From NCBI RefSeq assembly GCF_030116705.1, contig NZ_JAOTIK010000001.1, positions 2,820,001 through 2,884,000 on the forward strand: 64,000 nt of DNA, read 5' to 3'. The position numbers and the translations under genes are program-made. This document shows, one piece after another, positions 1-64,000 of this stretch. The stretch comes from Streptomyces sp. ML-6 (lineage in GTDB: Bacteria; Actinomycetota; Actinomycetes; Streptomycetales; Streptomycetaceae). The first letter of the stretch is position 1, and every line of letters begins with the position of its first letter. Below the pieces are notes generated by a model that saw only the letters and a list, made by a program, of their open reading frames with translations, ran no database searches and was not told the DNA's origin.

Positions 1-648
1 GATCAGCCCCATGAAGGTGTCGAGCCGGCCCGCCGAGGACATCAGGCCGATGCCGACCCCGAGGTTGAGCACGTTGATGAAGAGGATCCAGATCACCGGG
101 ACGCAGAGGAACGCGCCCAGGACCAGGCACATGGCCGCGGCCTGGGCGTTGTTCGTCCACACCTGGGCGGCGAACGACGCGGCCGGGTGGCTGGAGTAGT
201 ACGTCTCGTACTCCCCGCCGGGGCTGGTGAGGCGGCGGAGGTCGTCGGGGGCCGCGATGGCCGACTGGACCTCCGGATGCGTACCGATCCACCAGCCGAT
301 GACCGCCGCCAGCACCGTGGAGAGGACGGCCGTGGGTATCCACCAGTGCCGGGAGCGGTAGACGGCGGCGGGGAAACCGGCGGTGAGGAAGCGGGTGACA
401 TCGCGCCAGGAGGCTCGGCGGGTGCCCGTGACCGTGGACCGGGCACGCGCCACGAGCTGGGTCAGGCGGGCGGTGAGCATCGGGTCCGGGGCGCTGGACT
501 GGAGGAGCGAGAGATGGGTGGCCGTGCGCTGGTAGAGCTCGACGAGTTCGTCGGCTTCCGTGCCGGTGAGACGGCGCCCGCGGCGCAGGAGCTGGTCCAG
601 GCGGTCCCACTCGGTGCGGTGGGCGGTCACGAATACGTCGAGATCCAT
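1..648 (-). CDS. Stage II sporulation protein M-like membrane protein (3' end outside window)
   Basis: Reads MDLDVFVTAHRTEWDRL from an ATG at 648 and is open to the window edge (216 codons seen). The first ~90 residues are soluble and helical, with a WDRLDQLL-type start. Hydrophobic segments follow (around the RHWWIPTAVLSTVLAAVIGW region and later the VLGAFLCVPVIWILFINVLN region), with a periplasmic GGEYETYYSSHPAASF stretch between them. This matches the SpoIIM/DUF95 integral membrane family, which in actinobacteria usually neighbours MoxR/DUF58/RDD genes. The divergent RDD gene fits that context. The exact role is unknown; sporulation membrane remodelling is only an extrapolation from Bacillus. 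Confidence 0.85.
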   Translation of the reverse strand, partial: MDLDVFVTAHRTEWDRLDQLLRRGRRLTGTEADELVELYQRTATHLSLLQSSAPDPMLTARLTQLVARARSTVTGTRRASWRDVTRFLTAGFPAAVYRSRHWWIPTAVLSTVLAAVIGWWIGTHPEVQSAIAAPDDLRRLTSPGGEYETYYSSHPAASFAAQVWTNNAQAAAMCLVLGAFLCVPVIWILFINVLNLGVGIGLMSSAGRLDTFMGLI

Positions 649-772
649 GTTCGGCTGCTGCTCCAGGCATGGGTGCGTACGGGTTCGTACTACGGCGGCG
701 GCGCGCTGCGGGCCAGCTTGGCAGACTGAGGGCCCGAGGGGCAGGGACGGATCGGCGAAGGATGGGGCGGCG

Positions 773-1774
773 ATGAGTGAGCTCGTGACCGGGGACGCGG
801 TCGTGCTGGGACTGCGGCCGGCGAAGCTGCCGAGCCGGGCGCTGGCGGTGGTCATCGATCTCGCCGTGGTGGGGGCGGCGTTCGTCCTGGTGTCGATCGG
901 GCTGGCCGTCGCGACGGCGACGCTGGACGACGCGGCGCTCGCTGCGGTGTCCGTCGCGAGTTTCCTGCTGGTGCTGGTGGGCGGGCCGATCGCGGTGGAG
1001 ACGCTGAGCCGCGGGCGTTCGCTGGGGAAGCTGGCGTGCGGGCTGCGGGTGGTCCGGGACGACGGGGGGCCGATCCGGTTCCGGCACGCGCTGGTGCGCG
1101 GGGCCGTGGGGGTCGTCGAGATCCTGCTGACGCTCGGGGTCGTCGCCTGTATCGCCTCGCTGGTGTCGGCCCGGGGGCGGCGGCTCGGGGACGTGTTCGC
1201 GGGGACGCTCGTCGTACGGGAGCGGGTACCGGCCTCGCGGGCGGCTGCTGTGCCGCCTCCGCCGCCGTGGCTGGTCGGGCGGTTCGCGGGGCTGGACCTG
1301 TCGGGGGTGCCGGATTCCCTGTGGCTGGCCGTCCGCCAGTACCTGACGCGGATGCACCAGCTCGACGCGCAGGTGGGCGGGGCGATGGCGGAGCGGCTGG
1401 CCGGGGAGCTGGCGGGGCGGACCGGGGTTCCGGTGCCGGAGGGGGTGCCGGCCGGGGCGTATCTGGCCGCGGTGGTGAACGAGCGGCAGGCGCGGGACGC
1501 GCGGCGGATGTTCGTCGCGGCTCAGGAGAGTGCCCGGGAGCGTGGTGCTCGGGAGAGCGGTGCGCCGGAGAGCGCCGTGCGCCCCAGTGGTTCCGGGGGT
1601 GTGGGTCCCGGGTGGGCGCCGGTGGTGTCCGGGCCCGTCGCGGAAGGCTTCGAAGGCTTCGGGGCGGGTGCGTCGGAGCGGTCCGCGAGTGCGGAGGGAC
1701 CGGGGCCGGACGCGGGGGTGGCGGACGGCCGGACGTCGCCGCCTGCTGCCACCGGGTTCGCACCACCCGCCTGA
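773..1774 (+). CDS. RDD family integral membrane protein
   Basis: 333 residues beginning MSELVTGDAVVLGLRPAKLP at the ATG at 773, 124 bp from the divergent SpoIIM-like gene. The N-terminal RDD domain (about 15-150) has the LPSRALAVVIDLAVVGAAF first helix with the Arg and Asp that name the family, a second helix, and the RGRSLGKLACGLRVVRDDG loop before a third helix. The C-terminal half (about 160-333) is soluble and becomes low-complexity Ala/Gly/Ser/Glu-rich. RDD proteins are proposed membrane transporters or channels of unclear substrate. A longer reading frame opens upstream at 560, but it overlaps the divergent gene and lacks RDD features. Confidence 0.85.
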   Translation: MSELVTGDAVVLGLRPAKLPSRALAVVIDLAVVGAAFVLVSIGLAVATATLDDAALAAVSVASFLLVLVGGPIAVETLSRGRSLGKLACGLRVVRDDGGPIRFRHALVRGAVGVVEILLTLGVVACIASLVSARGRRLGDVFAGTLVVRERVPASRAAAVPPPPPWLVGRFAGLDLSGVPDSLWLAVRQYLTRMHQLDAQVGGAMAERLAGELAGRTGVPVPEGVPAGAYLAAVVNERQARDARRMFVAAQESARERGARESGAPESAVRPSGSGGVGPGWAPVVSGPVAEGFEGFGAGASERSASAEGPGPDAGVADGRTSPPAATGFAPPA

Positions 1775-1841
1775 GCACCACCCGCTTGAGAGCCGCCCGT
1801 CTGAGTACCACTCGCCTGGGAACCGCCGTGGGGCCGGGCTC

Positions 1842-2453
1842 TCAGGTGTACGAGGGCGGGGAGTCCAGGTCCTCCAGCTCGATGCCGGGGGCTGCCAGGA
1901 CCACGTCACCGGCGATGTGAACGGTGTGCCGCTCGCCGGTGTCCAGGGCGCTGACCTGGTATTCGTCCACGGTCAGGGGGCCGTTGTCAGTGGTGTGCGC
2001 TTCACTGTTCACCAGGGCCCAGGACTGGTCGACGGTCCGGGGGGCGAGGACCGGATCCGTGAAGGCGACCAGGCGCACGCGGGTCGCGGGTGAGCCGGGG
2101 GTGAGACGCAGCAGTCGTGCGGTCGCGATGAGGAACGCGGGGGACGTGCCGGTGAAGGCGTGGGCGCGGACATTGCCTTCGGTGGCATGGGTGCCGGTCG
2201 GGTCGGTGCGGACCCAGGTGACGCCTTCGAGAGCGGCGCCGCGGACCTGCCAGCTCGCGGCGTGCAGTTCGAGGCGGATGGGGCGGCCGAGTTCGTCGAG
2301 GGTGAGGTCGACGGAGCCGAGGTGATCACCGGACGGGGCGGTGGTCCGGGAGATGTAGCGCCAGCCGGAGGGCCCGGGGGCGCACTGGAAGTGCTCTTCG
2401 CCGAGGGGGGTGTGATCGTGGAGATCGTGGAGCGAATATCGGCCGCGGGGCAT
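1842..2453 (-). CDS. Conserved hypothetical protein
   Basis: 203 residues, MPRGRYSLHDLHDHTPLGEE to PPSYT. No transmembrane segment or signal peptide is visible. The composition is that of a soluble beta-rich protein, with patterns such as GWRYISRTT, GSVDLTLDELGRP and VRLVAFTDP. I recognise it as a recurrent actinobacterial hypothetical near ahcY but cannot name a family with confidence. It is convergent with the RDD gene (67 bp apart). It lies downstream of ahcY on the same strand, but a strong hairpin at 2496-2530 separates them, so it probably has its own promoter or depends on read-through. Confidence 0.65.
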   Translation of the reverse strand: MPRGRYSLHDLHDHTPLGEEHFQCAPGPSGWRYISRTTAPSGDHLGSVDLTLDELGRPIRLELHAASWQVRGAALEGVTWVRTDPTGTHATEGNVRAHAFTGTSPAFLIATARLLRLTPGSPATRVRLVAFTDPVLAPRTVDQSWALVNSEAHTTDNGPLTVDEYQVSALDTGERHTVHIAGDVVLAAPGIELEDLDSPPSYT

Positions 2454-2495
2454 GGGGTCCTTCTGGGGTCCTCGGGCTGAGCGGGTGCGGTACGG

Positions 2496-2530
2496 CGCAG
2501 GCCCCCGACACGGGGGTGCGGGGGCCTGCG
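2496..2530 (-). terminator. Hairpin terminator downstream of ahcY
   Basis: Perfect 12-bp inverted repeat (CGCAGGCCCCCG at 2496-2507 pairing with CGGGGGCCTGCG at 2519-2530) around an 11-base loop, with no U-tract, as is usual for Streptomyces terminators. It sits 117 bp past the ahcY stop and 42 bp before the next start. Confidence 0.6.
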
Positions 2531-2647
2531 TTCGTCACTGCTGCGGAGACCGTTCCGGTCGCCGGCGGCCGGTCGTCACCGGCCGGGGGGTGACCAGGTG
2601 GAGGGTCACCGGCCGGCCGGTGCCGGGGTGGTCGTCGGCGGGTGGGG

Positions 2648-4105
2648 TCAGTAGCGGTAGTGGTCGGGCTTGTACGGGCCCTCGACCTCGACCCCGATGT
2701 ACGCGGCCTGCTCCGGGCGGAGCGTGGTGAGCTTGACGCCGAGGGCGTCGAGGTGGAGGCGGGCGACCTTCTCGTCCAGGTGCTTGGGCAGCACGTAGAC
2801 GTCGGTCGGGTACTCCTCGGGCTTGGTGAACAGCTCGATCTGGGCCAGCGTCTGGTCCGCGAAGGAGTTGGACATCACGAACGAGGGGTGCCCGGTCGCG
2901 TTGCCCAGGTTGAGCAGGCGGCCCTCGGACAGCACGATGAGGACCTTGCCGTCGGGGAAGGTCCAGGTGTGGACCTGCGGCTTGATCTCGTCCTTGACGA
3001 TGCCCTCGATCTGCGCGAGACCGGCCATGTCGATCTCGTTGTCGAAGTGGCCGATGTTCCCCACGATGGCCTGGTGCTTCATCCTGGCCATGTCCGAGGC
3101 CATGATGATGTCCTTGTTGCCCGTCGTGGTCACGAAGATGTCCGCCTGCTCGACCACGTCGTCCAGGGTGGCGACCTGGTAGCCGTCCATCGCCGCCTGC
3201 AGCGCGCAGATCGGGTCGATCTCCGTCACGATCACCCGGGCGCCCTGGCCGCGCAGCGACTCCGCGCAGCCCTTGCCCACGTCCCCGTAACCGCACACGA
3301 CCGCGGTCTTGCCGCCGATCAGCACGTCGGTGGCGCGGTTGATGCCGTCGATCAGCGAGTGACGGCAGCCGTACTTGTTGTCGAACTTCGACTTCGTCAC
3401 GGCGTCGTTCACATTGATCGCCGGGAACAGGAGGGTGCCGTCGCGGTGCATCTCGTAGAGACGGTGCACACCGGTCGTGGTCTCCTCGGTGACGCCGCGG
3501 ATCTCCGACGCCAGCTGCGTCCACTTCTGCGGGGACTCGCCGAGGGTGCGGTTCAGCAGGGTGAGGATGTGGGCGTACTCCTCGCTGTCCGCGGTGGAGG
3601 GGTCCGGGGCCGCGCCGGCCTTCTCGAACTCGACGCCCTTGTGGACCAGGAGGGTGGCGTCACCACCGTCGTCGAGGATCATGTTCGGACCGCCGGTGGG
3701 CGTGTTCGGCCAGGTCAGGGCCTGCTCCGTGCACCACCAGTACTCCTCCAGCGTCTCGCCCTTCCAGGCGAAGACCGGGACGCCCGCGGGAGCCTCGGGG
3801 GTGCCGTTCGGGCCGACGGCGATGGCCGCGGCGGCGTGGTCCTGGGTGGAGAAGATGTTGCAGGAGGCCCAGCGGACCTCGGCGCCGAGGGCGACCAGGG
3901 TCTCGATCAGCACGGCCGTCTGCACGGTCATGTGCAGCGAACCGGTGATGCGGGCACCGGCCAGCGGCTGCGCGTCGGCGTACTCCTTGCGGATCGACAT
4001 CAGACCGGGCATCTCGTGCTCGGCCAGGGTGATCTCCTTGCGGCCGAACGCCGCGAGGGAGAGGTCGGCGACCTTGAAGTCCTGTCGGTTGGCGACCGTC
4101 GTCAT
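2648..4105 (-). CDS. ahcY: S-adenosyl-L-homocysteine hydrolase
   Basis: 485 residues. NAD-dependent hydrolysis of S-adenosylhomocysteine to adenosine and homocysteine, which keeps methyltransferases free of product inhibition and feeds the methionine cycle. Visible features: [16 protein letters not shown] near 56-70, [10 protein letters not shown] at 81-90, the [16 protein letters not shown] substrate segment at 231-246, the NAD-binding GYGDVGKG at 272-279, and the conserved C-terminus KPDHYRY. The ATG at 4105 ([10 protein letters not shown]) has GAGGAG upstream at a good distance. In-frame codons further upstream run through a structured leader and are not used. It also carries the extra ~40-residue loop (around 145-190) common in actinobacterial enzymes. 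Confidence 0.97.
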
Positions 4106-4460
4106 AACGGGCTGCTCCTCGTGAAGGGTGTCGAGGTGGGGCACGGATGGCTCTGCGGCGACGGGCACACGAATGCCCGGTGCTCGCAGCGCAGTCCGTC
4201 GGAGGCCCTCTCTCCCTCGGCCGGTCCGCACGTGGGGACCGATCGACCGCCATCAGCAGCGACGTCTGACTCTGGCGTCGAATCTACACCGATCGGCCCA
4301 GTCCCTCCCAGCCCGCCCGGGAGCCGGGCGGGGCGGGGAGGACGTTGCGGAAGCCTGCGGGAGAGCGGGTCGAGAGGGTGTCCGGAGGACATATGGGCAG
4401 GTGGGCGGCGGGTCCGGGGATGCCCGGCCGGGACGGACCGGCCCGTCGCGGCGGGTTCGG
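4106..4460 (-). promoter_or_regulatory. ahcY upstream region with long stem-loop leader (4143-4199)
   Basis: This 355-base gap holds the ahcY 5' region. On the minus strand, bases 4199 to 4143 fold into one interrupted stem: an outer ACGGA/TCCGT pair, then TGC/GCA, GCGA/TCGC, and a perfect apical CGGGCA/TGCCCG hairpin with a TTCGTG loop. It ends 37 nt before the ATG. The ascending strand includes GCGCTGCGA, reminiscent of the conserved GCGCUGC of SAH riboswitches, but the second conserved motif (CAGGCUCGG) is not present, so I do not call it that family. The remainder (4200-4460) is GC-rich with no other feature I can support. Confidence 0.4.
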
Positions 4461-5456
4461 TCAGTGGCCGGATTCCGTCGGGGTGTCCGGAGCGCCGGGC
4501 GCTCCGCCCGGCGCCTTTCCGGGGTTGATGCCGGCTGCGGCAGCGGCCTCGCTGTAGATGTCCGGCTCCAGGTAGACGACCCGGGCGATCGGGACCGCGG
4601 CGCGGATGCGGGCCTCGGCGGCGTTGATGGCGTTGGCCACCTCGACGGCCGTGTCGTCGTGCTCCACCGCGATCTTGGCCGCGACGAGCAGTTCCTCGGG
4701 GCCGAGGTGGAGCGTGCGCATGTGGATGACGCGGGTGACCGTGTCGCCGTCGACGACCGCGTTCTTGATCTTCTCGACCTCCTCGGTCCCGGCGGCCTCA
4801 CCGAGCAGGAGCGACTTCGTCTCGGCGGCGAGCACGATCGCGATGATGATCAGCAGGGCGCCGATGCAGAGGGTGCCGATACCGTCCCAGACGCCGTCGC
4901 CGGTCGCGAGGGAGAGGCCGACGCCTCCGAGGGCGAGGATCAGGCCGACCAGCGCGCCGAGGTCCTCCAGGAGGACGACGGGCAGCTCGGGGGCCTTGGC
5001 CCGGCGGACGAACTCCTTCCAGGAGAGCGATCCGCGGATCCCGTTGGACTCCTTGATGGCCGTGCGGAAGGAGAAGCTCTCGGCGATGATCGCGAAGACC
5101 AGCACCCCGACCGGCCAGTACCAGGCCTCGATCTCGTGCGGGTCCTTGATCTTCTCGTAGCCCTCGTACAGCGCGAACATGCCACCGACGGAGAACAGCA
5201 CGATGGAGACGAGGAAGGCGTAGATGTACCGCTCGCGGCCGTAGCCGAAGGGGTGCTGGGGGGTGGCCTCGCGCCGGGCCTTCTTGCCGCCGAGCAGCAG
5301 CAGTCCCTGGTTGCCCGAGTCGGCGAGCGAGTGGACGCTCTCCGCGAGCATCGATGACGAGCCACTGAACAGGAACGCCACGAATTTGGCCACCGCGATG
5401 GCCAGGTTGGCGCCGAGTGCCGCCACGATCGCCTTGGTTCCGCCTGACGCACTCAT
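4461..5456 (-). CDS. Cation diffusion facilitator (ZNT9-like metal transporter)
   Basis: 331 residues, inner-membrane divalent metal/proton antiporter. Six hydrophobic segments are spaced as in CDF proteins. TM2 carries the metal site in SSSMLAESVHSLADSGNQ (H42 and D46, HxxxD), and the second site falls in VVLLEDLGALVGL (about 160-172), the ED variant typical of the ZNT9/SLC30A9-like subgroup. A soluble C-terminal domain follows from about 215 (TEEVEKIKNAVVDGDTVTRV onward), ending in a Gly/Pro/Ala tail. The start at ATG 5456 (MSASGGTKAIVAALG) leaves a compact protein; longer upstream in-frame extensions have no family similarity. Substrate (Zn, Fe or other) cannot be read from sequence. Confidence 0.9.
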   Translation of the reverse strand: MSASGGTKAIVAALGANLAIAVAKFVAFLFSGSSSMLAESVHSLADSGNQGLLLLGGKKARREATPQHPFGYGRERYIYAFLVSIVLFSVGGMFALYEGYEKIKDPHEIEAWYWPVGVLVFAIIAESFSFRTAIKESNGIRGSLSWKEFVRRAKAPELPVVLLEDLGALVGLILALGGVGLSLATGDGVWDGIGTLCIGALLIIIAIVLAAETKSLLLGEAAGTEEVEKIKNAVVDGDTVTRVIHMRTLHLGPEELLVAAKIAVEHDDTAVEVANAINAAEARIRAAVPIARVVYLEPDIYSEAAAAAGINPGKAPGGAPGAPDTPTESGH

Positions 5457-5544
5457 GGGTGCCTGGTGTCCCTTCGTTCGCTGCTGCGGCCCTGGCGCCG
5501 CCGTACGGCCGGACATTGTTGCAGTCGCTGGTGCGGGTGGTACG

Positions 5545-6726
5545 TCAGACCACCACTGTGGCACGGAACAAGGTTCCCGTACCGGACACCTCGACCTCTT
5601 CCCCGGCGGGTACGAAGACGGATTCGCCGGGGGCGAGGTCCAGTGCGCCCGCCTTCGTGGCGCCCTGGGTGCAGAGCAGGATCTGCGGGGCGTCCCGGGT
5701 CAGGTCCACGGGAACGGCGCCGGGCGAGAGGTCGAAGCGGGAGAGCCGGAACTCGTCCACGGGCGTCTCGTACGGTTCCTCGCCGGACGGTGCGGCCTCG
5801 GGGCGCAGGATGTCGGGGTCGGCCGCCTCGAAACGGACGATGCGCAGGAGTTCGGGTACGTCGATGTGCTTGGGCGTGAGCCCGCAGCGCAGCACGTTGT
5901 CCGAGTTGGCCATGATCTCGACGCCTAGGCCGTCGAGGTAGGCGTGCGGGACGCCCGCGCCGAGGAACAGTGCCTCGCCGGGTTTGAGTTCCACGGGGTT
6001 CAGCAGCATCGCCGCGAGGACCCCGGGGTCGCCGGGGAAGTGGTGGGCGATCCGGGCGTACAGGGCGTGGGCGCCGCCGAGGCGTTCGGCCGCGGCGGCG
6101 GCGCGGTGCACCGTCTCGGCCATTTCCGTGGGCTCGGCGCCGAGGATCGCGGTGAGGACCTCGCGCAGGGCGGCCTCCTCGGGGTGGGCGCCGAGGAGGT
6201 CGACGTACGGCTTGAGCTCGTCGACGTCGAGGGCCGCGATCGTCCGGGCCGCCTCGGCGGGGTCGCGGAAGCCGCACAGGCCGGTGAAGGGGGTGAGCGC
6301 GCAGATCAGCTCGGGTTTGTGGTTGGTGTCCTTGTAGGTGCGGTGGGGGGCGTCGATCGGGACGGACCGGCGCTCCTCGTCCTCGTAACCCCTTCGGGCC
6401 TGTTCGAGGTCGGGGTGGACCTGGAGGGAGAGCGGGGCGCCCGCTGCGAGCAGTTTGAGGAGGAAGGGCAGGCGGGGGCCGAACTTCTCGACGGTGGCCC
6501 GGCCCAGTTCGCGCTCGGGGTCGGCGGCGATGACGTCGGCGAGGGACTGCTCGGGGCCGGGCTCCCCGGTGCTGGTGGTCCGGGTGAGGCGGGAGGGGGC
6601 GCCGGGGTGGGCGCCCATCCACATCTCGGCCTGGGGTTCGCCGGTGGGGGCGACGCCGAGCAGTTCGGGTATGGCGGTGGTGGAGCCCCAGGCGTAAGGG
6701 CGCACGGTGTTGGAGAGCCGGTCCAT
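5545..6726 (-). CDS. manA: Mannose-6-phosphate isomerase, class I
   Basis: 393 residues. Interconverts fructose-6-phosphate and mannose-6-phosphate, the entry to GDP-mannose for glycans and cell-envelope polymers. Type I cupin features: the N-terminal NTVRPYAWGSTTAIPELLG, the zinc site LSLQVHPD (Gln and His), a Glu in YKDTNHKPELICAL, and the His in GVPHAYLDGLGVEIMANSDN, followed by the LRCGLTPKHID catalytic Arg region. The start at ATG 6726 keeps the family N-terminus MDRLSNTVRPYAWG. It lies directly after the SIS gene in the same direction, in the conserved manA-SIS-Trm112-manB order. Confidence 0.95.
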   Translation of the reverse strand: MDRLSNTVRPYAWGSTTAIPELLGVAPTGEPQAEMWMGAHPGAPSRLTRTTSTGEPGPEQSLADVIAADPERELGRATVEKFGPRLPFLLKLLAAGAPLSLQVHPDLEQARRGYEDEERRSVPIDAPHRTYKDTNHKPELICALTPFTGLCGFRDPAEAARTIAALDVDELKPYVDLLGAHPEEAALREVLTAILGAEPTEMAETVHRAAAAAERLGGAHALYARIAHHFPGDPGVLAAMLLNPVELKPGEALFLGAGVPHAYLDGLGVEIMANSDNVLRCGLTPKHIDVPELLRIVRFEAADPDILRPEAAPSGEEPYETPVDEFRLSRFDLSPGAVPVDLTRDAPQILLCTQGATKAGALDLAPGESVFVPAGEEVEVSGTGTLFRATVVV

Positions 6727-6844
6727 GGGAATTGTGTCCTTGGGGGTGCGTGGATCGGGTGCGGTGTGCTGCTGGGTGTCCGGGTGTCGCCGGACCGGGC
6801 GCGGACGGGGCCCGCCGTCGTACGGGGCACGGGCGCGGGCCCGG

Positions 6845-7981
6845 TCAGGCGCGGGCCTCCGAGGCGAGGGCCAGGTACACGGCGGCGAAGTCGGTGACCG
6901 CGAGCAGTTCGGCGAGGGATTCGAGGTCGGTGCCCTCGTCCGGTTCGAGTTCGCTGATCGCGGTGTCGTGGCCGAGGGCCAGTTCGCGGGCGGCGGGGGT
7001 CGCGCTCAGGCCGCCCGTGGGACGGTCCCGGAGCAGTACGACGCGGGCGTGCAGCGGCTCCGGCTCCTCGACCCGGTCGCGGAAGAAGTCGTCGGGGTCG
7101 GCGCCCGCGGCGAACGCGCCCGCCAGCAGTCCGCCGTGGGCGGGGAGCGCCCCGGGCAGTTCCGCGGCGAGGGCGGGGCGCCCGGACAGCTCGGCCAGGA
7201 CGGCGGCGAACCTGCGGCCGACCGGGCCGGCCGCGTCGCCCTCGGTCCAGATCAGGGGCAGGCTGTCGGCGAGTTCGGCGGCGAGGGTCTTGGCCGGGTT
7301 GCTGTACGTGGCGATGGCCGGGCCGCAGCGTTCCGCGGTGCGGTCCAGCCGGTCCGCGACGCCCTGCAGCGCGTCGGCGGGGGCGGTGACCAGGCCGACC
7401 CGGTCCAGCAGCGCGAGCAGCGGGGTGAACAGCGCCCAGAGCGTGCCGGGGCCGGCGGCCGAGGTCTCGGCGTCGTACTCGCCGTGCGGGGCGGAGGCCA
7501 TCGGTACGAGGAGGCCGCGCACGCCGTCGACGGCCTCGCGCAGCGGTGACCGGTGGGGGGCGACCGCGACGACGCTGCAGCCGCGGCGGTACGCCTGTTC
7601 GGCGAGGAGGGCGAGGCCCGGCTCGGCGCCGTCGGCCGTGACGATGAGCAGCAGGTCCACGGGTCCGGCCCAACCGGGCAGTGCCCAGCGCAGCGCGCCC
7701 GCGGCGGGGGCCACCCCGGTGGGGCGGATGGACGTGACGGGTGCGGACGCGCCGACCAGGGCGGTGACGAGGTCGGCGACGCCGGACGCGGCGGTGCCGA
7801 AGCCCGCGACCAGTACGGCGCGGGGGCGGCCCTCCGGGTTCAGTTCGCCGATCCCGGCCTCGGCGGCGTGCCGGGCGGCGGTGCGGGCCCGGGCCCCGGC
7901 CTCGGCGGCGCCGCGGAGCAGGCCGCGGCGGTCGGCTCGGGCCAGGGATTCCGGGGCGTCGAGCAGCGACTCGTCGAGCAT
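6845..7981 (-). CDS. SIS-domain phosphosugar isomerase-like protein
   Basis: 378 residues, MLDESLLDAPESLARADRRG to SEARA. The central part shows a sugar-isomerase fold pattern: AVLVAGFGTAASGVADLVTAL (first phosphosugar-binding strand and loop), VDLLLIVTADG and GCSVVAVAPHRSPL. The C-terminal third resembles bifunctional phosphoglucose/phosphomannose isomerases (ATYSNPAKTLAAELADSLPLIW). It is sandwiched between manA and phosphomannomutase, as in other actinobacteria, so a role in mannose-phosphate metabolism is inferred. The family-typical SNSG-like motifs are degenerate (GFGTAAS), so catalysis is uncertain and a regulatory role is possible. Confidence 0.8.
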   Translation of the reverse strand: MLDESLLDAPESLARADRRGLLRGAAEAGARARTAARHAAEAGIGELNPEGRPRAVLVAGFGTAASGVADLVTALVGASAPVTSIRPTGVAPAAGALRWALPGWAGPVDLLLIVTADGAEPGLALLAEQAYRRGCSVVAVAPHRSPLREAVDGVRGLLVPMASAPHGEYDAETSAAGPGTLWALFTPLLALLDRVGLVTAPADALQGVADRLDRTAERCGPAIATYSNPAKTLAAELADSLPLIWTEGDAAGPVGRRFAAVLAELSGRPALAAELPGALPAHGGLLAGAFAAGADPDDFFRDRVEEPEPLHARVVLLRDRPTGGLSATPAARELALGHDTAISELEPDEGTDLESLAELLAVTDFAAVYLALASEARA

Positions 7982-8033
7982 GGGGACGGTCCTCCGATCA
8001 CATGCTGATCACCGTGCGGGGCGGGGCGGCGGG

Positions 8034-8150
8034 CGACGGCCTCGTGTGCCCGGGCTCCGGTTGCGCGGGGCGACGGCCTCGTGTGCCCGGGCTCCGGTTG
8101 CGCGGGGCGGCGGGCCGGGGCGTGCGCCCGGGCTCCGGCGTTACGCGGGG
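8034..8150. repeat. 37-bp tandem repeat (two exact copies plus a degenerate third)
   Basis: Copies at 8034-8070 and 8071-8107 are identical over CGACGGCCTCGTGTGCCCGG and onward. A diverged copy at 8108-8150 runs into the 3' end of the Trm112-like gene. It fills most of the gap between the SIS gene start and the Trm112 gene stop. Confidence 0.75.
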
Positions 8151-8323
8151 TGGCGGGCCTCGTCGACGAGGAGGACGGGGATGCCGTCCCGTACCGGGTA
8201 GGCCAGTCCGCAGTCGTCGCCGGTGCAGACCAGCTCGGGGGTGTCGGATGCCGACCGGTCGTCGAGCGGAGAGTGGCAGGCCGGGCAGGCGAGGATCTCC
8301 AGGAGGCCGGCTTCGAGCGGCAT
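8141..8323 (-). CDS. Trm112-family zinc-binding protein
   Basis: 60 residues, starting MPLEAGLLEILACPACHSPL from the ATG at 8323. Two cysteine pairs (C13/C16 in CPAC, and C33/C38) form a zinc-ribbon knuckle, and the GLAYPVRDGIPVLLVDEAR C-terminus is the Trm112/YcaR signature. In eukaryotes Trm112 activates methyltransferases. In actinobacteria the small protein is simply a conserved companion of the phosphomannomutase and SIS genes, and its target is unknown. A start 21 bp upstream is possible (MSEGTRP), but homologues begin at MPL. Confidence 0.88.
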   Translation of the reverse strand: MPLEAGLLEILACPACHSPLDDRSASDTPELVCTGDDCGLAYPVRDGIPVLLVDEARHPA

Positions 8324-8483
8324 GGGGCGGGTCCCTTCAGACAACGGATCAGGCCACGTCAGCCTACCGCCGGAGGGCGGGGCGCGCGGGGTGGGGCGGG
8401 GCTGGGTGGGTGCGGGTGGAGCCGGGGTGTACGCCCGGGGGGGCCAGTGCTGAACGGCAGGGTCTCCGGGGAGTGGACCAGGG

Positions 8484-9866
8484 CTAAACGGCGGGGATCT
8501 CCGAGGAGCGGACCAGGGCCAGCACCTCGTCCCGCACCGCTGCCATCGTCCGTTCGTCGCGGGCCTCCACGTTCAGGCGGAGCAGGGGTTCGGTGTTGGA
8601 GGCGCGGAGGTTGAACCACCAGTCCGGTGCGGTGACGGTCAGGCCGTCCAGGTCGTCGGTCGTGATCCCGTCGCGGTCCGCGAAGGAGGCGCGTACCGCT
8701 GCCGTGCGGGCCCGCTGGTCGGCGACCGTGGAGTTGATCTCGCCGGAGCCGGCGTAGCGGTCGTACCGGGCGACCAGGTCCGACAGGGAGCCCGGCTGCC
8801 CGCCCAGCGCGGCCAGCACGTGGAGCGCGGCCAGCATGCCCGTGTCGGCGTTCCAGAAGTCGCGGAAGTAGTAGTGCGCGGAGTGTTCGCCGCCGAAGAT
8901 CGCACCGTGCTCGGCCATCTCCGCCTTGATGAAGGAGTGGCCCACGCGGGTGCGGACCGGGGTGCCGCCGTTCTCGCGGACGACCTCGGGAACCGAGAGC
9001 GACGTGATCAGGTTGTGGATGACGGTGCCCCGGCCGCCGTTGCGGGCGAGTTCCCGGGCCGCCACCAGGGCCGTGATCGCGGACGGGGAGACGCCCTCGC
9101 CCCGCTCGTCGACGACGAAGCAGCGGTCGGCGTCGCCGTCGAAGGCGAGGCCGAGGTCGGCGCCCTCGGCCACGACACGGGCCTGGAGGTCGACGAGGTT
9201 CTTCGGGTCGAGGGGGTTGGCCTCGTGGTTGGGGAACGTGCCGTCGAGTTCGAAGTACATCGGTACGAGGTCGACGGGCAGGTCCGCGAAGACGGTGGGG
9301 ACGGTGTGGCCGCCCATCCCGTTGCCCGCGTCGACGACGACCTTCAGCGGGCGGATCGACCCGAGGTCGACCAGGGACAGCAGGTGGGCGGCGTAGTCGG
9401 CGAGCGTCTCGCGCCCGGTGACGGTGCCGGGGGTCCCGGCCGGTCCGGGGGCGCCGGTTTCGGCCCACTTCTCGACGAGGGCGCGGATCTCCGAGAGCCC
9501 GGTGTCCTGGCCCACGGGTGCAGCGCCCGCCCGGCAGAGCTTGATGCCGTTGTACTGCGCCGGGTTGTGCGAGGCGGTGAACATCGCGCCGGGGAGGCCC
9601 AGGCTGCCCGAGGCGAAGTACAGCTGGTCGGTCGAGCAGAGGCCGATCAGCGTGACGTCCGCGCCGCGTGCTGCGGCCCCGCGCGCGAAGGCTCCCGAGA
9701 GGCCGGGCGAGGAGGGCCGCATGTCGTGGCCGACCACGATCGCGTCCGCGTCCGTCACCTCGACGAAGGCCGCCCCGAACTGCTCGGCGAGCGGTTCGTC
9801 CCACTGGTCGGGCACCACTCCGCGCACGTCGTACGCCTTGACGATCTGCGACAGATCAGCAGCCAC
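8484..9866 (-). CDS. manB: Phosphomannomutase / phosphoglucomutase
   Basis: 460 residues. Converts mannose-6-phosphate to mannose-1-phosphate for GDP-mannose synthesis. All alpha-D-phosphohexomutase signatures are visible: the phosphoserine loop TASHNP at 97-102 (Ser99), the metal loop FDGDADRC, the sugar-specificity loop GEHSAHYYF, and the C-terminal phosphate-binding LRASNTEPLLRLNVEA. The chosen GTG at 9866 (VAADLSQIVKAYDVRG) has AGGAGG eight bases upstream; the ATG at 9902 would put that site inside the gene. It continues the manA-SIS-Trm112 block on the minus strand. The symbol is by function; pmm would serve equally well. Confidence 0.94.
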   Translation of the reverse strand: MAADLSQIVKAYDVRGVVPDQWDEPLAEQFGAAFVEVTDADAIVVGHDMRPSSPGLSGAFARGAAARGADVTLIGLCSTDQLYFASGSLGLPGAMFTASHNPAQYNGIKLCRAGAAPVGQDTGLSEIRALVEKWAETGAPGPAGTPGTVTGRETLADYAAHLLSLVDLGSIRPLKVVVDAGNGMGGHTVPTVFADLPVDLVPMYFELDGTFPNHEANPLDPKNLVDLQARVVAEGADLGLAFDGDADRCFVVDERGEGVSPSAITALVAARELARNGGRGTVIHNLITSLSVPEVVRENGGTPVRTRVGHSFIKAEMAEHGAIFGGEHSAHYYFRDFWNADTGMLAALHVLAALGGQPGSLSDLVARYDRYAGSGEINSTVADQRARTAAVRASFADRDGITTDDLDGLTVTAPDWWFNLRASNTEPLLRLNVEARDERTMAAVRDEVLALVRSSEIPAV

Positions 9867-10102
9867 GGGCCGGTCCTCCTGAGATTCCTGCGGACCGCCC
9901 AAACTACCCGGCAGCCACTCGGACGGACCGTCGGGCCTTCCGGCCGCCGCGTACGCGGAGCCGGAGGACGGCGGGGCCGGGCAGAGGCCGGGGCCCCGGC
10001 GGGGGAACAGGATTCCGACAGAGGTCAGGGCTCCGGCAGGAGTAAAGGAATACCGGCCCCCGGCGGGGATCAGAAATCGGCAGGGTCAGAATCCGGCAGG
10101 AG

Positions 10103-10480
10103 TCAGGAGTCCGGGGAGCGCAGCACCCGCAGGTGGCCGCGGCGCGCGACCTCCATCGGGTCGGCCGTCGGCGAACCGCCCCGGCCGTCGTCGGCCCCGC
10201 GGTCGTGCGGCCGGGCCGCTTCCCGTACCGCGTTGGCGAGCGCTTCGAGGTCGTCGCCGCTGGGGCGGGAGGGCGCGGAGGGGTCGGAGAGCCGGACGAC
10301 TTCCCAGCCGCGCGGTGCCGTCAGCCGCTCGCTGTGCTCGGCACAGAGGTCGTAGCAGTGGGGCTCGGCGTAGGTGGCGAGCGGGCCGAGGACCGCAGTC
10401 GAGTCGGCATAGACGTACGTCAGTGTCGCGACGGCAGGGCGGCCGCACGCGGTGCGCGAACAGCGACGTACAGGGCTCAC
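10103..10480 (-). CDS. DUF3499 family zinc-ribbon-like protein
   Basis: 125 residues from a GTG at 10480 (VSPVRRCSRTACGRPAVATL). Four conserved cysteines (C7, C12, C42, C46) and H49 in EPHCYDLCAEH suggest a small metal-binding domain. The sequence TLTYVYADSTAVLGPLATYAEPHCYDL is the hallmark of this actinobacterial family of unknown function. The C-terminal third is polar and probably disordered. The start is uncertain: no ribosome binding site is seen before the GTG and the frame stays open upstream, so either a leaderless message or a start some residues earlier is possible. Conserved neighbour of manB and of the metallopeptidase-like gene. Confidence 0.85.
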   Translation of the reverse strand: MSPVRRCSRTACGRPAVATLTYVYADSTAVLGPLATYAEPHCYDLCAEHSERLTAPRGWEVVRLSDPSAPSRPSGDDLEALANAVREAARPHDRGADDGRGGSPTADPMEVARRGHLRVLRSPDS

Positions 10481-10802
10481 GATGTTGGACGGTACCGCAC
10501 TCTTGAGCGGGCTGCGACGACCATCCCCCAGGTCACCCCTTCGTGTCGCGCTGTGACGTCCGGCACAACCGCCTTCCGGGCGACCTTTCCGACCTGCGCG
10601 GGAGCGGCCCGGAACGGCCCGGATCAGCAAGGGTTCCGGTCACCATTCGGCATAAAAGTTGTCATTCGGCAGGAGTCCGGCGATCAGCAGCGGGGCCTGA
10701 AACAAGCCCTCGGTTGGCCGGATTGTTCAGGATTGGACATGCCGATGACCCGTCAGGGAGCGGCGGCCGCCCCGCCCTCCGGAGCGTTACCCTGCGTCAG
10801 TG
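10481..10802. other. Divergent intergenic region, DUF3499 / metallopeptidase-like
   Basis: About 320 bases that must hold both divergent promoters. I see a short locally AT-richer patch around 10640-10670, where CATTCGGCA occurs twice, and a GGATTG direct repeat near 10720-10735. I can assign no operator, terminator or RNA gene here. Confidence 0.4.
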
Positions 10803-11249
10803 ATGGACAGTCCTGTACCGCCCCGCCCGTCCCCGCCGTCTCCCCCGTCCGAGCCGCGTCCGCGCCGCCGGGACCGGCACGGCCGTGGCATGCGCGGGCC
10901 CGTCGCCCCGCCCCAGGTGCCGCTCTCGGTCAGCAGGGCGGAGAACTTCCGCGACCTCGTGCAGGACTCGGTGGAGCGGCTGGAGCGGCGCTGGCCCCAG
11001 CTGGCGGACGTCGACTTCATGGTGCTCGACGTGCCGGGGGCGCAGGAGGAGAGCGTTCCGCTGGGGCACGCGGTGTCCGCCGAGAAGGGCCGGCCCGCGC
11101 AGATCGTCATCTACCGGCGGCCGGTGGAGATCCGCACCAAGAACCGCGACGAGCGCGCCCTGCTGGTGCACGAGGTCGTGGTGGAGCAGGTCGCGGACCT
11201 GCTCGGGCTCTCGCCGGAGTCCGTGGATCCGCGGTACGGGCAGGAGTAG
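10803..11249 (+). CDS. Metallopeptidase-fold protein (zincin-like, PF06262 type) with degenerate active site
   Basis: 148 residues. After a Pro/Arg-rich N-terminal ~40 residues it reads like the small actinobacterial metallopeptidase family: FRDLVQDSVERLERRWPQL, DFMVLDVPGAQEE, PAQIVIYRRPVEIRTKN and RALLVHEVVVEQVADLLGL. The expected HExxH motif is HEVVV (H123, E124, Val at 127), so one zinc ligand is missing and protease activity is doubtful. Position beside DUF3499 and the mannose genes is conserved in actinobacteria. The start is ambiguous between the adjacent GTG 10800 and ATG 10803, and neither has a clear ribosome binding site. It is convergent with the next gene across a strong hairpin. 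Confidence 0.82.
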   Translation: MDSPVPPRPSPPSPPSEPRPRRRDRHGRGMRGPVAPPQVPLSVSRAENFRDLVQDSVERLERRWPQLADVDFMVLDVPGAQEESVPLGHAVSAEKGRPAQIVIYRRPVEIRTKNRDERALLVHEVVVEQVADLLGLSPESVDPRYGQE

Positions 11250-11293
11250 GCCGCAGCGGGCCCGGGGACGGGAGCGGAAGCAGGAACGGGAAT

Positions 11294-11349
11294 GGGAACG
11301 GTGGCGTGCGGGGCGACCGTTCCCGGCCCGCCCGCACACCACCGTTCCC
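11294..11349. terminator. Bidirectional terminator hairpin
   Basis: 19-bp arms at 11294-11312 and 11331-11349, complementary except for one mismatch, around an 18-base loop. It lies between convergent genes, so it can end transcripts from either side. Confidence 0.7.
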
Positions 11350-11444
11350 ACCCGTCGCTCCGGCCCCTCCGGGACGGTTCCGGAGGTCCCGTCCGGCCGG
11401 GAGCGCCGTAGGGCGTGTTCCGGAAGTCCCGGCCGGCCGGGGGC

Positions 11445-13007
11445 CTAGTCCCGCAGGACCGAGAGGTCCTGGACGGCCTCGGGCACCTCGACCGTTCCGC
11501 CGTCGTCCGGCAGGGTCTGCACGGTGAACATCTTGATGCCGCCCTGCATGATGGTGAGGGTGCGCGCGGCGTGGACCGGGCCGCCCGACTCCGTCTCCAC
11601 CGTCAGGGCGTAGCCGCCCTTGAGGCCGGACGGCACGGGCGGGACGACCCCGAGTGTCGTGCTGCCCTTGACCGTGTACTTCTTGATGACCTTTTCGCCG
11701 CCCCCGCTGCCCGCCGATGCGGTGACCTTCACCGTGGCGTCGGCTCCCGGGGCGGTCAGCGAGAGCACCGAGCCCTCGGAGCGGTTGTCGGCCACCGTGG
11801 CCCGCGCGCCCACCGGGGCCGTCGCCGGGATGTAGCCGACCTCCTGCTTGTCGCCGGAGCCGCGGACCACGCGCAGCGCGGCGACGACCGGGGTGCCCTT
11901 CCCGCCCTTCTCCGGGGCGAGCAGCAGGGAGCCGGGCTCGCCCTTGGTGAGGTCCTTCAGGTCGAGGCTCGCGGTCATCTGCGACTTGACGTGCAGTCCG
12001 TCGTTCCCGGCCGGGGTGATCGCGCCGGTCTTGCCGAGCAGTTTCACCTTCAGGTCGGCGTCGTCGTCGCCGGGCGCGAAGGCCACGAGGTGCACCGAGG
12101 TGGCGTCCTCGGGGATGCCGGGCATCACCAGGGTGCCCGTCGGGGTGGTGGAGGCGGCCAGCCAGTCGCTGCCGGTCTTGTCGTCCGCGGCCCTGACGGC
12201 GGCCCCGAGGCGCCCGGTGCGGGTGGTGACGTGGGCGGTCACGTCGTCGACGGCCTCGCTGGTGAGCGTGGAGATGAGGACCGGGACGCTGGACCGGGCG
12301 GGCACCGTGATGCCCTCGCCGACCTCGGACTTGAGTGAGCCCTCGGGCCCGTAGAGCTCGATGTCGGCCACGGCCGCGGTGTCGTCCGGGTTGGTCAGGT
12401 GGACGTAGTCCTGGCGGGACTTCGCGGTGCTCACGGCCGGGAACCAGAAGTCCGTGTCGGGGACGGTGCAGCTGACGCCGAGCAGGCCGCGCCCCTCGCC
12501 CGCCTCGACCATGGTGGTCTGCTGGGCGCTCCAGCCGGGGGCCAGGCGGCCGGTGGCGGTGCCGACCAGGGCCGGGGTGTCGGCACCGGACTCCTCGGCG
12601 ACGGCCGGTTTGCCGGGCTCCTTGAGGGAGACGACCGGCTTCCCGGCGCCCGCCTCCTTGTCGTCCTTCTTCTTCCCCTTCTCGTCCTTCTTGTCGCTCT
12701 TGTCGTCCTTCTTGTCGCCCTCGCCCTCGTCGTCCGTGAGTTCGGACGTCGCGGTCGGGGTCAGTTCGGCCGTGCCGGCCTCGCCCGCGCCGTCGCCCGC
12801 CGGGGTGAAGGAGGTGTAGGTGGTCTCCGAGAGTTCCGAGAGGCCGGGGGCCGGGCAGAGCAGGGTGGACCGTTCCACCGGCAGTCGCGCGGCGGTCGCC
12901 GCCTTGGCGGTCTCCCCGTCGCCGGGCGCGGTGAGCACGGCGAATCCGGTGACGGCGGCGAGGGCGACGGTGCCCGCGATGAGGGACAGGCTGCTGGTGG
13001 ACTTCAC
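11445..13007 (-). CDS. Secreted DUF5719-type protein coupled to the large glycosyltransferase
   Basis: 520 residues from a GTG at 13007 (VKSTSSLSLIAGTVALAAVTGFAV), overlapping the upstream glycosyltransferase stop by GTGA, so translation is coupled. It has an N-terminal signal/anchor at about 5-28, then a lysine/aspartate-rich low-complexity linker (around 100-135, KKDDKSDKKDEKGKKK). The rest is a long extracellular beta-rich region with recurring patterns such as DYVHLTNPDDTAAVADIELY and GTLVMPGIPEDATSVHLVAF, the feature of the DUF5719 family that accompanies these glycosyltransferases in actinobacteria. The function is unknown. A role outside the membrane with the same envelope polymer is inferred from coupling. 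Confidence 0.82.
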   Translation of the reverse strand: MKSTSSLSLIAGTVALAAVTGFAVLTAPGDGETAKAATAARLPVERSTLLCPAPGLSELSETTYTSFTPAGDGAGEAGTAELTPTATSELTDDEGEGDKKDDKSDKKDEKGKKKDDKEAGAGKPVVSLKEPGKPAVAEESGADTPALVGTATGRLAPGWSAQQTTMVEAGEGRGLLGVSCTVPDTDFWFPAVSTAKSRQDYVHLTNPDDTAAVADIELYGPEGSLKSEVGEGITVPARSSVPVLISTLTSEAVDDVTAHVTTRTGRLGAAVRAADDKTGSDWLAASTTPTGTLVMPGIPEDATSVHLVAFAPGDDDADLKVKLLGKTGAITPAGNDGLHVKSQMTASLDLKDLTKGEPGSLLLAPEKGGKGTPVVAALRVVRGSGDKQEVGYIPATAPVGARATVADNRSEGSVLSLTAPGADATVKVTASAGSGGGEKVIKKYTVKGSTTLGVVPPVPSGLKGGYALTVETESGGPVHAARTLTIMQGGIKMFTVQTLPDDGGTVEVPEAVQDLSVLRD

Positions 13008-16000
13008 TCGGACTCGCCTCGCGATGCGTTGCCGGTCGGCCACGGGTTCTGGCCCGGGGCAGGGTTCTCGTCGGGGTTCTGCGGGGCGTACGGGGCCGGG
13101 TGGCCGCCGCCGCCCTGGTCGTAGTGCGCCGGGGACGCGTACGTGCCGGTCTGCGGGTCGTACTGCTGCTGTTGCTGCTGGGCGTAGCCGTACGGGTCGT
13201 AGGAGTTCTGCCCGTACGGGTCGGCGGTGGCGGGTTCCTGGTGCGTGCCGTGCGCGCCGTATCCGCCGTCCTGGTACTGACCCTCCTGGTACTGGGTCTC
13301 CTGGTACTGGGTCTCCTGGTACTGGGTCTCCTGGTACTGGCCGTTCTGGTACGGGCTCCCGTCGTACCCGTTGCCCGGGTACTGCTGGTAGCCGGTGTCC
13401 TGGTACTGCTGCCCGTCCCATTCGCCGTACTGCTGCTGCGGCACCGCCGCGTACTGACCGTCGCCGTCCTGCTCCGACTGCGGCTGCTGTGCGGGGGCGG
13501 GGGCGGGGTCGTACTCCTCCGCCCGCTGGGCCGGGACGTGCTCCTCCGGCGCGTGCGGTGCCTGCCCGGCGGCGGTGTCCGGGACCGGCGTGGCCTCGGC
13601 CTCGGCCTCCGCCTGGGCCGCCGCGCGCAGCCTGCGGGCCCGGCGCCCCTCGCCCGTGACCGGTTCCGCGGGGGCCGCCACGCCCTCCTCGGGCAGGTCG
13701 TCGTCGATCTCGCGGCGACGGCCCGGCAGGGCGAGGACCAGCAGGACGAGCGCCAGCGTGCACTGGGCCCAGATCCAGGCGGTGTGGGTGAACGGGGTGT
13801 CGTACGTGAGGTCCAGCGTGCCGCCCTCGGCGGGCAGCTCGAAGCCCTGGGCCCAGCCGTCGACGGTCTTGCGGGTCAGCGGCCGGCCGTCGAGCGTGGC
13901 CTGCCAGCCGGCGTCGGCGGCGTCCGCGATCCGCAGCACCCGGCCGGCCTCGCCCGCCGGGATCCTGGTGTGCGCCTCGACGGGGAGGGAGCCCACGGGC
14001 AGCTGCTCGCCGCCCTCGCCGGGCGGGACGATCATGATCCGGGCGACCTGGCGCTCCACCCGCCACAGCGCGCTGCCGTCCAGCTGGCTCAGCCGGCTGA
14101 GGCCCGGGGTCGCGTCGAGGACCCGGCTCATCTCCTTCGGGGCGCCGTCGCGGACCAGTACGTACCGGATCGCGAAGCCGCTGAGCTGGCTGCCCTGGTC
14201 GGCGCCGGAGCCCGCGACCAGGTTGGCGACGACCTTGTCGAGGTGGCTGTTGCTGCCGCCCGCCGCGGTCAGTTCGGCGTCCCCGAGGCGCGCCCCGGAG
14301 CCGCGTACCAGGGTGTACGAGACGGTGGAGGGCGAGGAGCCGCCGAGCACCAGGGTGCGCGGCTGGTCGCGGGTGGTGCTCTCCTCCGCCACGAACGCGG
14401 GCACCTGCACCGGGTCGCGGCGCTCCAGCGGTCCCCCGGCGCCGCCGATCATCCAGCTCACGGCGGCCACGGCCGGGGCGAGGGCCGCGGCGAGGGCGAT
14501 CAGCGCGGCGACGGGCTGCCGCCATCCGAAGCTGAGCTCGGCGACGCGCACCCGGGCGCCGTCCGCGCCGACCAGCGCGGCGGCGATCAGCGCGATGCCG
14601 TACACGAGGGTGGCGGGGCCGGCCCAGCCCGAGCCGTTGGCCAGGGCGGCGAAGACCATCGCGACGAGCGCGACCGTCCAGGCGGCGCGCACCGCGAACT
14701 GCCGCTCCCCGCGCAGCAGCGCGGCCAGGGCGGCGAGCACGATGCCGAACAGCAGCACGCTGCCCGCGGCCTTGGGGCCGCCGGGGCTGATGGCGAGCAG
14801 GTCGAGCGCGGAGGCCGTACCCGCGCCGATGTCCAGGCCCGCCTCGTCGAAGAAGCGGGACGGGCTGGTGAGCAGCGAGAGCGACCAGGGCGCGAGCACG
14901 AGCAGCGGGGTGCCGATCGTGGCGAGGAAGCGCAGGCCGTACGCGGTGATGTCGTCGCGGCGCAGCACCAGCACGCCGATGCCGAGGACGACGGCGAGCG
15001 GCCAGACGATGGGCGTGAACGCCATCACGAAGGTGAGGAGCAGGGTGTACGCCCAGGTCGCGCGCCAGCTGCCCCGGGCGCCGCCGGAGGCGCGCATGCC
15101 GTGTGCGGAGACGGCGGCGCGGGCGATCGGCGGGAGGAACACGGCCAGTACGGCGGTGCCGAGGCGGCCGGTCGCCAGGGCGCCGGTCGCGGCGGGCAGG
15201 AAGGCGTACGCGACGCTCGCCCAGGCCCTCAGCAGCCTGGATTCGAGCAGGGGCCGGGAGGCGAAGTACGCGGTGAGTCCGGCGAGCGGGACGGAGCAGA
15301 CCAGCAGCAGCGTGAGCGCGAGGCCGGTCGAGCCGAGGAACAGCGCGGACAGCGCGGAGAGCACGGCGAGGTAGGGCGGTGCGGTCCAGGTGCCGCCGGT
15401 GCCGACCGTGTGCCAGGCGTCCGCGTACTTGCCCCACAGGTCGGAGACGTCGCCGGGAGCGGGCAGCAGCGCGCCGCCGGTCAGCGAGCCGCCGCCGAGG
15501 AGGCCGCGGCAGGCGACGAGCGAGACGATCAGCAGGACGGCGAAGAGCACCGGGCCCGGCTTGCGGCCGATCCGCTTCAGCCTGGCGAACTGCTCGATCT
15601 CCAGGAAGTCGGCGTCGTCGCCGCCGGGGCCGGATTCCACGGCGCCGTGCCGGGAGCCGCCGGAGTCGGTGTCGGAGCCGCTGCCGAAGTTGCCGGCGAC
15701 CTGCTCGACGGTGGCGCGGACGGTGGCGCCGGGCGGCGGGAAGAGGCCGCGCAGTTCGGCCTGGTCGACGGCGCCCTTGCCGCGGGCGCGCCGGGCCGCG
15801 AGGATCCTGCCCGGCCGCAGCAGGGTGCCGAAGAGCCCGGCGACCTCGTCGAGGGCCTGGCCGGGCACCTTGCCGACGAGGTAGGCGAGGGTGCGCAGCA
15901 GGGTGCCGACGACGAGCCGGAGCAGCACCCAGGGCAGGACCTTGGCGCGTGCGTTGGCCAGCATCGTGTAGACGGCGCCGGCCTTGTCGACGCGGTGCGG

Positions 16001-16876
16001 GGAGGCGACCGAGCGTCCCGCGCAGTCGATGGGGCGGCGTTCGCGGGCGGACGCCTCGGCGTGCCGGAGGACGGCGTCGGGGGCTACGAGCACCCGGTGT
16101 CCCGCGACGTGCGCGCGCCAGCACAGGTCGACGTCGTCACGCATCAGGGGCAGCCTGCGGTCGAACCCGCCGAGCTCCTCCCAGACATCACGGCGGATCA
16201 GCATGCCCGCGGTGGAGACGGAGAGCACGGTACGGACCTGGTCGTGCTGGCCCTGGTCCTGTTCGCGCCGGTCGAGCCCGGTCCAGCGGCGCCCGCTGTT
16301 GGCGATGGAGACGCCGACCTCCAGCAGCTGCCTGCGGTCGTACCAGCCGCGGAGCTTGGGGCCGACGATCGCGGCGTGCGGGTCGGTGTCCACGACGCGC
16401 AGCATCTCGGCGAGGGCGTCGGGGGCGGGGGCGCAGTCGTCGTGGAGCAGCCAGAGCCACTGCACCGGTTCGCCGTGCGGCAGCTCCGGCATCTCGTACG
16501 CGTCGTCGCGCCAGGTCCTGCTGACGGGGTCCCAGCCGCTGGGGCGCTTCAGGTACGGCAGCTCGTCGGCGGAGAGGACGCCGGCCGTGCGGACCGCCTC
16601 GTCGACGGCGGTGCCGAAGCTCGTACGGCGCGCGAGGTGCAGGACGCGTTCGTCGCCGAGCGCCTCGGTGACCAGTTGCGCGGAGTCGTCGGCGCTGCCG
16701 GTGTCGGCGGCGACGACGTTCTGCACGGGACGTTCCTGCCCGAGCAGTCCGGCGAGCGCGTCGGGCAGCCAGCGCGCTCCGTCGTGGGAGACGAGCACGG
16801 CGGTGACGACGTGCCGGGGGAACTCGGGGGCGGCGGCGGCCGCGTACGGCGCCGCCGATTGGCTGTGCACGGACAT
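13004..16876 (-). CDS. Giant membrane glycosyltransferase: GT2 domain fused to a polytopic GT-C-like region
   Basis: 1290 residues. The GT2 domain lies at about 20-300, with the nucleotide-binding start VVTAVLVSHDGARWLPDAL, the metal-binding HDDCAP at 145-150 and the base-containing MRDDVDLCWRAH. Polytopic membrane helices follow to about 800, including the VMAFTPIVWPLAVVLGIGVL region. A soluble extracytoplasmic segment then ends in the sugar-binding-like RIADAADAGWQATLDGRPL pattern, one more helix (WIWAQCTLALVLLVLALPG), and a cytoplasmic Gln/Tyr-rich tail with YQETQ repeats. Likely sugar transfer to a lipid-linked envelope polymer. It sits beside whiB and the mannose-activation genes, the position occupied by wall-glycan enzymes in relatives. 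Donor and acceptor are unknown. Confidence 0.88.
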   Translation of the reverse strand: MSVHSQSAAPYAAAAAPEFPRHVVTAVLVSHDGARWLPDALAGLLGQERPVQNVVAADTGSADDSAQLVTEALGDERVLHLARRTSFGTAVDEAVRTAGVLSADELPYLKRPSGWDPVSRTWRDDAYEMPELPHGEPVQWLWLLHDDCAPAPDALAEMLRVVDTDPHAAIVGPKLRGWYDRRQLLEVGVSIANSGRRWTGLDRREQDQGQHDQVRTVLSVSTAGMLIRRDVWEELGGFDRRLPLMRDDVDLCWRAHVAGHRVLVAPDAVLRHAEASARERRPIDCAGRSVASPHRVDKAGAVYTMLANARAKVLPWVLLRLVVGTLLRTLAYLVGKVPGQALDEVAGLFGTLLRPGRILAARRARGKGAVDQAELRGLFPPPGATVRATVEQVAGNFGSGSDTDSGGSRHGAVESGPGGDDADFLEIEQFARLKRIGRKPGPVLFAVLLIVSLVACRGLLGGGSLTGGALLPAPGDVSDLWGKYADAWHTVGTGGTWTAPPYLAVLSALSALFLGSTGLALTLLLVCSVPLAGLTAYFASRPLLESRLLRAWASVAYAFLPAATGALATGRLGTAVLAVFLPPIARAAVSAHGMRASGGARGSWRATWAYTLLLTFVMAFTPIVWPLAVVLGIGVLVLRRDDITAYGLRFLATIGTPLLVLAPWSLSLLTSPSRFFDEAGLDIGAGTASALDLLAISPGGPKAAGSVLLFGIVLAALAALLRGERQFAVRAAWTVALVAMVFAALANGSGWAGPATLVYGIALIAAALVGADGARVRVAELSFGWRQPVAALIALAAALAPAVAAVSWMIGGAGGPLERRDPVQVPAFVAEESTTRDQPRTLVLGGSSPSTVSYTLVRGSGARLGDAELTAAGGSNSHLDKVVANLVAGSGADQGSQLSGFAIRYVLVRDGAPKEMSRVLDATPGLSRLSQLDGSALWRVERQVARIMIVPPGEGGEQLPVGSLPVEAHTRIPAGEAGRVLRIADAADAGWQATLDGRPLTRKTVDGWAQGFELPAEGGTLDLTYDTPFTHTAWIWAQCTLALVLLVLALPGRRREIDDDLPEEGVAAPAEPVTGEGRRARRLRAAAQAEAEAEATPVPDTAAGQAPHAPEEHVPAQRAEEYDPAPAPAQQPQSEQDGDGQYAAVPQQQYGEWDGQQYQDTGYQQYPGNGYDGSPYQNGQYQETQYQETQYQETQYQEGQYQDGGYGAHGTHQEPATADPYGQNSYDPYGYAQQQQQQYDPQTGTYASPAHYDQGGGGHPAPYAPQNPDENPAPGQNPWPTGNASRGESE
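13262..13345 (-). repeat. 15-bp coding tandem repeats (YQETQ units) in glycosyltransferase tail
   Basis: Within the 3' end of the giant glycosyltransferase, a 15-bp unit (CTCCTGGTACTGGGT on the plus strand) repeats almost perfectly at least three times, with decayed flanking copies encoding QYQNG, QYQEG and QYQDG. Such arrays change length by slippage in frame. Confidence 0.85.
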
Positions 16877-17644
16877 CGAGGTACGGGCCCTCCGGCCGGA
16901 TCCGGGGGAAGTCCCCCGGGGGCTGCATCGGTGTACACGCGCGCTCCGTCAGGGCGTTGGCGCGTCTCGGACGGGGCCCCACACTAACGGTACGGACCAC
17001 CACGGCGGCGCCGAGCGCTCGAACGGGGCCCGGTGCGAGGGCTGCGGAGCCCGGTGGCGGGCGCTGACCAGGGGCGGACCGGGGGCGGCGGAGGCCGGGC
17101 GGGGACGGGCCGGGGGCCGGGCATGGGCCGGGGGGCCAGGCATGGGCCGGGGGCCGGGCATGGGCCGGGGGCCGGGCATGGGCCGGGGGGCCAGGCATGG
17201 GCCGGGGGGCCAGGCATGGGCCGGGGGGCCAGGCATGGGCCGGGGGGCCAGGCATGGGCCGGGCACGGCGATGGCCCGTCGCCTGCGGGCAAGGTGCAGA
17301 CGACGGACCATGGCCGGTCGCGGTTCGCTGTTCACGATTCGGGGCCCGGGGTTCGGGGCCCAGGGTCCGAACCCGGGGTGGAGTCGCGGAGCCGTGCGTG
17401 GAATCCCGGAATCCGGACCTTCGGGTGTACGGCCGGTCCGGCCGGTCCGGCCGTTCAATCGTCCGGTCGTACGCGGTCGTCCGCGGAGGTTGTTGTCTCG
17501 GACGGGGCGTCCGCGGGGTGGTCCGCCCGCTGTGGCGGGCCGGGTGCAGGGGACGGCGGGCCACCCGCCCCGCCGTTCCGCTCGTCCCGCCGTTCCGCTC
17601 GTCGCGGGGCGGGCTCCGTCTCGTCTCGTCGCGGGGTTCCGCGA
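16877..17644. other. Long intergenic region between the glycosyltransferase and whiB
   Basis: 768 bases without a supportable gene. It holds the promoter of the glycosyltransferase (minus strand, near 16880-16990), a tandem array at 17110-17265, and about 380 further bases of GC-rich sequence up to the whiB stop, containing short repeats such as GGCCGGTCC and CCGCCGTTCCGCTCGT (two copies near 17570-17600). Confidence 0.6.
17110..17265. repeat. 18/19-bp tandem repeat array (core CATGGGCCGGGG)
   Basis: Eight copies of a CATGGGCCGGGGG(G)CC(A/G)GG unit, alternating between 18 and 19 bp depending on the length of a G run. It is non-coding and lies between the glycosyltransferase and whiB. Frames through it encode only MGRGARHGPG-type artefacts. 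Confidence 0.85.
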
Positions 17645-17908
17645 TCAGATGGCGGCCTTTTTCAGGCGGCGTCGCTCACGTTCCGAAAGACCGCCCCAGA
17701 TTCCGAAGCGTTCGTCGTTGGAAAGGGCGTACTCAAGGCATTCGGACCGGACTTCGCAGGCGAGGCAGACCTTCTTGGCCTCGCGGGTGGATCCGCCCTT
17801 CTCGGGGAAGAAGGACTCGGGATCGGTCTGGGCGCACAGTGCGCGCTCCTGCCAGCCGAGTTCCTCGTCCGCGTCCTCGACCAGCAGTTGCTGGAACAGC
17901 TCGGTCAT
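17645..17908 (-). CDS. whiB: Developmental iron-sulfur regulator WhiB
   Basis: 87 residues, essentially the Streptomyces WhiB: MTELFQQLLVEDADEELGWQ start, cluster ligands C25, C48, C51 and C57, the GIWGG turn at 69-73, and the basic C-terminal RERRRLKKAA. WhiB binds a 4Fe-4S cluster and acts with WhiA to switch on sporulation-septation genes. The mycobacterial orthologue WhiB2 occupies the same chromosomal neighbourhood beside fbiA. The ATG at 17908 gives exactly the known length. It is transcribed alone, with a long upstream region that is lower in GC than its surroundings. Confidence 0.96.
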   Translation of the reverse strand: MTELFQQLLVEDADEELGWQERALCAQTDPESFFPEKGGSTREAKKVCLACEVRSECLEYALSNDERFGIWGGLSERERRRLKKAAI

Positions 17909-18646
17909 GTGCGCCCCTCGTCTGTCTCTTGCGTCCCCGTGATGCAGCCGTTACTGATCGCGGCCGAACGACACGAGTGAAATTACAAGTGTGTATCTCC
18001 AGGCCAGTCAAGCGAGGATCTGCTATCGGCCTCGGTATTCACTCTGCGGAACCAAACGTATGCAGAAAGTGTGCAAATCGGCAAAAAACTGACATGTGCC
18101 GTGGGTCTCATCACGCCCCGCCTCCCACTGGGTGAGACGACTGGAGACATCTCCATGTTTCGGATTCGATCACCGAAGCGACCAAGATCACAGCCGGGTC
18201 ACGGACCTTCAACGCCGCTCAAGAGCACGGTTGGTGCGCCACATCTCCGCCACCATGGCTGAATAAACCTTTCTGCTGGCCACCCGACCGAATGGGGTGA
18301 AACATTGCCGCCAAACCGGGCATCGGGTTGACAGCGGCGACATCGAGCCGGTCTCCTTGACTGCATGCCAGCGACCGCAGCGATGTACGCCACCCACGTC
18401 CGTGGGTTCCGCACCGCTGTCCAGGCCCGCTGTTGCTGTTCCAGCTGTCACAGCTGTTGATGCCCCCGGGGCACCGGCTCTGATCCGGCTTCTTCGATCC
18501 AGCTCTCCAGCTCCTCCGCTCTTCCGCGCGGAGCCCCTCCGCGGATCCGCAGAGCGTTCCGCGGGACGTCCGTCCCGTACGGCCGCGGCTCTCCGGTCTC
18601 CGCGACCCCCGCACACGCACCCCCATGCCGAGGAACCACCTCATCC
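17909..18646. promoter_or_regulatory. whiB upstream region and divergent spacer to the cupin gene
   Basis: 738 bases. The first ~200 (17940-18120) are clearly lower in GC than the surroundings and should contain the whiB promoter(s). AGTGAAATTACAAGTG near 17976-17991 partly resembles the AGTGA-type BldD half-site, and whiB is a known BldD target in Streptomyces, but the second half-site is weak. The segment 18120-18560 has stop-rich frames and no recognisable gene or RNA. The last part is Pro/Arg-codon-like GC-rich sequence before the cupin start. Confidence 0.45.
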
Positions 18647-19186
18647 ATGAACAGCGACAGCGACCTGCAGATCGCCGGCGACATCCTCGAAGTCCAGCAC
18701 CTCCTCCAGCCGCCCCGCGAGCACCCTGCCACCGTGGCCGATTTCGTCGGGCTCGCCCGCCGCATCGCCGCCGACCGCGCGCGGTGGGAGCCGCTCGTCC
18801 GGTACGACGCCACCACCCGCTGGTACCACCGGCTGCACACCGTCCCCCCGGCTCCCGGCTCCGCCCGAGCGGGGGAGGCCCCCCTCGGCTACGAGGTCTG
18901 GCTGCTCAGCTGGGTGCCCGGCCAGGGCAGCGGACGCCACGACCACGGCCCGTCCTCCGGCGTGCTGACCGTCCTGGAGGGCCGGCTGACCGAGCGCACC
19001 GAACGCGGCGACCGGACCCTGGACCCCGGCGCGCAGCGGGTCTTCGCCCCCGGATACGTGCACGAAGTGGTCAACGACTCGCTCGAACCGGCCGTCAGCC
19101 TGCACATCTACTACCCCGGCCTGACCGAGATGCCGATGCACGCGGCGCAGTGCTCCCCGGCGACCGCGGACGTCGTACCCGCCTGA
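18647..19186 (+). CDS. Cysteine dioxygenase-family cupin
   Basis: 179 residues. Mononuclear iron cupin with the metal ligands H98 and H100 in GRHDHGPSSG and H139 in GYVHEVVN. The cupin strands VWLLSWVPGQGSG, LTVLEGRLTE and VSLHIYYPGL are in place, matching the bacterial cysteine dioxygenase (thiol dioxygenase) family, which oxidises cysteine or another thiol to a sulfinate. Length is as expected for bacterial members. ATG at 18647 with GAGGAACC upstream. Substrate is not certain, since related enzymes use mercaptopropionate. It is separated from fbiA by a 52-bp tandem repeat. Confidence 0.85.
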   Translation: MNSDSDLQIAGDILEVQHLLQPPREHPATVADFVGLARRIAADRARWEPLVRYDATTRWYHRLHTVPPAPGSARAGEAPLGYEVWLLSWVPGQGSGRHDHGPSSGVLTVLEGRLTERTERGDRTLDPGAQRVFAPGYVHEVVNDSLEPAVSLHIYYPGLTEMPMHAAQCSPATADVVPA

Positions 19187-19194
19187 CGCCCCAC

Positions 19195-19338
19195 GCACCA
19201 CCACCCCCACAAGGACCAGGCTCCGCCCGACAGGCCCACCCGTCGCCCACCACCACCCCCACAAGGACCAGGCTCCGCCCGACAGGCCCACCCGTCGCCC
19301 ACCACCACCCCCACAAGGACCAGGCTCCGCCTGACAGA
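19195..19338. repeat. 52-bp tandem repeat, 2.8 copies, upstream of fbiA
   Basis: Copies at 19195-19246 and 19247-19298 are identical apart from the first base; a third, partial copy occupies 19299-19338 with one substitution. Each carries CACCACCACCCCCACAAGG and CAGGCTCCGCC. The array ends within the short dyad GACAG-A-CTGTC (19333-19343), five bases before the fbiA ATG. Confidence 0.9.
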
Positions 19339-19347
19339 CTGTCTTGC

Positions 19348-20304
19348 ATGCGCATTGTGGTTCTGGCCGGCGGTATCGGCGGTGCTCGTTTCCTGCGTGG
19401 CCTCAAGCAGGCCGCGCCCGGGGCGGACATCACGGTGATCGGCAACACCGGTGACGACATCCATCTGTTCGGGCTGAAGGTCTGCCCCGACCTCGACACC
19501 GTGATGTACACCCTCGGCGGTGGCATCAACGAGGAGCAGGGCTGGGGACGTACGGACGAGAGCTTCCACGTCAAGGAGGAGCTCGCGGCGTACGGTGTGG
19601 GGCCCGAGTGGTTCGGGCTCGGCGACCGCGACTTCGCGACGCACATCGTCCGCACGCAGATGCTGGGCGCGGGCTACCCGCTGAGCGCCGTCACCGAGGC
19701 GCTCTGCGCGCGCTGGAAGCCGGGGGTCCGGCTGCTGCCGATGTCCGACGACCGGGTCGAGACGCACGTCGCGGTCGACCTCGACGGCGAACGCCGGGCG
19801 ATCCACTTCCAGGAGTACTGGGTGAAGCTGCGCGCCTCGGTCGAGGCGCAGGCGATCGTGCCGGTCGGCGCCGAGCAGGCCAAGCCCGCGCCGGGCGTGC
19901 TGGAGGCCCTCGCCGAGGCCGACGTGATCCTCTTCCCGCCGTCCAACCCCGTCGTGTCGGTGGGAACGATCCTCGCCGTGCCCGGCATCCGGGAGGCCGT
20001 CGCGGAGGCCGGGGTGCCGGTCGTCGGCCTCTCCCCCATCGTCGGGGACGCGCCCGTGCGCGGCATGGCGGACAAGGTGCTCGCCGCGGTGGGCGTGGAG
20101 TCGACGGCGTCGGCCGTGGCCCGGCACTACGGCTCCGGACTGCTCGACGGGTGGCTCGTCGACACCGTGGACGCCGGGGCGGTCGACGAGGTGGAGGCCG
20201 CGGGCATCCGTTGCCGCGCCGTACCGCTGATGATGACCGACGTCGACGCGACGGCGGAGATGGCGCGGCAGGCGCTGGAGCTGGCCGAGGAGGTACGGGC
20301 GTGA
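19348..20304 (+). CDS. fbiA: 2-phospho-L-lactate/phosphoenolpyruvate transferase of F420 synthesis
   Basis: 318 residues, CofD/FbiA family. Transfers the phospho-lactyl (or, in actinobacteria, phosphoenolpyruvyl) moiety from the guanylyl-activated form to Fo, giving (dehydro-)F420-0. Visible: nucleotide-loop [15 protein letters not shown] at 7-21, GNTGDD at 32-37, [13 protein letters not shown], the [14 protein letters not shown] segment and [14 protein letters not shown] 19348 begins [15 protein letters not shown], the family N-terminus. No ribosome binding site is visible between the 52-bp repeat and the ATG. It overlaps fbiB by GTGA, so the two are translationally coupled. Confidence 0.96.
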
Positions 20305-21686
20305 ACGCCGCCGATGCCCCCGGGCCCGCGAACGGCCCCGGGCCCGCTCCCTCTTCCGCCTCCTCCCCCGCTTCCTCTTCTCCTTCTCCGCCGGCCTACC
20401 GGGTCTGGGCGCTGCCCGGGATGCCCGAGGTGCGGGCCGGGGACGACCTGGCGAAGCTGATCGCCGCGGCCGAGCCGGGGCTGGTCGACGGCGACGTGCT
20501 GCTGGTCACCTCGAAGATCGTCTCCAAGGCGGAGGGCCGGATCGTCGAGGCCACCGACCGGGAGGCGGCGATCGACGCCGAGACGGTACGGGTGGTGGCG
20601 CGGCGCGGCACGCTGCGCATCGTGGAGAACCGGCAGGGCCTGGTCATGGCCGCGGCCGGGGTCGACGCCTCGAACACCCCCGCCGGGACGGTGCTGCTGC
20701 TGCCCGAGGACCCCGACGCCTCGGCGCGGGCGATCCGGGACGGGCTGCGGGACAGCCTCGGTGTCGAGGTCGGCGTCGTCGTCACGGACACCTTCGGGCG
20801 CCCCTGGCGCAGCGGGTTGACCGATGTGGCGATCGGGGCGGCCGGGGTCCGGGTGCTGGACGATCTGCGCGGCGGCACGGACGCGTACGGCAATCCGCTG
20901 AGCGCGACCGTGGTGGCCACCGCCGACGAGCTGGCCGCGGCCGGCGACCTGGTCAAGGGCAAGGCCTCGGGGCTGCCGGTCGCGGTGGTCCGGGGGCTCG
21001 GCCACGTGGTGGACCCGACGGACGCGGTGGGCGGCGCCCGGGCGATGGTGCGGGGCGCGGCCGACGACATGTTCCGGCTCGGTACGTCGGAGGCGGTGCG
21101 GGAGGCGGTGACCCTGCGGCGCACGGTGCGCGAGTTCACCGACGACCCGGTGGACCCGGGGGCGGTGCGGCGGGCCGTGGCCGCCGCCGTGACGGCGCCC
21201 GCGCCGCACCACACGACGCCGTGGCGGTTCGTCCTGCTGGAGTCCGAGGAGTCCCGGACCCGGCTGCTCGACGCGATGCGGGACGCGTGGATCGCGGACC
21301 TGCGGCGCGACGGGAAGAGCGAGGAGTCGATCGCGAAGCGGGTGCGGCGCGGCGACGTGCTGCGCCGGGCGCCGTACCTGGTGGTGCCGTGCCTGGTGAT
21401 GGACGGCTCCCACACGTACGGGGACGAGCGGCGGGACGGCGCGGAGCGCGAGATGTTCGTGGTCGCCGCGGGCGCCGGCATCCAGAACTTCCTGGTGGCG
21501 CTGGCCGGTGAGCGGCTGGGGTCGGCGTGGGTGTCCTCGACGATGTTCTGCCGGGACGTGGTGCGCGAGGTGCTGGACCTGCCGGAGTCGTGGGACCCGC
21601 TGGGGGCGGTCGCGGTGGGGCGCCCGCTGGTCGCGCCGGTGGCCCGGGCGGGCCGGGACCCGGAGGACTTCGTCACGGTGCGATGA
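20301..21686 (+). CDS. fbiB: Bifunctional F420-0:gamma-glutamyl ligase / FMN-dependent dehydro-F420 reductase
   Basis: 461 residues, two domains. After a Pro/Ser/Ala-rich ~35-residue tail, the CofE-like ligase occupies about 35-260 ([50 protein letters not shown]). A nitroreductase-fold domain follows at about 265-461 ([58 protein letters not shown]). In mycobacteria this fusion adds glutamates to F420-0 and its C-terminal half reduces dehydro-F420-0 with FMN. GTG start at 20301 overlaps the fbiA stop. Together with fbiA it supplies F420 for redox and antibiotic-tailoring enzymes. Confidence 0.96.
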
Positions 21687-21762
21687 GACGGGGCGGGGCG
21701 CCCGGCCGGGACGTACGGACGCCGCGTCCGGTACGGCAGGTGGTTCCCGGGCGGTACGGCGG

Positions 21763-21787
21763 GCCCCGCGCCACGACCGCGCGGGGC
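21763..21787. terminator. Hairpin between convergent fbiB and glycosylase genes
   Basis: Perfect 8-bp GCCCCGCG/CGCGGGGC stem with a 9-base loop in the 106-bp convergent gap. It is the only strong dyad there. Confidence 0.5.
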
Positions 21788-21792
21788 GGGCG

Positions 21793-22869
21793 CTACAGGC
21801 GGCCGATGTCGCCGCGGGTCCGGCGCGGGGCGCGGCGGGGCGGGGTGCGGCCCGACAGCAGGACGAGCCGGGTGGCGCGGTGGCGCTGCCCCTCGTACGG
21901 GGCCAGGAGCCTCAGCATCTCCTCGTCGTCGGCGTCCCGGTTGCCCGCCAGGGCGTGACCGACGATGCCGGGGAGGTGGAGGTCGCCGACCGTGACCGCG
22001 TCCGCCGCGCCGTTCGAGCGCTGGAGGGTCTCGGCCGAGGTCCAGGGGCCGATGCCGGGGATCAGTTCCAGCCGGGCCGTGGCCTCGGGGAGTTCCATGG
22101 CCGCGGCCTCCTCCAGGCGGCGGGCCACGCGGACCGCGCGCAGGATCGTGGCCGAGCGTTTGGCGTCGACGCCCGCCCGGTGCCATTCCCAGGAGGGGAT
22201 CAGGGACCAGGTGCGGGCGTCCGGCATGACGTGCAGTCCGAGTGCGGTGAAGGGGGCGTGGTCCGCGGGGCCGGGCGCCGGGGTGCCGTGCCCCCGGACC
22301 AGCAGGCGCCAGGCCCGGTAGGCCTCGTCCGTGGTGACCTTCTGTTCCAGGATCGACGGGATCAGCGACTCCATGACCAGGCCGGTGCGCACCAGGCGCA
22401 GGCCGGGCCGGCTGTGCCGGGTGAGGGCGAGCAGGCGGTGGCGGGGGCGGAAGGCGTCCGGGTCGTCCGTCGCGCCCAGCAGGGTCGGGAGCCGGTCCAG
22501 CAGCCAGGGCGCGCCGGGGCCCCAGGCCGCCGCCTCGATCCGGCCGCCCCGGGCGGCGAGGCGGAGGGTGCCGGGCCCCGCGGGGGTACGGCTCGCCCGC
22601 CAGACCGTGCCGTCCCGGGTCATCCGGAACGTGGGATCGGCGGGCCCCCGGCGCAGCGGTCCGACGACGAGCCGCAGGTCGAACGGGCCGGGCGGGGTCC
22701 ACTCCCGGGTCAGCGCACCGGTGTCCGGAGCCGACACGGGGGCCGATGCCTGAGCCGGTACCGACGCCGGAGCCGGAGCCGGTACCAATGCCGAAGCCGG
22801 GGCCGGTACCGACGTCGGGTGCGGGAGGGCCGTGCGGGGAGCGTTGCGGGGGGCGAATCGTCCTGCCAC
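21793..22869 (-). CDS. AlkA-type DNA-3-methyladenine glycosylase 2 family protein
   Basis: 358 residues. The HhH-GPD glycosylase core is at about 150-330: SLIPSILEQKVTTDEAYRAW, the helix-hairpin-helix ELIPGIGPWTSAETLQRSNG, and the catalytic aspartate in VTVGDLHLPGIV. It removes alkylated bases to start base excision repair. The first ~55 residues are Ala/Pro/Val low-complexity sequence (PAPASALVPAP repeats) encoded by GGAGCCGG/GGTACC-rich repeats, unlike usual family members. ATG at 22869 (MAGRFAPRNAPR) is taken; the core would be intact with a later start too. It is convergent with fbiB. Confidence 0.88.
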   Translation of the reverse strand: MAGRFAPRNAPRTALPHPTSVPAPASALVPAPAPASVPAQASAPVSAPDTGALTREWTPPGPFDLRLVVGPLRRGPADPTFRMTRDGTVWRASRTPAGPGTLRLAARGGRIEAAAWGPGAPWLLDRLPTLLGATDDPDAFRPRHRLLALTRHSRPGLRLVRTGLVMESLIPSILEQKVTTDEAYRAWRLLVRGHGTPAPGPADHAPFTALGLHVMPDARTWSLIPSWEWHRAGVDAKRSATILRAVRVARRLEEAAAMELPEATARLELIPGIGPWTSAETLQRSNGAADAVTVGDLHLPGIVGHALAGNRDADDEEMLRLLAPYEGQRHRATRLVLLSGRTPPRRAPRRTRGDIGRL

Positions 22870-22981
22870 GGTGGGGTCCTCGGTCGTCGGGGCTGCCTGT
22901 CGAGGGTAAGCGCCGCACCCGCCGCCCGCGCCTTCGTCCCCCGCCTCCCGCCTGGCCGCCCGTAAAACGCCGTGCGCCCGC

Positions 22982-24073
22982 CTACTCGTCGGACGAGAAG
23001 CGCACCGACGCGTCCGGGAGGACCGCCCCGCACCAGACGCGTACGCCGTCGCGCAGTTCGTTGTCGGCGCCGATCCGGGCGCCGTCCCCGACGACCGCGC
23101 CCGCGAGCACCGTACGGCTGCCGATCCGGGCCCCGGCCCCGACCAGCGAGTCGGTGATCACCGCCCCCGGCTCGACGACCGCGTCGGCCAGGATCGCGGA
23201 GCCGTCGATCCGGGCCCCGTCGCCGATCCGGGCGCGCTCGCCGATCACCGTGCCGCCGCCGAGCTTGGCGTCGGAGGCGACGGAGGCCGTCGGCAGCACG
23301 AGCCGGTCGCCGCACCGGCCGGGGACCGCCGGTGACGGGGCGCGGCCCAGGACCAGATCGGCGGAGCCGCGCACGAAGGCCTGCGGGGTGCCGAGGTCCA
23401 GCCAGTACGTGGAGTCGACCATGCCCTGGAGGTGGGCGCCGGAGGCGAGCAGTCCGGGGAAGGTCTCGCGCTCGACGGAGACGGGGCGGCCGGCCGGGAT
23501 GGTGTCGATGACCGACCGGCGGAAGATGTACGCCCCCGCGTTGATCTGGTCGGTGACGATCTCCTCGGGCGTCTGCGGCTTCTCCAGGAACGCGGTGACC
23601 CTGCCGTTCGCGTCCGTCGGCACGAGGCCGAAGGCGCGCGGGTCCTCCACCCGGGTGAGGTGCAGGGAGACGTCCGCGCCGGAGTCCGTGTGCGTGGCGA
23701 CCAGCGTCCGGATGTCGAGGCCGGTGAGGATGTCGCCGTTGAAGACGAGCACCGGTTCGCCCGGCCCCGCCGCGAGCCGGGACGCGACGTTGCGGATCGC
23801 GCCGCCGGTGCCGAGCGGTTCGCGTTCGGTGACGTACTCGATGTGCAGGCCGAGCGACGAGCCGTCGCCGAAGTACGGCTCGAAGACCTCCGCCAGGTAC
23901 GACGTCGCGAGCACGATGTGCTCGACACCGGCGGCCCGGGCCCGCGCCAGCTGGTGCGTGAGGAACGGGACGCCCGCCGCCGGAACCATCGGCTTGGGCG
24001 TGTGCACCGTGAGCGGTCGCAGCCTGGTCCCCTTGCCACCGACCAGGAGGATCGCTTCTTTTGCCTCTGTCAC
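22982..24073 (-). CDS. manC: NDP-sugar (GDP-mannose type) pyrophosphorylase
   Basis: 363 residues from a GTG at 24073 (VTEAKEAILLVGGKGTRLRP). The nucleotidyltransferase signature GGKGTRLRPLTVHTPKPMVP starts at 12, followed by VLVFNGDILTGLD, the EKPQTPEEIVTDQINAGAYI loop and a C-terminal left-handed beta-helix of hexapeptide repeats (IGERARIGDGARIDGSAI and onward). The mycobacterial orthologue in this position is annotated as the GDP-mannose pyrophosphorylase, completing the manA-manB route in this window. From sequence alone a glucose-1-phosphate thymidylyl- or other NDP-transferase cannot be excluded. Confidence 0.85.
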   Translation of the reverse strand: MTEAKEAILLVGGKGTRLRPLTVHTPKPMVPAAGVPFLTHQLARARAAGVEHIVLATSYLAEVFEPYFGDGSSLGLHIEYVTEREPLGTGGAIRNVASRLAAGPGEPVLVFNGDILTGLDIRTLVATHTDSGADVSLHLTRVEDPRAFGLVPTDANGRVTAFLEKPQTPEEIVTDQINAGAYIFRRSVIDTIPAGRPVSVERETFPGLLASGAHLQGMVDSTYWLDLGTPQAFVRGSADLVLGRAPSPAVPGRCGDRLVLPTASVASDAKLGGGTVIGERARIGDGARIDGSAILADAVVEPGAVITDSLVGAGARIGSRTVLAGAVVGDGARIGADNELRDGVRVWCGAVLPDASVRFSSDE

Positions 24074-24192
24074 GGCACTGACTCTGCTTCCTGCTGGGAC
24101 CTGGCCTGTTTCGGCTGGCCAGTGTATGCAGACCGGTCCGGCCGGCCCGATCGGCAGGCGCAGCGTTCCGCGCCGGTCCCGCGGGCCTCCGG

Positions 24193-25860
24193 TCAGCGGC
24201 CCTGCAGTCGGGCGGAACTGGTCCTGGCCGAGCCGAGCTTCTTGTAGAGACGCGCTCCGGGGCATTCGGTTGCGAAGCCGTCCCGGTGACCGGAGATGAC
24301 GTGGAGCCGGACCTTCTTGCCCTTCTTGTACTTGTTGCCGCCGCCCGAGACCAGGGTCACCTTGCCCTTCGGGTTGGCCCCGAACAGGCCGAGCTTCCAG
24401 GCGGTGAGCTTCGAGACGGCGGTGACGGCCGCGGCGGGCGGGTTCGACTTGGTGAAGGTGCCGAGCACCGCGATGCCCATGCTGTTGGAGTTGAAGCCGA
24501 GCGTGTGTGCTCCCAGGACCGGCTTCGTCACGCCGCCCGCGCGTCCTTCGTAGATGTTTCCGCACTTGTCGACGGCGAAGTTGTAGCCGAAGTCGCGCCA
24601 GCCGCTGCTCTTCACGTGGTAGCGGTAGATGCCGCGCAGGACCGAGGGGGCCTGGGAGCACTTGTAGTTGTTGCCCGTGGCGCTGTGGTGGACGAAGGCG
24701 GCCTTGACGGTCTTGGTGTACGCGAAGGCGCGTTCCCTGAGCTTCTCGTCGGCGCCCCAGCCCTTGCGGGTGATGATGCGCGGCCGGGGTCCGATGTAGG
24801 GGCGGGCGCCCGCTGCCGCCTTGTTCTCCGCCCCGGCCCGGGCCTCGGTCTCCGCCCGGCTCAGGGCGGGGAGCACGCTCGGTTCGAGGGGCGTGGTGCG
24901 CCCGTCCGTCCCGGCCCCTGCTCCGGTTTCCGTCCCCGCCCCGGTTTCCGTACCGGTCCCGGTTTCCGTACCGGTCCCGGCACCCGTCGTCCCTGACACT
25001 GCGGCGGTCGCGGCCTGCATGCCCGCCAGGAGCTGGGCGTCCACCTCGGCCCGGATGTCCGCCAGGAGCTGGGCGCCTGTCATGGCCTGGGCCCCTGTCA
25101 TGGCCTGGCCGTCCGTCATGGCCTGGCCGTCCGGCGCGGCCTGATCCCCGCTCGCGTTCTCGGCGCCCGCCGCGTCCCCGGCCGCCCCATCCGTCCCGAT
25201 ACCCGCCCCGGCGCCCGCCCCCTCGTCCGGCACGGGGAGCGGTCGCGGGTCCTCGCCCGGGTCGACGAGTTCGAGCCGCAGCCCGCCGGGCAGCGAGACC
25301 CCGTGCCCGGCCCGGTCCTGCGGGTCCTGCGGATCCGGCAGGTCCGGGACCACGCGGACCGCGACGCCGTCGGAGTCACCGACCCAGAGCGGGGCGGTGG
25401 CGCCCCGGACCGTGCCCGAGTCGCGCTCGGCGGAGCCGGGGTCCGCGGCGTGCTCCGCGTTGTGCGTCTCCAGGTCCTGCCAGTCCGACCAGCGTCCGGT
25501 ACCGGCGGCCCGGGTGCGGACCTGGACGGTGCCGTGGAGTTCGGTGTCGACGTCGTCCCAGACGACGCCGACCAGGGAGAAGGGCCGGACCTCACGTTCG
25601 GTCAGCCCCTGCCCGGAGGGCTCCGCCGCCCGGCCGGACGCGGCCGGCAGGGGCCGCATCGGCAGGGACTGCGTCGAGCCGGGCAGGTCGGTGGAGCCTG
25701 CGGACCCGGCGGGAGCGGCGGGGACGGCACGGGTGTCGGTGGCGGCACGGGTGTCGGGGGCGGCGCCCGCCGGCGCGGCCGACGGCAGTACGAGAACGGC
25801 CGCGCAGGTGACACCGATCGAGGAGGCTAGGAAGGCACGCATAAAAATGATATTGGACAT
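24193..25860 (-). CDS. Secreted peptidoglycan-recognition/N-acetylmuramoyl-L-alanine amidase
   Basis: 555 residues. Signal peptide in the first ~35 (FLASSIGVTCAAVLVLPSAA then AGAAP). Residues ~85-190 form a beta-domain (PFSLVGVVWDDVDTELHG) typical of Streptomyces PGRP-type amidases, and 190-350 is low-complexity Gly/Ala/Thr/Glu with GQAMTDGQAMTGAQ repeats. The amidase_2/PGRP domain at about 365-550 has zinc ligands in FVHHSATG and in the ISGHRD...ATECPG region. It should cleave the stem-peptide amide bond outside the membrane. ATG 25860 (MSNIIFMRAFL) has GGAG upstream; the alternative ATG at 25842 has none. Confidence 0.9.
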   Translation of the reverse strand: MSNIIFMRAFLASSIGVTCAAVLVLPSAAPAGAAPDTRAATDTRAVPAAPAGSAGSTDLPGSTQSLPMRPLPAASGRAAEPSGQGLTEREVRPFSLVGVVWDDVDTELHGTVQVRTRAAGTGRWSDWQDLETHNAEHAADPGSAERDSGTVRGATAPLWVGDSDGVAVRVVPDLPDPQDPQDRAGHGVSLPGGLRLELVDPGEDPRPLPVPDEGAGAGAGIGTDGAAGDAAGAENASGDQAAPDGQAMTDGQAMTGAQAMTGAQLLADIRAEVDAQLLAGMQAATAAVSGTTGAGTGTETGTGTETGAGTETGAGAGTDGRTTPLEPSVLPALSRAETEARAGAENKAAAGARPYIGPRPRIITRKGWGADEKLRERAFAYTKTVKAAFVHHSATGNNYKCSQAPSVLRGIYRYHVKSSGWRDFGYNFAVDKCGNIYEGRAGGVTKPVLGAHTLGFNSNSMGIAVLGTFTKSNPPAAAVTAVSKLTAWKLGLFGANPKGKVTLVSGGGNKYKKGKKVRLHVISGHRDGFATECPGARLYKKLGSARTSSARLQGR

Positions 25861-25979
25861 AATTCCGCAACTCCGGCCACCCGGACATGTCTCGACAATT
25901 GACGGGCCGTCTGCCGAACCGGTGTCCCCGGCCCCCTTCCGCCCCACCCCGCCCGCCGTCGCCGCGTACTCTTGCGCGG

Positions 25980-26732
25980 ATGAACGCCACCGACCGCACC
26001 CCTGCCGACCTGCTGCGTTCCGCGCTCGCCGCGGACCCGGCCCGCCCCTTGGTCACTTTCTACGACGACGCCACCGGAGAACGCGTCGAACTGTCGGTGG
26101 CCACCTTCGCCAATTGGGTGGCCAAGACCGCCAACCTCCTCCAGGGCGACCTCGCCGCCGAGCCGGGCGACCGGCTCGCGCTCCTGCTGCCCGCGCACTG
26201 GCAGTCCGCGGTCTGGCTGCTCGCCTGCTCCTCGGTCGGGGTAGTCGCCGACGTACAGGGCGACCCGGCCGCCGCCGACCTCGTCGTCAGCGGCCCGGAC
26301 ACGCTGGAGGCGGCGCGCGCCTGCTCCGGCGAGCGGATCGCCCTGGCCCTGCGCCCGCTGGGCGGCAGGTTCCCGCAGCCGCCGGAGGGTTTCGCGGACT
26401 ACGCGGTCGAGGTGCCGGGGCAGGGCGACCGGTTCGCCCCGTTCACCCCCGTGGACCCGGACGCCCCCGCGCTGGCGGTGGACGGCGTCGAGCTGACGTC
26501 GGCGCAACTGGTGGCACGGGCCCGCGAGGACGCGGCCGGGCTCGGCCTGACCGCCGGATCGCGGCTGCTCACCGGGGGTGCGTACGACAGCTGGGAGGGG
26601 CTGAGCGCGGGGCTGTTCGCACCGCTGGCCGTCGGGGGCTCCGTGGTCCTGTGCCGGAACCTGGAGCGGCTGGACGCCGACGCCCTGGCGAAACGCGTCG
26701 AGAGCGAGCGGGTCACCAACACGACGGCATGA
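25980..26732 (+). CDS. TIGR03089 family protein
   Basis: 250 residues, MNATDRTPADLLRSALAADP. It resembles the N-terminal part of AMP-forming acyl-CoA ligases (LVTFYDDATGERVELSVATFANWVAKTANLL, then RLALLLPAHWQSAVWLLACSSVG) but lacks the adenylation signature and C-terminal domain; this is the definition of the actinobacterial TIGR03089 family of unknown function. Its location next to an LCP gene is conserved in mycobacteria. The spacing to the divergent amidase start is 119 bp. No ribosome binding site is apparent, so initiation may be leaderless. Confidence 0.88.
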   Translation: MNATDRTPADLLRSALAADPARPLVTFYDDATGERVELSVATFANWVAKTANLLQGDLAAEPGDRLALLLPAHWQSAVWLLACSSVGVVADVQGDPAAADLVVSGPDTLEAARACSGERIALALRPLGGRFPQPPEGFADYAVEVPGQGDRFAPFTPVDPDAPALAVDGVELTSAQLVARAREDAAGLGLTAGSRLLTGGAYDSWEGLSAGLFAPLAVGGSVVLCRNLERLDADALAKRVESERVTNTTA

Positions 26733-26900
26733 CAAGCGCCCTGGGGCCACCCGTCCGGCCCACACCGGGCCGAGTCCCCGAGGATGCGCCCCAACTCCGG
26801 TACATGATCGGCGTTACGGCCCACCCGGGACACAACCAAGCGTGAGGTTCAGCCGTCTACTCCTGCGACCGGCGGCCCAGCGCGCCGCCGAACGTGAAGG

Positions 26901-28400
26901 ATGGACGCAGACGTGAGCGAAAGCGCCGGACCGCCGGACGACTCCGACGACTCGGCCGCGGGCGGCAGCGGGCCGGGGGCCGGGGCCGGTTCCGGTACGG
27001 GAACCGGCCCCGACTCCGGGACGGGAACCGGAACCGGGGCGGAGACCGGGACAGGGACCGGCCCCGGAGCAGAGATCGAAACCGAAACCGGGACCAGGGC
27101 CGAGTCCGGCCCCGACGCCACCCCGGGGGCCGAGACCGGTTCCGAGTCCGACTCCGGGACGGGGACCGAAACCGGTTCCGAGTCCGGTCCCGGCGCCACC
27201 CCCGCCCCGCCCCCCGCCGACGGACATCGACGCCGCTGGCTGCGCTGGACCGCGCTCGGCGCCTCGTTCTTCGTCCTGGTCGCGGCGGGCGTCGGCTGGT
27301 GGCTGTACCGGAAGCTGGACGGCAACATCAGGACGGACGTCTCCGCGGCGGCCGAGCTGAAGACGTACGAGCGGGAGCGGCCCGTCTCCGTGGTGCACGA
27401 CGCGGAGAACATCCTGCTCATCGGCTCCGACAGCCGGGCCGGCAAGAACCGCGCGTACGGCCGTGACGACGGCGGCAGCCAGCGCTCGGACACCACGATC
27501 CTGTTGCACCTGGCGGCGGACCGGAAGAGCGCCACCGCGATGTCCCTGCCGCGCGATCTGATGGTGGATGTCCCGGTCTGTCACACTGCGGACGGCAAAG
27601 CGACGAAGAAGCAATTCGCCCAGTTCAACTGGGCCTTCGAGCTCGGTGGCACCGCCTGCACGGTCCGCACCGTCGAGAAGTTGACCGGCATCAGGATCGA
27701 CCACCACATGGTCGTCGACTTCGACGGCTTCAAGGACATGGTCGACGCCGTGGACGGGGTGGAGGTCTGCCTCAAGAAGCCGGTCGACGACGACGACGCC
27801 CATCTGAAGCTCCCCGCCGGGCGCCAGACGCTCGACGGCGAGCAGGCGCTGGGCTACGTACGGGCCCGCAAGTCGATCGGCAACGGCAGCGACACCGAAC
27901 GGATGGACCGCCAGCAGCAGTTCCTGGGCGCGCTGGTGAACAAGGTGCAGAGCAACGGCGTCCTGCTCAACCCGACCCGGCTCTACCCGGTCCTGGACGC
28001 GGCGACCAAGGCGCTGACCACGGACCCGGGCCTGGACAGCCTCAAGGACCTGTACGAGCTGGTGCGCGGCATGCGTGACGTACCGACCGACAAGGTGCAG
28101 TTCCTGACCGTGCCCCGGCAGCCGTACGCCGCCAACCGGAACCGGGACGAACTCGTCCAGCCCGACGCGGACCGGCTCTTCAAGCGGCTGCGCGAGGACG
28201 ATCCGGTCGCCGTCGTCCCGGCCGACCAGCTCCAGGACGGCACGGGCGGGTCCGGGGACGGCGCGGACCGCTCCCGGGATGACGACGAGAAGAACAATCG
28301 GAAAAAGAATGCCGCGACCGGTTCTCCGGAGGCTTCCGGACCGAGCCCCACGCCGACCTATTCGGGCAACAACGCGGCGGCGGACCTGTGCGAGCAGTAA
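26901..28400 (+). CDS. LCP family phosphotransferase 1 (no LytR_C domain)
   Basis: 499 residues. LCP enzymes move lipid-linked glycopolymers onto peptidoglycan outside the membrane. Cytoplasmic N-terminus of about 110 residues is Gly/Thr/Ser/Glu low-complexity (SGTGTG-type repeats). One membrane helix (about 117-136), then the LCP domain with NILLIGSDSRAG, TTILLHLAADRKSATAMSLPRD, KLTGIRIDHHMVVDFDGFKD and LDGEQALGYVRARKSIG, carrying the Arg/Asp residues that bind pyrophosphate and Mg. Ends in a polar tail with no LytR_C domain. ATG 26901 has GAAGG directly abutting it; the GTG at 26913 has a better-spaced site and may be the true start. Confidence 0.93.
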   Translation: MDADVSESAGPPDDSDDSAAGGSGPGAGAGSGTGTGPDSGTGTGTGAETGTGTGPGAEIETETGTRAESGPDATPGAETGSESDSGTGTETGSESGPGATPAPPPADGHRRRWLRWTALGASFFVLVAAGVGWWLYRKLDGNIRTDVSAAAELKTYERERPVSVVHDAENILLIGSDSRAGKNRAYGRDDGGSQRSDTTILLHLAADRKSATAMSLPRDLMVDVPVCHTADGKATKKQFAQFNWAFELGGTACTVRTVEKLTGIRIDHHMVVDFDGFKDMVDAVDGVEVCLKKPVDDDDAHLKLPAGRQTLDGEQALGYVRARKSIGNGSDTERMDRQQQFLGALVNKVQSNGVLLNPTRLYPVLDAATKALTTDPGLDSLKDLYELVRGMRDVPTDKVQFLTVPRQPYAANRNRDELVQPDADRLFKRLREDDPVAVVPADQLQDGTGGSGDGADRSRDDDEKNNRKKNAATGSPEASGPSPTPTYSGNNAAADLCEQ

Positions 28401-28623
28401 AGCAATTCCCAAGCAGGGGCCGGTGATCGGCGTGTAATGGGCAGTATGACCAGTTGTAAGGACCGTGGAATTTGTCACGCTCGTCGCTCGATGCCGAACG
28501 AGGCCGATAGTGTGACGCGATCCGGTGCTTCCGGCCGCCAGGCCGCGCACTTTTGGAGCGAAAGAACGAGCGCCTGATCGGGGGAGGCGCCTGGCGTGGC
28601 ACCGACGGAGGACTCAAGCGACC

Positions 28624-30444
28624 GTGGATGCGCAAAGTCGTGGGCGGGGGGACGAAATCGACCCCGCGGACCAGTGGGTACTCAACCCGCAGACCGGTGA
28701 TTACGAACTGCGACTGAATCATTCCGGAGGGGATTCGGCAAGCCCTTCGCAGGCTTCCGCGCCGCGTGTCCCCAGAAGCAGGGGTCCGGTCCGGGACGAG
28801 GACGTGGCACGCGACGACACCCCCCGGGGCGGGCGCCGCGCCGCGGCCCGGGACGGCCACGGGCCGGCCGCGCGCCACGAGGTGCCGGGCCAGCGCAGCC
28901 GCCGGGCGGCCAACGGCCGACGCGGCCAGGAGGGTTCCGGCTCCGGCGGCACGGGGGCGGAGCCGGCGGGCCGGCGCAGCCGCAAGGCGCCCAAGGCCGC
29001 CAAGAGCCGCCGCAAGAAGGTGCTGCTGTGGACCGGCGGCTCGATGGCCTTCGTGCTCGTCGGCCTGTCGGCGGCCGGGTACGCGCTGTACCAGCACTTC
29101 AACGGCAACCTGAGCACGGTCGACGTGGGCGGGGCCGGCAACAAGAACGTCTTCGACTCCGACGCCCCGATCAACATCCTGGTCATCGGCACCGACAAGC
29201 GCACCGGCAAGGGCAACGAGGGCTACGGCGACAAGAACAGCGTGGGCCACGCCGACACCAACATCCTCTTCCACGTCTCCGAGGACCGCACCAACGCGAC
29301 GGCGCTGAGCATCCCGCGCGACCTGATCACCGACATCCCGCAGTGCACGTCCAAGCAGCCGGACGGTACGGAGAAGGTCATCCCGGGCACCCCGAACGTC
29401 CGGTTCAACAACAGCCTCGGCCAGGAGGGCCGCGACCCGGGCTGCACCATGGAGACCGTCAGGAAGATCACCGGCCTGAAGGTCGACCACTTCATGATGG
29501 TCGACTTCAACGCGGTGAAGGAACTGTCCACGGCGGTCGGCGGCGTCGAGGTCTGCCTGGCCAAGCCGGTCAAGGACCCGGACTCGCACCTGGACCTGCC
29601 GGCCGGTGAGCACCGCATCCAGGGCGAGACCGCCCTGGCGTTCGTACGGACCCGGCACAGCTTCGGCAATCACGGCGACCTGGACCGGATCAAGGTCCAG
29701 CAGCAGTTCATGGCGTCGATGATGCGGCAGATGCAGTCGGACGACACCCTGACCAGCCCGACCAAGCTGTACAAGCTGGCGGACGCGGCGACCAAGGCAC
29801 TCACCGTCGATACCGGCATCGGCACGGGGGCGAAGCTGGCGTCGCTGGCCCAGGAGCTCGGCAAGGTCAACACCAAGAACATCACCTTCACCACCGTGCC
29901 GGTGCTCGACAACCCGGCCGAGAAGGTCAAGGCCACCGTCGTGGTGGACGAGGCCAGGGCCGAACCGCTGTTCGCCATGATGCGCAACGACACCTCGCTG
30001 ACCGAGGTGAAGTCGCAGAAGAAGGACGCGAAGAGCAAGCAGGACGCACTCCTCAAGGGCCCCAGGGCAGCGGCGGGCGACGTGCGCGTGGACGTGTACA
30101 ACGGCGGCAAGGTCGCCGGTGCCGCGCAGGCGACGGTCGCCTGGCTGCAGAACGAGAAGGGCGTGCTCAAGTCGTCGAACAAGGCCAACGCCCCGGCGAA
30201 GACCGCGAAGACGACGCTGGAGTACGCACCGAACCAGGCGGACCAGGCCCGTGCCCTGGCCGCCATGATGGGCCTGCCCGGCTCGGCCATGAAACAGGGC
30301 ACCGAGGACGCCGAGGGGCTTCAGGCGATGGTCCTGACGCTCGGCGACGACTTCGAGAGCGCGGGCACACCCATCGTCGGACCCACCAAGGTTCCGGCGG
30401 ACGTCCAGCAGGCAAACGCCGACAAGGCAGAGTGCGCCAAGTGA
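28624..30444 (+). CDS. LCP family phosphotransferase 2 with LytR_C domain
   Basis: 606 residues from a GTG at 28624 (VDAQSRGRGDEIDPADQWVL) with GGAGG about 12 bases upstream. Cytoplasmic basic N-terminus with the ADQWVLNPQTGDYELRL patch, a membrane helix at about 133-155, and an LCP domain (NILVIGTDKRTG, TNILFHVSEDRTNATALSIP, GLKVDHFMMVDFNAVKELS, IQGETALAFVRTRHSFG). C-terminal LytR_C domain begins near 495 (VRVDVYNGGKVAGAAQATVA). Likely ligates a wall teichoic acid-like or teichulosonic polymer to peptidoglycan. It is 223 bp from LCP1, with room for a promoter, and 49 bp from LCP3, so probably co-transcribed with it. Confidence 0.93.
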   Translation: MDAQSRGRGDEIDPADQWVLNPQTGDYELRLNHSGGDSASPSQASAPRVPRSRGPVRDEDVARDDTPRGGRRAAARDGHGPAARHEVPGQRSRRAANGRRGQEGSGSGGTGAEPAGRRSRKAPKAAKSRRKKVLLWTGGSMAFVLVGLSAAGYALYQHFNGNLSTVDVGGAGNKNVFDSDAPINILVIGTDKRTGKGNEGYGDKNSVGHADTNILFHVSEDRTNATALSIPRDLITDIPQCTSKQPDGTEKVIPGTPNVRFNNSLGQEGRDPGCTMETVRKITGLKVDHFMMVDFNAVKELSTAVGGVEVCLAKPVKDPDSHLDLPAGEHRIQGETALAFVRTRHSFGNHGDLDRIKVQQQFMASMMRQMQSDDTLTSPTKLYKLADAATKALTVDTGIGTGAKLASLAQELGKVNTKNITFTTVPVLDNPAEKVKATVVVDEARAEPLFAMMRNDTSLTEVKSQKKDAKSKQDALLKGPRAAAGDVRVDVYNGGKVAGAAQATVAWLQNEKGVLKSSNKANAPAKTAKTTLEYAPNQADQARALAAMMGLPGSAMKQGTEDAEGLQAMVLTLGDDFESAGTPIVGPTKVPADVQQANADKAECAK

Positions 30445-30493
30445 CACCGGGTCACCGCGCCACATCACGAGTCCGAGCAGCAGGGGGGTCCCG

Positions 30494-32164
30494 GTGGGAC
30501 GGAGCAGCACGCCCGGGGAGGGGACACGGTCACGCGTCCGCCACACCGGTCAACTCGGCCCGGAGGACGGGCTGAGCGAGGACGCCCCGGAAAAGGGCGC
30601 GAATCGGGAAGGGGGCGGCCGACGGTCGGCGTCCTCGGCGGGCGGTCATCGGCGCGGGGGGCCGAAACGCCAGGGCAAGAAGGGCAAACGCCGGGTGCTG
30701 CGCTGGAGCGCCTCCGTTCTCGCGCTGCTCATACTCGGCGGCGCGGGGGCCGGATACCTCTACTACGAACGCCTCAACAGCAACATCAAGAAGGCCGATC
30801 TGACGCTCGGCGACCGGAAGATGGCCGGCCACAAGGCCAACGCCGCCGGGCAGACCCCGTTGAACATCCTGCTCATCGGTTCGGACGCCCGGAACTCCAA
30901 GGCGAACAAGAAGCTCGGCGGCGCCAAGGACACCTTCGACGCGCCGCCGCTGGCCGATGTGCAGATGCTGCTGCACCTGTCCGCCGACCGCAGCAACATG
31001 TCGGTGATCAGCATGCCGCGGGACACGATGCTGAAGATCCCGAAGTGCACCGATCCGAAGACGAAGCGCGTCTACCCCGCCTCCAACGGTCTCGCGATGA
31101 CCAACCAGACGCTCGGCCGCGGCGGTCCGGGATGCACCGTGGCCACTTGGTACGAGCTGACCGGCATCACCATCGACCACTTCATGATGATCGACTTCGC
31201 CGGTGTGGTCTCGATGGCCGACGCGATCGGCGGCGTCCCGGTCTGCGTCAAGGAGAACGTCCACTCCCGCACCAGGGACGGCAAGGGCTCCGGGCTGAAA
31301 CTGGAAAAGGGCACCACCAAGATCAAGGGCGAGCAGGCCCTCCAGTGGCTGCGCACCCGCTACGGCTTCGAGGACGGCACCGACCTCGGCCGCACGCACG
31401 CCCAGCACATGTACATGAACTCGATGGTCCGTGAGCTGCGCAAGGGCACCAAGCTCACCGACCCGGGCAAGCTGATGAACCTGGCCGACGCGGCGACCAA
31501 GGCACTGACGGTCGACAAGGGCCTCGACACCGTCAAGAAGCTGTACGACCTGGCGGAGGAGCTCAAGAAGGCTCCCACCAAGCGCATCACCATGACGACG
31601 ATGCCGAACGTCTACGGGACGGGCGCGCTCGCCGGACGGGTGCTCCCCAAGGCCGGCGACGCCGACCAGCTCTTCCAGATGGTCCGCGACGACATCCCGC
31701 TCGACGGCAAGGCTTCCAAGCGCAAGAAGCCGGTCGTCAAGGAGCCCACGTCACCGATTGCCGAGATCCCGGTCAGTGTCCGCAACGGCACGCGCGTGGG
31801 GCTCGACTACCCGGTCAAGGGCCGGGCCGGGGCGGTCAAGCAGCTGCTGATCGACAAGGGCTTCGCCCAGGCCACGGTCGACGCCCAGAACACCGAGGCG
31901 TCGGCCCGCACCAAGATCCTCTTCCCCAGCGTGGACATGCAGGGCAACGCCCAGGCCGTGGCCAAGGCGCTCGGCATCCCGATGTCGGCGGTGAAGAAGT
32001 CGACCGACGTCTCGGGCATCACCCTGGCCGTGGGGGCCGACTGGCGCGAGGACGGGGACTACCACGCGGACGAGGCCGACGAGAAGACCCCGGAGAGCGC
32101 ACGCGCGCTCAAGGGCGACAACGAGGGCGCCTGCATGGACATCCAGCCTGGCTTCACCTGGTAA
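30494..32164 (+). CDS. LCP family phosphotransferase 3 with LytR_C domain
   Basis: 556 residues from GTG 30494 (VGRSSTPGEGTRSRVRHTGQ), preceded by an AGGGGGG ribosome binding site. Lysine/arginine-rich cytoplasmic tail, a membrane helix at about 70-91, and an LCP domain (NILLIGSDARNSKANKKLGG, VQMLLHLSADRSNMSVISMP, GITIDHFMMIDFAGVVSMAD, IKGEQALQWLRTRYGFEDGT). C-terminal LytR_C domain from about 430 (IPVSVRNGTRVGLDYPVKG). Ends just before a strong terminator, closing a two-gene LCP2-LCP3 unit. Confidence 0.93.
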   Translation: MGRSSTPGEGTRSRVRHTGQLGPEDGLSEDAPEKGANREGGGRRSASSAGGHRRGGPKRQGKKGKRRVLRWSASVLALLILGGAGAGYLYYERLNSNIKKADLTLGDRKMAGHKANAAGQTPLNILLIGSDARNSKANKKLGGAKDTFDAPPLADVQMLLHLSADRSNMSVISMPRDTMLKIPKCTDPKTKRVYPASNGLAMTNQTLGRGGPGCTVATWYELTGITIDHFMMIDFAGVVSMADAIGGVPVCVKENVHSRTRDGKGSGLKLEKGTTKIKGEQALQWLRTRYGFEDGTDLGRTHAQHMYMNSMVRELRKGTKLTDPGKLMNLADAATKALTVDKGLDTVKKLYDLAEELKKAPTKRITMTTMPNVYGTGALAGRVLPKAGDADQLFQMVRDDIPLDGKASKRKKPVVKEPTSPIAEIPVSVRNGTRVGLDYPVKGRAGAVKQLLIDKGFAQATVDAQNTEASARTKILFPSVDMQGNAQAVAKALGIPMSAVKKSTDVSGITLAVGADWREDGDYHADEADEKTPESARALKGDNEGACMDIQPGFTW

Positions 32165-32180
32165 CGACAACGGGCGCGCA

Positions 32181-32231
32181 GAACGCCGAAGGGGGCCCCT
32201 CCGAAGCTTCGGAGGGGCCCCCTTCGGCGTT
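32181..32231 (+). terminator. Strong terminator after LCP2-LCP3
   Basis: Near-perfect ~24-bp inverted repeat centred on AAGCTT (32203-32208), with GGAGGGGCCCCC-type arms and one bulged C. It starts 17 bases after the LCP3 stop. Confidence 0.85.
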
Positions 32232-32403
32232 CCGGAACGGGTACGGGCCCTGCGGTGGTCACGACGGTCGTGCCGACCGCGAGGCCCGCCGCGTTACCGC
32301 GAATGGGGGACAGGGGCGCGTCCCGCCGGGTCACGCACCGGGCACCCGATCATATGGACCTACTGTGCGAATGGTTTCCCTCGCACCGCGGAGGTGTCCC
32401 CCC

Positions 32404-33999
32404 GTGCCCACGCCGCACCGTTCCCCCCGCTCTCCTCGCTCCCCCCACCCCTCCCGTTCACCGCATGCGTCGCACTCGCCCCGTTGGCCGCGTTCCCACG
32501 CGCTCCCGCCGCGGCACCGCTCCCGAAGACAGGACGAGCGGCCGGGCTGGGGCATGCGGATGGTGACCGGTCTCTCCGTGCTGGTACTGGGGGCCGGGGG
32601 CATCGGCCACGCGGTGGTGACCGACCTGGCGACCGGGATCGACCGGGTCGACCCGTTCAAGGACATGAAGAACCGGCCCCGCGCGGGCACCGGCACGAAC
32701 CTGCTGCTCGTGGGCACCGACGGCCGCGACCGGATCACCCCGGAGGAGAAGAAGCGGTACCGGCTGGGCGGCGCCCCCTGCCACTGCACCGACACGATCA
32801 TGCTGGTGCACCTGTCGGCGGACAAGGAGCGGGCGAGCGTCGTCTCGCTGCCCCGCGACAGCTATGCCGAGGTCCCCGAGCACCGGGACCGGACCACCGG
32901 CAAGCAGCACACCGCCCACCCGGTGAAGCTGAACGCGGCCTACGCCGAGGGCGGGCCGGGCCTGACCGTGCGGACCGTCGAGCACATGACGGGCATCAAG
33001 ATCGACCACTATCTGGAGGTCGACTTCACCAGCTTCATGAAGACGGTGGACACCCTGGGCGGGGTGAAGATCTGCACCACCCGGCCGATGAAGGACCCGT
33101 ACACCGGTCTCGACCTGGCCGCGGGCACCCATGAGTTGAACGGTGGACAGGCCCTGCAGTACGTGCGTTCCCGGCACATCGACGGGGCCGCCGACCTGGG
33201 CCGGATGCAGCGTCAGCAGAAGTTCCTCGCCTCACTGATCGAGCGGGCGACCGGCAGCGGGGTGCTGCTGAATCCGGTGAAGTTCCGGGACGTCGCCTCG
33301 ACGATGCTGAACTCGGTCCGGGCCGACAAGGACTTCGGCACGGAGCAGATGCTGGAGCTCGGGCAGGCGATGCGCGACTTCTCCCCCGCCTCGTCCGAGT
33401 TCGCCTCCGTCCCGATGGGGAACGTCTCCTACCCGGTCAAGGGCATCGGCTCGACGGTCAAGTGGGACGAGCAGAAGTCGGAGAAGCTCTTCCGGGCCCT
33501 GCGCGAGGACAAGCCGCTCGCCTCGAAGCGCCCCGCGCGGCCGAAGGCCGTGGAGGTCGACGTCGACCCGCGGCTGATCCGGGTCCAGGTCTACAACGGG
33601 ACCACGAAGGAGGGCCTGGGAAGGAGGGTCGACGACGCCCTGCGCGCCACCGGCTTCGACACCACGCGAACCCCGCTGAACGCGCCCCCGAACGGTCCGA
33701 GCACCGACCCGGACGGTCCGAAGGCGGAACCGAGCACCGACCCGGACGGTCCGAGCACGGCCCCGCACCCGGGCGACCTGAAGCGCACCCTGATCACCTA
33801 CGACCCGCGCTGGGACCGGTCCGCGAAGTCCCTGGCCGAGGCCCTGCCCGGGGCCGAGCTGCGGGCGGTGGCGGGCCAGGGCGTCATGCTGCGGGTGACG
33901 GTGGGCACGGACTTCGAGAAGGTCCGGAAGGTGCGGGCCCAGGAGGCGGACCGGGGCGAGTTCGACACGGTCACGGGCGACGAGGTCGCCTGCCCGTGA
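32404..33999 (+). CDS. LCP family phosphotransferase 4 with LytR_C domain
   Basis: 531 residues from GTG 32404 (VPTPHRSPRSPRSPHPSRSP), chosen because GGAGG lies nine bases upstream; an earlier ATG at 32371 lacks a site. The N-terminal ~45 residues are Arg/Ser/Pro/His repeats (RSPRSP type). Membrane helix about 51-72. LCP domain with NLLLVGTDGRDR, TIMLVHLSADKERASVVSLP, GIKIDHYLEVDFTSFMKTVD and LNGGQALQYVRSRHIDG. LytR_C-like C-terminus (RVQVYNGTTKEGLGRRVDDA) is interrupted by a GPSTDPDG duplication near 440-465. It lies between its own upstream terminator and the convergent thioesterase, so it is probably monocistronic. Confidence 0.92.
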   Translation: MPTPHRSPRSPRSPHPSRSPHASHSPRWPRSHALPPRHRSRRQDERPGWGMRMVTGLSVLVLGAGGIGHAVVTDLATGIDRVDPFKDMKNRPRAGTGTNLLLVGTDGRDRITPEEKKRYRLGGAPCHCTDTIMLVHLSADKERASVVSLPRDSYAEVPEHRDRTTGKQHTAHPVKLNAAYAEGGPGLTVRTVEHMTGIKIDHYLEVDFTSFMKTVDTLGGVKICTTRPMKDPYTGLDLAAGTHELNGGQALQYVRSRHIDGAADLGRMQRQQKFLASLIERATGSGVLLNPVKFRDVASTMLNSVRADKDFGTEQMLELGQAMRDFSPASSEFASVPMGNVSYPVKGIGSTVKWDEQKSEKLFRALREDKPLASKRPARPKAVEVDVDPRLIRVQVYNGTTKEGLGRRVDDALRATGFDTTRTPLNAPPNGPSTDPDGPKAEPSTDPDGPSTAPHPGDLKRTLITYDPRWDRSAKSLAEALPGAELRAVAGQGVMLRVTVGTDFEKVRKVRAQEADRGEFDTVTGDEVACP

Positions 34000-34059
34000 C
34001 CGCGCCCCCTCGGGGGTTCCGTGGTCGATGCCGTCCGTCCGGGGATCCTCCGGCAGCTC

Positions 34060-34608
34060 TCAGTCGTCGATGCCGTCCGCCGCGCGCTTCTCCCGCAGCT
34101 CCTTGATCGCGCGGCGCCGGGCGAGGCGGTGGGTGCGGCGGATCTGGGCCTCCTGGTAGCGCCGCTTGTCGCGCTCGGTCTCCGGTATCACCGGCGGCAC
34201 GGGGCGCGGCCTGCCGTCCGCGTCGACCGCCGCGAACACCAGGTAGGCGCTGCCGACCTGCTGGGCGGGGGTCGATTCGTTCCACCGCTCGGCCATGACC
34301 CGGACGCCGACCTCCATGGAGGAGCGGCCGGTCCAGTTCACCTGGGCGCGGACGTGAACGAGATCACCCACGCGGACCGGCTCCAGGAAGACCATCTCGT
34401 CCATCGAGGCGGTGACGGCGGGACCGCCGGAGTGCCGGCCGGCCACGGCACCGGCCGCGTCGTCGACCAGTTTCATGATCACGCCACCGTGCACCGTGCC
34501 CAGCAGGTTGGTGTCGTTGCCGGTCATGATGTGGCTGAGGGTGGTCCGGGAAGCCGCGGTCGGCTTGCCCTGTATGTCGCCCTCCGGGCGCGGGGCCTGA
34601 TCTGTCAT
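34060..34608 (-). CDS. Hotdog-fold acyl-CoA thioesterase (YciA/ACOT7-like)
   Basis: 182 residues. Hydrolyses acyl-CoA thioesters. The hotdog signature SHIMTGNDTNLLGTVHGGVI carries the HGG motif at 40-42, with the acidic D49/D50 in KLVDDAAG. VTASMDEMVFLEPVRVGDLV and SSMEVGVRVMAE are conserved strands. The C-terminal ~35 residues are basic. ATG at 34608 (MTDQAPRPEG) has AAGGTGG upstream; a GTG nine bases earlier is less well placed. It is an odd neighbour within the LCP cluster and is divergent from LCP5. Confidence 0.9.
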   Translation of the reverse strand: MTDQAPRPEGDIQGKPTAASRTTLSHIMTGNDTNLLGTVHGGVIMKLVDDAAGAVAGRHSGGPAVTASMDEMVFLEPVRVGDLVHVRAQVNWTGRSSMEVGVRVMAERWNESTPAQQVGSAYLVFAAVDADGRPRPVPPVIPETERDKRRYQEAQIRRTHRLARRRAIKELREKRAADGIDD

Positions 34609-34727
34609 ACCGTCCACCTTATGCGTGGTCCCGCGTCCTGCGGCAATGCATCAGCTTGGCAACAGGGCCGCCCCGATTTCCCGTACCCCCTGTAAGGGGG
34701 GTGGCTCCGGCCTGCACACTGGTCCGT

Positions 34728-36074
34728 ATGAGCGACTGGCCCGACGGGCGGACCGACGACAACCGCAGCGGAAATCGCTACGGACAGGGCAGCGACAACG
34801 ACCGACCCGAGAGCGCCCGCGTGATGCGGCATGTCCAGCGGCCCTCCGTGCCGCCGCAGCCGCGCAACGCGCCGCGCGGCGCGGCGCCCCGGCAGCGCCG
34901 GCCGGAGCCGCCGCAGTACGCCCCCGGCACCCCTGCCGGGCCCGGCGGACCGGGCGGACCGGGCGGACCGGGTGACAACGCGGCGTACGACAGTGGTTAC
35001 AACACGGGACAGGTCTACGGCGCCGGCAACGTCCGCCGGACCGGTGGCAACGGCGGGAACGGGCGGAACGACGGCGGGCGCGTCCAGGGCCCGCCGCCCG
35101 ACTGGCGCCGCCGGATCAAGATAGGCTCGCTGGCCCTGGTGAGCGTGGTGCTCGTGGTCTCCATAGGCACGTACTTCTGGGCCGACTCCAAGCTCAAGCG
35201 CGAGGTGGACCTCTCCAAGGTCATCGAGCGGCCCGAGGAGGGCGACGGCACCAACTACCTGATCGTCGGTTCCGACAGCCGCGAGGGCATGACCGCCGAG
35301 GACAAGAAGAAGCTCCACACGGGCTCCGCCGAGGGCAAGCGGACCGACTCGATGATGATCCTGCACGACGGATCGAACGGGCCGACGCTCATCTCCCTGC
35401 CCCGCGACTCCAACGTCGAGATCCCCTCGTTCAAGGGCTCCGACTCCGGCAAGCTCTACCCGGGCCGCGGCCGCTTCACCAAGCTGAACGCCGCGTACGC
35501 CATGGACGGCCCCGAACTCCTCGTCCGCACCGTCGAGTTCAACACCGGGCTGCGCATCGACCACTACGTCGAGATCGGCTTCGGCGGCTTCGCCAAGATC
35601 GTGGACGCGATCGGCGGCGTCGAGATGGACATCCCCAAGGCGTTCAAGGACAAGAAGTCCGGCGCCGACTTCCAGGCGGGCAAGCAGACGCTGAACGGCG
35701 AGCAGTCCCTGGCCTTCGTCCGCACCCGGTACGCCTTCGCGGGCAGCGACCTGGACCGCACGAAGAACCAGCAGAAGTTCCTCGCGGCGCTGGCGAGCCA
35801 GACGGCGACCCCGTCGACGATCCTCAACCCGTTCAAGCTGTACCCGACGATGGGAGCCGGCCTGGACACCCTGATCGTCGACAAGGACATGTCGCTCTGG
35901 TCCCTGAGCCAGATGTTCTTCGCCATGAAGGGCGTCACGGGCGGCGACGGCACGTCGATGAACATGCCGATCTCCGGCTCCGTGGGCGGCAACCTGGTCT
36001 GGGACAAGGCCAAGGTCAAGCAGCTGGTGGAGCAGCTGAAGAACGACGAGAAGGTCACCGTCACCGAGAAGTGA
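34728..36074 (+). CDS. LCP family phosphotransferase 5 (no LytR_C domain)
   Basis: 448 residues from ATG 34728 (MSDWPDGRTDDNRSGNRYGQ). Long cytoplasmic Pro/Gly/Arg/Asn-rich region with GGPGGPGG, one membrane helix at about 131-151, and an LCP domain (NYLIVGSDSREGMTAEDK, DSMMILHDGSNGPTLISLP, GLRIDHYVEIGFGGFAKIVD, LNGEQSLAFVRTRYAFAG). It ends shortly after the LCP fold with no LytR_C domain. No ribosome binding site is visible; a short ACCCCC-TGTA-AGGGGG dyad lies about 27-43 bases upstream. This is the member closest to the classic single LCP next to TIGR03089 in relatives. Confidence 0.92.
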   Translation: MSDWPDGRTDDNRSGNRYGQGSDNDRPESARVMRHVQRPSVPPQPRNAPRGAAPRQRRPEPPQYAPGTPAGPGGPGGPGGPGDNAAYDSGYNTGQVYGAGNVRRTGGNGGNGRNDGGRVQGPPPDWRRRIKIGSLALVSVVLVVSIGTYFWADSKLKREVDLSKVIERPEEGDGTNYLIVGSDSREGMTAEDKKKLHTGSAEGKRTDSMMILHDGSNGPTLISLPRDSNVEIPSFKGSDSGKLYPGRGRFTKLNAAYAMDGPELLVRTVEFNTGLRIDHYVEIGFGGFAKIVDAIGGVEMDIPKAFKDKKSGADFQAGKQTLNGEQSLAFVRTRYAFAGSDLDRTKNQQKFLAALASQTATPSTILNPFKLYPTMGAGLDTLIVDKDMSLWSLSQMFFAMKGVTGGDGTSMNMPISGSVGGNLVWDKAKVKQLVEQLKNDEKVTVTEK

Positions 36075-36089
36075 CGCCACCTGACGAAC

Positions 36090-36119
36090 GGAAGGGCCCG
36101 GAATCGTCCGGGCCCTTCC
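36090..36119. terminator. Terminator hairpin, LCP5 / DUF5954-like convergence
   Basis: Perfect 13-bp stem (GGAAGGGCCCGGA with TCCGGGCCCTTCC) and ATCG loop, 16 bases after the LCP5 stop. Confidence 0.85.
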
Positions 36120-36158
36120 GCCTGGCTCCGTTCGTCTCCGTCCCTCTCCGCCCGTCCG

Positions 36159-37169
36159 CTAGGAGCCGGGGGTGATGTTGCCCCACTCGTCCATCGTGGG
36201 GTGGATCTTCGAGGGTTCCTGGTCGTCGACGTCCGAACGCCTGGGTGTCTCCGGACCGGCGGGGCCGATGCGCATCATCCGCTCGATCCGGGCGATCTCG
36301 AAGCAACGCCCCCGTACGATCAGCTCGTTGGGCCGCCGACGCCGCATGAACGCGTCCGCCGCCCGCGCGTACACGGCGGCCTCCCGCTCGTCGAGCTGCT
36401 CGATCCGCGGCAGCATCGTCCGCAGATGGTCGACCAGTGCGCGCCGCGCGTCCTGCGGGGTGGGGAGCTGCTCCGACACCATCGACCAGGACTTCTCCTT
36501 GCGCTCCATCACCCGGAAGACGACCGGGAGCAGCACCAGGCCCGGGTGGGTCCGCAACGCCCGCTGCGAGTCCGCCAGCACGTCGGGCGGGAAGCGCTCC
36601 GAGGTGTACGCGACCGGCACCATCCCCATCCGGTCCAGCCCTTCCGTCAGCCCCCCCGCCGCCGCGTGGTCGATGACGAAGCCCTCGGTCGTCGAGGGCG
36701 TACGCGTCAGGACGTCCCAGCCCTCCGAGTCGACGTCCGTGGGCCTGGGCGGCTCCATGCGCCCCTCGCCGATCCGGGCGAACTCGTCGGCGCGCACGAC
36801 GCGGTAGCGCGTGTCACCGGCGGTCAGCTCGTTCACCGGCTCGGTCTCCAGCCGGGCCACCGCGTCCAGCAGGGAGCGCCGTTCGCGGGGATCCTTCACC
36901 TCGTCCCTGGCCCTGAACCAGAGATGGGAGTTCAGCTCGTCGCGGGCGTCCTGCGGATAGCCGGTGTCCAGCCCGGTCAGCATCCGCCACCGGGGCCGCT
37001 CGCCCCGGCGCTGCTCGGCGATGCCGAAAAGTGGCCCCCGGACCACGATCTTCGCGTACGTCCGGGACGCGGCGAGCGCGTCCGCCTCGGTGACCAGGGA
37101 CACCGGGTCGTCCCGGTGCTTCACATTGATGACGAGGTGGTCCGGCGGTGCCTGTCGGTGATCGTTCAT
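36159..37169 (-). CDS. DUF5954-like hypothetical protein
   Basis: 336 residues from ATG 37169 (MNDHRQAPPDHLVINVKHRD). Soluble, no membrane segment. It contains AKIVVRGPLFGIAEQRRGER and, near the end, ELIVRGRCFEIARIERMMRIGP, two similar (I/V)VRG-F-IA elements that suggest an internal repeat. I associate it with the Streptomyces DUF5954 family from memory, without certainty. Function unknown. It is divergent from the SMI1/KNR4-like gene with 106 bp between, and belongs to a lineage-specific stretch. Confidence 0.7.
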   Translation of the reverse strand: MNDHRQAPPDHLVINVKHRDDPVSLVTEADALAASRTYAKIVVRGPLFGIAEQRRGERPRWRMLTGLDTGYPQDARDELNSHLWFRARDEVKDPRERRSLLDAVARLETEPVNELTAGDTRYRVVRADEFARIGEGRMEPPRPTDVDSEGWDVLTRTPSTTEGFVIDHAAAGGLTEGLDRMGMVPVAYTSERFPPDVLADSQRALRTHPGLVLLPVVFRVMERKEKSWSMVSEQLPTPQDARRALVDHLRTMLPRIEQLDEREAAVYARAADAFMRRRRPNELIVRGRCFEIARIERMMRIGPAGPETPRRSDVDDQEPSKIHPTMDEWGNITPGS

Positions 37170-37275
37170 GCACCCAGTGTGCCGAGGTTGTGGGCGGCGG
37201 GTACGAGGAATACGGGAAGGAGGTACGGAACTCGCCGACGGAACCTTGTCAGTGGCGGCGCCTACAGTCGCACGC

Positions 37276-38025
37276 ATGACCAAGGAGTCACCGTCCTCGA
37301 ACCTCATGCTCGACCTCGACGCGCTCACCGCGGCCGTCGGCGAGCGGCCCGACAGGCAGGCGGCATGGCGTTTCATCCGCGCCTTCGCCCGCGACTGGAG
37401 CCAACGCCCCCTCACCGAAGCCGACGGCTGCGCCCCCGCCGAACTCGACGCGGCCCAGGTCCGGCTCGGCCTGCCCTTGCCGGCAGCACTGCGCGAGGCC
37501 TACCAACTGATCGGCAACCGCAAGGATTTGACGGACAACCAGGACTCACTTCTCGCCCCGCGCGATCTCCACCTGGACGAGGACCGGGGTGTGCTGGTCT
37601 TCCGGGTCGAGAACCAGGCCTGCGCCTACTGGGGCATACGCGTCACGGACCTCGGCCAGGACGACCCGCCGGTGGTGATGCGCGCCGACCTCGTCCGGCC
37701 CACCGCCGACGACTGGAAGGCGTGGCTGGACCGGGTCAGCGTCGCGTTCGTCGAGATCGCCCTGTCCGAGGCCCTGTGCGCGGACGACGACCTGTTCGGG
37801 TGGGTGACCTCCGACGGCGACACCGGCCTGCCCGAGGACATCACCACCACCTTCCGGCGCCTGCCGCTGCCGGAGTACCCGATCAGCCAACAACGGGGCT
37901 CGCGGTGGTACGCGCACGACGAGATCATCCTCCGCGACGACCACGGGACCGCGATGTTCCGCGCCCGCACGGAGGCGGCCTTCGACCGCTTCGACGAGGA
38001 AGGCGAGGAGGACGAGGAGGACTGA
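37276..38025 (+). CDS. SMI1/KNR4 (SUKH)-like protein
   Basis: 249 residues, MTKESPSSNLMLDLDALTAA. The pattern LTEADGCAPAELDAAQVRLGL-PLPAALREAYQLIGNRK is the SMI1/KNR4 fold opening (alpha helix, then PxxLReaY), followed by strands around LVFRVENQACAYWGIRV. The tail is very acidic (EEGEEDEED). SUKH proteins commonly act as immunity proteins to polymorphic toxins, but no toxin gene is adjacent, so that role is not supported here. A -10-like TACAGT (37263-37268) lies seven bases before the ATG with no ribosome binding site, suggesting a leaderless message. Confidence 0.78.
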   Translation: MTKESPSSNLMLDLDALTAAVGERPDRQAAWRFIRAFARDWSQRPLTEADGCAPAELDAAQVRLGLPLPAALREAYQLIGNRKDLTDNQDSLLAPRDLHLDEDRGVLVFRVENQACAYWGIRVTDLGQDDPPVVMRADLVRPTADDWKAWLDRVSVAFVEIALSEALCADDDLFGWVTSDGDTGLPEDITTTFRRLPLPEYPISQQRGSRWYAHDEIILRDDHGTAMFRARTEAAFDRFDEEGEEDEED

Positions 38026-38062
38026 CCGGGGCCGCCCCGGCGGGGCCGACGGCCGAGCGGCA

Positions 38063-38272
38063 TCAGCGCTCGGCGGCGTAGGAGACGAAGCCCGCCCAGG
38101 CACCAGGACCGAAGGCCAGACGAGGACCTTGGACGTCCTTGGAATCCCGAACGTGCACCGTACCGGGGGAAGCGGCGATCTCGACGCAGTCGCCTTCGTT
38201 GCCGTTGCTGCTGTAGCTGCTCTTGAACCAGACCAACTCGGAAACGTCCTGCACGGAAGTCCTGCGGATCAT
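38063..38272 (-). CDS. DUF397 family small protein (WhiJ-associated)
   Basis: 69 residues, MIRRTSVQDVSELVWFKSSY to YAAER. The LVWFKSSYSSNGNEGDCVEIA and VHVRDSKDVQGPRLAFGPGAW elements define DUF397, the small acidic partner found next to WhiJ-type regulators across Streptomyces. The start overlaps the stop of the XRE gene by ATGA, so the two are translationally coupled. Relatives antagonise or tune the DNA-binding partner; that role is inferred here. Confidence 0.92.
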   Translation of the reverse strand: MIRRTSVQDVSELVWFKSSYSSNGNEGDCVEIAASPGTVHVRDSKDVQGPRLAFGPGAWAGFVSYAAER

Positions 38273-39150
38273 GTCTCTCCCAGCATTCGCTCGATGAGGG
38301 CCAGGGTCTCTCGGGGCGTGAGAGCCTCGGCCCGGATGGTGCCATACCGCAGTTCGAGGATACGGAGCTGCCTCGGATCGGTCACCCGACGCCCGTTGAA
38401 CGCCCCGTGCGAACACCCAACCGCCGAACCATCCTTGAACTTCAACACACTGATGTCCCCATCCATGCCGGGATGCGCCTCACGACGTGTAGGCATCACC
38501 TGGAGAGTGACATTGCGCAACTGACCAATCTCCAACAGGCGTTCAAGCTGTCGCCGCCACTCCATTGTGCCCCCGATGGGCCGCCATAGCGACGACTCCT
38601 CCTGGACGAAACTCAGAGCAGGCGCGGGCGATCGCTCGAAGATCGACTGCCGCGCCATGCGCCCGGCCACCATCCGCTCCACTTCGTCCTGCGAGTACGG
38701 GGGCTGCCGGGCCTCGAACAGCGCCCGCGCGTGCCCCGGAGTCTGCAACAGCCCATGCAGACCGTGTCCCACGTAGGCGGCGATCTCGACCGCCTTCGCC
38801 TCCACTCCCGCCAGGTCCCGGATCTTCTTCGGGTACCGGACCTCCGCCACGTCCTGCTTCATCGCGGCGATCTTCCCGCCCGCGCCGAGCACCTCGTCCG
38901 CTTTGTCCAGCAGTTCCGGCCGGGGGATCCACCGCCCGCCTTCCACCTTGTAGACCTGGTCCTCCCCGTACCCGATCGCGGCCCCGAACTCGCCGGCCCG
39001 CAGCCCCGCGGCCTCCCGCCACGCCTTGAGCTGGCGGCCCACCGCCGCGACCACGGCCGCTCCCGACTCGTCGTCCGGGTCGACGTCCCAGCCCGGCTCG
39101 TCCGCCCCGCAGTCGCCGCGCTGCTCCGCACCTACTTCATCCACGCTCAT
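38269..39150 (-). CDS. XRE-family regulator with DUF5753 domain (WhiJ-like)
   Basis: 293 residues. Helix-turn-helix at about 36-85 (VGRQLKAWREAAGLRAGEFG, then YGEDQVYKVEGGRWIPRPEL). The DUF5753 ligand/partner-interaction domain follows to the C-terminus (YVGHGLHGLLQTPGHARALF, RMARQSIFERSPAPALSFVQ, MPTRREAHPGMDGDISVLKF). WhiJ-type proteins repress developmental genes, relieved by DUF397 partners. It is divergent from the ATPase gene; the shared 165-bp gap holds phased GGACA repeats and a GTACGG dyad that are candidate operators. Confidence 0.92.
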   Translation of the reverse strand: MSVDEVGAEQRGDCGADEPGWDVDPDDESGAAVVAAVGRQLKAWREAAGLRAGEFGAAIGYGEDQVYKVEGGRWIPRPELLDKADEVLGAGGKIAAMKQDVAEVRYPKKIRDLAGVEAKAVEIAAYVGHGLHGLLQTPGHARALFEARQPPYSQDEVERMVAGRMARQSIFERSPAPALSFVQEESSLWRPIGGTMEWRRQLERLLEIGQLRNVTLQVMPTRREAHPGMDGDISVLKFKDGSAVGCSHGAFNGRRVTDPRQLRILELRYGTIRAEALTPRETLALIERMLGET

Positions 39151-39315
39151 CCGTGCCCCACTTCCGATGCGTTTGCCGTTCCTGGCTCAACCCCCGGTGT
39201 CTCCCACACGTCACCCCGGACAGCCGGGACAGCACTGGACAAGTACGGGACAATCACCGTACGCAAGGGCCTTGTCACTGTTCACGCTACGCACGCCCCG
39301 GCCACGCTGAGCGAT
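39151..39315. promoter_or_regulatory. Candidate operator region of the WhiJ-type module
   Basis: Four GGACA pentamers in direct orientation at 39218, 39227, 39237 and 39248 (spacing 9, 10 and 11 bp, about one helical turn), and a perfect dyad GTACGG-N8-CCGTAC at 39243-39262 that overlaps the last one. The arrangement between divergent regulator and ATPase genes suggests an autoregulatory site. Confidence 0.55.
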
Positions 39316-39807
39316 GTGAACCAACACATCACCCGAACCGAACGTTCCGCTCCCACCCGACAGTTCACGGTGCTGCTCTCCCCCACCCGCCGGGGTGCCA
39401 GGCTCGCCCGCCTCCTGACCACGGCTCACCTGAGCGCCTGGGGGCTGCCCGTGGAGTCGGCCGCGCACATCGTCGCCGAGCTGGCTGCCAATGCCGCCGT
39501 CCACGGCCGCGTACCGGGCCGGGACTTCCGGCTCGGTCTGGCCGTCCACCGCGACGCACTCCTGCGGATCGAGGTGACCGACACCCGGGGCGAGCAGCTG
39601 CCCGCCGCGTCCGCCCCGTCCGCCGACGCGGAATCCGGGCGCGGGCTGCTGATCGTCGATGCGCTCGCCGACCGCTGGGGCACCGTCACCGGACCGGTGC
39701 CGCGCAAGACGGTCTGGGCCGAAATCGACCTCGTACCGCAACCGTTCCACCGGGTCGCGGAAACCCACGACCCGGTGAGCCGCGTCCCCGTGCTCCACGA
39801 CGCTTAA
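39316..39807 (+). CDS. RsbW-like ATP-binding protein (anti-sigma-factor type)
   Basis: 163 residues from GTG 39316 (VNQHITRTERSAPTRQFTVL). GHKL ATPase fold: N-box HIVAELAANAAVHG (Glu and Asn that bind Mg-ATP), G1-like VTDTRGEQL, and the G2 region ESGRGLLIVDALADRWG. It is the usual third component of XRE/DUF397 modules in Streptomyces and could be a serine kinase for a STAS or DUF397-linked partner, though no STAS gene is adjacent. It ends at a perfect AT-rich dyad, CTTAAA-GCT-TTTAAG (39803-39817), that overlaps the stop codon. Confidence 0.85.
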   Translation: MNQHITRTERSAPTRQFTVLLSPTRRGARLARLLTTAHLSAWGLPVESAAHIVAELAANAAVHGRVPGRDFRLGLAVHRDALLRIEVTDTRGEQLPAASAPSADAESGRGLLIVDALADRWGTVTGPVPRKTVWAEIDLVPQPFHRVAETHDPVSRVPVLHDA

Positions 39808-40011
39808 AGCTTTTAAGAACCTGGGGAAACAACCCTCCCCAGCCAAACCCCACCCTGTCACCCACTCAGGTGACATGGGGCAACTCAGCTGGATTTCGGG
39901 TGGGTTGATCGGTTTATGCTCGCCGCGACAACTCCAGACACGCGACGGCCCCCGACGAGATTCGCACTCTCAACCGGGGGCCTGACCACCGAGGAAGAAG
40001 AGAGCTTCCCG
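39808..40011 (+). promoter_or_regulatory. Upstream region of the proline-rich HTH gene with two dyads
   Basis: TGTCACC-N6-GGTGACA is a perfect 7-bp inverted repeat at 39856-39875, a plausible operator. Downstream, GGCCCCCG (39947-39954) pairs with CGGGGGCC (39975-39982) around a 20-base loop and would form a leader hairpin 29 bases before the ATG. TATGCT near 39915 could serve as a -10 element. Confidence 0.45.
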
Positions 40012-41010
40012 ATGGATACCCCGCAGATTACCGTGCCCCCGCACGCCCCGCCCCCCGTACCCGAAGACGCCACGCCGTCATCCGGCGTCGTCCACGTCAA
40101 CTCCCGTCATGTCTCGCGCTTCACCGTCATCGGCAACCACCTCACCCAGCACCGCCGCCTCTCCCTGACCGCGATCGGGCTCGCCGCCCACATCCAGTCA
40201 CTCCCCGCCGGGGCCAGGATCGGCATCAAGCACCTTGCCGAACGCTTCCCCGAGAGCGAGACCCGCATCGCCGCCGCCCTGCGCGAACTCGAAGCCCACG
40301 GCTACCTCCACCGCAGCCGCGTACGCCTCGCCGACGGCCGCATCGTCACCCGCACCACGTCGTACAACCAGCCCGGCACCGCTGCCCCAGCTCCCCACCG
40401 CCAGACCCCGGCCGCTCCCGAACCCCCCACACCACCACCGCCTCCACCGCCTCCACCGCCACGCACGACCCCTCCCGAGCCACCCCCCGCTCCGGCACCC
40501 GCGCCTCCCCCGGCACCCGCGCCACCACCGCAACCCGCCCCCGCACCCGCCCCCGCACCGGCCCCCACCCCACGCACCACACCACCACCGCCCCCACTCC
40601 CCCAGCCGCACCACCTCACCCCGGAACTGCTGCACAAGGCCACCACACTCCTGGCCGGCCTGCGCCGCCACGCACCCCAACTCGTCCTCTCCGAGCACGA
40701 CATCCGCACCCTCGCCCCCGGCCTGACCACCTGGCTCGAACGCAAGATCCACCCCGAAACCATCCGCCACACCCTCACCACCGACCTCCCCACCCCCCTC
40801 AAACACCCGGCCGGACTCCTGCGCCACCGGATCACGACGCTCCTCCCGCCACCCCTCCCGGCACCCCGGAACAACTCCCCCGCCGACCCCCACCACCCCC
40901 GCACCACCGTCGCCCCGCTCCAGAACTGCGACGGCTGCGACCGCGCCTTCCGCTCCCCCCACCCCGGCCACTGCCGCGACTGCCGCACCGAACAACTCCC
41001 GGCCGCCTGA
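40012..41010 (+). CDS. Helix-turn-helix protein with poly-proline linker and C-terminal zinc knuckle
   Basis: 332 residues from ATG 40012 with a GAGGAAGAAGAGA purine-rich site upstream. N-terminal winged-helix-like DNA-binding domain at about 30-120 (SRFTVIGNHLTQHRRLSLTA, IGIKHLAERFPESETRIAAA, LRELEAHGYLHRSRVRLADG). A ~75-residue Pro/Ala tract (about 136-200, with a run of ten or more prolines) follows, then an Arg/His/Thr-rich helical region and a C-terminal CxxC...CxxC zinc knuckle (CDGCDRAF and HCRDCRTEQ). Such proteins recur as accessory genes in Streptomyces; targets are unknown. It is 33 bp ahead of the Rpn-like gene, so probably one transcript. Confidence 0.78.
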   Translation: MDTPQITVPPHAPPPVPEDATPSSGVVHVNSRHVSRFTVIGNHLTQHRRLSLTAIGLAAHIQSLPAGARIGIKHLAERFPESETRIAAALRELEAHGYLHRSRVRLADGRIVTRTTSYNQPGTAAPAPHRQTPAAPEPPTPPPPPPPPPPRTTPPEPPPAPAPAPPPAPAPPPQPAPAPAPAPAPTPRTTPPPPPLPQPHHLTPELLHKATTLLAGLRRHAPQLVLSEHDIRTLAPGLTTWLERKIHPETIRHTLTTDLPTPLKHPAGLLRHRITTLLPPPLPAPRNNSPADPHHPRTTVAPLQNCDGCDRAFRSPHPGHCRDCRTEQLPAA

Positions 41011-41043
41011 CCGGAACATCACCCACAACCCGAACGGACCTGC

Positions 41044-41940
41044 ATGGTCAGCTCACCCCACGAGGCAATGCACAGCATCTTCCAGGAGTACCCCGGCCTC
41101 TTCTCCCGCGTCTCCGAAGTGCTCGGAGTCGACATCCCGCCACCGACCTCGGCCGTCGCCCTGCCCACCGACCTCACCGAGGCCCGCCCCGTCGAACGCC
41201 GGGTGGACACCCTCCTGCGCATCGAGACGGAGCGCGAGGGGGCCTTCCTCCTCGCCATCGAGGCCCAGGGCAAGAAGGACCCGCGCAAGTCCGCCAGCTG
41301 GCCGTACTACGTCAGCTATCTCCACAACAGATACGGGCTGCCCGTCCTGCTGCTGGTCGTCTGCCAGGACCACGCCACCGCCGAATGGGCCGCGCGCCCC
41401 GTCTCCATCGGGATCCGTCGATGGCAGACCCTCACCTTGAGCCCCCTCGTCGCCGGACCCCACAACATGCCCGTCATCACCGACGTGGCCGAGGCCCGCA
41501 AGGACCTCGCGCTCGCCACTCTGGCCGCCATCACACACGCCGACAATCCGGACGTCGGTGCCATACTGAAAACCCTGTCCGCCGCACTGCGGGACGCACC
41601 GGAAACCATCGCCAACCCCATCGTCGAACTCACCGCACAGGGCCTGGGCAACCGCTCGGCCGCACAACAGTGGAGGAACCTGGTGGCCGTGGACCTCTCT
41701 TTCTACAAGTCCTTCATGTCGGAAGAAATCCGGGCCGAAGGCCGAGCCGAAGGCCGGGCCGAAGGGCTGGTCAAAGGCCAGGCCGAAGGCCTCTTGCTGA
41801 TCCTCGAAGCGCGCGGCATCGCCGTCACCGACGAGATCCGCGAGAAGATCGGCAACTGCGACGACTCCCGGCTCCTGCTCCAGTGGCTCAACCGCGCCGC
41901 CACGGCCACCACCGCCGACGACGTCTTCACCGACAAGTGA
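41044..41940 (+). CDS. Rpn/PD-(D/E)XK nuclease-like protein
   Basis: 298 residues. A PD-(D/E)xK-type core sits at D55 in RRVDTLLRIE and E73-A-Q75-G-K77 in LLAIEAQGKKDPRKSASWPY, followed by YVSYLHNRYGLPVLLLVVCQ. This is the pattern of the Rpn recombination-promoting nuclease/transposase-like families abundant in Streptomyces. A (R)AEGRAEGL repeat tract (about 222-242), as in many Rpn proteins, precedes the C-terminal segment ILEARGIAVTDEIREKIGNC. ATG at 41044 follows the HTH gene closely. It could be a mobile-derived nuclease or part of a defence-like pair; nothing in the context decides. Confidence 0.75.
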   Translation: MVSSPHEAMHSIFQEYPGLFSRVSEVLGVDIPPPTSAVALPTDLTEARPVERRVDTLLRIETEREGAFLLAIEAQGKKDPRKSASWPYYVSYLHNRYGLPVLLLVVCQDHATAEWAARPVSIGIRRWQTLTLSPLVAGPHNMPVITDVAEARKDLALATLAAITHADNPDVGAILKTLSAALRDAPETIANPIVELTAQGLGNRSAAQQWRNLVAVDLSFYKSFMSEEIRAEGRAEGRAEGLVKGQAEGLLLILEARGIAVTDEIREKIGNCDDSRLLLQWLNRAATATTADDVFTDK

Positions 41941-41971
41941 TCCACTCAGCTCCCTGAGCCCATACACGCAC

Positions 41972-42006
41972 CCGGCCCCCGATGGACCATCGCCATCGGG
42001 GGCCGG
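41972..42006. terminator. Bidirectional terminator, Rpn-like / acyl-CoA dehydrogenase
   Basis: Perfect 14-bp stem (CCGGCCCCCGATGG with CCATCGGGGGCCGG) and 7-base loop between convergent genes. Confidence 0.85.
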
Positions 42007-42025
42007 ACGTTCGGGACAGAGGCCG

Positions 42026-43192
42026 TTACGGGAGGTTCCTCGCCATGACGATCCGCTGGACCTGGTTCGTGCCTTCGTAAATCTGGGTAATCTTGGCGTC
42101 GCGCATCATCCGCTCCACCGGGTAGTCCCGCGTGTAGCCGTAGCCGCCGAGGAGCTGGACCGCGTCCGTGGTGATCTCCATCGCGACGTCGGAGGCGAAG
42201 CACTTGGCCGCGGCGCCGAAGAAGGTGAGGTCGCCGTCGACGCGCTCGGACTTGGCGGCGGCCGAGTAGGTGAGCTGGCGGGCCGCCTCCAGCTTCATGG
42301 CCATGTCGGCGAGCATGAACTGGATGCCCTGGAAGTCGGCGATCGGCTTGCCGAACTGCTTGCGCTCCTGGACGTAGCCCTTGGCGTAGTCCAGGGCGCC
42401 CTGGGCGATGCCGAGGGCCTGGGCCGCGATGGTGATGCGGGTGTGGTCCAGGGTCTTCATCGCGGTGGCGAAGCCGGTGCCCTCCTCGCCGATCATGCGG
42501 TCGGCGGGGATGCGGACGTTGTCGAAGTAGACCTCGCGGGTCGGCGAGCCCTTGATGCCGAGCTTCTTCTCCGGGGCGCCGAAGGAGACGCCTTCGTCCG
42601 ACTTCTCGACGACGAACGCCGAGATGCCCTTGGAGCGCTTGGTCGGGTCGGTGACGGCCATGACCGTGTAGTACTCGGAGACGCCCGCGTTGGTGATCCA
42701 GCGCTTCACGCCGTTGAGCACCCAGAAGTCGCCGTCGCGCACGGCGCGGGTCTTCATGCCGGCCGCGTCGGAACCCGCGTCGGGCTCGGAGAGGCAGTAC
42801 GAGAACATGCCGTCGCCCTTGGCGAGCGGGCCCAGGTACTTCTTCTTCAGGTCCTCGGAGCCGGAGAGGATCACCGGGAGCGAGCCGAGCTTGTTCACGG
42901 CCGGGATCAGGGAGGAGGAGGCGCAGACCCGGGCCACCTCCTCGATCACGATGACCGTGGCGAGGGCGTCGGCGCCCGCGCCGCCGTACTGCTCCGGTAC
43001 GTGCACCGCGTGCAGGTCGGCGGCGGTCAGGGCGTCGAGCGCCTCCTGCGGGAAGCGCGCCTCCTCGTCGACCGCGGCCGCGTGCGGGGCGATCTTCGCC
43101 TCGGCGAGCGCGCGCACCGTCTCCCGGAGCATCTCGTGCTCCTCGGCCGGACGGTACAGGTCGAAATCGGTCGAACCCGCCAAGACGCTCAC
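42026..43192 (-). CDS. Acyl-CoA dehydrogenase (FadE25-like)
   Basis: 388 residues. FAD-dependent alpha,beta-dehydrogenation of acyl-CoA. Visible: YCLSEPDAGSDAAGMKTRAV (FAD/substrate region), WITNAGVSEYYTVMAVTD, RKQFGKPIADFQGIQFMLAD, LLGGYGYTRDYPVERMMRDA and the catalytic Glu (about residue 373) in IYEGTNQVQRIVMARNLP. Its orthologue keeps the same place between LCP and purE-purK in mycobacteria. GTG start at 43192 (VSVLAGSTDFDLYRP); GGGGA immediately precedes it, so a leaderless or slightly different start is possible. The upstream region has overlapping TAAC/GTTA dyads. Confidence 0.94.
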   Translation of the reverse strand: MSVLAGSTDFDLYRPAEEHEMLRETVRALAEAKIAPHAAAVDEEARFPQEALDALTAADLHAVHVPEQYGGAGADALATVIVIEEVARVCASSSLIPAVNKLGSLPVILSGSEDLKKKYLGPLAKGDGMFSYCLSEPDAGSDAAGMKTRAVRDGDFWVLNGVKRWITNAGVSEYYTVMAVTDPTKRSKGISAFVVEKSDEGVSFGAPEKKLGIKGSPTREVYFDNVRIPADRMIGEEGTGFATAMKTLDHTRITIAAQALGIAQGALDYAKGYVQERKQFGKPIADFQGIQFMLADMAMKLEAARQLTYSAAAKSERVDGDLTFFGAAAKCFASDVAMEITTDAVQLLGGYGYTRDYPVERMMRDAKITQIYEGTNQVQRIVMARNLP

Positions 43193-43382
43193 TCCCCAAA
43201 GACGCTAACTACCGTTAAGTAACCCAATTTTAGTTCCCGGCTCCCACGATGGCCTATGCCATGCGTGCGTGAGCTTCACGACAGGGGTGGGAGAAGTCGC
43301 GCAGCCGGTCGGAAACCGGGCCTCCAGGAGCACGACTATGCTCGTTCACCGCACGTCTGTCCGCATCTCCCAGGAGCGTTTC
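43193..43382. promoter_or_regulatory. Divergent promoter region with TAAC/GTTA dyads
   Basis: A low-GC patch at 43205-43235 holds TAAC-TACC-GTTA (43206-43217) overlapping GTTA-AG-TAAC (43214-43223), three alternating half-sites 14 to 31 bases upstream of the dehydrogenase start. The arrangement looks like a TetR-type operator for fatty-acid catabolism genes. Confidence 0.4.
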
Positions 43383-44726
43383 ATGGCCCTCAGGATCACT
43401 GTGATCGGCACCGGCTACCTCGGTGCCACCCACGCCGCGGCCATGGCGGAACTGGGCTTCGAGGTGCTCGGCCTCGACATCGTGCCCGAGAAGATCGAGA
43501 TGCTGGGCGCCGGTCGGGTCCCGATGTACGAGCCCGGGCTGGAGGGGCTGCTGCGCAGGCACGTCGAGGGCATCGAGGGGTCCACGGGGCGTCTGCGGTT
43601 CACCTCCTCGTGGGAAGAGGTGGCGGCCTTCGGCGACGTCCACTTCGTCTGCGTGAACACTCCGCAGAAGCACGGCGAGTACGCCTGCGACATGAGCCAC
43701 GTGGACAGCGCGTTCGAGTCGCTGGCCCCGCACCTGACCCGGCCCGCGCTGGTCGTCGGGAAGTCGACCGTCCCGGTGGGGTCGGCGGCCCGGCTCTCGG
43801 CGCGGCTGGCGGAGCTGGCACCGGCGGGCGCCGACGCCGAGCTGGCCTGGAACCCGGAGTTCCTGCGCGAGGGCTTCGCCGTGAACGACACCCTGCACCC
43901 GGACCGGATCGTCGTCGGCGTGGCGAGCGAGCGGGCCGAGAAGCTGCTGCGCGAGGTGTACGCGACGCCGATCGCCGAGGGGTCGCCGCTCGTGGTGACG
44001 GACTTCCCGACCGCCGAGCTGGTGAAGACCGCGGCCAATTCGTTCCTGGCCACGAAGATCTCGTTCATCAACGCCATGGCCGAGGTCTGCGAGGCCTCCG
44101 ACGGCGACGTGATGAAGCTGGCCGAGGCGATCGGGCACGACGAGCGGATCGGGTCGAAGTTCCTGCGGGCCGGGATCGGGTTCGGCGGCGGCTGCCTGCC
44201 GAAGGACATCCGGGCCTTCATGGCGCGCGCCGGTGAGCTGGGCGCGGACCAGGCGCTGACCTTCCTCCGCGAGGTCGACTCGATCAACATGCGGCGCCGC
44301 GGCCACATGGTGGAGCTGGCGCGGGAGGCCGTGGGCGGCGGCTCCTTCCTGGGCAGGCGGGTGGCGGTGCTGGGCGCGACGTTCAAGCCGGACTCGGACG
44401 ACGTACGGGACTCGCCCGCGCTGAACGTGGCCGGGCAGATACACCTCCAGGGCGGCCAGGTCACCGTCTTCGACCCGAAGGGCATGGACAACGCCCGGCG
44501 GCTCTTCCCGACCCTCGGCTACGCGGAGTCGGCGCTGGAGGCGGTGCGGGGCGCGGACGTGGTGCTGCACCTGACGGAGTGGCGCGAGTTCCGTGAGCTG
44601 GACCCGGCGGAGCTCGGCGCGGTCGCGTCCCGGCGGATCGTCCTGGACGGCCGCAACGCGCTCGACGGCGAGCTGTGGCGCGGGGCCGGCTGGACGTACC
44701 GGGCCATGGGCCGCCCGAAGGCCTGA
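43383..44726 (+). CDS. UDP-glucose/nucleotide-sugar 6-dehydrogenase
   Basis: 447 residues. NAD-dependent oxidation of UDP-glucose (or UDP-ManNAc) to the uronate for envelope or capsule polymers. NAD loop VIGTGYLGATHA at 7-18, VNTPQKHGEY, KSTVPVGSAARL, NPEFLREGFAVND, the catalytic Lys in VKTAANSFLATKISFINAMA and the catalytic C271 in GFGGGCLPKDIRAF. C-terminal domain closes with GATFKPDSDDVRDSPA. ATG 43383 has AGGAG upstream. It could supply glucuronate to the glycosyltransferases and LCP ligases of this region. Substrate is not settled from sequence. Confidence 0.93.
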   Translation: MALRITVIGTGYLGATHAAAMAELGFEVLGLDIVPEKIEMLGAGRVPMYEPGLEGLLRRHVEGIEGSTGRLRFTSSWEEVAAFGDVHFVCVNTPQKHGEYACDMSHVDSAFESLAPHLTRPALVVGKSTVPVGSAARLSARLAELAPAGADAELAWNPEFLREGFAVNDTLHPDRIVVGVASERAEKLLREVYATPIAEGSPLVVTDFPTAELVKTAANSFLATKISFINAMAEVCEASDGDVMKLAEAIGHDERIGSKFLRAGIGFGGGCLPKDIRAFMARAGELGADQALTFLREVDSINMRRRGHMVELAREAVGGGSFLGRRVAVLGATFKPDSDDVRDSPALNVAGQIHLQGGQVTVFDPKGMDNARRLFPTLGYAESALEAVRGADVVLHLTEWREFRELDPAELGAVASRRIVLDGRNALDGELWRGAGWTYRAMGRPKA

Positions 44727-44774
44727 TTCATCCGGTCCATCCGGTTCATCCGGTTCGAGGGGGCCTGGACTCGT

Positions 44775-45326
44775 TCAGGCCGGGGGTCCTGGACTCGTTC
44801 GGCTTGAGGGGCCCTGGCCGCCGTGCCTGGCGCGGTAGGTACGCATCTTGGCGCGGGCGCCGCACACCGACATGGAGCACCAGCGGCGGCGTCCCGCCGG
44901 GCTGCGGTCGTAGTACGCCCACCGGCAGTCCTCCGCCTCGCACGCCTTGAGCCGGGCCCAGGTGCCGTCGGCCGCCGCGGTGGCGATGGCCGCCGCGATC
45001 CGCGCGGTCAGCCCGGCGGGTTCGGTGGCGGGGCGCAGGGCCGCGGCGCCCGCGGCGTCCACGGTGACGCGCAGGGGCGCCCCGGCGAGCAGCCGGTCCA
45101 GCAGCGGCGCGGCGGCGCCCGGCGGGCGGTGGCCGGCGTGGGCGAGGCAGACGGTGCGCAGCGCCTCGCGCAGTTCCCGGGCGTCCCCGACGTCCTGCTC
45201 GGCGATGCCGAACGCGGCGCGCCCGTCCTCCGTGTCGAGGCGGTCCGCGCCGGTCTCGATGTCCAGCGTGTTGACCAGCGCCTCGATCAGCGCGAGTCCA
45301 CCGGGCGCGGATTCCTTCTCACTCAT
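44775..45326 (-). CDS. CGNR zinc-finger transcriptional regulator
   Basis: 183 residues. N-terminal ABATE-like stress-sensor domain (LALIEALVNTLDIETGADRL, ARELREALRTVCLAHAG). The C-terminal CGNR zinc finger has C-x4-C in KACEAEDCRWAYYDRSPAGR and C-x4-C in RWCSMSVCGARAKMRTYRAR. The family usually regulates adjacent small-molecule resistance or catabolic genes. ATG at 45326 (MSEKESAPGG) is taken; a start at 45347 (MTGNVATM) is possible, and neither has a clear ribosome binding site. It is divergent from the VOC gene, with GTTACC/GGTAAC motifs between. Confidence 0.88.
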   Translation of the reverse strand: MSEKESAPGGLALIEALVNTLDIETGADRLDTEDGRAAFGIAEQDVGDARELREALRTVCLAHAGHRPPGAAAPLLDRLLAGAPLRVTVDAAGAAALRPATEPAGLTARIAAAIATAAADGTWARLKACEAEDCRWAYYDRSPAGRRRWCSMSVCGARAKMRTYRARHGGQGPSSRTSPGPPA

Positions 45327-45421
45327 GGTTGCGACGTTACCCGTCATGCGGCAGCATGCAGTAACGGTTACCGGTTGAGCCGATGTAGAGGTAACCATGT
45401 CGCTCTGAGGAGGAACACGTC
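45327..45421. promoter_or_regulatory. CGNR/VOC intergenic region with GTTACC motifs
   Basis: GTTACC at 45336-45341, GTAACGGTTACC at 45361-45372 (containing the dyad GTAAC-G-GTTAC) and GGTAACC at 45390-45396. Repeated half-sites in both orientations in a 95-bp divergent gap suggest binding sites of the CGNR regulator. Confidence 0.5.
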
Positions 45422-45784
45422 ATGGCTCTCGCCGAGCTGGGTGCCGTCGTCCTGGACTGCACCGACCCCGTCGCACTCGCCGATTTCTACGCCGGGCTGC
45501 TCGGCGGGAAGGTCGAGCGCGGCGGTGACGACTGGGTGGAGCTGACCGGGACCGGGGGCACGGTCGTCGCGTTCCAGGCAGCGCCCGGTCACGTACCGCC
45601 GCAGTGGCCGGCCCCGGACGGCTCGCAGCAGCTCCATCTGGACCTGGTCGTGCCGGACCTGGACGCGGCGGAGAAGGAGGTGCTCGCGCTGGGCGCCACC
45701 GTGCTGGACGCGGCGGACCGGGAGCGGAGCTTCCGGGTGTACGCGGACCCGGCCGGGCACCCGTTCTGTCTGTGCCTGAACTGA
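45422..45784 (+). CDS. VOC family (glyoxalase/dioxygenase-superfamily) protein
   Basis: 120 residues, MALAELGAVVLDCTDPVALA. One VOC unit with two beta-alpha-beta modules: LADFYAGLLGGKVERGGDDW and QLHLDLVVPDLDAAEKEVLA, then AGHPFCLCLN. The metal-ligand positions (H in LHLDL and an acidic residue near the end) are only partly visible. Typical roles are glyoxalase, resistance protein or small-molecule binder. Preceded by AGGAGGA eight bases before the ATG. The divergent CGNR gene is a likely regulator. Confidence 0.85.
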   Translation: MALAELGAVVLDCTDPVALADFYAGLLGGKVERGGDDWVELTGTGGTVVAFQAAPGHVPPQWPAPDGSQQLHLDLVVPDLDAAEKEVLALGATVLDAADRERSFRVYADPAGHPFCLCLN

Positions 45785-45824
45785 GGCCGTGCGCGGATCG
45801 AGGCCCTGAGCCCGACGGGAAAAC

Positions 45825-45864
45825 ACGTGTGGGGTGCCCCCTTCCGAGGGGGCACCCCACACGT
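45825..45864. terminator. Strong bidirectional terminator, VOC / dipeptidase
   Basis: Perfect 17-bp stem (45825-45841 with 45848-45864; ACGTGTGGGGTGCCCCC arm) and TTCCGA loop between convergent genes. Confidence 0.9.
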
Positions 45865-45881
45865 CCGTCGTGGCCGGCCGG

Positions 45882-47075
45882 TCAGGCGGCCGGGCCGTCC
45901 AGCTGCTCGATCGTGGCGTGCGACGGGCCGCGGCGGGTGCGCAGCTCGCGCGCCACGTCCTCGGCGTCGCGCAGCACCCGTACCGCGTTGCTCCAGGTGA
46001 GCTTGGCGAGGTCGGCGGTGGACCAGCCGCGGTCGAGGAGTTCCGCGATCAGGTTGGGGTAGCCGGAGACGTCCTGGAGGCCGTCCGGGAGGAAGGCCGT
46101 GCCGTCGTAGTCGCCGCCGATGCCGATGTGGTCGATGCCGGCGACCTCGCGCATGTGGTCGAGGTGGTCGGCGATCGTCGCCACGGTGGCGACCGGGCGT
46201 GGGTGGGCCGCCTCGAAGTCGGCGTGGATCCGCATGGCCCGCTCGGTGGTGTCCAGGTGGTGCAGGCCGTGGGCGCGCAGGTTCTCGTCCGCGGCCAGGG
46301 TCCAGGCGACGGCCTCCGGGAGGACGAACTTCGGCACGAAGGTCGCCATGGCGATGCCCCCGTTGGCGGGGAGTCGGCCGAGGACGTCGTCGGGGACGTT
46401 GCGCGGGTGGTCGCAGATCGCGCGCGAGGAGGAGTGCGAGAAGATCACCGGCGCGGTGGAGGTGTCCAGCGCGTCGCGCATCGTGGTGGCCGCCACGTGG
46501 GAGAGGTCGACCAGCATGCCGGTGCGGTTCATCTCCCGTACGACCTCGTGGCCGAAGGGCGAGAGGCCGCCGACGCCCGGTTCGTCGGTCGCCGAGTCCG
46601 CCCAGGCGATGTTGTCGTTGTGGGTGAGCGTCATGTACCGGACGCCCAGTGCGTGCAGGGCGCGCAGGGTGCCCAGCGAGTTGTCGATGGAGTGGCCGCC
46701 CTCGGCACCCATCAGGGAGGCGATGCGGCCCTCGGCGCGGGCCGCCTCCATGTCGTCGGCGGTGAGTGCGCGCCGCAGGTCGGCGGGGTACCGGGCGAGG
46801 AGCTCGGTGACGACGTCGATCTGCTCCAGGGTGGCGCTGACCGCTTCGTCGCCCGCCATGTCGGACTGCACGTAGACGGACCAGAACTGCGCGCCGACGC
46901 CGCCGGCGCGCAGCCGGGGTATGTCGGTGTGCAGGTGGGCCGACTGGTCGGTGGCTATGTCGCGGGCGTCGAGGTCGTAGCGGACCTGTTCGCGCAGCGC
47001 CCACGGCAGGTCGTTGTGCCCGTCGACGACCGGGTATGCGGCGAGGAGTTCCCTCGCCCGTTCCAACTGTTCCAC
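45882..47075 (-). CDS. Membrane dipeptidase (renal dipeptidase, M19 family)
   Basis: 397 residues. Binuclear zinc dipeptidase: first-metal H20 and D22 in [10 protein letters not shown], bridging Glu in [12 protein letters not shown], His residues in [16 protein letters not shown] and [19 protein letters not shown], and the terminal Asp in [11 protein letters not shown]. Cleaves dipeptides (also D-amino acid dipeptides in bacteria). GTG 47075 ([20 protein letters not shown]) has an AGGG site upstream; a longer frame to 47138 would translate through the purE-derived repeat array and is rejected. Confidence 0.92.
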
Positions 47076-47087
47076 GATCCCTGCCCC

Positions 47088-47211
47088 TGCTTTCCGAAGC
47101 CGAAGAAGTCGGCTGCTTCCCGAAACCGAAGGCGTCAACTGTTTCCCGAAAAAGTTGGCTGCTGCCCGAAGCCGAAGGAGTCGGCTACTTCCCGAAGCCG
47201 AAGGCGTCGGC
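47088..47211 (-). repeat. Degenerate 26-bp tandem repeat derived from the 3' end of purE
   Basis: Read on the minus strand, five units follow head to tail. The first (47211-47186) is the purE C-terminus coding ADAFGFGK plus the first two bases of its stop. Two of the next four, GCCGACTCCTTCGGCTTCGG type, keep the same GCCTTCGG core; another is shortened to 20 bp. The array fills the gap up to the dipeptidase ribosome binding site. Confidence 0.85.
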
Positions 47212-47724
47212 GCCGCGGACCTTGCTGCGGAGTCGCTTGCCCTTCTCCGTCGCCTGGTCGTTCAGCTCCTGCTGGAACTCCCGCATCCGGGTCAGCAGCT
47301 CGGCGTCGTGGGTGGCGAGGATGCGGGCGGCGAGCAGGCCCGCGTTGCGCGCGCCGCCGACCGAGACGGTCGCGACCGGCACCCCGGCGGGCATCTGCAC
47401 GATGGAGAGCAGGCTGTCCATGCCGTCCAGGTACTTCAGCGGGACCGGCACGCCGATGACCGGCAGCGGGGTCACGGAGGCGAGCATGCCGGGGAGGTGG
47501 GCGGCACCGCCCGCGCCCGCGATGATCGCCTTCAGGCCGCGCTCCGCCGCCTGCTCGCCGTACGCGATCATCTCGTGCGGCATGCGGTGGGCGGAGACGA
47601 CGTCGACCTCGTAGGGGATCTCGAACTCGTCGAGGGCCTTGGCCGCGGCCTCCATGACGGGCCAGTCGGAGTCCGAGCCCATGACGATGCCGACGAGGGG
47701 CGCGGCGGTGGCGGGGGAGGTCAT
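47185..47724 (-). CDS. purE: N5-carboxyaminoimidazole ribonucleotide mutase
   Basis: 179 residues. Converts N5-CAIR to CAIR in purine synthesis. Class I PurE motifs: [13 protein letters not shown] at 12-24, VVSAHRMP (catalytic His) at 42-49, [20 protein letters not shown] and [23 protein letters not shown] at 47724 overlaps the purK stop by ATGA. The last ~18 residues ([17 protein letters not shown]) extend beyond many homologues, and their codons seed the downstream tandem repeat. Confidence 0.97.
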
Positions 47725-48860
47725 TCGGTGATCGTTCCTCGCAGGTAGTCGGCCGCGTGCCGGGCGCGCTCCCGCACGTCCGCCAGGTCGTCGCCGTAGG
47801 TGTTGACGTGTCCGACCTTGCGGCCGGGCTTCACGTCCTTGCCGTACATGTGGATCTTGAGCTGCGGATCGCGGGCCATGCAGTGCAGGTACGCCTGGTA
47901 CATGTCCGGGTAGTCGCCGCCCAGGACGTTGGACATGACCGTCCAGGTGGCGCGCGGGCGGGGGTCGCCGAGCGGCAGGTCGAGCACGGCCCGGACGTGG
48001 TTGGCGAACTGGGAGGTGATCGCGCCGTCCTGGGTCCAGTGCCCGGAGTTGTGCGGGCGCATCGCGAGTTCGTTGACCAGGATGCGGCCGTCACGGGTCT
48101 CGAAGAGCTCGACGGCGAGGTGGCCGACGACGCCCAGTTCGGCGGCGATGCGCAGGGCGAGCTGCTGGGCCTCGCCGGCGAGCCGCTCGTCCAGCTCGGG
48201 GGCGGGGGCGATGACCGTGTCGCAGACGCCGTCGACCTGGATCGACTCGACGACCGGGTAGGCGACGGCCTGGCCGTGCGGCGAGCGGACGATGTTGGCC
48301 GCCAGCTCCCGTACGAAGTCGACCTTCTCCTCGGCGAGGACCGCGACACCGGCCCGGAAGGGCTCGGCCGCGTCCGCCTCGGAGCGGACCACCCAGACGC
48401 CCTTGCCGTCGTAGCCGCCGCGGACCGTCTTGAGGACGACGGGGAAGCCGCCGGTCTCCTCGGCGAAGGCGGCCACGTCGGCCGGATCCGCCACGATGCG
48501 GTGGCGGGGGCAGGGCGCGCCGATCTCGTCGAGCTTCGCGCGCATCACCCCCTTGTCCTGGGCGTGCACCAGCGCGGCGGGTCCCGGGCGCACGGGAATG
48601 CCGTCCGCCTCCAGGGCCCGCAGGTGCTCGGTCGGTACGTGCTCGTGATCGAAGGTGATCACGTCACAACCCTGCGCGAAGGCGCGCAGCGTGTCCAGGT
48701 CGCGATAGTCGCCGACGACGACTTCGCTCACCACCTGGGCCGCCGAGTCCTGGGGGGTGTCACTGAGGAGCTTGAACTTGATGCCGAGGGGGATGCCCGC
48801 CTCGTGGGTCATACGGGCGAGCTGACCGCCACCGACCATGCCGACTACCGGGAACGTCAC
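47721..48860 (-). CDS. purK: N5-carboxyaminoimidazole ribonucleotide synthase
   Basis: 379 residues. ATP-grasp enzyme making N5-CAIR from AIR, bicarbonate and ATP. N-terminal [23 protein letters not shown]-grasp [18 protein letters not shown] and [20 protein letters not shown] with [13 protein letters not shown] at 48860 ([17 protein letters not shown]) is chosen: a -10-like TACCCT (minus strand, 48872-48867) lies six bases before it, indicating a leaderless message. Upstream in-frame codons encode only Gly/Glu/Ala-rich filler. Coupled to purE. Confidence 0.95.
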
Positions 48861-49073
48861 TCCTCCAGGGTATCCGCCGTCCCGGAGCCCCTCCGACGAC
48901 GCCCTCCGCCCCGGTCCCTCCGCTCCCTCGGCGCCCTCCGCTCCGGTCCCTCCGCCGCCGCCCGGCCGCGTCACGGCATCGCCACACCGGAACACCGCAT
49001 CCGGGGCGGGGCGGGGACGGGCTGGTTAGCATGACCGGGTTGACGTAATCGACTGACGGGCTGAGCGATCACC

Positions 49074-49757
49074 ATGAGCGAACGGGGCGCACTGCGGGCC
49101 CGGCTGGATCTGCTGGCCCGGGAAATCGCCAAGTTCGGCGTGGTCGGCGGGGTCGGCCTGGTGGTCAACATCGGGGCGTCCAACCTGCTCTGGCGGTACA
49201 CGGACATCCCGACGGTCCGGGCCGGTCTGCTGGCGACCCTGATCGCCATCTGCGGCAACTACCTCGGCTTCCGCTACTGGACGTACCGGGACCGCGACAA
49301 GAGCGGGCGCACCCGGGAGCTGACACTGTTCCTGCTGTTCAGCGCGGTGGGTGCGGTGATCGAGTCCGGTGTGCTGTACGTGGCGACGTACGGCTTCGGC
49401 TGGAACAGCCCGGTCCAGAGCAATGTCTTCAAGATCCTCGGGATCGGCATCGCGACGATGTTCCGCTTCTGGTCCTACCGGACGTGGGTCTTCAAGGCCC
49501 TGCCCGAGGCGAGGCCCCTGCCCGACGAGGCCGAGGCGCCCCCGGCCGATGCCGTGGGCAATTCCCCGGCCGATGTCGTGACCGATGCCCCGGCCGATTC
49601 CGCCGCGGACTCCGCCGCGCCCGACGGGGAAGCCGCGTCGGCCGGGGAAGCCGTGTCGGACGGGCCCGTGCGGGTCGCCGAGGGGTTCCTGAAGCAACGC
49701 CGCGCGGAACGATCGGCGCGGCCGGCGCGGGTCGGGGCGAATTCGGCACGCCGGTAG
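49074..49757 (+). CDS. GtrA family membrane protein
   Basis: 227 residues. Four membrane helices: FGVVGGVGLVVNIGASNLLW, then AGLLATLIAICGNYLGFRYW, FLLFSAVGAVIESGVLYVAT and NVFKILGIGIATMFRFWSYR. This is the GtrA/DPMS pattern of proteins that aid translocation or use of polyprenol-linked sugars. The C-terminal ~75 residues are Ala/Asp/Pro-rich and soluble. ATG 49074 (MSERGALRARLDLLAREIAK). Divergent from purK, as in mycobacteria. Confidence 0.92.
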   Translation: MSERGALRARLDLLAREIAKFGVVGGVGLVVNIGASNLLWRYTDIPTVRAGLLATLIAICGNYLGFRYWTYRDRDKSGRTRELTLFLLFSAVGAVIESGVLYVATYGFGWNSPVQSNVFKILGIGIATMFRFWSYRTWVFKALPEARPLPDEAEAPPADAVGNSPADVVTDAPADSAADSAAPDGEAASAGEAVSDGPVRVAEGFLKQRRAERSARPARVGANSARR

Positions 49758-49851
49758 CCGGTGCCCGGCACGGGCCGGGTGGCGGTCAGTGCCCGGTACG
49801 GGCCGGTGGGGCCGGTGCCCGTATGGGCCGGTACGTCTCCGGCTCTGCCGG

Positions 49852-51117
49852 TCACCGCACCGGACGTTCCGGTTCCTCCCGCTTCCGGGCCACCCGGCTG
49901 AGGAACAGGGCGAAGACCGGCGGCTGCTGCTGGAGCAGTTCGAGACGGCCGCCGTCCGCCTCCGCGAGGTCCCGGGCGACGGCGAGGCCGATGCCGGTGG
50001 AGTTGCGGCCGCTGATCGTCCGCTCGAAGATCCGGGCGCCGAGACCGGCGGGAACGCCGGGGCCCTCGTCCGTGACCTCGATGACCGTCTGATTGCCGGT
50101 GACCCGGGTGCGCAGCGCGACCGTGCCGCCACCGTGCATCAGCGAGTTCTCGATCAGCGCGGCCAGCACCTGGGCGACCGCGCCCGGGGTGCCGACGGCC
50201 CGCAGCCCCTGCTTGCCGGAGCAGACGATGGCGCGGCCCGCGCTCCGGTAGGCCGGACGCCACTCCTCGATCTGCTGCTTGACCACCTCGTCGAGGTCGA
50301 AGACGACGGCGGAGCCGGTGCGCGGGTCGCGGGCGTTGGTCAGCAGCCGCTCCACCACGTCGGTGAGCCGCTCGACCTGGGTGAGCGCGATGTTCGCCTC
50401 CTCCTTCACCGTCTCCGGGTCGTCGGTGACGGAGATCTCCTCGATCCGCATGGAGAGCGCGGTCAGCGGCGTGCGGAGCTGGTGCGAGGCGTCGGCGGCC
50501 AGTCGGCGTTCCGCGGTCAGCATCCGGGCGATCCGTTCGGCGGAGGCGTCCAGGACGTCGGCGACCCGGTCCAGCTCCGGCACCCCGTACCGCTTGTGGC
50601 GGGGTCGCGGGTCGCCCGAGCCCAGGCGCTCGGCGGTCTCGGCGAGGTCCGTCAGCGGCAGGGTCAGCCTGTTGGCCTGGCGCACCGCCAGGAGCACGGC
50701 GGAGACGATGGCCAGCAGGGCCACCGCGCCGATGATCATCAGGGTGCGGCCGACCTCACGGGTGACCGCGGAGCTGGACTCCTCGACGGTGACCCGCTCG
50801 CCGCGCTCCCCCTCGGCCGTGCCGCGGATCACACTGCCGGTGGGACGCTCGCCGACCTCGATCGTGGGCCGGCCGGGCACCTTGACCAGTGCGTAGCGCT
50901 TGCTGTCGATCTGCTGGGAGAGCAGGCCGGGGGTGAGCCGCTCGTCCTCCACGAGCCGGCTCTCGACGACGCTGATGAGCCGCAGCGCCTCGGACTCGAC
51001 GCTCTCCTGGGCGCTGTTGCTGATGGTGCGGGTCTCGACGATGACGAGGGAGACGCCGAAGACGGCGATCACCACGAGCACCACGGCGAGCGTGGAGTTG
51101 ATCAGTCTGCGGCGCAT
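49852..51117 (-). CDS. Membrane sensor histidine kinase
   Basis: 421 residues. Two helices flank an extracytoplasmic sensor (about 8-28 and 125-146), then a HAMP linker, the HisKA box with H212 in ADASHQLRTPLTALSMRIEE, N-box QVLAALIENSLMHGGGTVAL, and G boxes VTDEGPGVPAGLG and GIGLAVARDLAEADGG. It is cotranscribed behind its response regulator gene (119-bp gap) and probably phosphorylates it. From memory this is the position of the SCO3062/SCO3063 pair of S. coelicolor. Signal unknown; the sensor loop is short and acidic. Confidence 0.93.
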   Translation of the reverse strand: MRRRLINSTLAVVLVVIAVFGVSLVIVETRTISNSAQESVESEALRLISVVESRLVEDERLTPGLLSQQIDSKRYALVKVPGRPTIEVGERPTGSVIRGTAEGERGERVTVEESSSAVTREVGRTLMIIGAVALLAIVSAVLLAVRQANRLTLPLTDLAETAERLGSGDPRPRHKRYGVPELDRVADVLDASAERIARMLTAERRLAADASHQLRTPLTALSMRIEEISVTDDPETVKEEANIALTQVERLTDVVERLLTNARDPRTGSAVVFDLDEVVKQQIEEWRPAYRSAGRAIVCSGKQGLRAVGTPGAVAQVLAALIENSLMHGGGTVALRTRVTGNQTVIEVTDEGPGVPAGLGARIFERTISGRNSTGIGLAVARDLAEADGGRLELLQQQPPVFALFLSRVARKREEPERPVR

Positions 51118-51236
51118 GGTTGCTTCTGCTCGTCGGTTCTTCCCCGGGTTCCGGGAGGACTCCAAATGCTCCGGTCCTCCGGTCCTCCCGGGACGTCAGC
51201 TCGTCCGGTCGGTTCTTCCCGATCGGCCTCGTCCGG

Positions 51237-51914
51237 TCAGCTCTTCTCGAAGCGGAAGCCGACGCCCCGCACGGTCGCGATGTACCGCGGGTTGGCGGCG
51301 TCGTCGCCGAGCTTCTTGCGGAGCCAGGAGATGTGCATGTCGAGGGTCTTGGTCGACGACCACCAGGTGGTGTCCCAGACCTCCCGCATCAGCTGGTCGC
51401 GGGTGACGACCCGGCCGGCGTCGCGCACCAGGACCCGGAGCAGGTCGAACTCCTTCGCGGTGAGCTGGAGTTCCTCGTCGCCCATCCAGGCCCGGTGCGA
51501 CTCGACGTCGATCCTGACGCCGTGCGTCGCGGGCTGCGGGGCGGGCTCGGAGGCGCCGCGACGCAGCAGGGCCCGGACCCGGGCCAGGAGTTCGGCCAGC
51601 CGGAAGGGCTTGGTGACGTAGTCGTCGGCGCCCGCGTCCAGACCGACGACGGTGTCCACCTCGTCGGCCCGGGCGGTCAGCACCAGGATCGGGACGGTGT
51701 GGCCCTCGGCCCGGAGTCTGCGGGCCACTTCGAGCCCGTCCATCCCCGGCAGGCCCAGGTCGAGCACGACCAGGTCGATCGATCCCTGGAGGCCGGCGTC
51801 GAGCGCGGCCGGACCGTCCTCCCGGACCTCGACCTCGTAACCCTCCCGGCGCAGTGCGCGGGCCAGCGGCTCCGAGATGGACGCGTCGTCCTCGGCGAGC
51901 AGTACACGGGTCAT
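51237..51914 (-). CDS. OmpR/PhoB-type response regulator
   Basis: 225 residues. Receiver domain with acidic pocket E8/D9/D10, phosphoacceptor D52 in VVLDLGLPGMDG, T80 and K102. C-terminal winged helix starts about 135 (LQLTAKEFDLLRVLVRDAGR, then KTLDMHISWLRKKLGDDAAN and RGVGFRFEKS). ATG 51914 (MTRVLLAEDDASISEPLARA). Transcribed with the downstream kinase gene on the minus strand. Target genes unknown. Confidence 0.95.
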   Translation of the reverse strand: MTRVLLAEDDASISEPLARALRREGYEVEVREDGPAALDAGLQGSIDLVVLDLGLPGMDGLEVARRLRAEGHTVPILVLTARADEVDTVVGLDAGADDYVTKPFRLAELLARVRALLRRGASEPAPQPATHGVRIDVESHRAWMGDEELQLTAKEFDLLRVLVRDAGRVVTRDQLMREVWDTTWWSSTKTLDMHISWLRKKLGDDAANPRYIATVRGVGFRFEKS

Positions 51915-52407
51915 GCAGTGATGGTAGTCCGCGCGGGGCGGCTGCCGGGAGGTGATCCAAAAGCCCTGCGGGTCTGCGAAACAAGGGGGGAGAAACCTTC
52001 GAATACACGGGTGCGGTTGCACCGGCACCTGTGATCCATCTCTCAAGTCCGTTCATTTCGGGCTCTGTCATGTCGTATGGTTGCTCGACGCCTGTTGCAC
52101 CACTCAAGGACCCTTGGGCAGCTTTTAGCGCCGAGGGTCTCTTTTGTTTTGCCGGCTGGTACCCGCCAGTCGTGAATGTCAGTGAATGACCTGCGGCCGG
52201 GCCCGGAGCGCGAGAATGCGCGCCGGGCGTGGATCCCGGCACGGTCGGTCCCCGTCGCTCCGCCGGCTCCTCGACGAGTACGGCGGGCGGGACGAAATCT
52301 CCTCCGGGGCGTCGGGGAGCGGGACGTGTCCGTGCCGGTGCCGGCCTCCCCCCACCGGGCGCACCACGCTCACAAGGCGTCGCGTCCCGAGCACACAAGG
52401 ATCGACC
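51915..52407. other. Intergenic region, response regulator / POT transporter
   Basis: 493 bases. The part 51990-52160 is noticeably lower in GC and contains a plus-strand intrinsic terminator (52109-52150) with no gene to terminate. A TATGGT -10-like box lies at 52076-52081. The segment 52160-52400 is GC-rich with an open but non-family frame, and probably holds the transporter promoter and leader. Confidence 0.5.
52088..52150 (+). ncRNA. Candidate ~60-nt small RNA or attenuated leader ending at an intrinsic terminator
   Basis: TATGGT (52076-52081) is a possible -10 element. Transcription from about 52088 would reach a 9-bp stem (GACCCTTGG at 52109-52117 with CCGAGGGTC at 52131-52139, one G-U pair), followed at once by TCTCTTTTGTTTT, a rare genuine U-tract for this genome. 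No coding sequence precedes it on this strand, so it either ends a short RNA or attenuates the transporter 257 bases downstream. The start is a guess; the terminator is clear. Confidence 0.45.
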
Positions 52408-53898
52408 ATGGCGTCCAGCCTGACGAAGGACCCGGCCAGTACTTCTGGATCCGAGAAGACCTTCTTCGGCCACCCCCGCGGCCTGGCCACTCTCTTCATG
52501 ACCGAGATGTGGGAGCGCTTCAGCTTCTACGGCATGCGGGCCCTGCTTCCGCTCTACCTGGTCTCCAGCTCCGGCCTGGACATGAACGCGGCCACGGCCA
52601 CCGCGATCTACTCCATCTACATGGCGATGGTGTACCTGCTCGCCATGCCCGGCGGATGGTTCGGCGACCGGGTCTGGGGGCCGCGCAAGACGGTCACCGT
52701 CTCGGCCTCGGTCATCATGCTGGGCCACCTGACGCTCGCGCTGCCCGGTTCCGGAACCTTCTTCGCCGGTCTGGCGCTCGTCGCGCTCGGCTCCGGGCTG
52801 CTGAAGGCCAACATCTCGACGATGGTCGGCCACCTCTACAACGGCCCGGAGGACCCGCGCCGCGACGGGGGCTTCACCGTCTTCTACATGGGCATCAACC
52901 TCGGTGCCTTCGCCGCGCCGCTGATCATCGGCACCGTCGGCGAGAAGGTGAACTGGCACCTCGGCTTCGCCATCGCGGCGGTCGGCATGGCGCTGGGCCT
53001 GGCCCAGTTCCTCATCGGCACCCGCCACCTCAGCGCGCGCAGCAGCGTCGTCCCGAAGCCGCTGTCGGCCGAGGAGCGCCGCTCCGCCCTGCGCAAGGGT
53101 CTGATCTGGCTGATCGTCGCCGTCGTCTTCTACGGCGTGCTCGTCGCCACCGACGTCTACACGCTGAACTGGGCGCTCGTCCCGATCACCGTCGCCGGTC
53201 TGCTCATCCCGGTCACGGTGCTGGTGCGGATCAAGCGCGACCGGGACCTGTCGAAGGCCGAGCAGTCGAAGATGTCCGGCTACATCTGGTTCTTCGTCGC
53301 CGCCGCCGTGTTCTGGATGATCTACGACCAGGGCGGTTCCACGCTGTCGCTCTTCGGTGAGTCCTCCACCACCGGCAGCGTGCTGGGCCTGGACTTCCCG
53401 ACCTCCTGGTACCAGACGATCAACCCGGTCTTCATCATGGCGATGGCCCCGGTCGTCGCCTGGATCTGGCTGGCGCTGAACCGGCGCGGCAAGGAGCCGA
53501 GCACGGTCGTCAAGTTCGGCTCGGGCCTCTTCCTCGTCGGTGTCTCCTTCTTCGTCTTCATGATGCCGCTGACCATGGCGTCGGACGGCGACAAGGTCAG
53601 CCCGATGTGGCTGGTGTCGATCTACTTCCTGCAGACCGTCGGTGAGCTCTGCCTCTCCCCGGTCGGCCTGTCGGTCACCACGAAGATGGCTCCGGCGAAG
53701 TACGGCAGCCAGATGATGGGTGTCTGGTTCCTCGCCGTCACCGCGGGCGACTGCACCACCAGCCTGCTGTCGCTGGCGGGCGTCAACCTGAACAAGACGG
53801 GGATCGTGGCCCTGGAGGCGGGGCTCGCCGTCGTCGCGGCGTTCGCGATCTGGATGTACCGCAAGAAGGTCACCCAGCTCATGGGGGACGTGCGCTGA
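52408..53898 (+). CDS. POT family proton-dependent oligopeptide transporter
   Basis: 496 residues, about 12-14 membrane helices. The proton-coupling ExxERFSFYG motif sits at E33-E36-R37 in TEMWERFSFYGMRALLPLYL. The loop GGWFGDRVWGPRKTV matches the POT signature, and MLGHLTLAL and GINLGAFAAPLI follow. Imports di- and tripeptides with protons. ATG 52408 (MASSLTKDPASTSGSEKTFF) has AAGGA nine bases upstream; the frame is open further upstream, but there it lacks family similarity and is Arg/Ser-rich. Confidence 0.95.
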   Translation: MASSLTKDPASTSGSEKTFFGHPRGLATLFMTEMWERFSFYGMRALLPLYLVSSSGLDMNAATATAIYSIYMAMVYLLAMPGGWFGDRVWGPRKTVTVSASVIMLGHLTLALPGSGTFFAGLALVALGSGLLKANISTMVGHLYNGPEDPRRDGGFTVFYMGINLGAFAAPLIIGTVGEKVNWHLGFAIAAVGMALGLAQFLIGTRHLSARSSVVPKPLSAEERRSALRKGLIWLIVAVVFYGVLVATDVYTLNWALVPITVAGLLIPVTVLVRIKRDRDLSKAEQSKMSGYIWFFVAAAVFWMIYDQGGSTLSLFGESSTTGSVLGLDFPTSWYQTINPVFIMAMAPVVAWIWLALNRRGKEPSTVVKFGSGLFLVGVSFFVFMMPLTMASDGDKVSPMWLVSIYFLQTVGELCLSPVGLSVTTKMAPAKYGSQMMGVWFLAVTAGDCTTSLLSLAGVNLNKTGIVALEAGLAVVAAFAIWMYRKKVTQLMGDVR

Positions 53899-53936
53899 TG
53901 CGCTGACCCGCCCATCCGCGTCGCACGCCCGTGCTC

Positions 53937-53975
53937 GTGCCCGCGCCCGTCCGGTTCTCCGGAGGGCGCGGGCAC
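53937..53975. terminator. Bidirectional terminator, POT / surface-protein cluster
   Basis: 12-bp perfect outer stem (GTGCCCGCGCCC with GGGCGCGGGCAC), a one-base bulge, a 5-bp inner stem and TTCT loop in the convergent gap. Confidence 0.85.
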
Positions 53976-54084
53976 GGTGCGTTCCGGGGCCGCCGCGCCG
54001 CCGGTGCGGCGGTACGACGGCCCCGGGCGATTCCGTACGGGTACGGGTGTTTCGTACGGATACGGGTGCGAGTGCGAGTACGGC

Positions 54085-55497
54085 TCAGGCGGTGCCGCGC
54101 AGCCTGCGCCAGGGGGTGAAGGCGAACACGGCGCCGCCGAGCAGGATCGTCGTGCCCGCGACCAGGCCGAGGGCGCGCAGGGTGCCGTGGTCCCCGGCCC
54201 CGGTGTCGGCCAGTCCGCCGCCGGAGGTCGCGGAGCCGGTGGCCCCGGCCGAGCCCGAGGCGGCGGAGCCGGACGCGCCGCCCTCCTGGGCCGTGGTGTC
54301 GAGTTCCAGCGACGGGCTCACCGTGCCCTTGATCTTGCAGGGGATGCTGATCTTCGAGGCGCCCAGGGTGACGTCGATGGTCAGGGTGCCGGGGCTGAGC
54401 GTGGACTTGCCGGACGCGCCCGGTTTGTAGGTGCCGGTCATGTCGGGCAGGTCGACCGGCTTGCCCTGCTCCAGCGGTTCGGTGTTGGCGGGTCCGGTGA
54501 CCTTCACCGAGCCCTTGTCGGCGCCGCCCAGGGTGACGTCCATGGACGGCTTGAGCGCACCGGCCGGCAGGGCGGCCGGGCTGTCCATCACGCCCTTGGC
54601 CGTCTTGACCGTGAGCGCGTAGCTGCCGCCGCTCTTCTTGGCGTTGATCGTCACCTTGGAGGCGATGTCGGCCGGGCCGGGGGACGTACAGGTGAAGTTG
54701 GCGGAGACCTCCTTGCCCGGGAAGTCGGTCTGCCCGTCGCCCCCGCCGGAACCGGACGTGGAGCCGGAGGTGGTCCCGGACGTGGTGCCGGACGTGGTGC
54801 CTCCGGAGGCCGACGTGCTGCCGCCGGAGCCCGAGGTGGTGCCGGAGGTCGTACCGCCCGCGGTGGTGGAACCGGAGCTGGTGCCACCGGTCGTGCCACT
54901 GGTCGTACCGCTGGTCGTGCCGGAGCTGGTGCCGCCCGTGGTCGTCGAGCCGCCGTCGGTGACCTTGATGGTCGCGCCCGGCTGCACGGTCCCCTTCGGG
55001 CTGCACTTGGTGTCCGTGGAGATCGGCTTGGAGACGTTGATGTCGTACGCGTCCGGCGTCAGCGTGATCTCACCGGCCTTCTCCAGCTTCAGCGTGCCCT
55101 TCATGTCGGACAGCAGCATGTCGCTGTTCTTCGGAATCGGCGGGTTCTGCCGCGGTCCTTCCATCCGCAGGGTGCCCGTGGCCGCGCCGCCCAGCTTGAT
55201 CGTGCCGGTCGGCTTGACCGTGTCCTTGTCCAGGTCGAGCACGTCGGGGTTCTTGGAAGCGGCCCGGACCGTCTTCCACACCACCTCGACGGTGTCCCCG
55301 ACCTCGGCCTCGGCGGGCGCGGTCAGCTGCACCACGGTGGTGCCCTGCATGGCCGGCAGCCCGGAGATGGGCGGGGGTATGCACTCGGTGCTGTACGAGA
55401 TGTCGGCGGCCTCGGCCGGGGTGGCGGCCAGCAGCAGGCCCGCCCCGCCGAGCATCATCGCGACTCCCGCCGCGACCGTCCTCCGTTGCGTACTCAC
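54085..55497 (-). CDS. Sortase-anchored surface protein with two homologous ectodomains (LADTG)
   Basis: 470 residues from GTG 55497 (VSTQRRTVAAGVAMMLGG), with GAAGGGA upstream and a GTGA overlap with the preceding gene. Signal peptide to about residue 31 (TPAEAAD). Two beta-rich domains flank a Ser/Thr/Gly linker of TSGTTSG repeats (about 180-250). The second domain (SANFTCTSPGPADIASKVTI to SLELDTTAQ) is clearly homologous to the ectodomain of the 57860-58561 product. The C-terminus is a sortase signal: LADTG at 429-433, a hydrophobic helix, then RRLRGTA. LAxTG is the motif used by Streptomyces class E sortases. Function unknown. Confidence 0.88.
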   Translation of the reverse strand: MSTQRRTVAAGVAMMLGGAGLLLAATPAEAADISYSTECIPPPISGLPAMQGTTVVQLTAPAEAEVGDTVEVVWKTVRAASKNPDVLDLDKDTVKPTGTIKLGGAATGTLRMEGPRQNPPIPKNSDMLLSDMKGTLKLEKAGEITLTPDAYDINVSKPISTDTKCSPKGTVQPGATIKVTDGGSTTTGGTSSGTTSGTTSGTTGGTSSGSTTAGGTTSGTTSGSGGSTSASGGTTSGTTSGTTSGSTSGSGGGDGQTDFPGKEVSANFTCTSPGPADIASKVTINAKKSGGSYALTVKTAKGVMDSPAALPAGALKPSMDVTLGGADKGSVKVTGPANTEPLEQGKPVDLPDMTGTYKPGASGKSTLSPGTLTIDVTLGASKISIPCKIKGTVSPSLELDTTAQEGGASGSAASGSAGATGSATSGGGLADTGAGDHGTLRALGLVAGTTILLGGAVFAFTPWRRLRGTA

Positions 55498-56678
55498 GAC
55501 TGTCCCTTCGTCGTCGGTCTGTTCCCTGACGGTGCGGAATCGGGGGTGAACCACGGCAGCGCGGCCGTGGTGGCGGCCGGGTCGTCGGCGGACCCGGCCG
55601 GAGGGTTCGTGGGCGCGGCGGCCGGACGCGGACGGTGGCGGCGCCCGGCGCGGGCCGGAGCGCGCGGGGTACGGGCCGGAGCGCGCGGGGAACGGGGGCG
55701 CACCTTGTCGACGACCGCCATACCGATCCGGAACACGGCGGCCGGCACCACCAGGCACAACAGCACCCAGAAGAGCGTGACCCCCCAGGGGCGGCCGACC
55801 CCCCACGGCTGCTCGACCAGCACCTTGCCGCCGTACCTGAGCGAGATCTGGTAGTCGCCGTGGGCGCCCGCGGCCAGCTCGACCGGCAGCTCGATCCGGG
55901 CCTTGCGGCCGGAGGCGATGGTGCCGCGCCACGGCCGTTCCTCCCACTGCGGCGCGAAGACGCCGTGCGCGGTGCCGATCTCGAAGACCGGGTCCTCGAC
56001 CGGGGCGGAGCCGAGGTTGCCCACGGTGAGGACGAGGCGCCGGGCGGGCGGGGCCCCGAACCAGGTGAGGATGCCGCTGTCGCCCTCCAGCCGTGCGGTG
56101 GCGAGCACCGCGAGCCTGCCGCCCGTGCCCTCCTTCGGCAGCGGGGCGGTCGGGTGGCCCGCGACGACGAACACGGCGTCGGCGTCGGCCCGTTCGCCGG
56201 TGACGGTGGCGATGTGCACCACGCACGGGCAGGGCACGGGCGGTTCGGCGACCGGCAGCTTCTTGCGGAAGCCGCCCTCCGCGTCGGTGGTGACGGCCCG
56301 GCCGTCGGCGTTGGCGCAGGAGTTGGTGCCGCCGATCACGCCGCGGTCCGGGGTGGACCGGCCGCAGATCAGCATCATCAGCAACGTGTTCGGGCGCCAG
56401 CCTCGGCCCTTCACGGTGATCTCGCCACCCTTGCCCGCCTGCCGGGCGGAGAGCGTGACCACGGGCTTCGCATCTTTCTCCGCCGCCTTGGCTCCCAGCG
56501 TCGCCTTCGCGGACGCCACCTCGACGCCCCCCGTCGCCTTCGCGTCCGCCGCTCCGGCGCCGGTCGCGGGGAGCAGCAGGAGGGCGGGCAGAAGTACGGG
56601 CAGCAGTACGGCGAGCAGTGCCGCGGTCCGCCGCCGACCGCCTCTCCGGAGTGCCGCCGGTCCGGCCTGTCCCGTCAC
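55494..56678 (-). CDS. Membrane protein with neocarzinostatin-like domain
   Basis: 394 residues from GTG 56678 (VTGQAGPAALRRGGRRRTAA); overlaps both neighbours by GTGA. Signal peptide to about 44. An immunoglobulin-like neocarzinostatin-fold domain at about 72-175: VTLSARQAGKGGEITVKGRG, then WRPNTLLMMLICG, TTDAEGGFRKKLPV and PPVPCPCVVHIATVTGE, with cysteines at 105, 121, 150 and 152. A second beta region (LVLTVGNLGSAPVEDPVFEI) follows, one membrane helix near 300-323, and a 71-residue Arg/Pro/Ala cytoplasmic tail. Probably a structural partner in the surface cluster rather than an enediyne carrier. Confidence 0.82.
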   Translation of the reverse strand: MTGQAGPAALRRGGRRRTAALLAVLLPVLLPALLLLPATGAGAADAKATGGVEVASAKATLGAKAAEKDAKPVVTLSARQAGKGGEITVKGRGWRPNTLLMMLICGRSTPDRGVIGGTNSCANADGRAVTTDAEGGFRKKLPVAEPPVPCPCVVHIATVTGERADADAVFVVAGHPTAPLPKEGTGGRLAVLATARLEGDSGILTWFGAPPARRLVLTVGNLGSAPVEDPVFEIGTAHGVFAPQWEERPWRGTIASGRKARIELPVELAAGAHGDYQISLRYGGKVLVEQPWGVGRPWGVTLFWVLLCLVVPAAVFRIGMAVVDKVRPRSPRAPARTPRAPARAGRRHRPRPAAAPTNPPAGSADDPAATTAALPWFTPDSAPSGNRPTTKGQS

Positions 56679-57703
56679 GATTCCGCTCCCGCCTGCACCG
56701 AATGCCTCGTCCCGGAGTGCTGCTGCTGGTCCCGCGCGGCCCGCTCGCCGTCCGGCAACCGCTCGTCGCCCGTCGACCGGCCCTCGTCCGCCGGTCGGCC
56801 GCGCGGGCGCCGGCGCCGGTACGCGTACGCGCCGGTGGCGACGGCGGCCAGGAGGAACAGCGCGCCGCCGGTCAGCGGGGCCCACGGGACGAAGACCGCG
56901 CGGGCGGTCGCCTCGCCGTGCACGTCGCCCGCCGCGGTGACGCGCAGCCGGACGGTCGTCGAGTCCAGCGCGGGGGTGTCCCGCCACGGTTCGGTGAGCC
57001 CGAGGCGCTGTCCGGGCAGCAGGCGCACCGGCAGGGCGCGGGCCTCGCGCCGCAGCACCGTCCCGAACAGCCCGTCGGCCCGGACGGCGACTTCCGGGGC
57101 GAGGACCGTGTTGCCCCGGTTGACCAGCGTGTAGTGGATGGTCCGGCCGGACACGGTGACGTCCTCGACGGTGAGCGCGGCCACGGCCGGTCCGCCGATC
57201 CGCAGCCGGAGGTCCACCTCCACCGAGCGGTCGCCGCCGCGTACGACGAGCGCGCCGGAACGGTCGCCGGGCACCGCCCCGGCCGGGACCGTGACGGTGA
57301 ACGGCACGTCGGCGCGGGTGCGGGCGGGCACGGTCACCTCGGTGGCGGCGGCCCGCAGCCAGGCCCCGGGGCCGGTGCCGGGCGCGCCCCCCGTGCCCGG
57401 CCGCGGTGCGGTCGTCGCCCCGGGCCCGTCCGTGCCGCGCAGGCGCACGGTGATCGGGGAGGAGCCGGGGTTGGTGACGGAGAGCCGGTCCTGCAGAACG
57501 CTGCCGGGCGCCCCCTCCAGGTAGAAGTACGGTCTGCTGCCCTTCCCGCCCGAACCGCTCCCGGCAGGCCGCGCCGTCCACGACGCGTCCTTCGCGGGCG
57601 ACGGCGCCCGGGGAACGGCGACCGCCTCCGGGGGCACGGCGAGAGCGCACAGCAGTACGGCGAGGGCGAGTCGGACGGCGCGGCCGGTCGTCGGCGGCGG
57701 CAT
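56675..57703 (-). CDS. WxL-interacting/DUF916-like membrane-anchored surface protein
   Basis: 342 residues from ATG 57703 (MPPPTTGRAVRLALAVLLCA) with AGGGAG upstream. Signal peptide to about 29. An Ig-like domain of the WxL-protein-interacting, peptidoglycan-binding (DUF916/WxLIP) type at about 55-175: RPYFYLEGAPGSVLQDRLSV, then SSPITVRLRG, VTVPARTRADVPFTVTVPAG and DRSGALVVRG. A second beta domain (TIHYTLVNRGNTVLAPEVAV) follows, and one C-terminal helix (TGGALFLLAAVATGAYAYRR) with a basic tail. In firmicutes such proteins tether WxL surface complexes. Here they are coupled to sortase substrates. Confidence 0.85.
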   Translation of the reverse strand: MPPPTTGRAVRLALAVLLCALAVPPEAVAVPRAPSPAKDASWTARPAGSGSGGKGSRPYFYLEGAPGSVLQDRLSVTNPGSSPITVRLRGTDGPGATTAPRPGTGGAPGTGPGAWLRAAATEVTVPARTRADVPFTVTVPAGAVPGDRSGALVVRGGDRSVEVDLRLRIGGPAVAALTVEDVTVSGRTIHYTLVNRGNTVLAPEVAVRADGLFGTVLRREARALPVRLLPGQRLGLTEPWRDTPALDSTTVRLRVTAAGDVHGEATARAVFVPWAPLTGGALFLLAAVATGAYAYRRRRPRGRPADEGRSTGDERLPDGERAARDQQQHSGTRHSVQAGAES

Positions 57704-57859
57704 GGGCGGCTCCCTGGTGCGTGACGGCGGCGGCTGGGTCTCGTGGACCGCGGGCCCGGACGTACCGGCCACGGCTCCCCGGGGCGGATGGACGTACCGG
57801 TCACGGCTCCTCCGGCGCGGGCGTACCGGGCACAGGCACGGGCGTACCGGCGGAAACGC

Positions 57860-58561
57860 CTAGCGGCCCACCGCCCCCGCCTCCTGCCGCTGTCCCCGCC
57901 GGGTCAGCCAGAGCACCCCCGCCGCACCGGTCAGCAGCACCGTGCCGCCGAGCGTGCCGAGCGCCACGGCCGAGTCGAGCGGACCGGTCTTCGGCAGCTG
58001 CCCGCCGGCCGGGTCGTCGTTCCCGCCGCCGGTCGCCGTGCCGCCCCCGCCCCCGGCGGCCGTCACGTCGAGCCGGAGCGACGGGCCGGGGTTGTTGGCG
58101 GGGGTGCAGGTGGTGGTCGTGCCCAGCGCCTTGATGGTGAGCACCCCGGCGGTGAAGTCGACCTTGCCGCTCTTCTTCGGCGTGTACGTGCCCGACAAGT
58201 CGCTGATCTTGATGGGGGTGTTGGCGGGTATCGCCGCGGAGTTCGACGGGCCGGAGACCTGGACCCGGCCCGGATCGGCGCCGCCCACCTCGATCACCGC
58301 GCTGGGGTTCATCGCGCCCTTGCCCAGTTCGACGGGGCTGGACGAGACGCCCTTCTGGAAGGACATCGTGAGCCGGTAGCCGTTGCCGCTCCGGACGCTC
58401 TTGATGTCGATGGGGGACACGGCGCTCTTGTCGCCGATCGGGGTCTTGCACTTGTAGTCGACGTCCACGACCGTGGCGTGGGCGGCGGGCGCGGCCATCA
58501 GCACCACCGTGCCCGCCAGCGCGGACGCCAGCGCGAGAGCTGTTCGCTTCTGGTAGGACAC
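57860..58561 (-). CDS. Sortase-anchored surface protein with one ectodomain (LPKTG)
   Basis: 233 residues from GTG 58561 (VSYQKRTALALASALAGTVV). Signal peptide to about 29 (AAPAAHATV). A ~135-residue beta-rich domain: KGVSSSPVELGKGAMNPSAV, then GGADPGRVQVSGP, LSGTYTPKKSGKVDFTAGVL and CTPANNPGPSLRLDVT. This matches the second domain of the LADTG protein block by block. Gly/Thr-rich stalk, LPKTG at 189-193, a hydrophobic helix and a basic tail complete a sorting signal. It heads the cluster, 156 bp before the DUF916-like gene. Function unknown. Confidence 0.88.
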   Translation of the reverse strand: MSYQKRTALALASALAGTVVLMAAPAAHATVVDVDYKCKTPIGDKSAVSPIDIKSVRSGNGYRLTMSFQKGVSSSPVELGKGAMNPSAVIEVGGADPGRVQVSGPSNSAAIPANTPIKISDLSGTYTPKKSGKVDFTAGVLTIKALGTTTTCTPANNPGPSLRLDVTAAGGGGGTATGGGNDDPAGGQLPKTGPLDSAVALGTLGGTVLLTGAAGVLWLTRRGQRQEAGAVGR

Positions 58562-58579
58562 CTCTGAGTTCCCCTCATG

Positions 58580-58646
58580 CCGGAAGTTGCCGAAGGTCGC
58601 CGGAAGCCACCGGAAGGCGCCGGAGGTCGCCGGAAATCCTCGGGAG
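58580..58646. repeat. 10-bp phased CCGGAAG repeats upstream of the surface cluster
   Basis: CCGGAAG or one-mismatch variants begin at 58580, 58590, 58600, 58610, 58620 and 58630, with a weak seventh at 58640. They start 18 bases upstream of the LPKTG gene start, on one face of the helix. Confidence 0.8.
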
Positions 58647-58739
58647 CCGTCGCGCGCCGCGGCGCACCGGCGCACGTTACTGACGACACATCAGATCGGC
58701 GCTCAAGGTACGCCCGGCAACTTGAGGAGGGAAGACAAA

Positions 58740-58762
58740 GAGCGCGCCGATCCGGCGCGCTC
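58740..58762 (-). terminator. Terminator of the anti-sigma ATPase gene
   Basis: Perfect 10-bp GAGCGCGCCG/CGGCGCGCTC stem with a three-base loop. On the minus strand it is followed by TTTGTCTTC. It lies 29 bp after the ATPase stop. Confidence 0.75.
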
Positions 58763-58790
58763 CTGAGGGGTGGTACGTACGGAAGGTGCC

Positions 58791-59315
58791 CTACGCGGGG
58801 GCGGCCAGCTCCGCCCAGACGGTCTTGCCGGGCCGGCCCGGTACCCGGAGGACGCCCCAGTCCAGGCAGAGCCGCTGCACGATGAACATGCCGTGGCCGC
58901 CGGGCCGGCCGGCCCGGTGCGGGGTGCGGGGTGCGGGCTGTCCCGCGCCCGAGTCGACGACCTCCACCCGCAGCACCTTCGCCGTGCAGGCGATGCGCAT
59001 CTCCTCGGGGCCGTCCGCGTGCAGGCAGGCGTTGGTGACCAGTTCGGAGACGACCAGCAGGACGTCCTCGGCGGCGGCCCGGCCGTCGGCGCCGGACGCG
59101 GGGAGCCAGCCCCATTCGTGGAGCGCCTGGCGGGCGAAGTCGCGGGCCGTCGGCACGGTGCCGCCGATGTCGCGCAGCGACAGGGTGTGCCACTGCCACT
59201 CGGCCGGTCCGGAGGAGGAGGCGGCACCGGCGCCCGCGTCCAGGTGTGCGTCCACGCCGACGTCCTCCGGCTCGCGGCCGAGGTCGCCCGGCGGGTGCTG
59301 CCGGGTGGTGCTCAT
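58791..59315 (-). CDS. prsI: RsbW-like anti-sigma factor ATPase
   Basis: 174 residues, MSTTRQHPPGDLGREPEDVG. GHKL ATPase: N-box VVSELVTNACLHA (E91, N95), G1 VVDSGAG (D121) and G2 PGGHGMFIVQRLCLDWGV. RsbW-type kinases bind a sigma factor and phosphorylate a STAS antagonist; both lie next door. Gene order (ATPase, STAS, divergent sigma) agrees with the prsI-arsI-sigI locus that I recall from S. coelicolor, hence the tentative symbol. The 30-residue N-terminal tail is unlike RsbW. Confidence 0.8.
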   Translation of the reverse strand: MSTTRQHPPGDLGREPEDVGVDAHLDAGAGAASSSGPAEWQWHTLSLRDIGGTVPTARDFARQALHEWGWLPASGADGRAAAEDVLLVVSELVTNACLHADGPEEMRIACTAKVLRVEVVDSGAGQPAPRTPHRAGRPGGHGMFIVQRLCLDWGVLRVPGRPGKTVWAELAAPA

Positions 59316-59546
59316 CAGCGCTTCACCTCACCGATTCACCATGTCGCCATCAAAACAATGTGACAGTCGCAGTTTCAGATACAGATACAGGTACGGGTAC
59401 CAGTACGGATGGGAAGCGCGCCGGTCGCCCGCGGCTCCGCCGGATGTCTTCTGCCCGGCCGAATCGTGACAACACCCACTTCGTCCGCGCGGATCGCGTG
59501 ACACTGGCAACAGCCGGCGTGCCCGGGTCGCGATCGCGCGGCGCGG
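59316..59546. promoter_or_regulatory. Promoter region of the ATPase gene with GATACA-type hexamer repeats
   Basis: The low-GC stretch 59340-59410 contains CAGATACAGATACAGGTACG, a hexanucleotide slippage series decaying into CGGGTACCAGTACGG. It separates the STAS and ATPase genes and probably carries the ATPase promoter. Confidence 0.4.
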
Positions 59547-59915
59547 TCACCCGTCCAGAGCGGCTTCGAGGGAGTCGTGGACGGTGAAGACCGCCTCGGC
59601 CCCGGTGATCTCGAAGACTCTCGCCACCACCGGCAGCATTCCGGCCAAATGGACCCCTCCCCCGGCCGCTTCCGCCTTGAGGCGGGCACCGAGCAGCACG
59701 TTGAGCCCGGTGGAATCACAGAATTCGAGGCGCGAGCAGTCGACCACCAGGCGCGCCCGCCCCTGCTCGACCGCGTGCTCCAGGGGTTCTCGCAACAGGT
59801 CCGCCGTGTGGTGATCCAGCTCACCCACCGGTGTCACGACCTCGCTGCGCCCCTCGGTCCGGACCTCGACCTGAAGTCGTCCCCGGTTCGCACTGCCGAC
59901 CGTCCCGCGGTCCAT
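59547..59915 (-). CDS. arsI: STAS-domain anti-anti-sigma factor
   Basis: 122 residues from ATG 59915 (MDRGTVGSANRGRLQVEVRT) with AGAGGGA upstream. STAS fold with VVTPVGELDHHTADLLREPL and the phosphorylatable S68 in LEFCDSTGLNVLLGARL. Unphosphorylated, it would capture the ATPase and free the sigma factor. It is divergent from the sigma gene and 231 bp upstream of the ATPase gene. The symbol rests on synteny recalled from S. coelicolor. Confidence 0.85.
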   Translation of the reverse strand: MDRGTVGSANRGRLQVEVRTEGRSEVVTPVGELDHHTADLLREPLEHAVEQGRARLVVDCSRLEFCDSTGLNVLLGARLKAEAAGGGVHLAGMLPVVARVFEITGAEAVFTVHDSLEAALDG

Positions 59916-60199
59916 GCCCGTCCCTCTTCGCCGTTCGTCACTGGCCGCGTCGCCGCGTGCACAGATCCGTATGTGCTGTCTCTGACGTTCTTGGAACAGT
60001 ACGCGCTCTGTGCGCCACGCGATACCCGAAGACCTCAACAAACCGGACATATGGCATCAATTGGCGCTTGTAACTGTCCATCCGTAGCGGGTAAGGGTAG
60101 AGGGACCTCAAAAAACACGGCCGGCTTCGGAGGCGCCGCTTCACCGCAGGAACACGTATGGGCATCGGCAGCCATATGCCGAGAACGATGGAGGAGACC
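59916..60199 (+). promoter_or_regulatory. sigma-factor upstream region with GGGTAA candidate -10
   Basis: 284-bp divergent gap, lower in GC than its surroundings. GGGTAA (60089-60094), followed by GGGTAG, resembles the GGGTA(C/T) -10 of sigma-B/F-type promoters in Streptomyces and could autoregulate the gene. No good GNNT -35 is found at the ideal distance. Confidence 0.35.
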
Positions 60200-61225
60200 A
60201 TGTCACCCCGGCTCGACGGACCGCGTACCCCCGACGCGACGTCAGCAGGTCCTCAAGGACTGACCCCCTCAGACTCCCCTGCCGCGCACGCCGCAGACGG
60301 CCCGCGCGACAGCAGCACCAGTACCACCGTCAGCACTGTCGGCACCGCTGTCGGCACCACCGGCTCCGGTCACCCCGATGACCCCGGCAGCCGCCCCGTC
60401 GCCACCGACCACGGCGACGGCCTCGAAGGACTTCCCGAGATCCCGCCCTACGACGAAGTGGGGCCGCTGGACGCCAGGGCACTGTCGAAGACGCTCTTCG
60501 CACGACTCGAATCCCTCGAAGAGGGCACCCACGAGTACTCGTACGTCCGCAACACGCTCGTCGAACTGAACCTGGCCCTGGTCAAGTTCGCCGCCTCCCG
60601 GTTCCGCTCCCGCAGCGAGCCGATGGAGGACATCATCCAGGTCGGCACGATCGGCCTGATCAAGGCGATCGACCGGTTCGAGCTCAGCCGGGGCGTGGAG
60701 TTCCCCACGTTCGCGATGCCGACCATCATCGGCGAGATCAAGCGCTTCTTCCGCGACACCAGTTGGTCCGTGCGCGTCCCGCGCCGCCTGCAGGAGCTGC
60801 GGCTCGACCTGGCCAAGGCCGGCGACGAGCTCGCCCAGCAACTGGACCGTTCGCCCACCGTGGGCGAACTCGCCGAGCGCCTCGGCATCACCGAGGACGA
60901 GGTCGTCGAGGGCATGGCCGCCAGCAACGCGTACACCGCGAGTTCGCTGGACGCCAAGCCCGAGGAGGACGAGCACGAGGGCGCGTTGGCGGACCGCATC
61001 GGCTACGAGGACCACGGGCTCGAGGGCATCGAGTACGTGGAGTCCCTGAAACCGCTGATCGCCTCGCTGCCCCGGCGCGACCGGACGATCCTCTCGCTCC
61101 GGTTCGTCGCCAACATGACGCAGTCGGAGATCGGCGAGGAGCTGGGCATCTCCCAGATGCACGTGTCGCGATTGCTCTCCCGCACCCTGGTCAAGCTCCG
61201 CAGGGGGCTGACGCTGGAGGAGTGA
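60200..61225 (+). CDS. sigI: SigB/SigF-type RNA polymerase sigma factor
   Basis: 341 residues from ATG 60200 (MSPRLDGPRTPDATSAGPQG), preceded by GGAGGAG, a near-ideal ribosome binding site that decides against the earlier in-frame ATGs at 60158-60190. Unusual ~90-residue Ser/Thr/Gly/Pro/Asp tail, then region 2 (LVKFAASRFRSRSEPMEDII, QVGTIGLIKAIDRFELSRG, FPTFAMPTIIGEIKRFFRD), region 3 and region 4 HTH (SLRFVANMTQSEIGEELGIS, QMHVSRLLSRTLVKLRRGL). Controlled post-translationally by the adjacent ATPase and STAS proteins; in relatives this group serves osmotic stress and development. Assignment to sigI is by synteny. Confidence 0.88.
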   Translation: MSPRLDGPRTPDATSAGPQGLTPSDSPAAHAADGPRDSSTSTTVSTVGTAVGTTGSGHPDDPGSRPVATDHGDGLEGLPEIPPYDEVGPLDARALSKTLFARLESLEEGTHEYSYVRNTLVELNLALVKFAASRFRSRSEPMEDIIQVGTIGLIKAIDRFELSRGVEFPTFAMPTIIGEIKRFFRDTSWSVRVPRRLQELRLDLAKAGDELAQQLDRSPTVGELAERLGITEDEVVEGMAASNAYTASSLDAKPEEDEHEGALADRIGYEDHGLEGIEYVESLKPLIASLPRRDRTILSLRFVANMTQSEIGEELGISQMHVSRLLSRTLVKLRRGLTLEE

Positions 61226-61240
61226 GCGCCACTCCTCGTC

Positions 61241-61272
61241 GAAGGACCCGTCCCGGCAGGGGCGGGTCCTTC
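61241..61272. terminator. Terminator, sigma factor / hutI convergence
   Basis: 14-bp stem (GAAGGACCCGTCCC with GGGGCGGGTCCTTC, one G-U pair) and GGCA loop, 16 bases after the sigma stop. Confidence 0.85.
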
Positions 61273-61415
61273 CGCATTCCTGCTGCCCGTCATGTCCGAC
61301 GCCCCGTCACGTCCGCTACCCCGCCACGCCCGACGCTCCACTGCACCTGACGTTCCATCACCGAACCACGCGCGGGCGCCTGATGAACTCCCCGAGGCGG
61401 CGGCCCCGGCCGCTC

Positions 61416-62588
61416 TCAGAGGACGCGCTCGCCCCGCCGCCAGACCGCGTGGACCAGCGGGACGCCCGGCCGGTAGGCGAGGTGGACGTGGCTGGGCGCG
61501 TCGAGGAGCACCAGGTCGGCGCGGGCGCCCGGGGCGATGCGGCCGATGTCCGTGCGCCGCAGGGCCGCCGCACCGCCCGCGGTGGCCGACCAGAGCGCCT
61601 CGTCCGGCGTCATCCCCATGTCGCGCACGGCGAGGGCGATGCAGAAGGGCATCGAGGACGTGAACGACGAGCCCGGGTTGCAGTCCGTCGAGAGCGCGAC
61701 GGTGGCGCCCGCGTCGAGGAGGCGGCGGGCGTCCGGCCAGGTGGCGCGGGTGGAGAACTCGGCGCCGGGGAGCAGGGTGGCGACGGTGTTCCCCTGGGCC
61801 AGGGCGTCCACGTCGGCGTCGGTGAGGTGGGTGCAGTGGTCGGCGGACGCGGCGTCGAGTTCGACGGCGAGCTGGACGCCGGGGCCGTGGCCGAGCTGGT
61901 TGGCGTGGACGCGGGGGTGCAGGCCCCGGGCCCGGCCCGCGGTGAGGACGGCGCGGGCCTGGTCGCCGTCGAAGGCGCCGCGCTCGCAGAACACGTCGAC
62001 CCAACGGGCGTACGGGGCACAGGCGTCGAGCATCGCCCCGGTGACCAGCTCGACGTAGCCGGCCGGGTCGTCGGCGTAGTCCGGGGAGACGATGTGGGCG
62101 CCGAGGTAGGTGACCTCCTCGGTGTGCCGGGCGGCGATGCGCAGGGCGCGGGCCTCGTCCTCGACGGTGAGGCCGTAGCCGGACTTGGTCTCGAGGGTGG
62201 TGGTGCCCTGGCGCAGCGCCTCGGCGAGGTAGCGGGCGACGTTGGCGGAGAGTTCGTCGTCGGTGGCGGCGCGGGTCGCGGCGACCGTGGTCCTGATGCC
62301 GCCCGCGCTGTAGGCGCGGCCGGACATCCGGGCGTTGAACTCCTCGGTGCGGTCGCCCGCGAACACGAGGTGGGAGTGGGAGTCGACGAAGCCGGGGATC
62401 GCCGCCCGGCCGCCCGCGTCGACGGCGTTGTCAGTGGTGGGTGCTTTGCTTGATTCACCGGCCCAGACGATCCGGTCGTCCTCGATGACGACGGCCGCGT
62501 CCCGGACCAGGCCCAGGGGGGAATCCGCACGGAGGGAGGGGTCGTTGGTGACCAGGCTCGCGATGTTGGTGATGGCGGTCGTCGTCAT
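61416..62588 (-). CDS. hutI: Imidazolonepropionase
   Basis: 390 residues. Hydrolyses imidazolone-5-propionate to N-formimino-L-glutamate, step three of histidine degradation. Amidohydrolase zinc pair H71/H73 in [15 protein letters not shown], then [67 protein letters not shown] and [17 protein letters not shown] 62588 ([20 protein letters not shown]) has AAGGAG upstream. It lies directly after the hutF gene on the same strand with an 80-bp gap, so the two should act in one pathway. Confidence 0.96.
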
Positions 62589-62668
62589 CGGGTGGTTGCT
62601 CTCCTTGCGGGGGGCGGGTGTCGGGGTCCGGCGGGTGGCCGTCCGGTCGGAGGCCGCCCGCCGGGCTC

Positions 62669-64000
62669 TCAGCGGTGCAGGGCCGCGACGGCCGAGGCGA
62701 GTGCTGCGGGGACGTCCTCGACCAGCGTGTGCCGGCCGTCGCGGACGACGTGCCGTCCCGCCACGACCGTATGGCGCACATCGGCCGCGGAGGCGGCGAA
62801 TACGACCGCTTCGGCGGCGAGTCGGGGCACCGGCCCCGCTGTTCTGACGGAGTCCAGGGCCACGGTCGCCAGGTCGGCGGGGGCGCCGGGTTCGATGACG
62901 CCCGCCTCCGGCCGGCCGAGGGCGGCGTGACCGTCGGCGGTCGCGGCGCGCAGCAGGGCCGCCGCCGTCCAGTGGCCCCGGGTCCGGGTGCGCAGGCGCT
63001 CGTCGAGTTCCATCGCGCGCGCCTCCTCGAAGAGGTCGATCACGGCGTGGCTGTCGCTGCCGAGGGAGAGCGGCGAGCCCGCCCGCTGGAGGGCGACGGC
63101 CGGGCCGATCCCGTCGGCGAGGTCGCGTTCCGTGGTGGGGCACATGCAGGTGCCGGTCGCCGAGGAGCCGATCAGCGCGATGTCCTCGTCGGTGAGGTGG
63201 GTGTTGTGGATGCCGGTGGTGCGCGGGCCGAGGACGCCGTGGTCGGCGAGGAGCCGGGTGGGCGTGCGGCCGTGGACGGCGAGGCAGGCTTCGTTCTCGG
63301 CGGTCTGCTCGGAGAGGTGGACGTGGAGCGGGGCTTGCCGTTCCTCGGCCCAGGCGGCCACGGTGGCGAGCTGGTCGGCGGGCACGGCGCGCACGGAGTG
63401 GACGGCGGCGCCGATCAGGGCGTGGTCGCCGCCCTTGAGGAGCGAGGCGCGTTCGGCCCATGCCTCCGCGGTGGTGTCGGAGAACCGCAGCTGGTGTCGG
63501 TCCGGCAGCCGGTACCGGGTGGGGCGCTCGCCGAATCCGGCGGAGAGGTAGGCGGTGTCCAGCAGGGTGATCCGGATGCCGGCCTCGCCCGCCGCCGCGA
63601 TCAGGGCCTCGCCCATGGCGTTCGGGTTGTCGTACGGGGTGCCGCCCGGCGCGTGGTGCAGATAGTGGAATTCGCCGACCGCGGTGATGCCGGCCAGCGC
63701 CATCTCGGCGTACACGGCGCGGGCGAGGTCGTAATACGAGTCGGGGGTGAGCCGGGAGGCGACCTGGTACATGGTCTCGCGCCAGGTCCAGAAGGTGCCG
63801 GAGCCGACCTGGACGGTGGAGCGCAGGGCACGGTGGAAGGCGTGCGAGTGGGTGTTGGCGAGGCCGGGGACGGTGAGTCCGCGCAGCACGGTGGCGCCCG
63901 GCGGCGGGGTGGTGACGCCGGTGCGGACGCCCGCGATGATCCCGTCGGAGACGTCCAGGGCGACGCCCGGCTCGACATGGGTGCCGAGCCAGGCGTGGGA
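62669..64000 (-). CDS. hutF: Formimidoylglutamate deiminase (5' end outside window)
   Basis: 444 codons visible, 3' complete. Converts N-formimino-L-glutamate to N-formyl-L-glutamate with ammonia release, the step after HutI in the five-step hut pathway. Amidohydrolase motifs: metal-binding [87 protein letters not shown] and [20 protein letters not shown] with [16 protein letters not shown]. The frame stays open to the window edge ([20 protein letters not shown]), so the true start lies outside; internal GTG at 63889 is not the start. Confidence 0.94.

Follow-up and report, generated by a model that had tools for sequence, protein, structure and literature searches.

Layout of the cluster and export of its products

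The cluster lies on the minus strand at positions 54085-58561 of the window, the whole 64,000-nucleotide stretch of Streptomyces sp. ML-6 DNA that was analysed, and encodes four exported proteins, G1 to G4, whose coordinates and codons were read and translated directly. G1 (58561-57860, GTG start, 233 aa) is followed after 156 bp by G2 (57703-56675, ATG start, 342 aa, with an alternative in-frame GTG start at 57772), G3 (56678-55494, GTG start, 394 aa) and G4 (55497-54085, GTG start, 470 aa). At each GTGA a stop codon overlaps the start codon of the next gene, so that G2, G3, and G4 are linked by two 4-base overlaps, at 56675..56678 and 55494..55497. By hydropathy, every one of the four proteins has a hydrophobic segment at its N terminus and a single hydrophobic region at its C terminus. 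The four exported products, the GTGA overlaps joining three genes and the gap to the first gene had all been noted in the initial annotation, and the four-gene cluster it reported is confirmed. Of the 79 readable loci among the best 80 of 482 found, 76 retain the G3/G4 overlap and 66 the G2/G3 overlap; the second count comes from automated frame calling that, at L043 and L075, read G2 through into the end of G3. The overlap arrangement therefore exceeds chance.

Protein families and paralogous loci

G1 (57860..58561) is predicted to be a small sortase substrate composed of a signal peptide, one two-cysteine domain and an LPKTG sorting signal, while G4 (54085..55497) would be a large one, with a signal peptide, domain D1, a Gly/Ser/Thr linker, domain D2, and an LADTG sorting signal. 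The C termini read LPKTG-hydrophobic-RR and LADTG-hydrophobic-RR, and both proteins thus combine a signal peptide, an LPxTG or LAxTG motif, a hydrophobic segment, and a basic tail. Both signals, proposed earlier for the partners of a DUF916 protein, are conserved in relatives among the best 80 of 482 loci, with LPxTG in 73 of 78 automated G1 calls and LAxTG in all 77 G4 proteins. Four of the G1 exceptions (L018, L037, L055, and L067) are in fact the second domain of G4, the true G1 being off the contig, and in the remaining one (L002) the motif is absent in the frame read. A profile comparison of 26 G1 and 69 D1/D2 sequences, filtered by length and cysteine content (dropped were six G4 proteins with five cysteines and, for their unclear starts, L042, L061, and L076), shows that the two-cysteine domain is common to G1 and G4.

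None of the 60 members of the G4 alignment matches a WxL domain at an E value of ≤1, the window G1 has no WxL match, and profile links of D1, D2, and G1 to WxL-type domains are all ≤20%, so D1 and D2 were rejected as WxL domains. DUF6801 was likewise rejected as the identity of the G1 and G4 domains, neither protein matching at an E value of ≤1 the accession that we take to be that of this family; a DUF6801 match is present elsewhere in the genome, and our search found no literature on the family. At the same threshold no chaplin match was obtained in G1 or G4, and PDB sequence matches to their profiles were at chance level only. The genome encodes four class E sortases.

G2 (56675..57703) has a signal peptide, two β-domains, and a C-terminal helix. 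The window protein scores 21.4 bits against WxLIP_PGBD, below the cut-off of 27.3, but within the family it is matched by 36 of 53 members at an E value of ≤0.01, six of the seven paralogues tested pass the Pfam WxLIP cut-off, and the profile link is 100%; the family and its paralogues thus uphold the earlier DUF916/WxLIP-like label. The best fold match of the G2 model, by a modest lead, is the Enterococcus faecium WxLIP (9i1y/9i25) and covers model residues 41-273, followed by a transmembrane helix at residues 274-297 according to both hydropathy and the model. The model contains a second β-domain, and no DUF3324 sequence match was found in G2, its alignment, or its paralogues. On their own, the G2 and G3 sequence profiles retrieved no PDB chain at an E value of ≤10; the PDB link to WxLIP was obtained through the paralogue profile, in which the YF-x-L part of the WxLIP motif NQIDKxxxYFDLK (RPYFYLEG in the window G2) aligns with EfmWxLIP1 and the NQIDK part does not. 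By sequence family and modelled fold, we assign G2 to the WxLIP family.

G3 (55494..56678) comprises a neocarzinostatin-like domain with four invariant cysteines, a second domain, and a C-terminal helix; its basic tail is conserved and ends in LPWFTPDSAP...TKG. Its match to the neocarzinostatin profile reaches 16.5 bits, below the cut-off of 25, and the fold label given initially is backed by its relatives: 22 of 40 relatives match at an E value of ≤0.01, and PF00960 appears in the precomputed annotation of 10 among the 120 relatives listed. On sequence grounds, and with a sub-threshold score in the window, G3 is classed as a neocarzinostatin-like membrane protein.

Paralogues of these genes are found next to WxL-type proteins. 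A locus near era combines the G1/G4-type two-cysteine domain and WxLIP with a WxL domain in a unit made up of WxLIP, a large and a small protein, where no gene of the G3 type was seen, and at a second family locus a sortase, a small LPxTG protein, a WxL protein, WxLIP, and a neocarzinostatin-like gene lie side by side. In a whole-protein scan of both types of locus, WxL was matched in 15 of 19 large WxLIP-linked proteins (the misses being L090, both L099 proteins, and L128), with a single WxL (PF13731) score over the cut-off (L093, 32.5 bits versus 25). All 20 WxL-type domain sequences in an alignment that left out L089 and L126 match at an E value of ≤1 (best, 3e-5) and keep the first W-x-L motif, the second W being lost; their profile retrieved no WxL chain from the PDB at an E value of ≤1. 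The protein of L093, a relative of the WxLIP/WxL pair in this order, also carries GH43 and ricin-lectin domains.

Recurrence across genomes and the upstream region

Eighty named Streptomyces loci, the best of 482 found, carry the cluster, and a real G1 is present in 75 of them. At the other five (L018, L037, L055, L067, and L081) the contig starts downstream of G1, and the match that brought the raw G1 count to 80 is to the second domain of G4; the 80 loci counted for G4 likewise take in L045, where the contig stops after G3. In a survey of 81 genomes, some matching weakly or by paralogues only, G2 lies within 1.5 kb of a clear G1 in 58 of 69 genomes, and the independent scattering that would speak against a linked set is mostly not seen. 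Eight of the 11 genomes without a nearby G2 were read (G046, G089, and G095 are the remaining three), and in these G2 has been lost, with or without G4. Six genomes have G1 and G3 only, with no space for G2 or G4 (G3 in one of them, L086, being called partly); in two (L097 and L098) G2 alone is missing and G4 is kept; L100 has G2 and G3 and lacks G1 and G4; and one genome has none of the four genes at the locus. The four-gene set is therefore partly modular. The initial interpretation of a co-inherited surface set built around a DUF916 protein and sortase-signal partners holds, while its treatment of the WxL relation as an analogy understates the likeness, given the family and fold of G2 and the paralogues that adjoin WxL-domain proteins.

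No published account of the four-gene cluster was found in the literature searched (titles and abstract starts, with preprints and most subscription papers outside the search). The available portions of the literature on SCO3064-3067 do not describe it, and in those of a paper on Streptomyces DUF916 an Era fusion is the sole mention (PMC10582724).

A conserved palindromic, operator-like site, ATCTGATGTGTCGTCAG, lies at 58680..58696 on the minus strand, 118 nt upstream of G1. The palindrome CTGAYGNNNCRTCAG is found upstream of G1 in 68 of 73 cases and upstream of none of 218 control genes; it is shared with the era-type paralogous set and also precedes CoA-linked catabolic genes, which make up most of its other targets. 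In the coding-strand orientation, most second-family sites would have a C-A stem mismatch, so a DNA operator fits better than an RNA hairpin, which we rejected. Directly upstream of the palindrome, an alignment of 74 upstream regions reveals a conserved block, TTTGTCTTCCCTCC...GGCGTACCTTGA (58697..58739, minus strand), which may act as the promoter; a sigma-70 consensus promoter was ruled out, as the scan found none. Further upstream, after prsI, there is a perfect 10-bp hairpin followed by TTTGTCTT (58740..58762, minus strand). Such a hairpin follows prsI in 42 of 74 loci compared to 2 of 320 random control windows, and it is absent from the list produced by a consensus scan. It is probably a terminator separating G1-G4 from prsI, and with it in between we discarded a single operon with prsI. 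Among the best 80 of 482 loci, with contigs reaching that far, SigI is found in 73 of 80, an ArsI-like protein in 73 of 80, and PrsI in 74 of 80; the names sigI, arsI, and prsI are those that we presume to apply.

A candidate surface complex and its relation to known systems

On balance, we consider it somewhat probable that G1-G4 form a cell-surface complex, a sortase-anchored variant of the WxL/WxLIP (csc) systems that is linked through its operator to lipid-type catabolism and handles a hydrophobic substrate or envelope lipid. By analogy with the way WxLIP holds WxL, the DUF916-type domain of G2 would clasp D1 (or D2 or G1) on the membrane side; sortases would then attach G1 and G4 to peptidoglycan, in place of wall anchoring by WxL, with G2 and G3 remaining membrane-bound. 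The G1-G4 promoter appears to share its palindromic operator with CoA-linked, steroid-like catabolic genes, and the probable reader of this operator is a TetR-type regulator from the catabolic island, the candidate gene being the orthologue of L219 11062-11676. Because the operator is common to such genes, we infer that the most likely task of the assembled complex is to handle, at the wall, a hydrophobic growth substrate or an envelope lipid. The aerial-hyphae role suggested earlier finds nothing that points to it, and the shared operator points instead to lipid-type catabolism.

It is possible, if unlikely, that the four proteins are a structural or adhesive scaffold of the hyphal wall under the neighboring osmotic-stress sigma factor locus, the operator then belonging to a general envelope-stress regulator. 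The cluster adjoins the sigI-arsI-prsI-type genes, and the S. coelicolor locus presumed by gene name to correspond to it is linked to osmotic stress in the part of the report available (PMC9739823). Over 35 aligned sequences G1 has a mean column identity of 73%, a high conservation that would suit a structural protein, and a scaffold would also agree with the morphogenetic role of sortase substrates in another actinomycete, as given in the accessible part of that study (PMC13251363). However, the terminator-like hairpin lies between prsI and G1, the second-family genes at another locus have no sigI-type gene among the surrounding calls shown, and most of what shares the operator encodes catabolic enzymes.

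We regard it as improbable that G1 and G3 are a core unit and G2 and G4 a separable WxLIP-plus-ligand unit, neighbors under one promoter and not one stoichiometric complex. The six genomes that keep G1 and G3 without room for the other two genes, and the era-type unit, where nothing of the G3 type was noted, would fit this arrangement, but the gene content of L097, L098, and L100 indicates that G2 and G4 can occur without each other, and 4-base overlaps join G2, G3, and G4. Carbohydrate capture, proposed for the csc clusters of Lactobacillus plantarum, which the available text links to carbohydrate use (PMC1534035), and favored by the GH43 and ricin-lectin domains of a single WxLIP/WxL relative, is highly improbable here, as no carbohydrate-binding or hydrolase domain exceeds the cut-off in G1-G4 or the scanned G2, G3, and G4 alignments and the remaining operator targets are for the most part CoA-linked catabolic genes.

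If the favored surface complex exists, Streptomyces would possess a conserved, sortase-anchored version of a WxL-type system, the neocarzinostatin-like fold would acquire a surface role, and a single operator would offer a direct experimental handle on what a WxL-type complex does. A broader proposal, which we hold to be rather unlikely, is that Actinobacteria have their own WxL-type branch, in which sortase anchoring replaces WxL at the sigI locus, the neocarzinostatin fold serves as a carrier of hydrophobic ligands, and one TetR-type regulator ties the complexes to steroid- or terpenoid-like catabolism, the substrate being captured or passed through the wall.

In the sections available of the studies on Firmicutes, csc/WxL clusters resemble the window locus in that one WxLIP-type membrane protein is joined by two surface proteins, one small and one large, every product is exported, and an LPxTG protein is often present (PMC1534035, PMC10599100, PMC9772566); CscA is the DUF916/WxLIP protein, CscB the small and CscC the large WxL protein, and CscD a short LPxTG protein. 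Firmicutes account for most of the WxL systems described (>91% of 938 sequences; PMC9772566), and the setting is mostly one of host contact. In contrast, the window locus belongs to a Streptomyces host, has no WxL domain, carries a sorting signal on its small and on its large protein, the two being of different kinds, and adds a neocarzinostatin-like fourth protein. The era set shares with it the WxLIP family, the D1 domain that opens the large protein, and the palindrome, but no sorting signal and no neocarzinostatin-like gene were seen there and wall contact is expected through the WxL domain; its small secreted protein, for which no gene was called in L124 or in the genome that contains the window, resembles G1 weakly (49.9%). 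The long chaplins of Streptomyces, substrates of class E sortases, resemble G4 in its LAxTG-type signal, whereas G1 carries LPxTG and neither protein matches a chaplin at an E value of ≤1. The chromophore of neocarzinostatin sits in a hydrophobic cleft of the protein, and G3 resembles the enediyne chromoproteins in the profile match of its N-terminal domain and in four invariant cysteines; the window G3, under the Pfam and NCBIfam cut-offs, differs from them in being anchored in the membrane, with a second domain and a cytoplasmic tail.

Organisation and inheritance of the four genes

The four reading frames lie on the minus strand between 58561 and 54085, as the initial annotation had placed them: G1, a small LPxTG sortase substrate (58561-57860); G2, a WxLIP (DUF916)-family membrane protein (57703-56675); G3, a neocarzinostatin-like membrane protein (56678-55494); and G4, a large LAxTG substrate with domains D1 and D2 (55497-54085). 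Each product carries an N-terminal hydrophobic segment and a single C-terminal hydrophobic region. The overlaps claimed for three of the genes were also found, with GTGA at both the G2-G3 and G3-G4 junctions, as was the 156-bp gap separating G1 from G2.

A scan of named genomes with the G3 alignment returned 482 relatives, and the best 80, all from Streptomyces, were kept. Gene order was conserved across these best 80 of 482 loci, with a real G1 in 75, G2 in 79, G3 in 80, and G4 in 79, every missing gene corresponding to a contig end. The four-base overlap was present at G3/G4 in 76 of 79 loci and, by automated calling, at G2/G3 in 66 of 79. The same 80 loci also retain flanking homologues of SigI (73), ArsI-like (73), PrsI (74), a peptide transporter (76), and a response regulator (78). 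The names sigI, arsI, and prsI follow the S. coelicolor locus, and these neighbours belong to SigB/F/G-type sigma factor, STAS, and HATPase families. In L047 and L053 the interval from G4 to the response regulator gave no transporter match, and the downstream neighbourhood deviates in L072.

Among 119 sampled genomes of the order, G2-type matches (including paralogues and a few weak matches) occurred in 81 and G1-type matches in 70, one a fragment. The expectation that the four families travel together was largely borne out in that, where G1 is clear (69 genomes), G2 lies within 1.5 kb of it in 58, but partial sets exist: of the other 11, six have only G1 and G3 at the locus and two have G1, G3, and G4 (G046, G089, and G095 fall outside this breakdown). 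One genome that was read keeps G2 and G3 but neither G1 nor G4 (L100), and in another (L094) all four are missing from the interval between prsI and the transporter. The four genes are thus inherited together, yet as a modular set.

The automated calls for G1 (78) comprised LPKTG (32), LPQTG (23), LPRTG (18), and five non-LPxTG calls, four of which were G4 domains caught at contig ends and the fifth L002. G4 ends in LAxTG in 77/77, so the two substrates retain distinct motifs. Class E sortases of Streptomyces recognise LAxTG; ML-6 encodes four of these and three class F enzymes, seven sortases in all. In the near relative at L002:8032-8724, the G1 frame reads without a sorting signal, which may reflect a frameshift or an assembly error.

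The G3 of the window matches the neocarzinostatin profile below threshold, while 22 of 40 relatives match it at E<=0.01 and PF00960 is annotated in 10 among the 120 relatives listed. Four cysteines are invariant. An LPWFTPD-type motif is conserved in the cytoplasmic tail and persists in degenerate form in genomes lacking G4, so it is not merely the G4 ribosome site. In the window this C-terminus (55494-55600) carries the conserved LPWFTPDSAP motif and a basic tail, possibly a docking site for a cytoplasmic partner.

Paralogous loci and WxL domains

In the ML-6 genome, a G2 paralogue directly upstream of era adjoins a gene for a large exported protein; the N-terminal domain of that protein and D1 of G4 share 40% identity. 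In twelve further genomes, fetched around G2 paralogues, the large and WxLIP genes are always neighbours and era lies no more than a few kb away; a small secreted protein is encoded in 11 of them. The era-type large proteins have N-terminal domains that belong to one family with G1, D1, and D2. These paralogous loci explain the origin of the G1-G4 set.

When 19 large WxLIP-linked proteins were scanned at full length, 15 matched PF13731 (WxL), of which only the GH43-ricin-lectin protein of L093 exceeded the cut-off. In an alignment of the C-terminal WxL-type domain, 20/20 matched WxL at E<=1 (best 3e-5) and 20/20 kept the first W-x-L motif, the second tryptophan being gone. The one small protein scanned (L119) gave no WxL match, and neither did any of 60 members of the G4 alignment. 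Section 4 of PMC10599100 describes small-large-WxLIP sets in Firmicutes. Since WxL domains sit on large proteins beside WxLIP, the Streptomyces order has WxLIP-WxL sets of this kind.

The best evidence that the four families go together comes from a second family of the order (f3, genus g3), where ten genomes had a G2-type match and seven loci were read. All seven (L089, L091, L109-L113), elsewhere in the genome, unite five gene types: a class E sortase, a small LPHTG protein, a large protein with D1-like and WxL-type domains, a WxLIP, and a neocarzinostatin-like protein linked to G3 at 99.7%. In L089 the WxLIP gene, missed by gene calling, was placed from the genome match and the sortase was identified by eye. 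This arrangement is intermediate between the two Streptomyces types.

The ML-6 WxLIP paralogue (L082:8424-10567) lies immediately 5' of era, and at L092:5912-7777 (genome G020) the two form a single open frame. PMC10582724 reports DUF916-Era fusions in some Streptomyces, which probably derive from this adjacency. Further WxLIP genes of the order (L093:6120-9085, L095:7948-11077, L128:7302-10563, L099:7698-12381) adjoin genes for large exported proteins whose domains are of GH43-ricin lectin, metallophosphatase, or HtaA type. It looks as if a WxLIP module displayed varied cargos. A separate WxL-domain match above the Pfam cut-off (29.4 bits) lies at C1:2708660 of the ML-6 genome (L198 region), far from its listed WxLIP_PGBD match at 2240039.

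A shared palindrome and its associated genes

The interval from prsI to G1 holds a hairpin with a T-tract, a conserved block, and then a palindrome. Within 250 bp upstream of G1, CTGAYGNNNCRTCAG occurs exactly in 68 of 73 loci and in 72 with one mismatch. It also precedes the era-type large gene (11/14 exact, 14/14 with one mismatch), the era-type small gene (0/11 and 10/11), the second-family large gene (5/7 and 7/7), and the second-family small gene (4/7, unchanged with one mismatch). It was found upstream of 0/218 control genes from 16 of the loci, in 1/61 regions upstream of G2, and in 0/8 upstream of other WxLIP-linked large genes.

Across the ML-6 genome, TCTGAYGNNNCGTCAG gave 17 matches at 13 places against one for the reversed control, and the strict form occurred in 36 of 41 genomes (ML-6 and 40 relatives; control 0). 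TCTGAYGNNNCRTCAG gave 20-27 matches per genome in six sampled genomes versus 0 for its control. The 12 other ML-6 sites mostly precede genes named by eye (except where NCBIfam-based) as acyl-CoA ligases, acyl-CoA dehydrogenases, thiolases, amidohydrolases, luciferase-like oxidoreductases, a P450, and a short-chain dehydrogenase; the gene downstream of the L192 site is of a different kind. One thiolase exceeded the NCBIfam cut-off for steroid 3-ketoacyl-CoA thiolase (688 vs 515 bits) and one gene exceeded that for PgfA, a protein of envelope lipid trafficking (324 vs 160); a flavin reductase was HsaB-like below cut-off (181 vs 230). Among the other eight proteins scanned, matches to the thiolase-like, acyl-CoA ligase, P450, luciferase-like, and NMO-type ones stayed below equivalog cut-offs, and two proteins gave no match at E<=1e-10. 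The pgfA-type gene (L182:2719-3945) has its palindrome ~200 bp upstream. Second-family homologues with the site include EthD-like, short-chain dehydrogenase, luciferase-like oxidoreductase, acyl-CoA ligase, and thiolase-like proteins; additional sites there have no such homologue.

CoA-linked catabolic islands of ~65-100 kb with repeated TCTGAYGNNNCRTCAG sites and a single conserved TetR-type gene lie at C1 4.51-4.58 Mb in ML-6 (L216-L220), in G014 (L212-L215), and in G013 (L221-L226), the last ~100 kb or less from the sortase-WxL locus. The TetR-family gene is shared by all three genomes (the other two copies are 89% and 65% identical to that of G014). In the ML-6 and f3 islands a crude motif filter picked out no other TetR-family gene, making it a candidate regulator.

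A putative membrane-to-wall assembly

From the established family memberships and locus facts we infer how the assembly most likely binds and is anchored, and what kind of substrate it serves. G2 and G3 would remain in the membrane, with the two-cysteine domains of G4 or G1 held by G2 as WxL is by WxLIP, after which sortases would couple G4 and G1 to peptidoglycan. The resulting membrane-to-wall assembly would be expressed alongside the genes that break down a hydrophobic compound of steroid- or terpenoid-like type.

G1-G4 is a real conserved system. As the WxL domains that define WxL/csc systems are missing from the locus itself, it counts as a new variant of that kind and not as a member. 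Firmicute csc clusters are linked to sugar use via CRE sites in PMC1534035, and the palindrome offers the same type of regulatory clue to the function of G1-G4.
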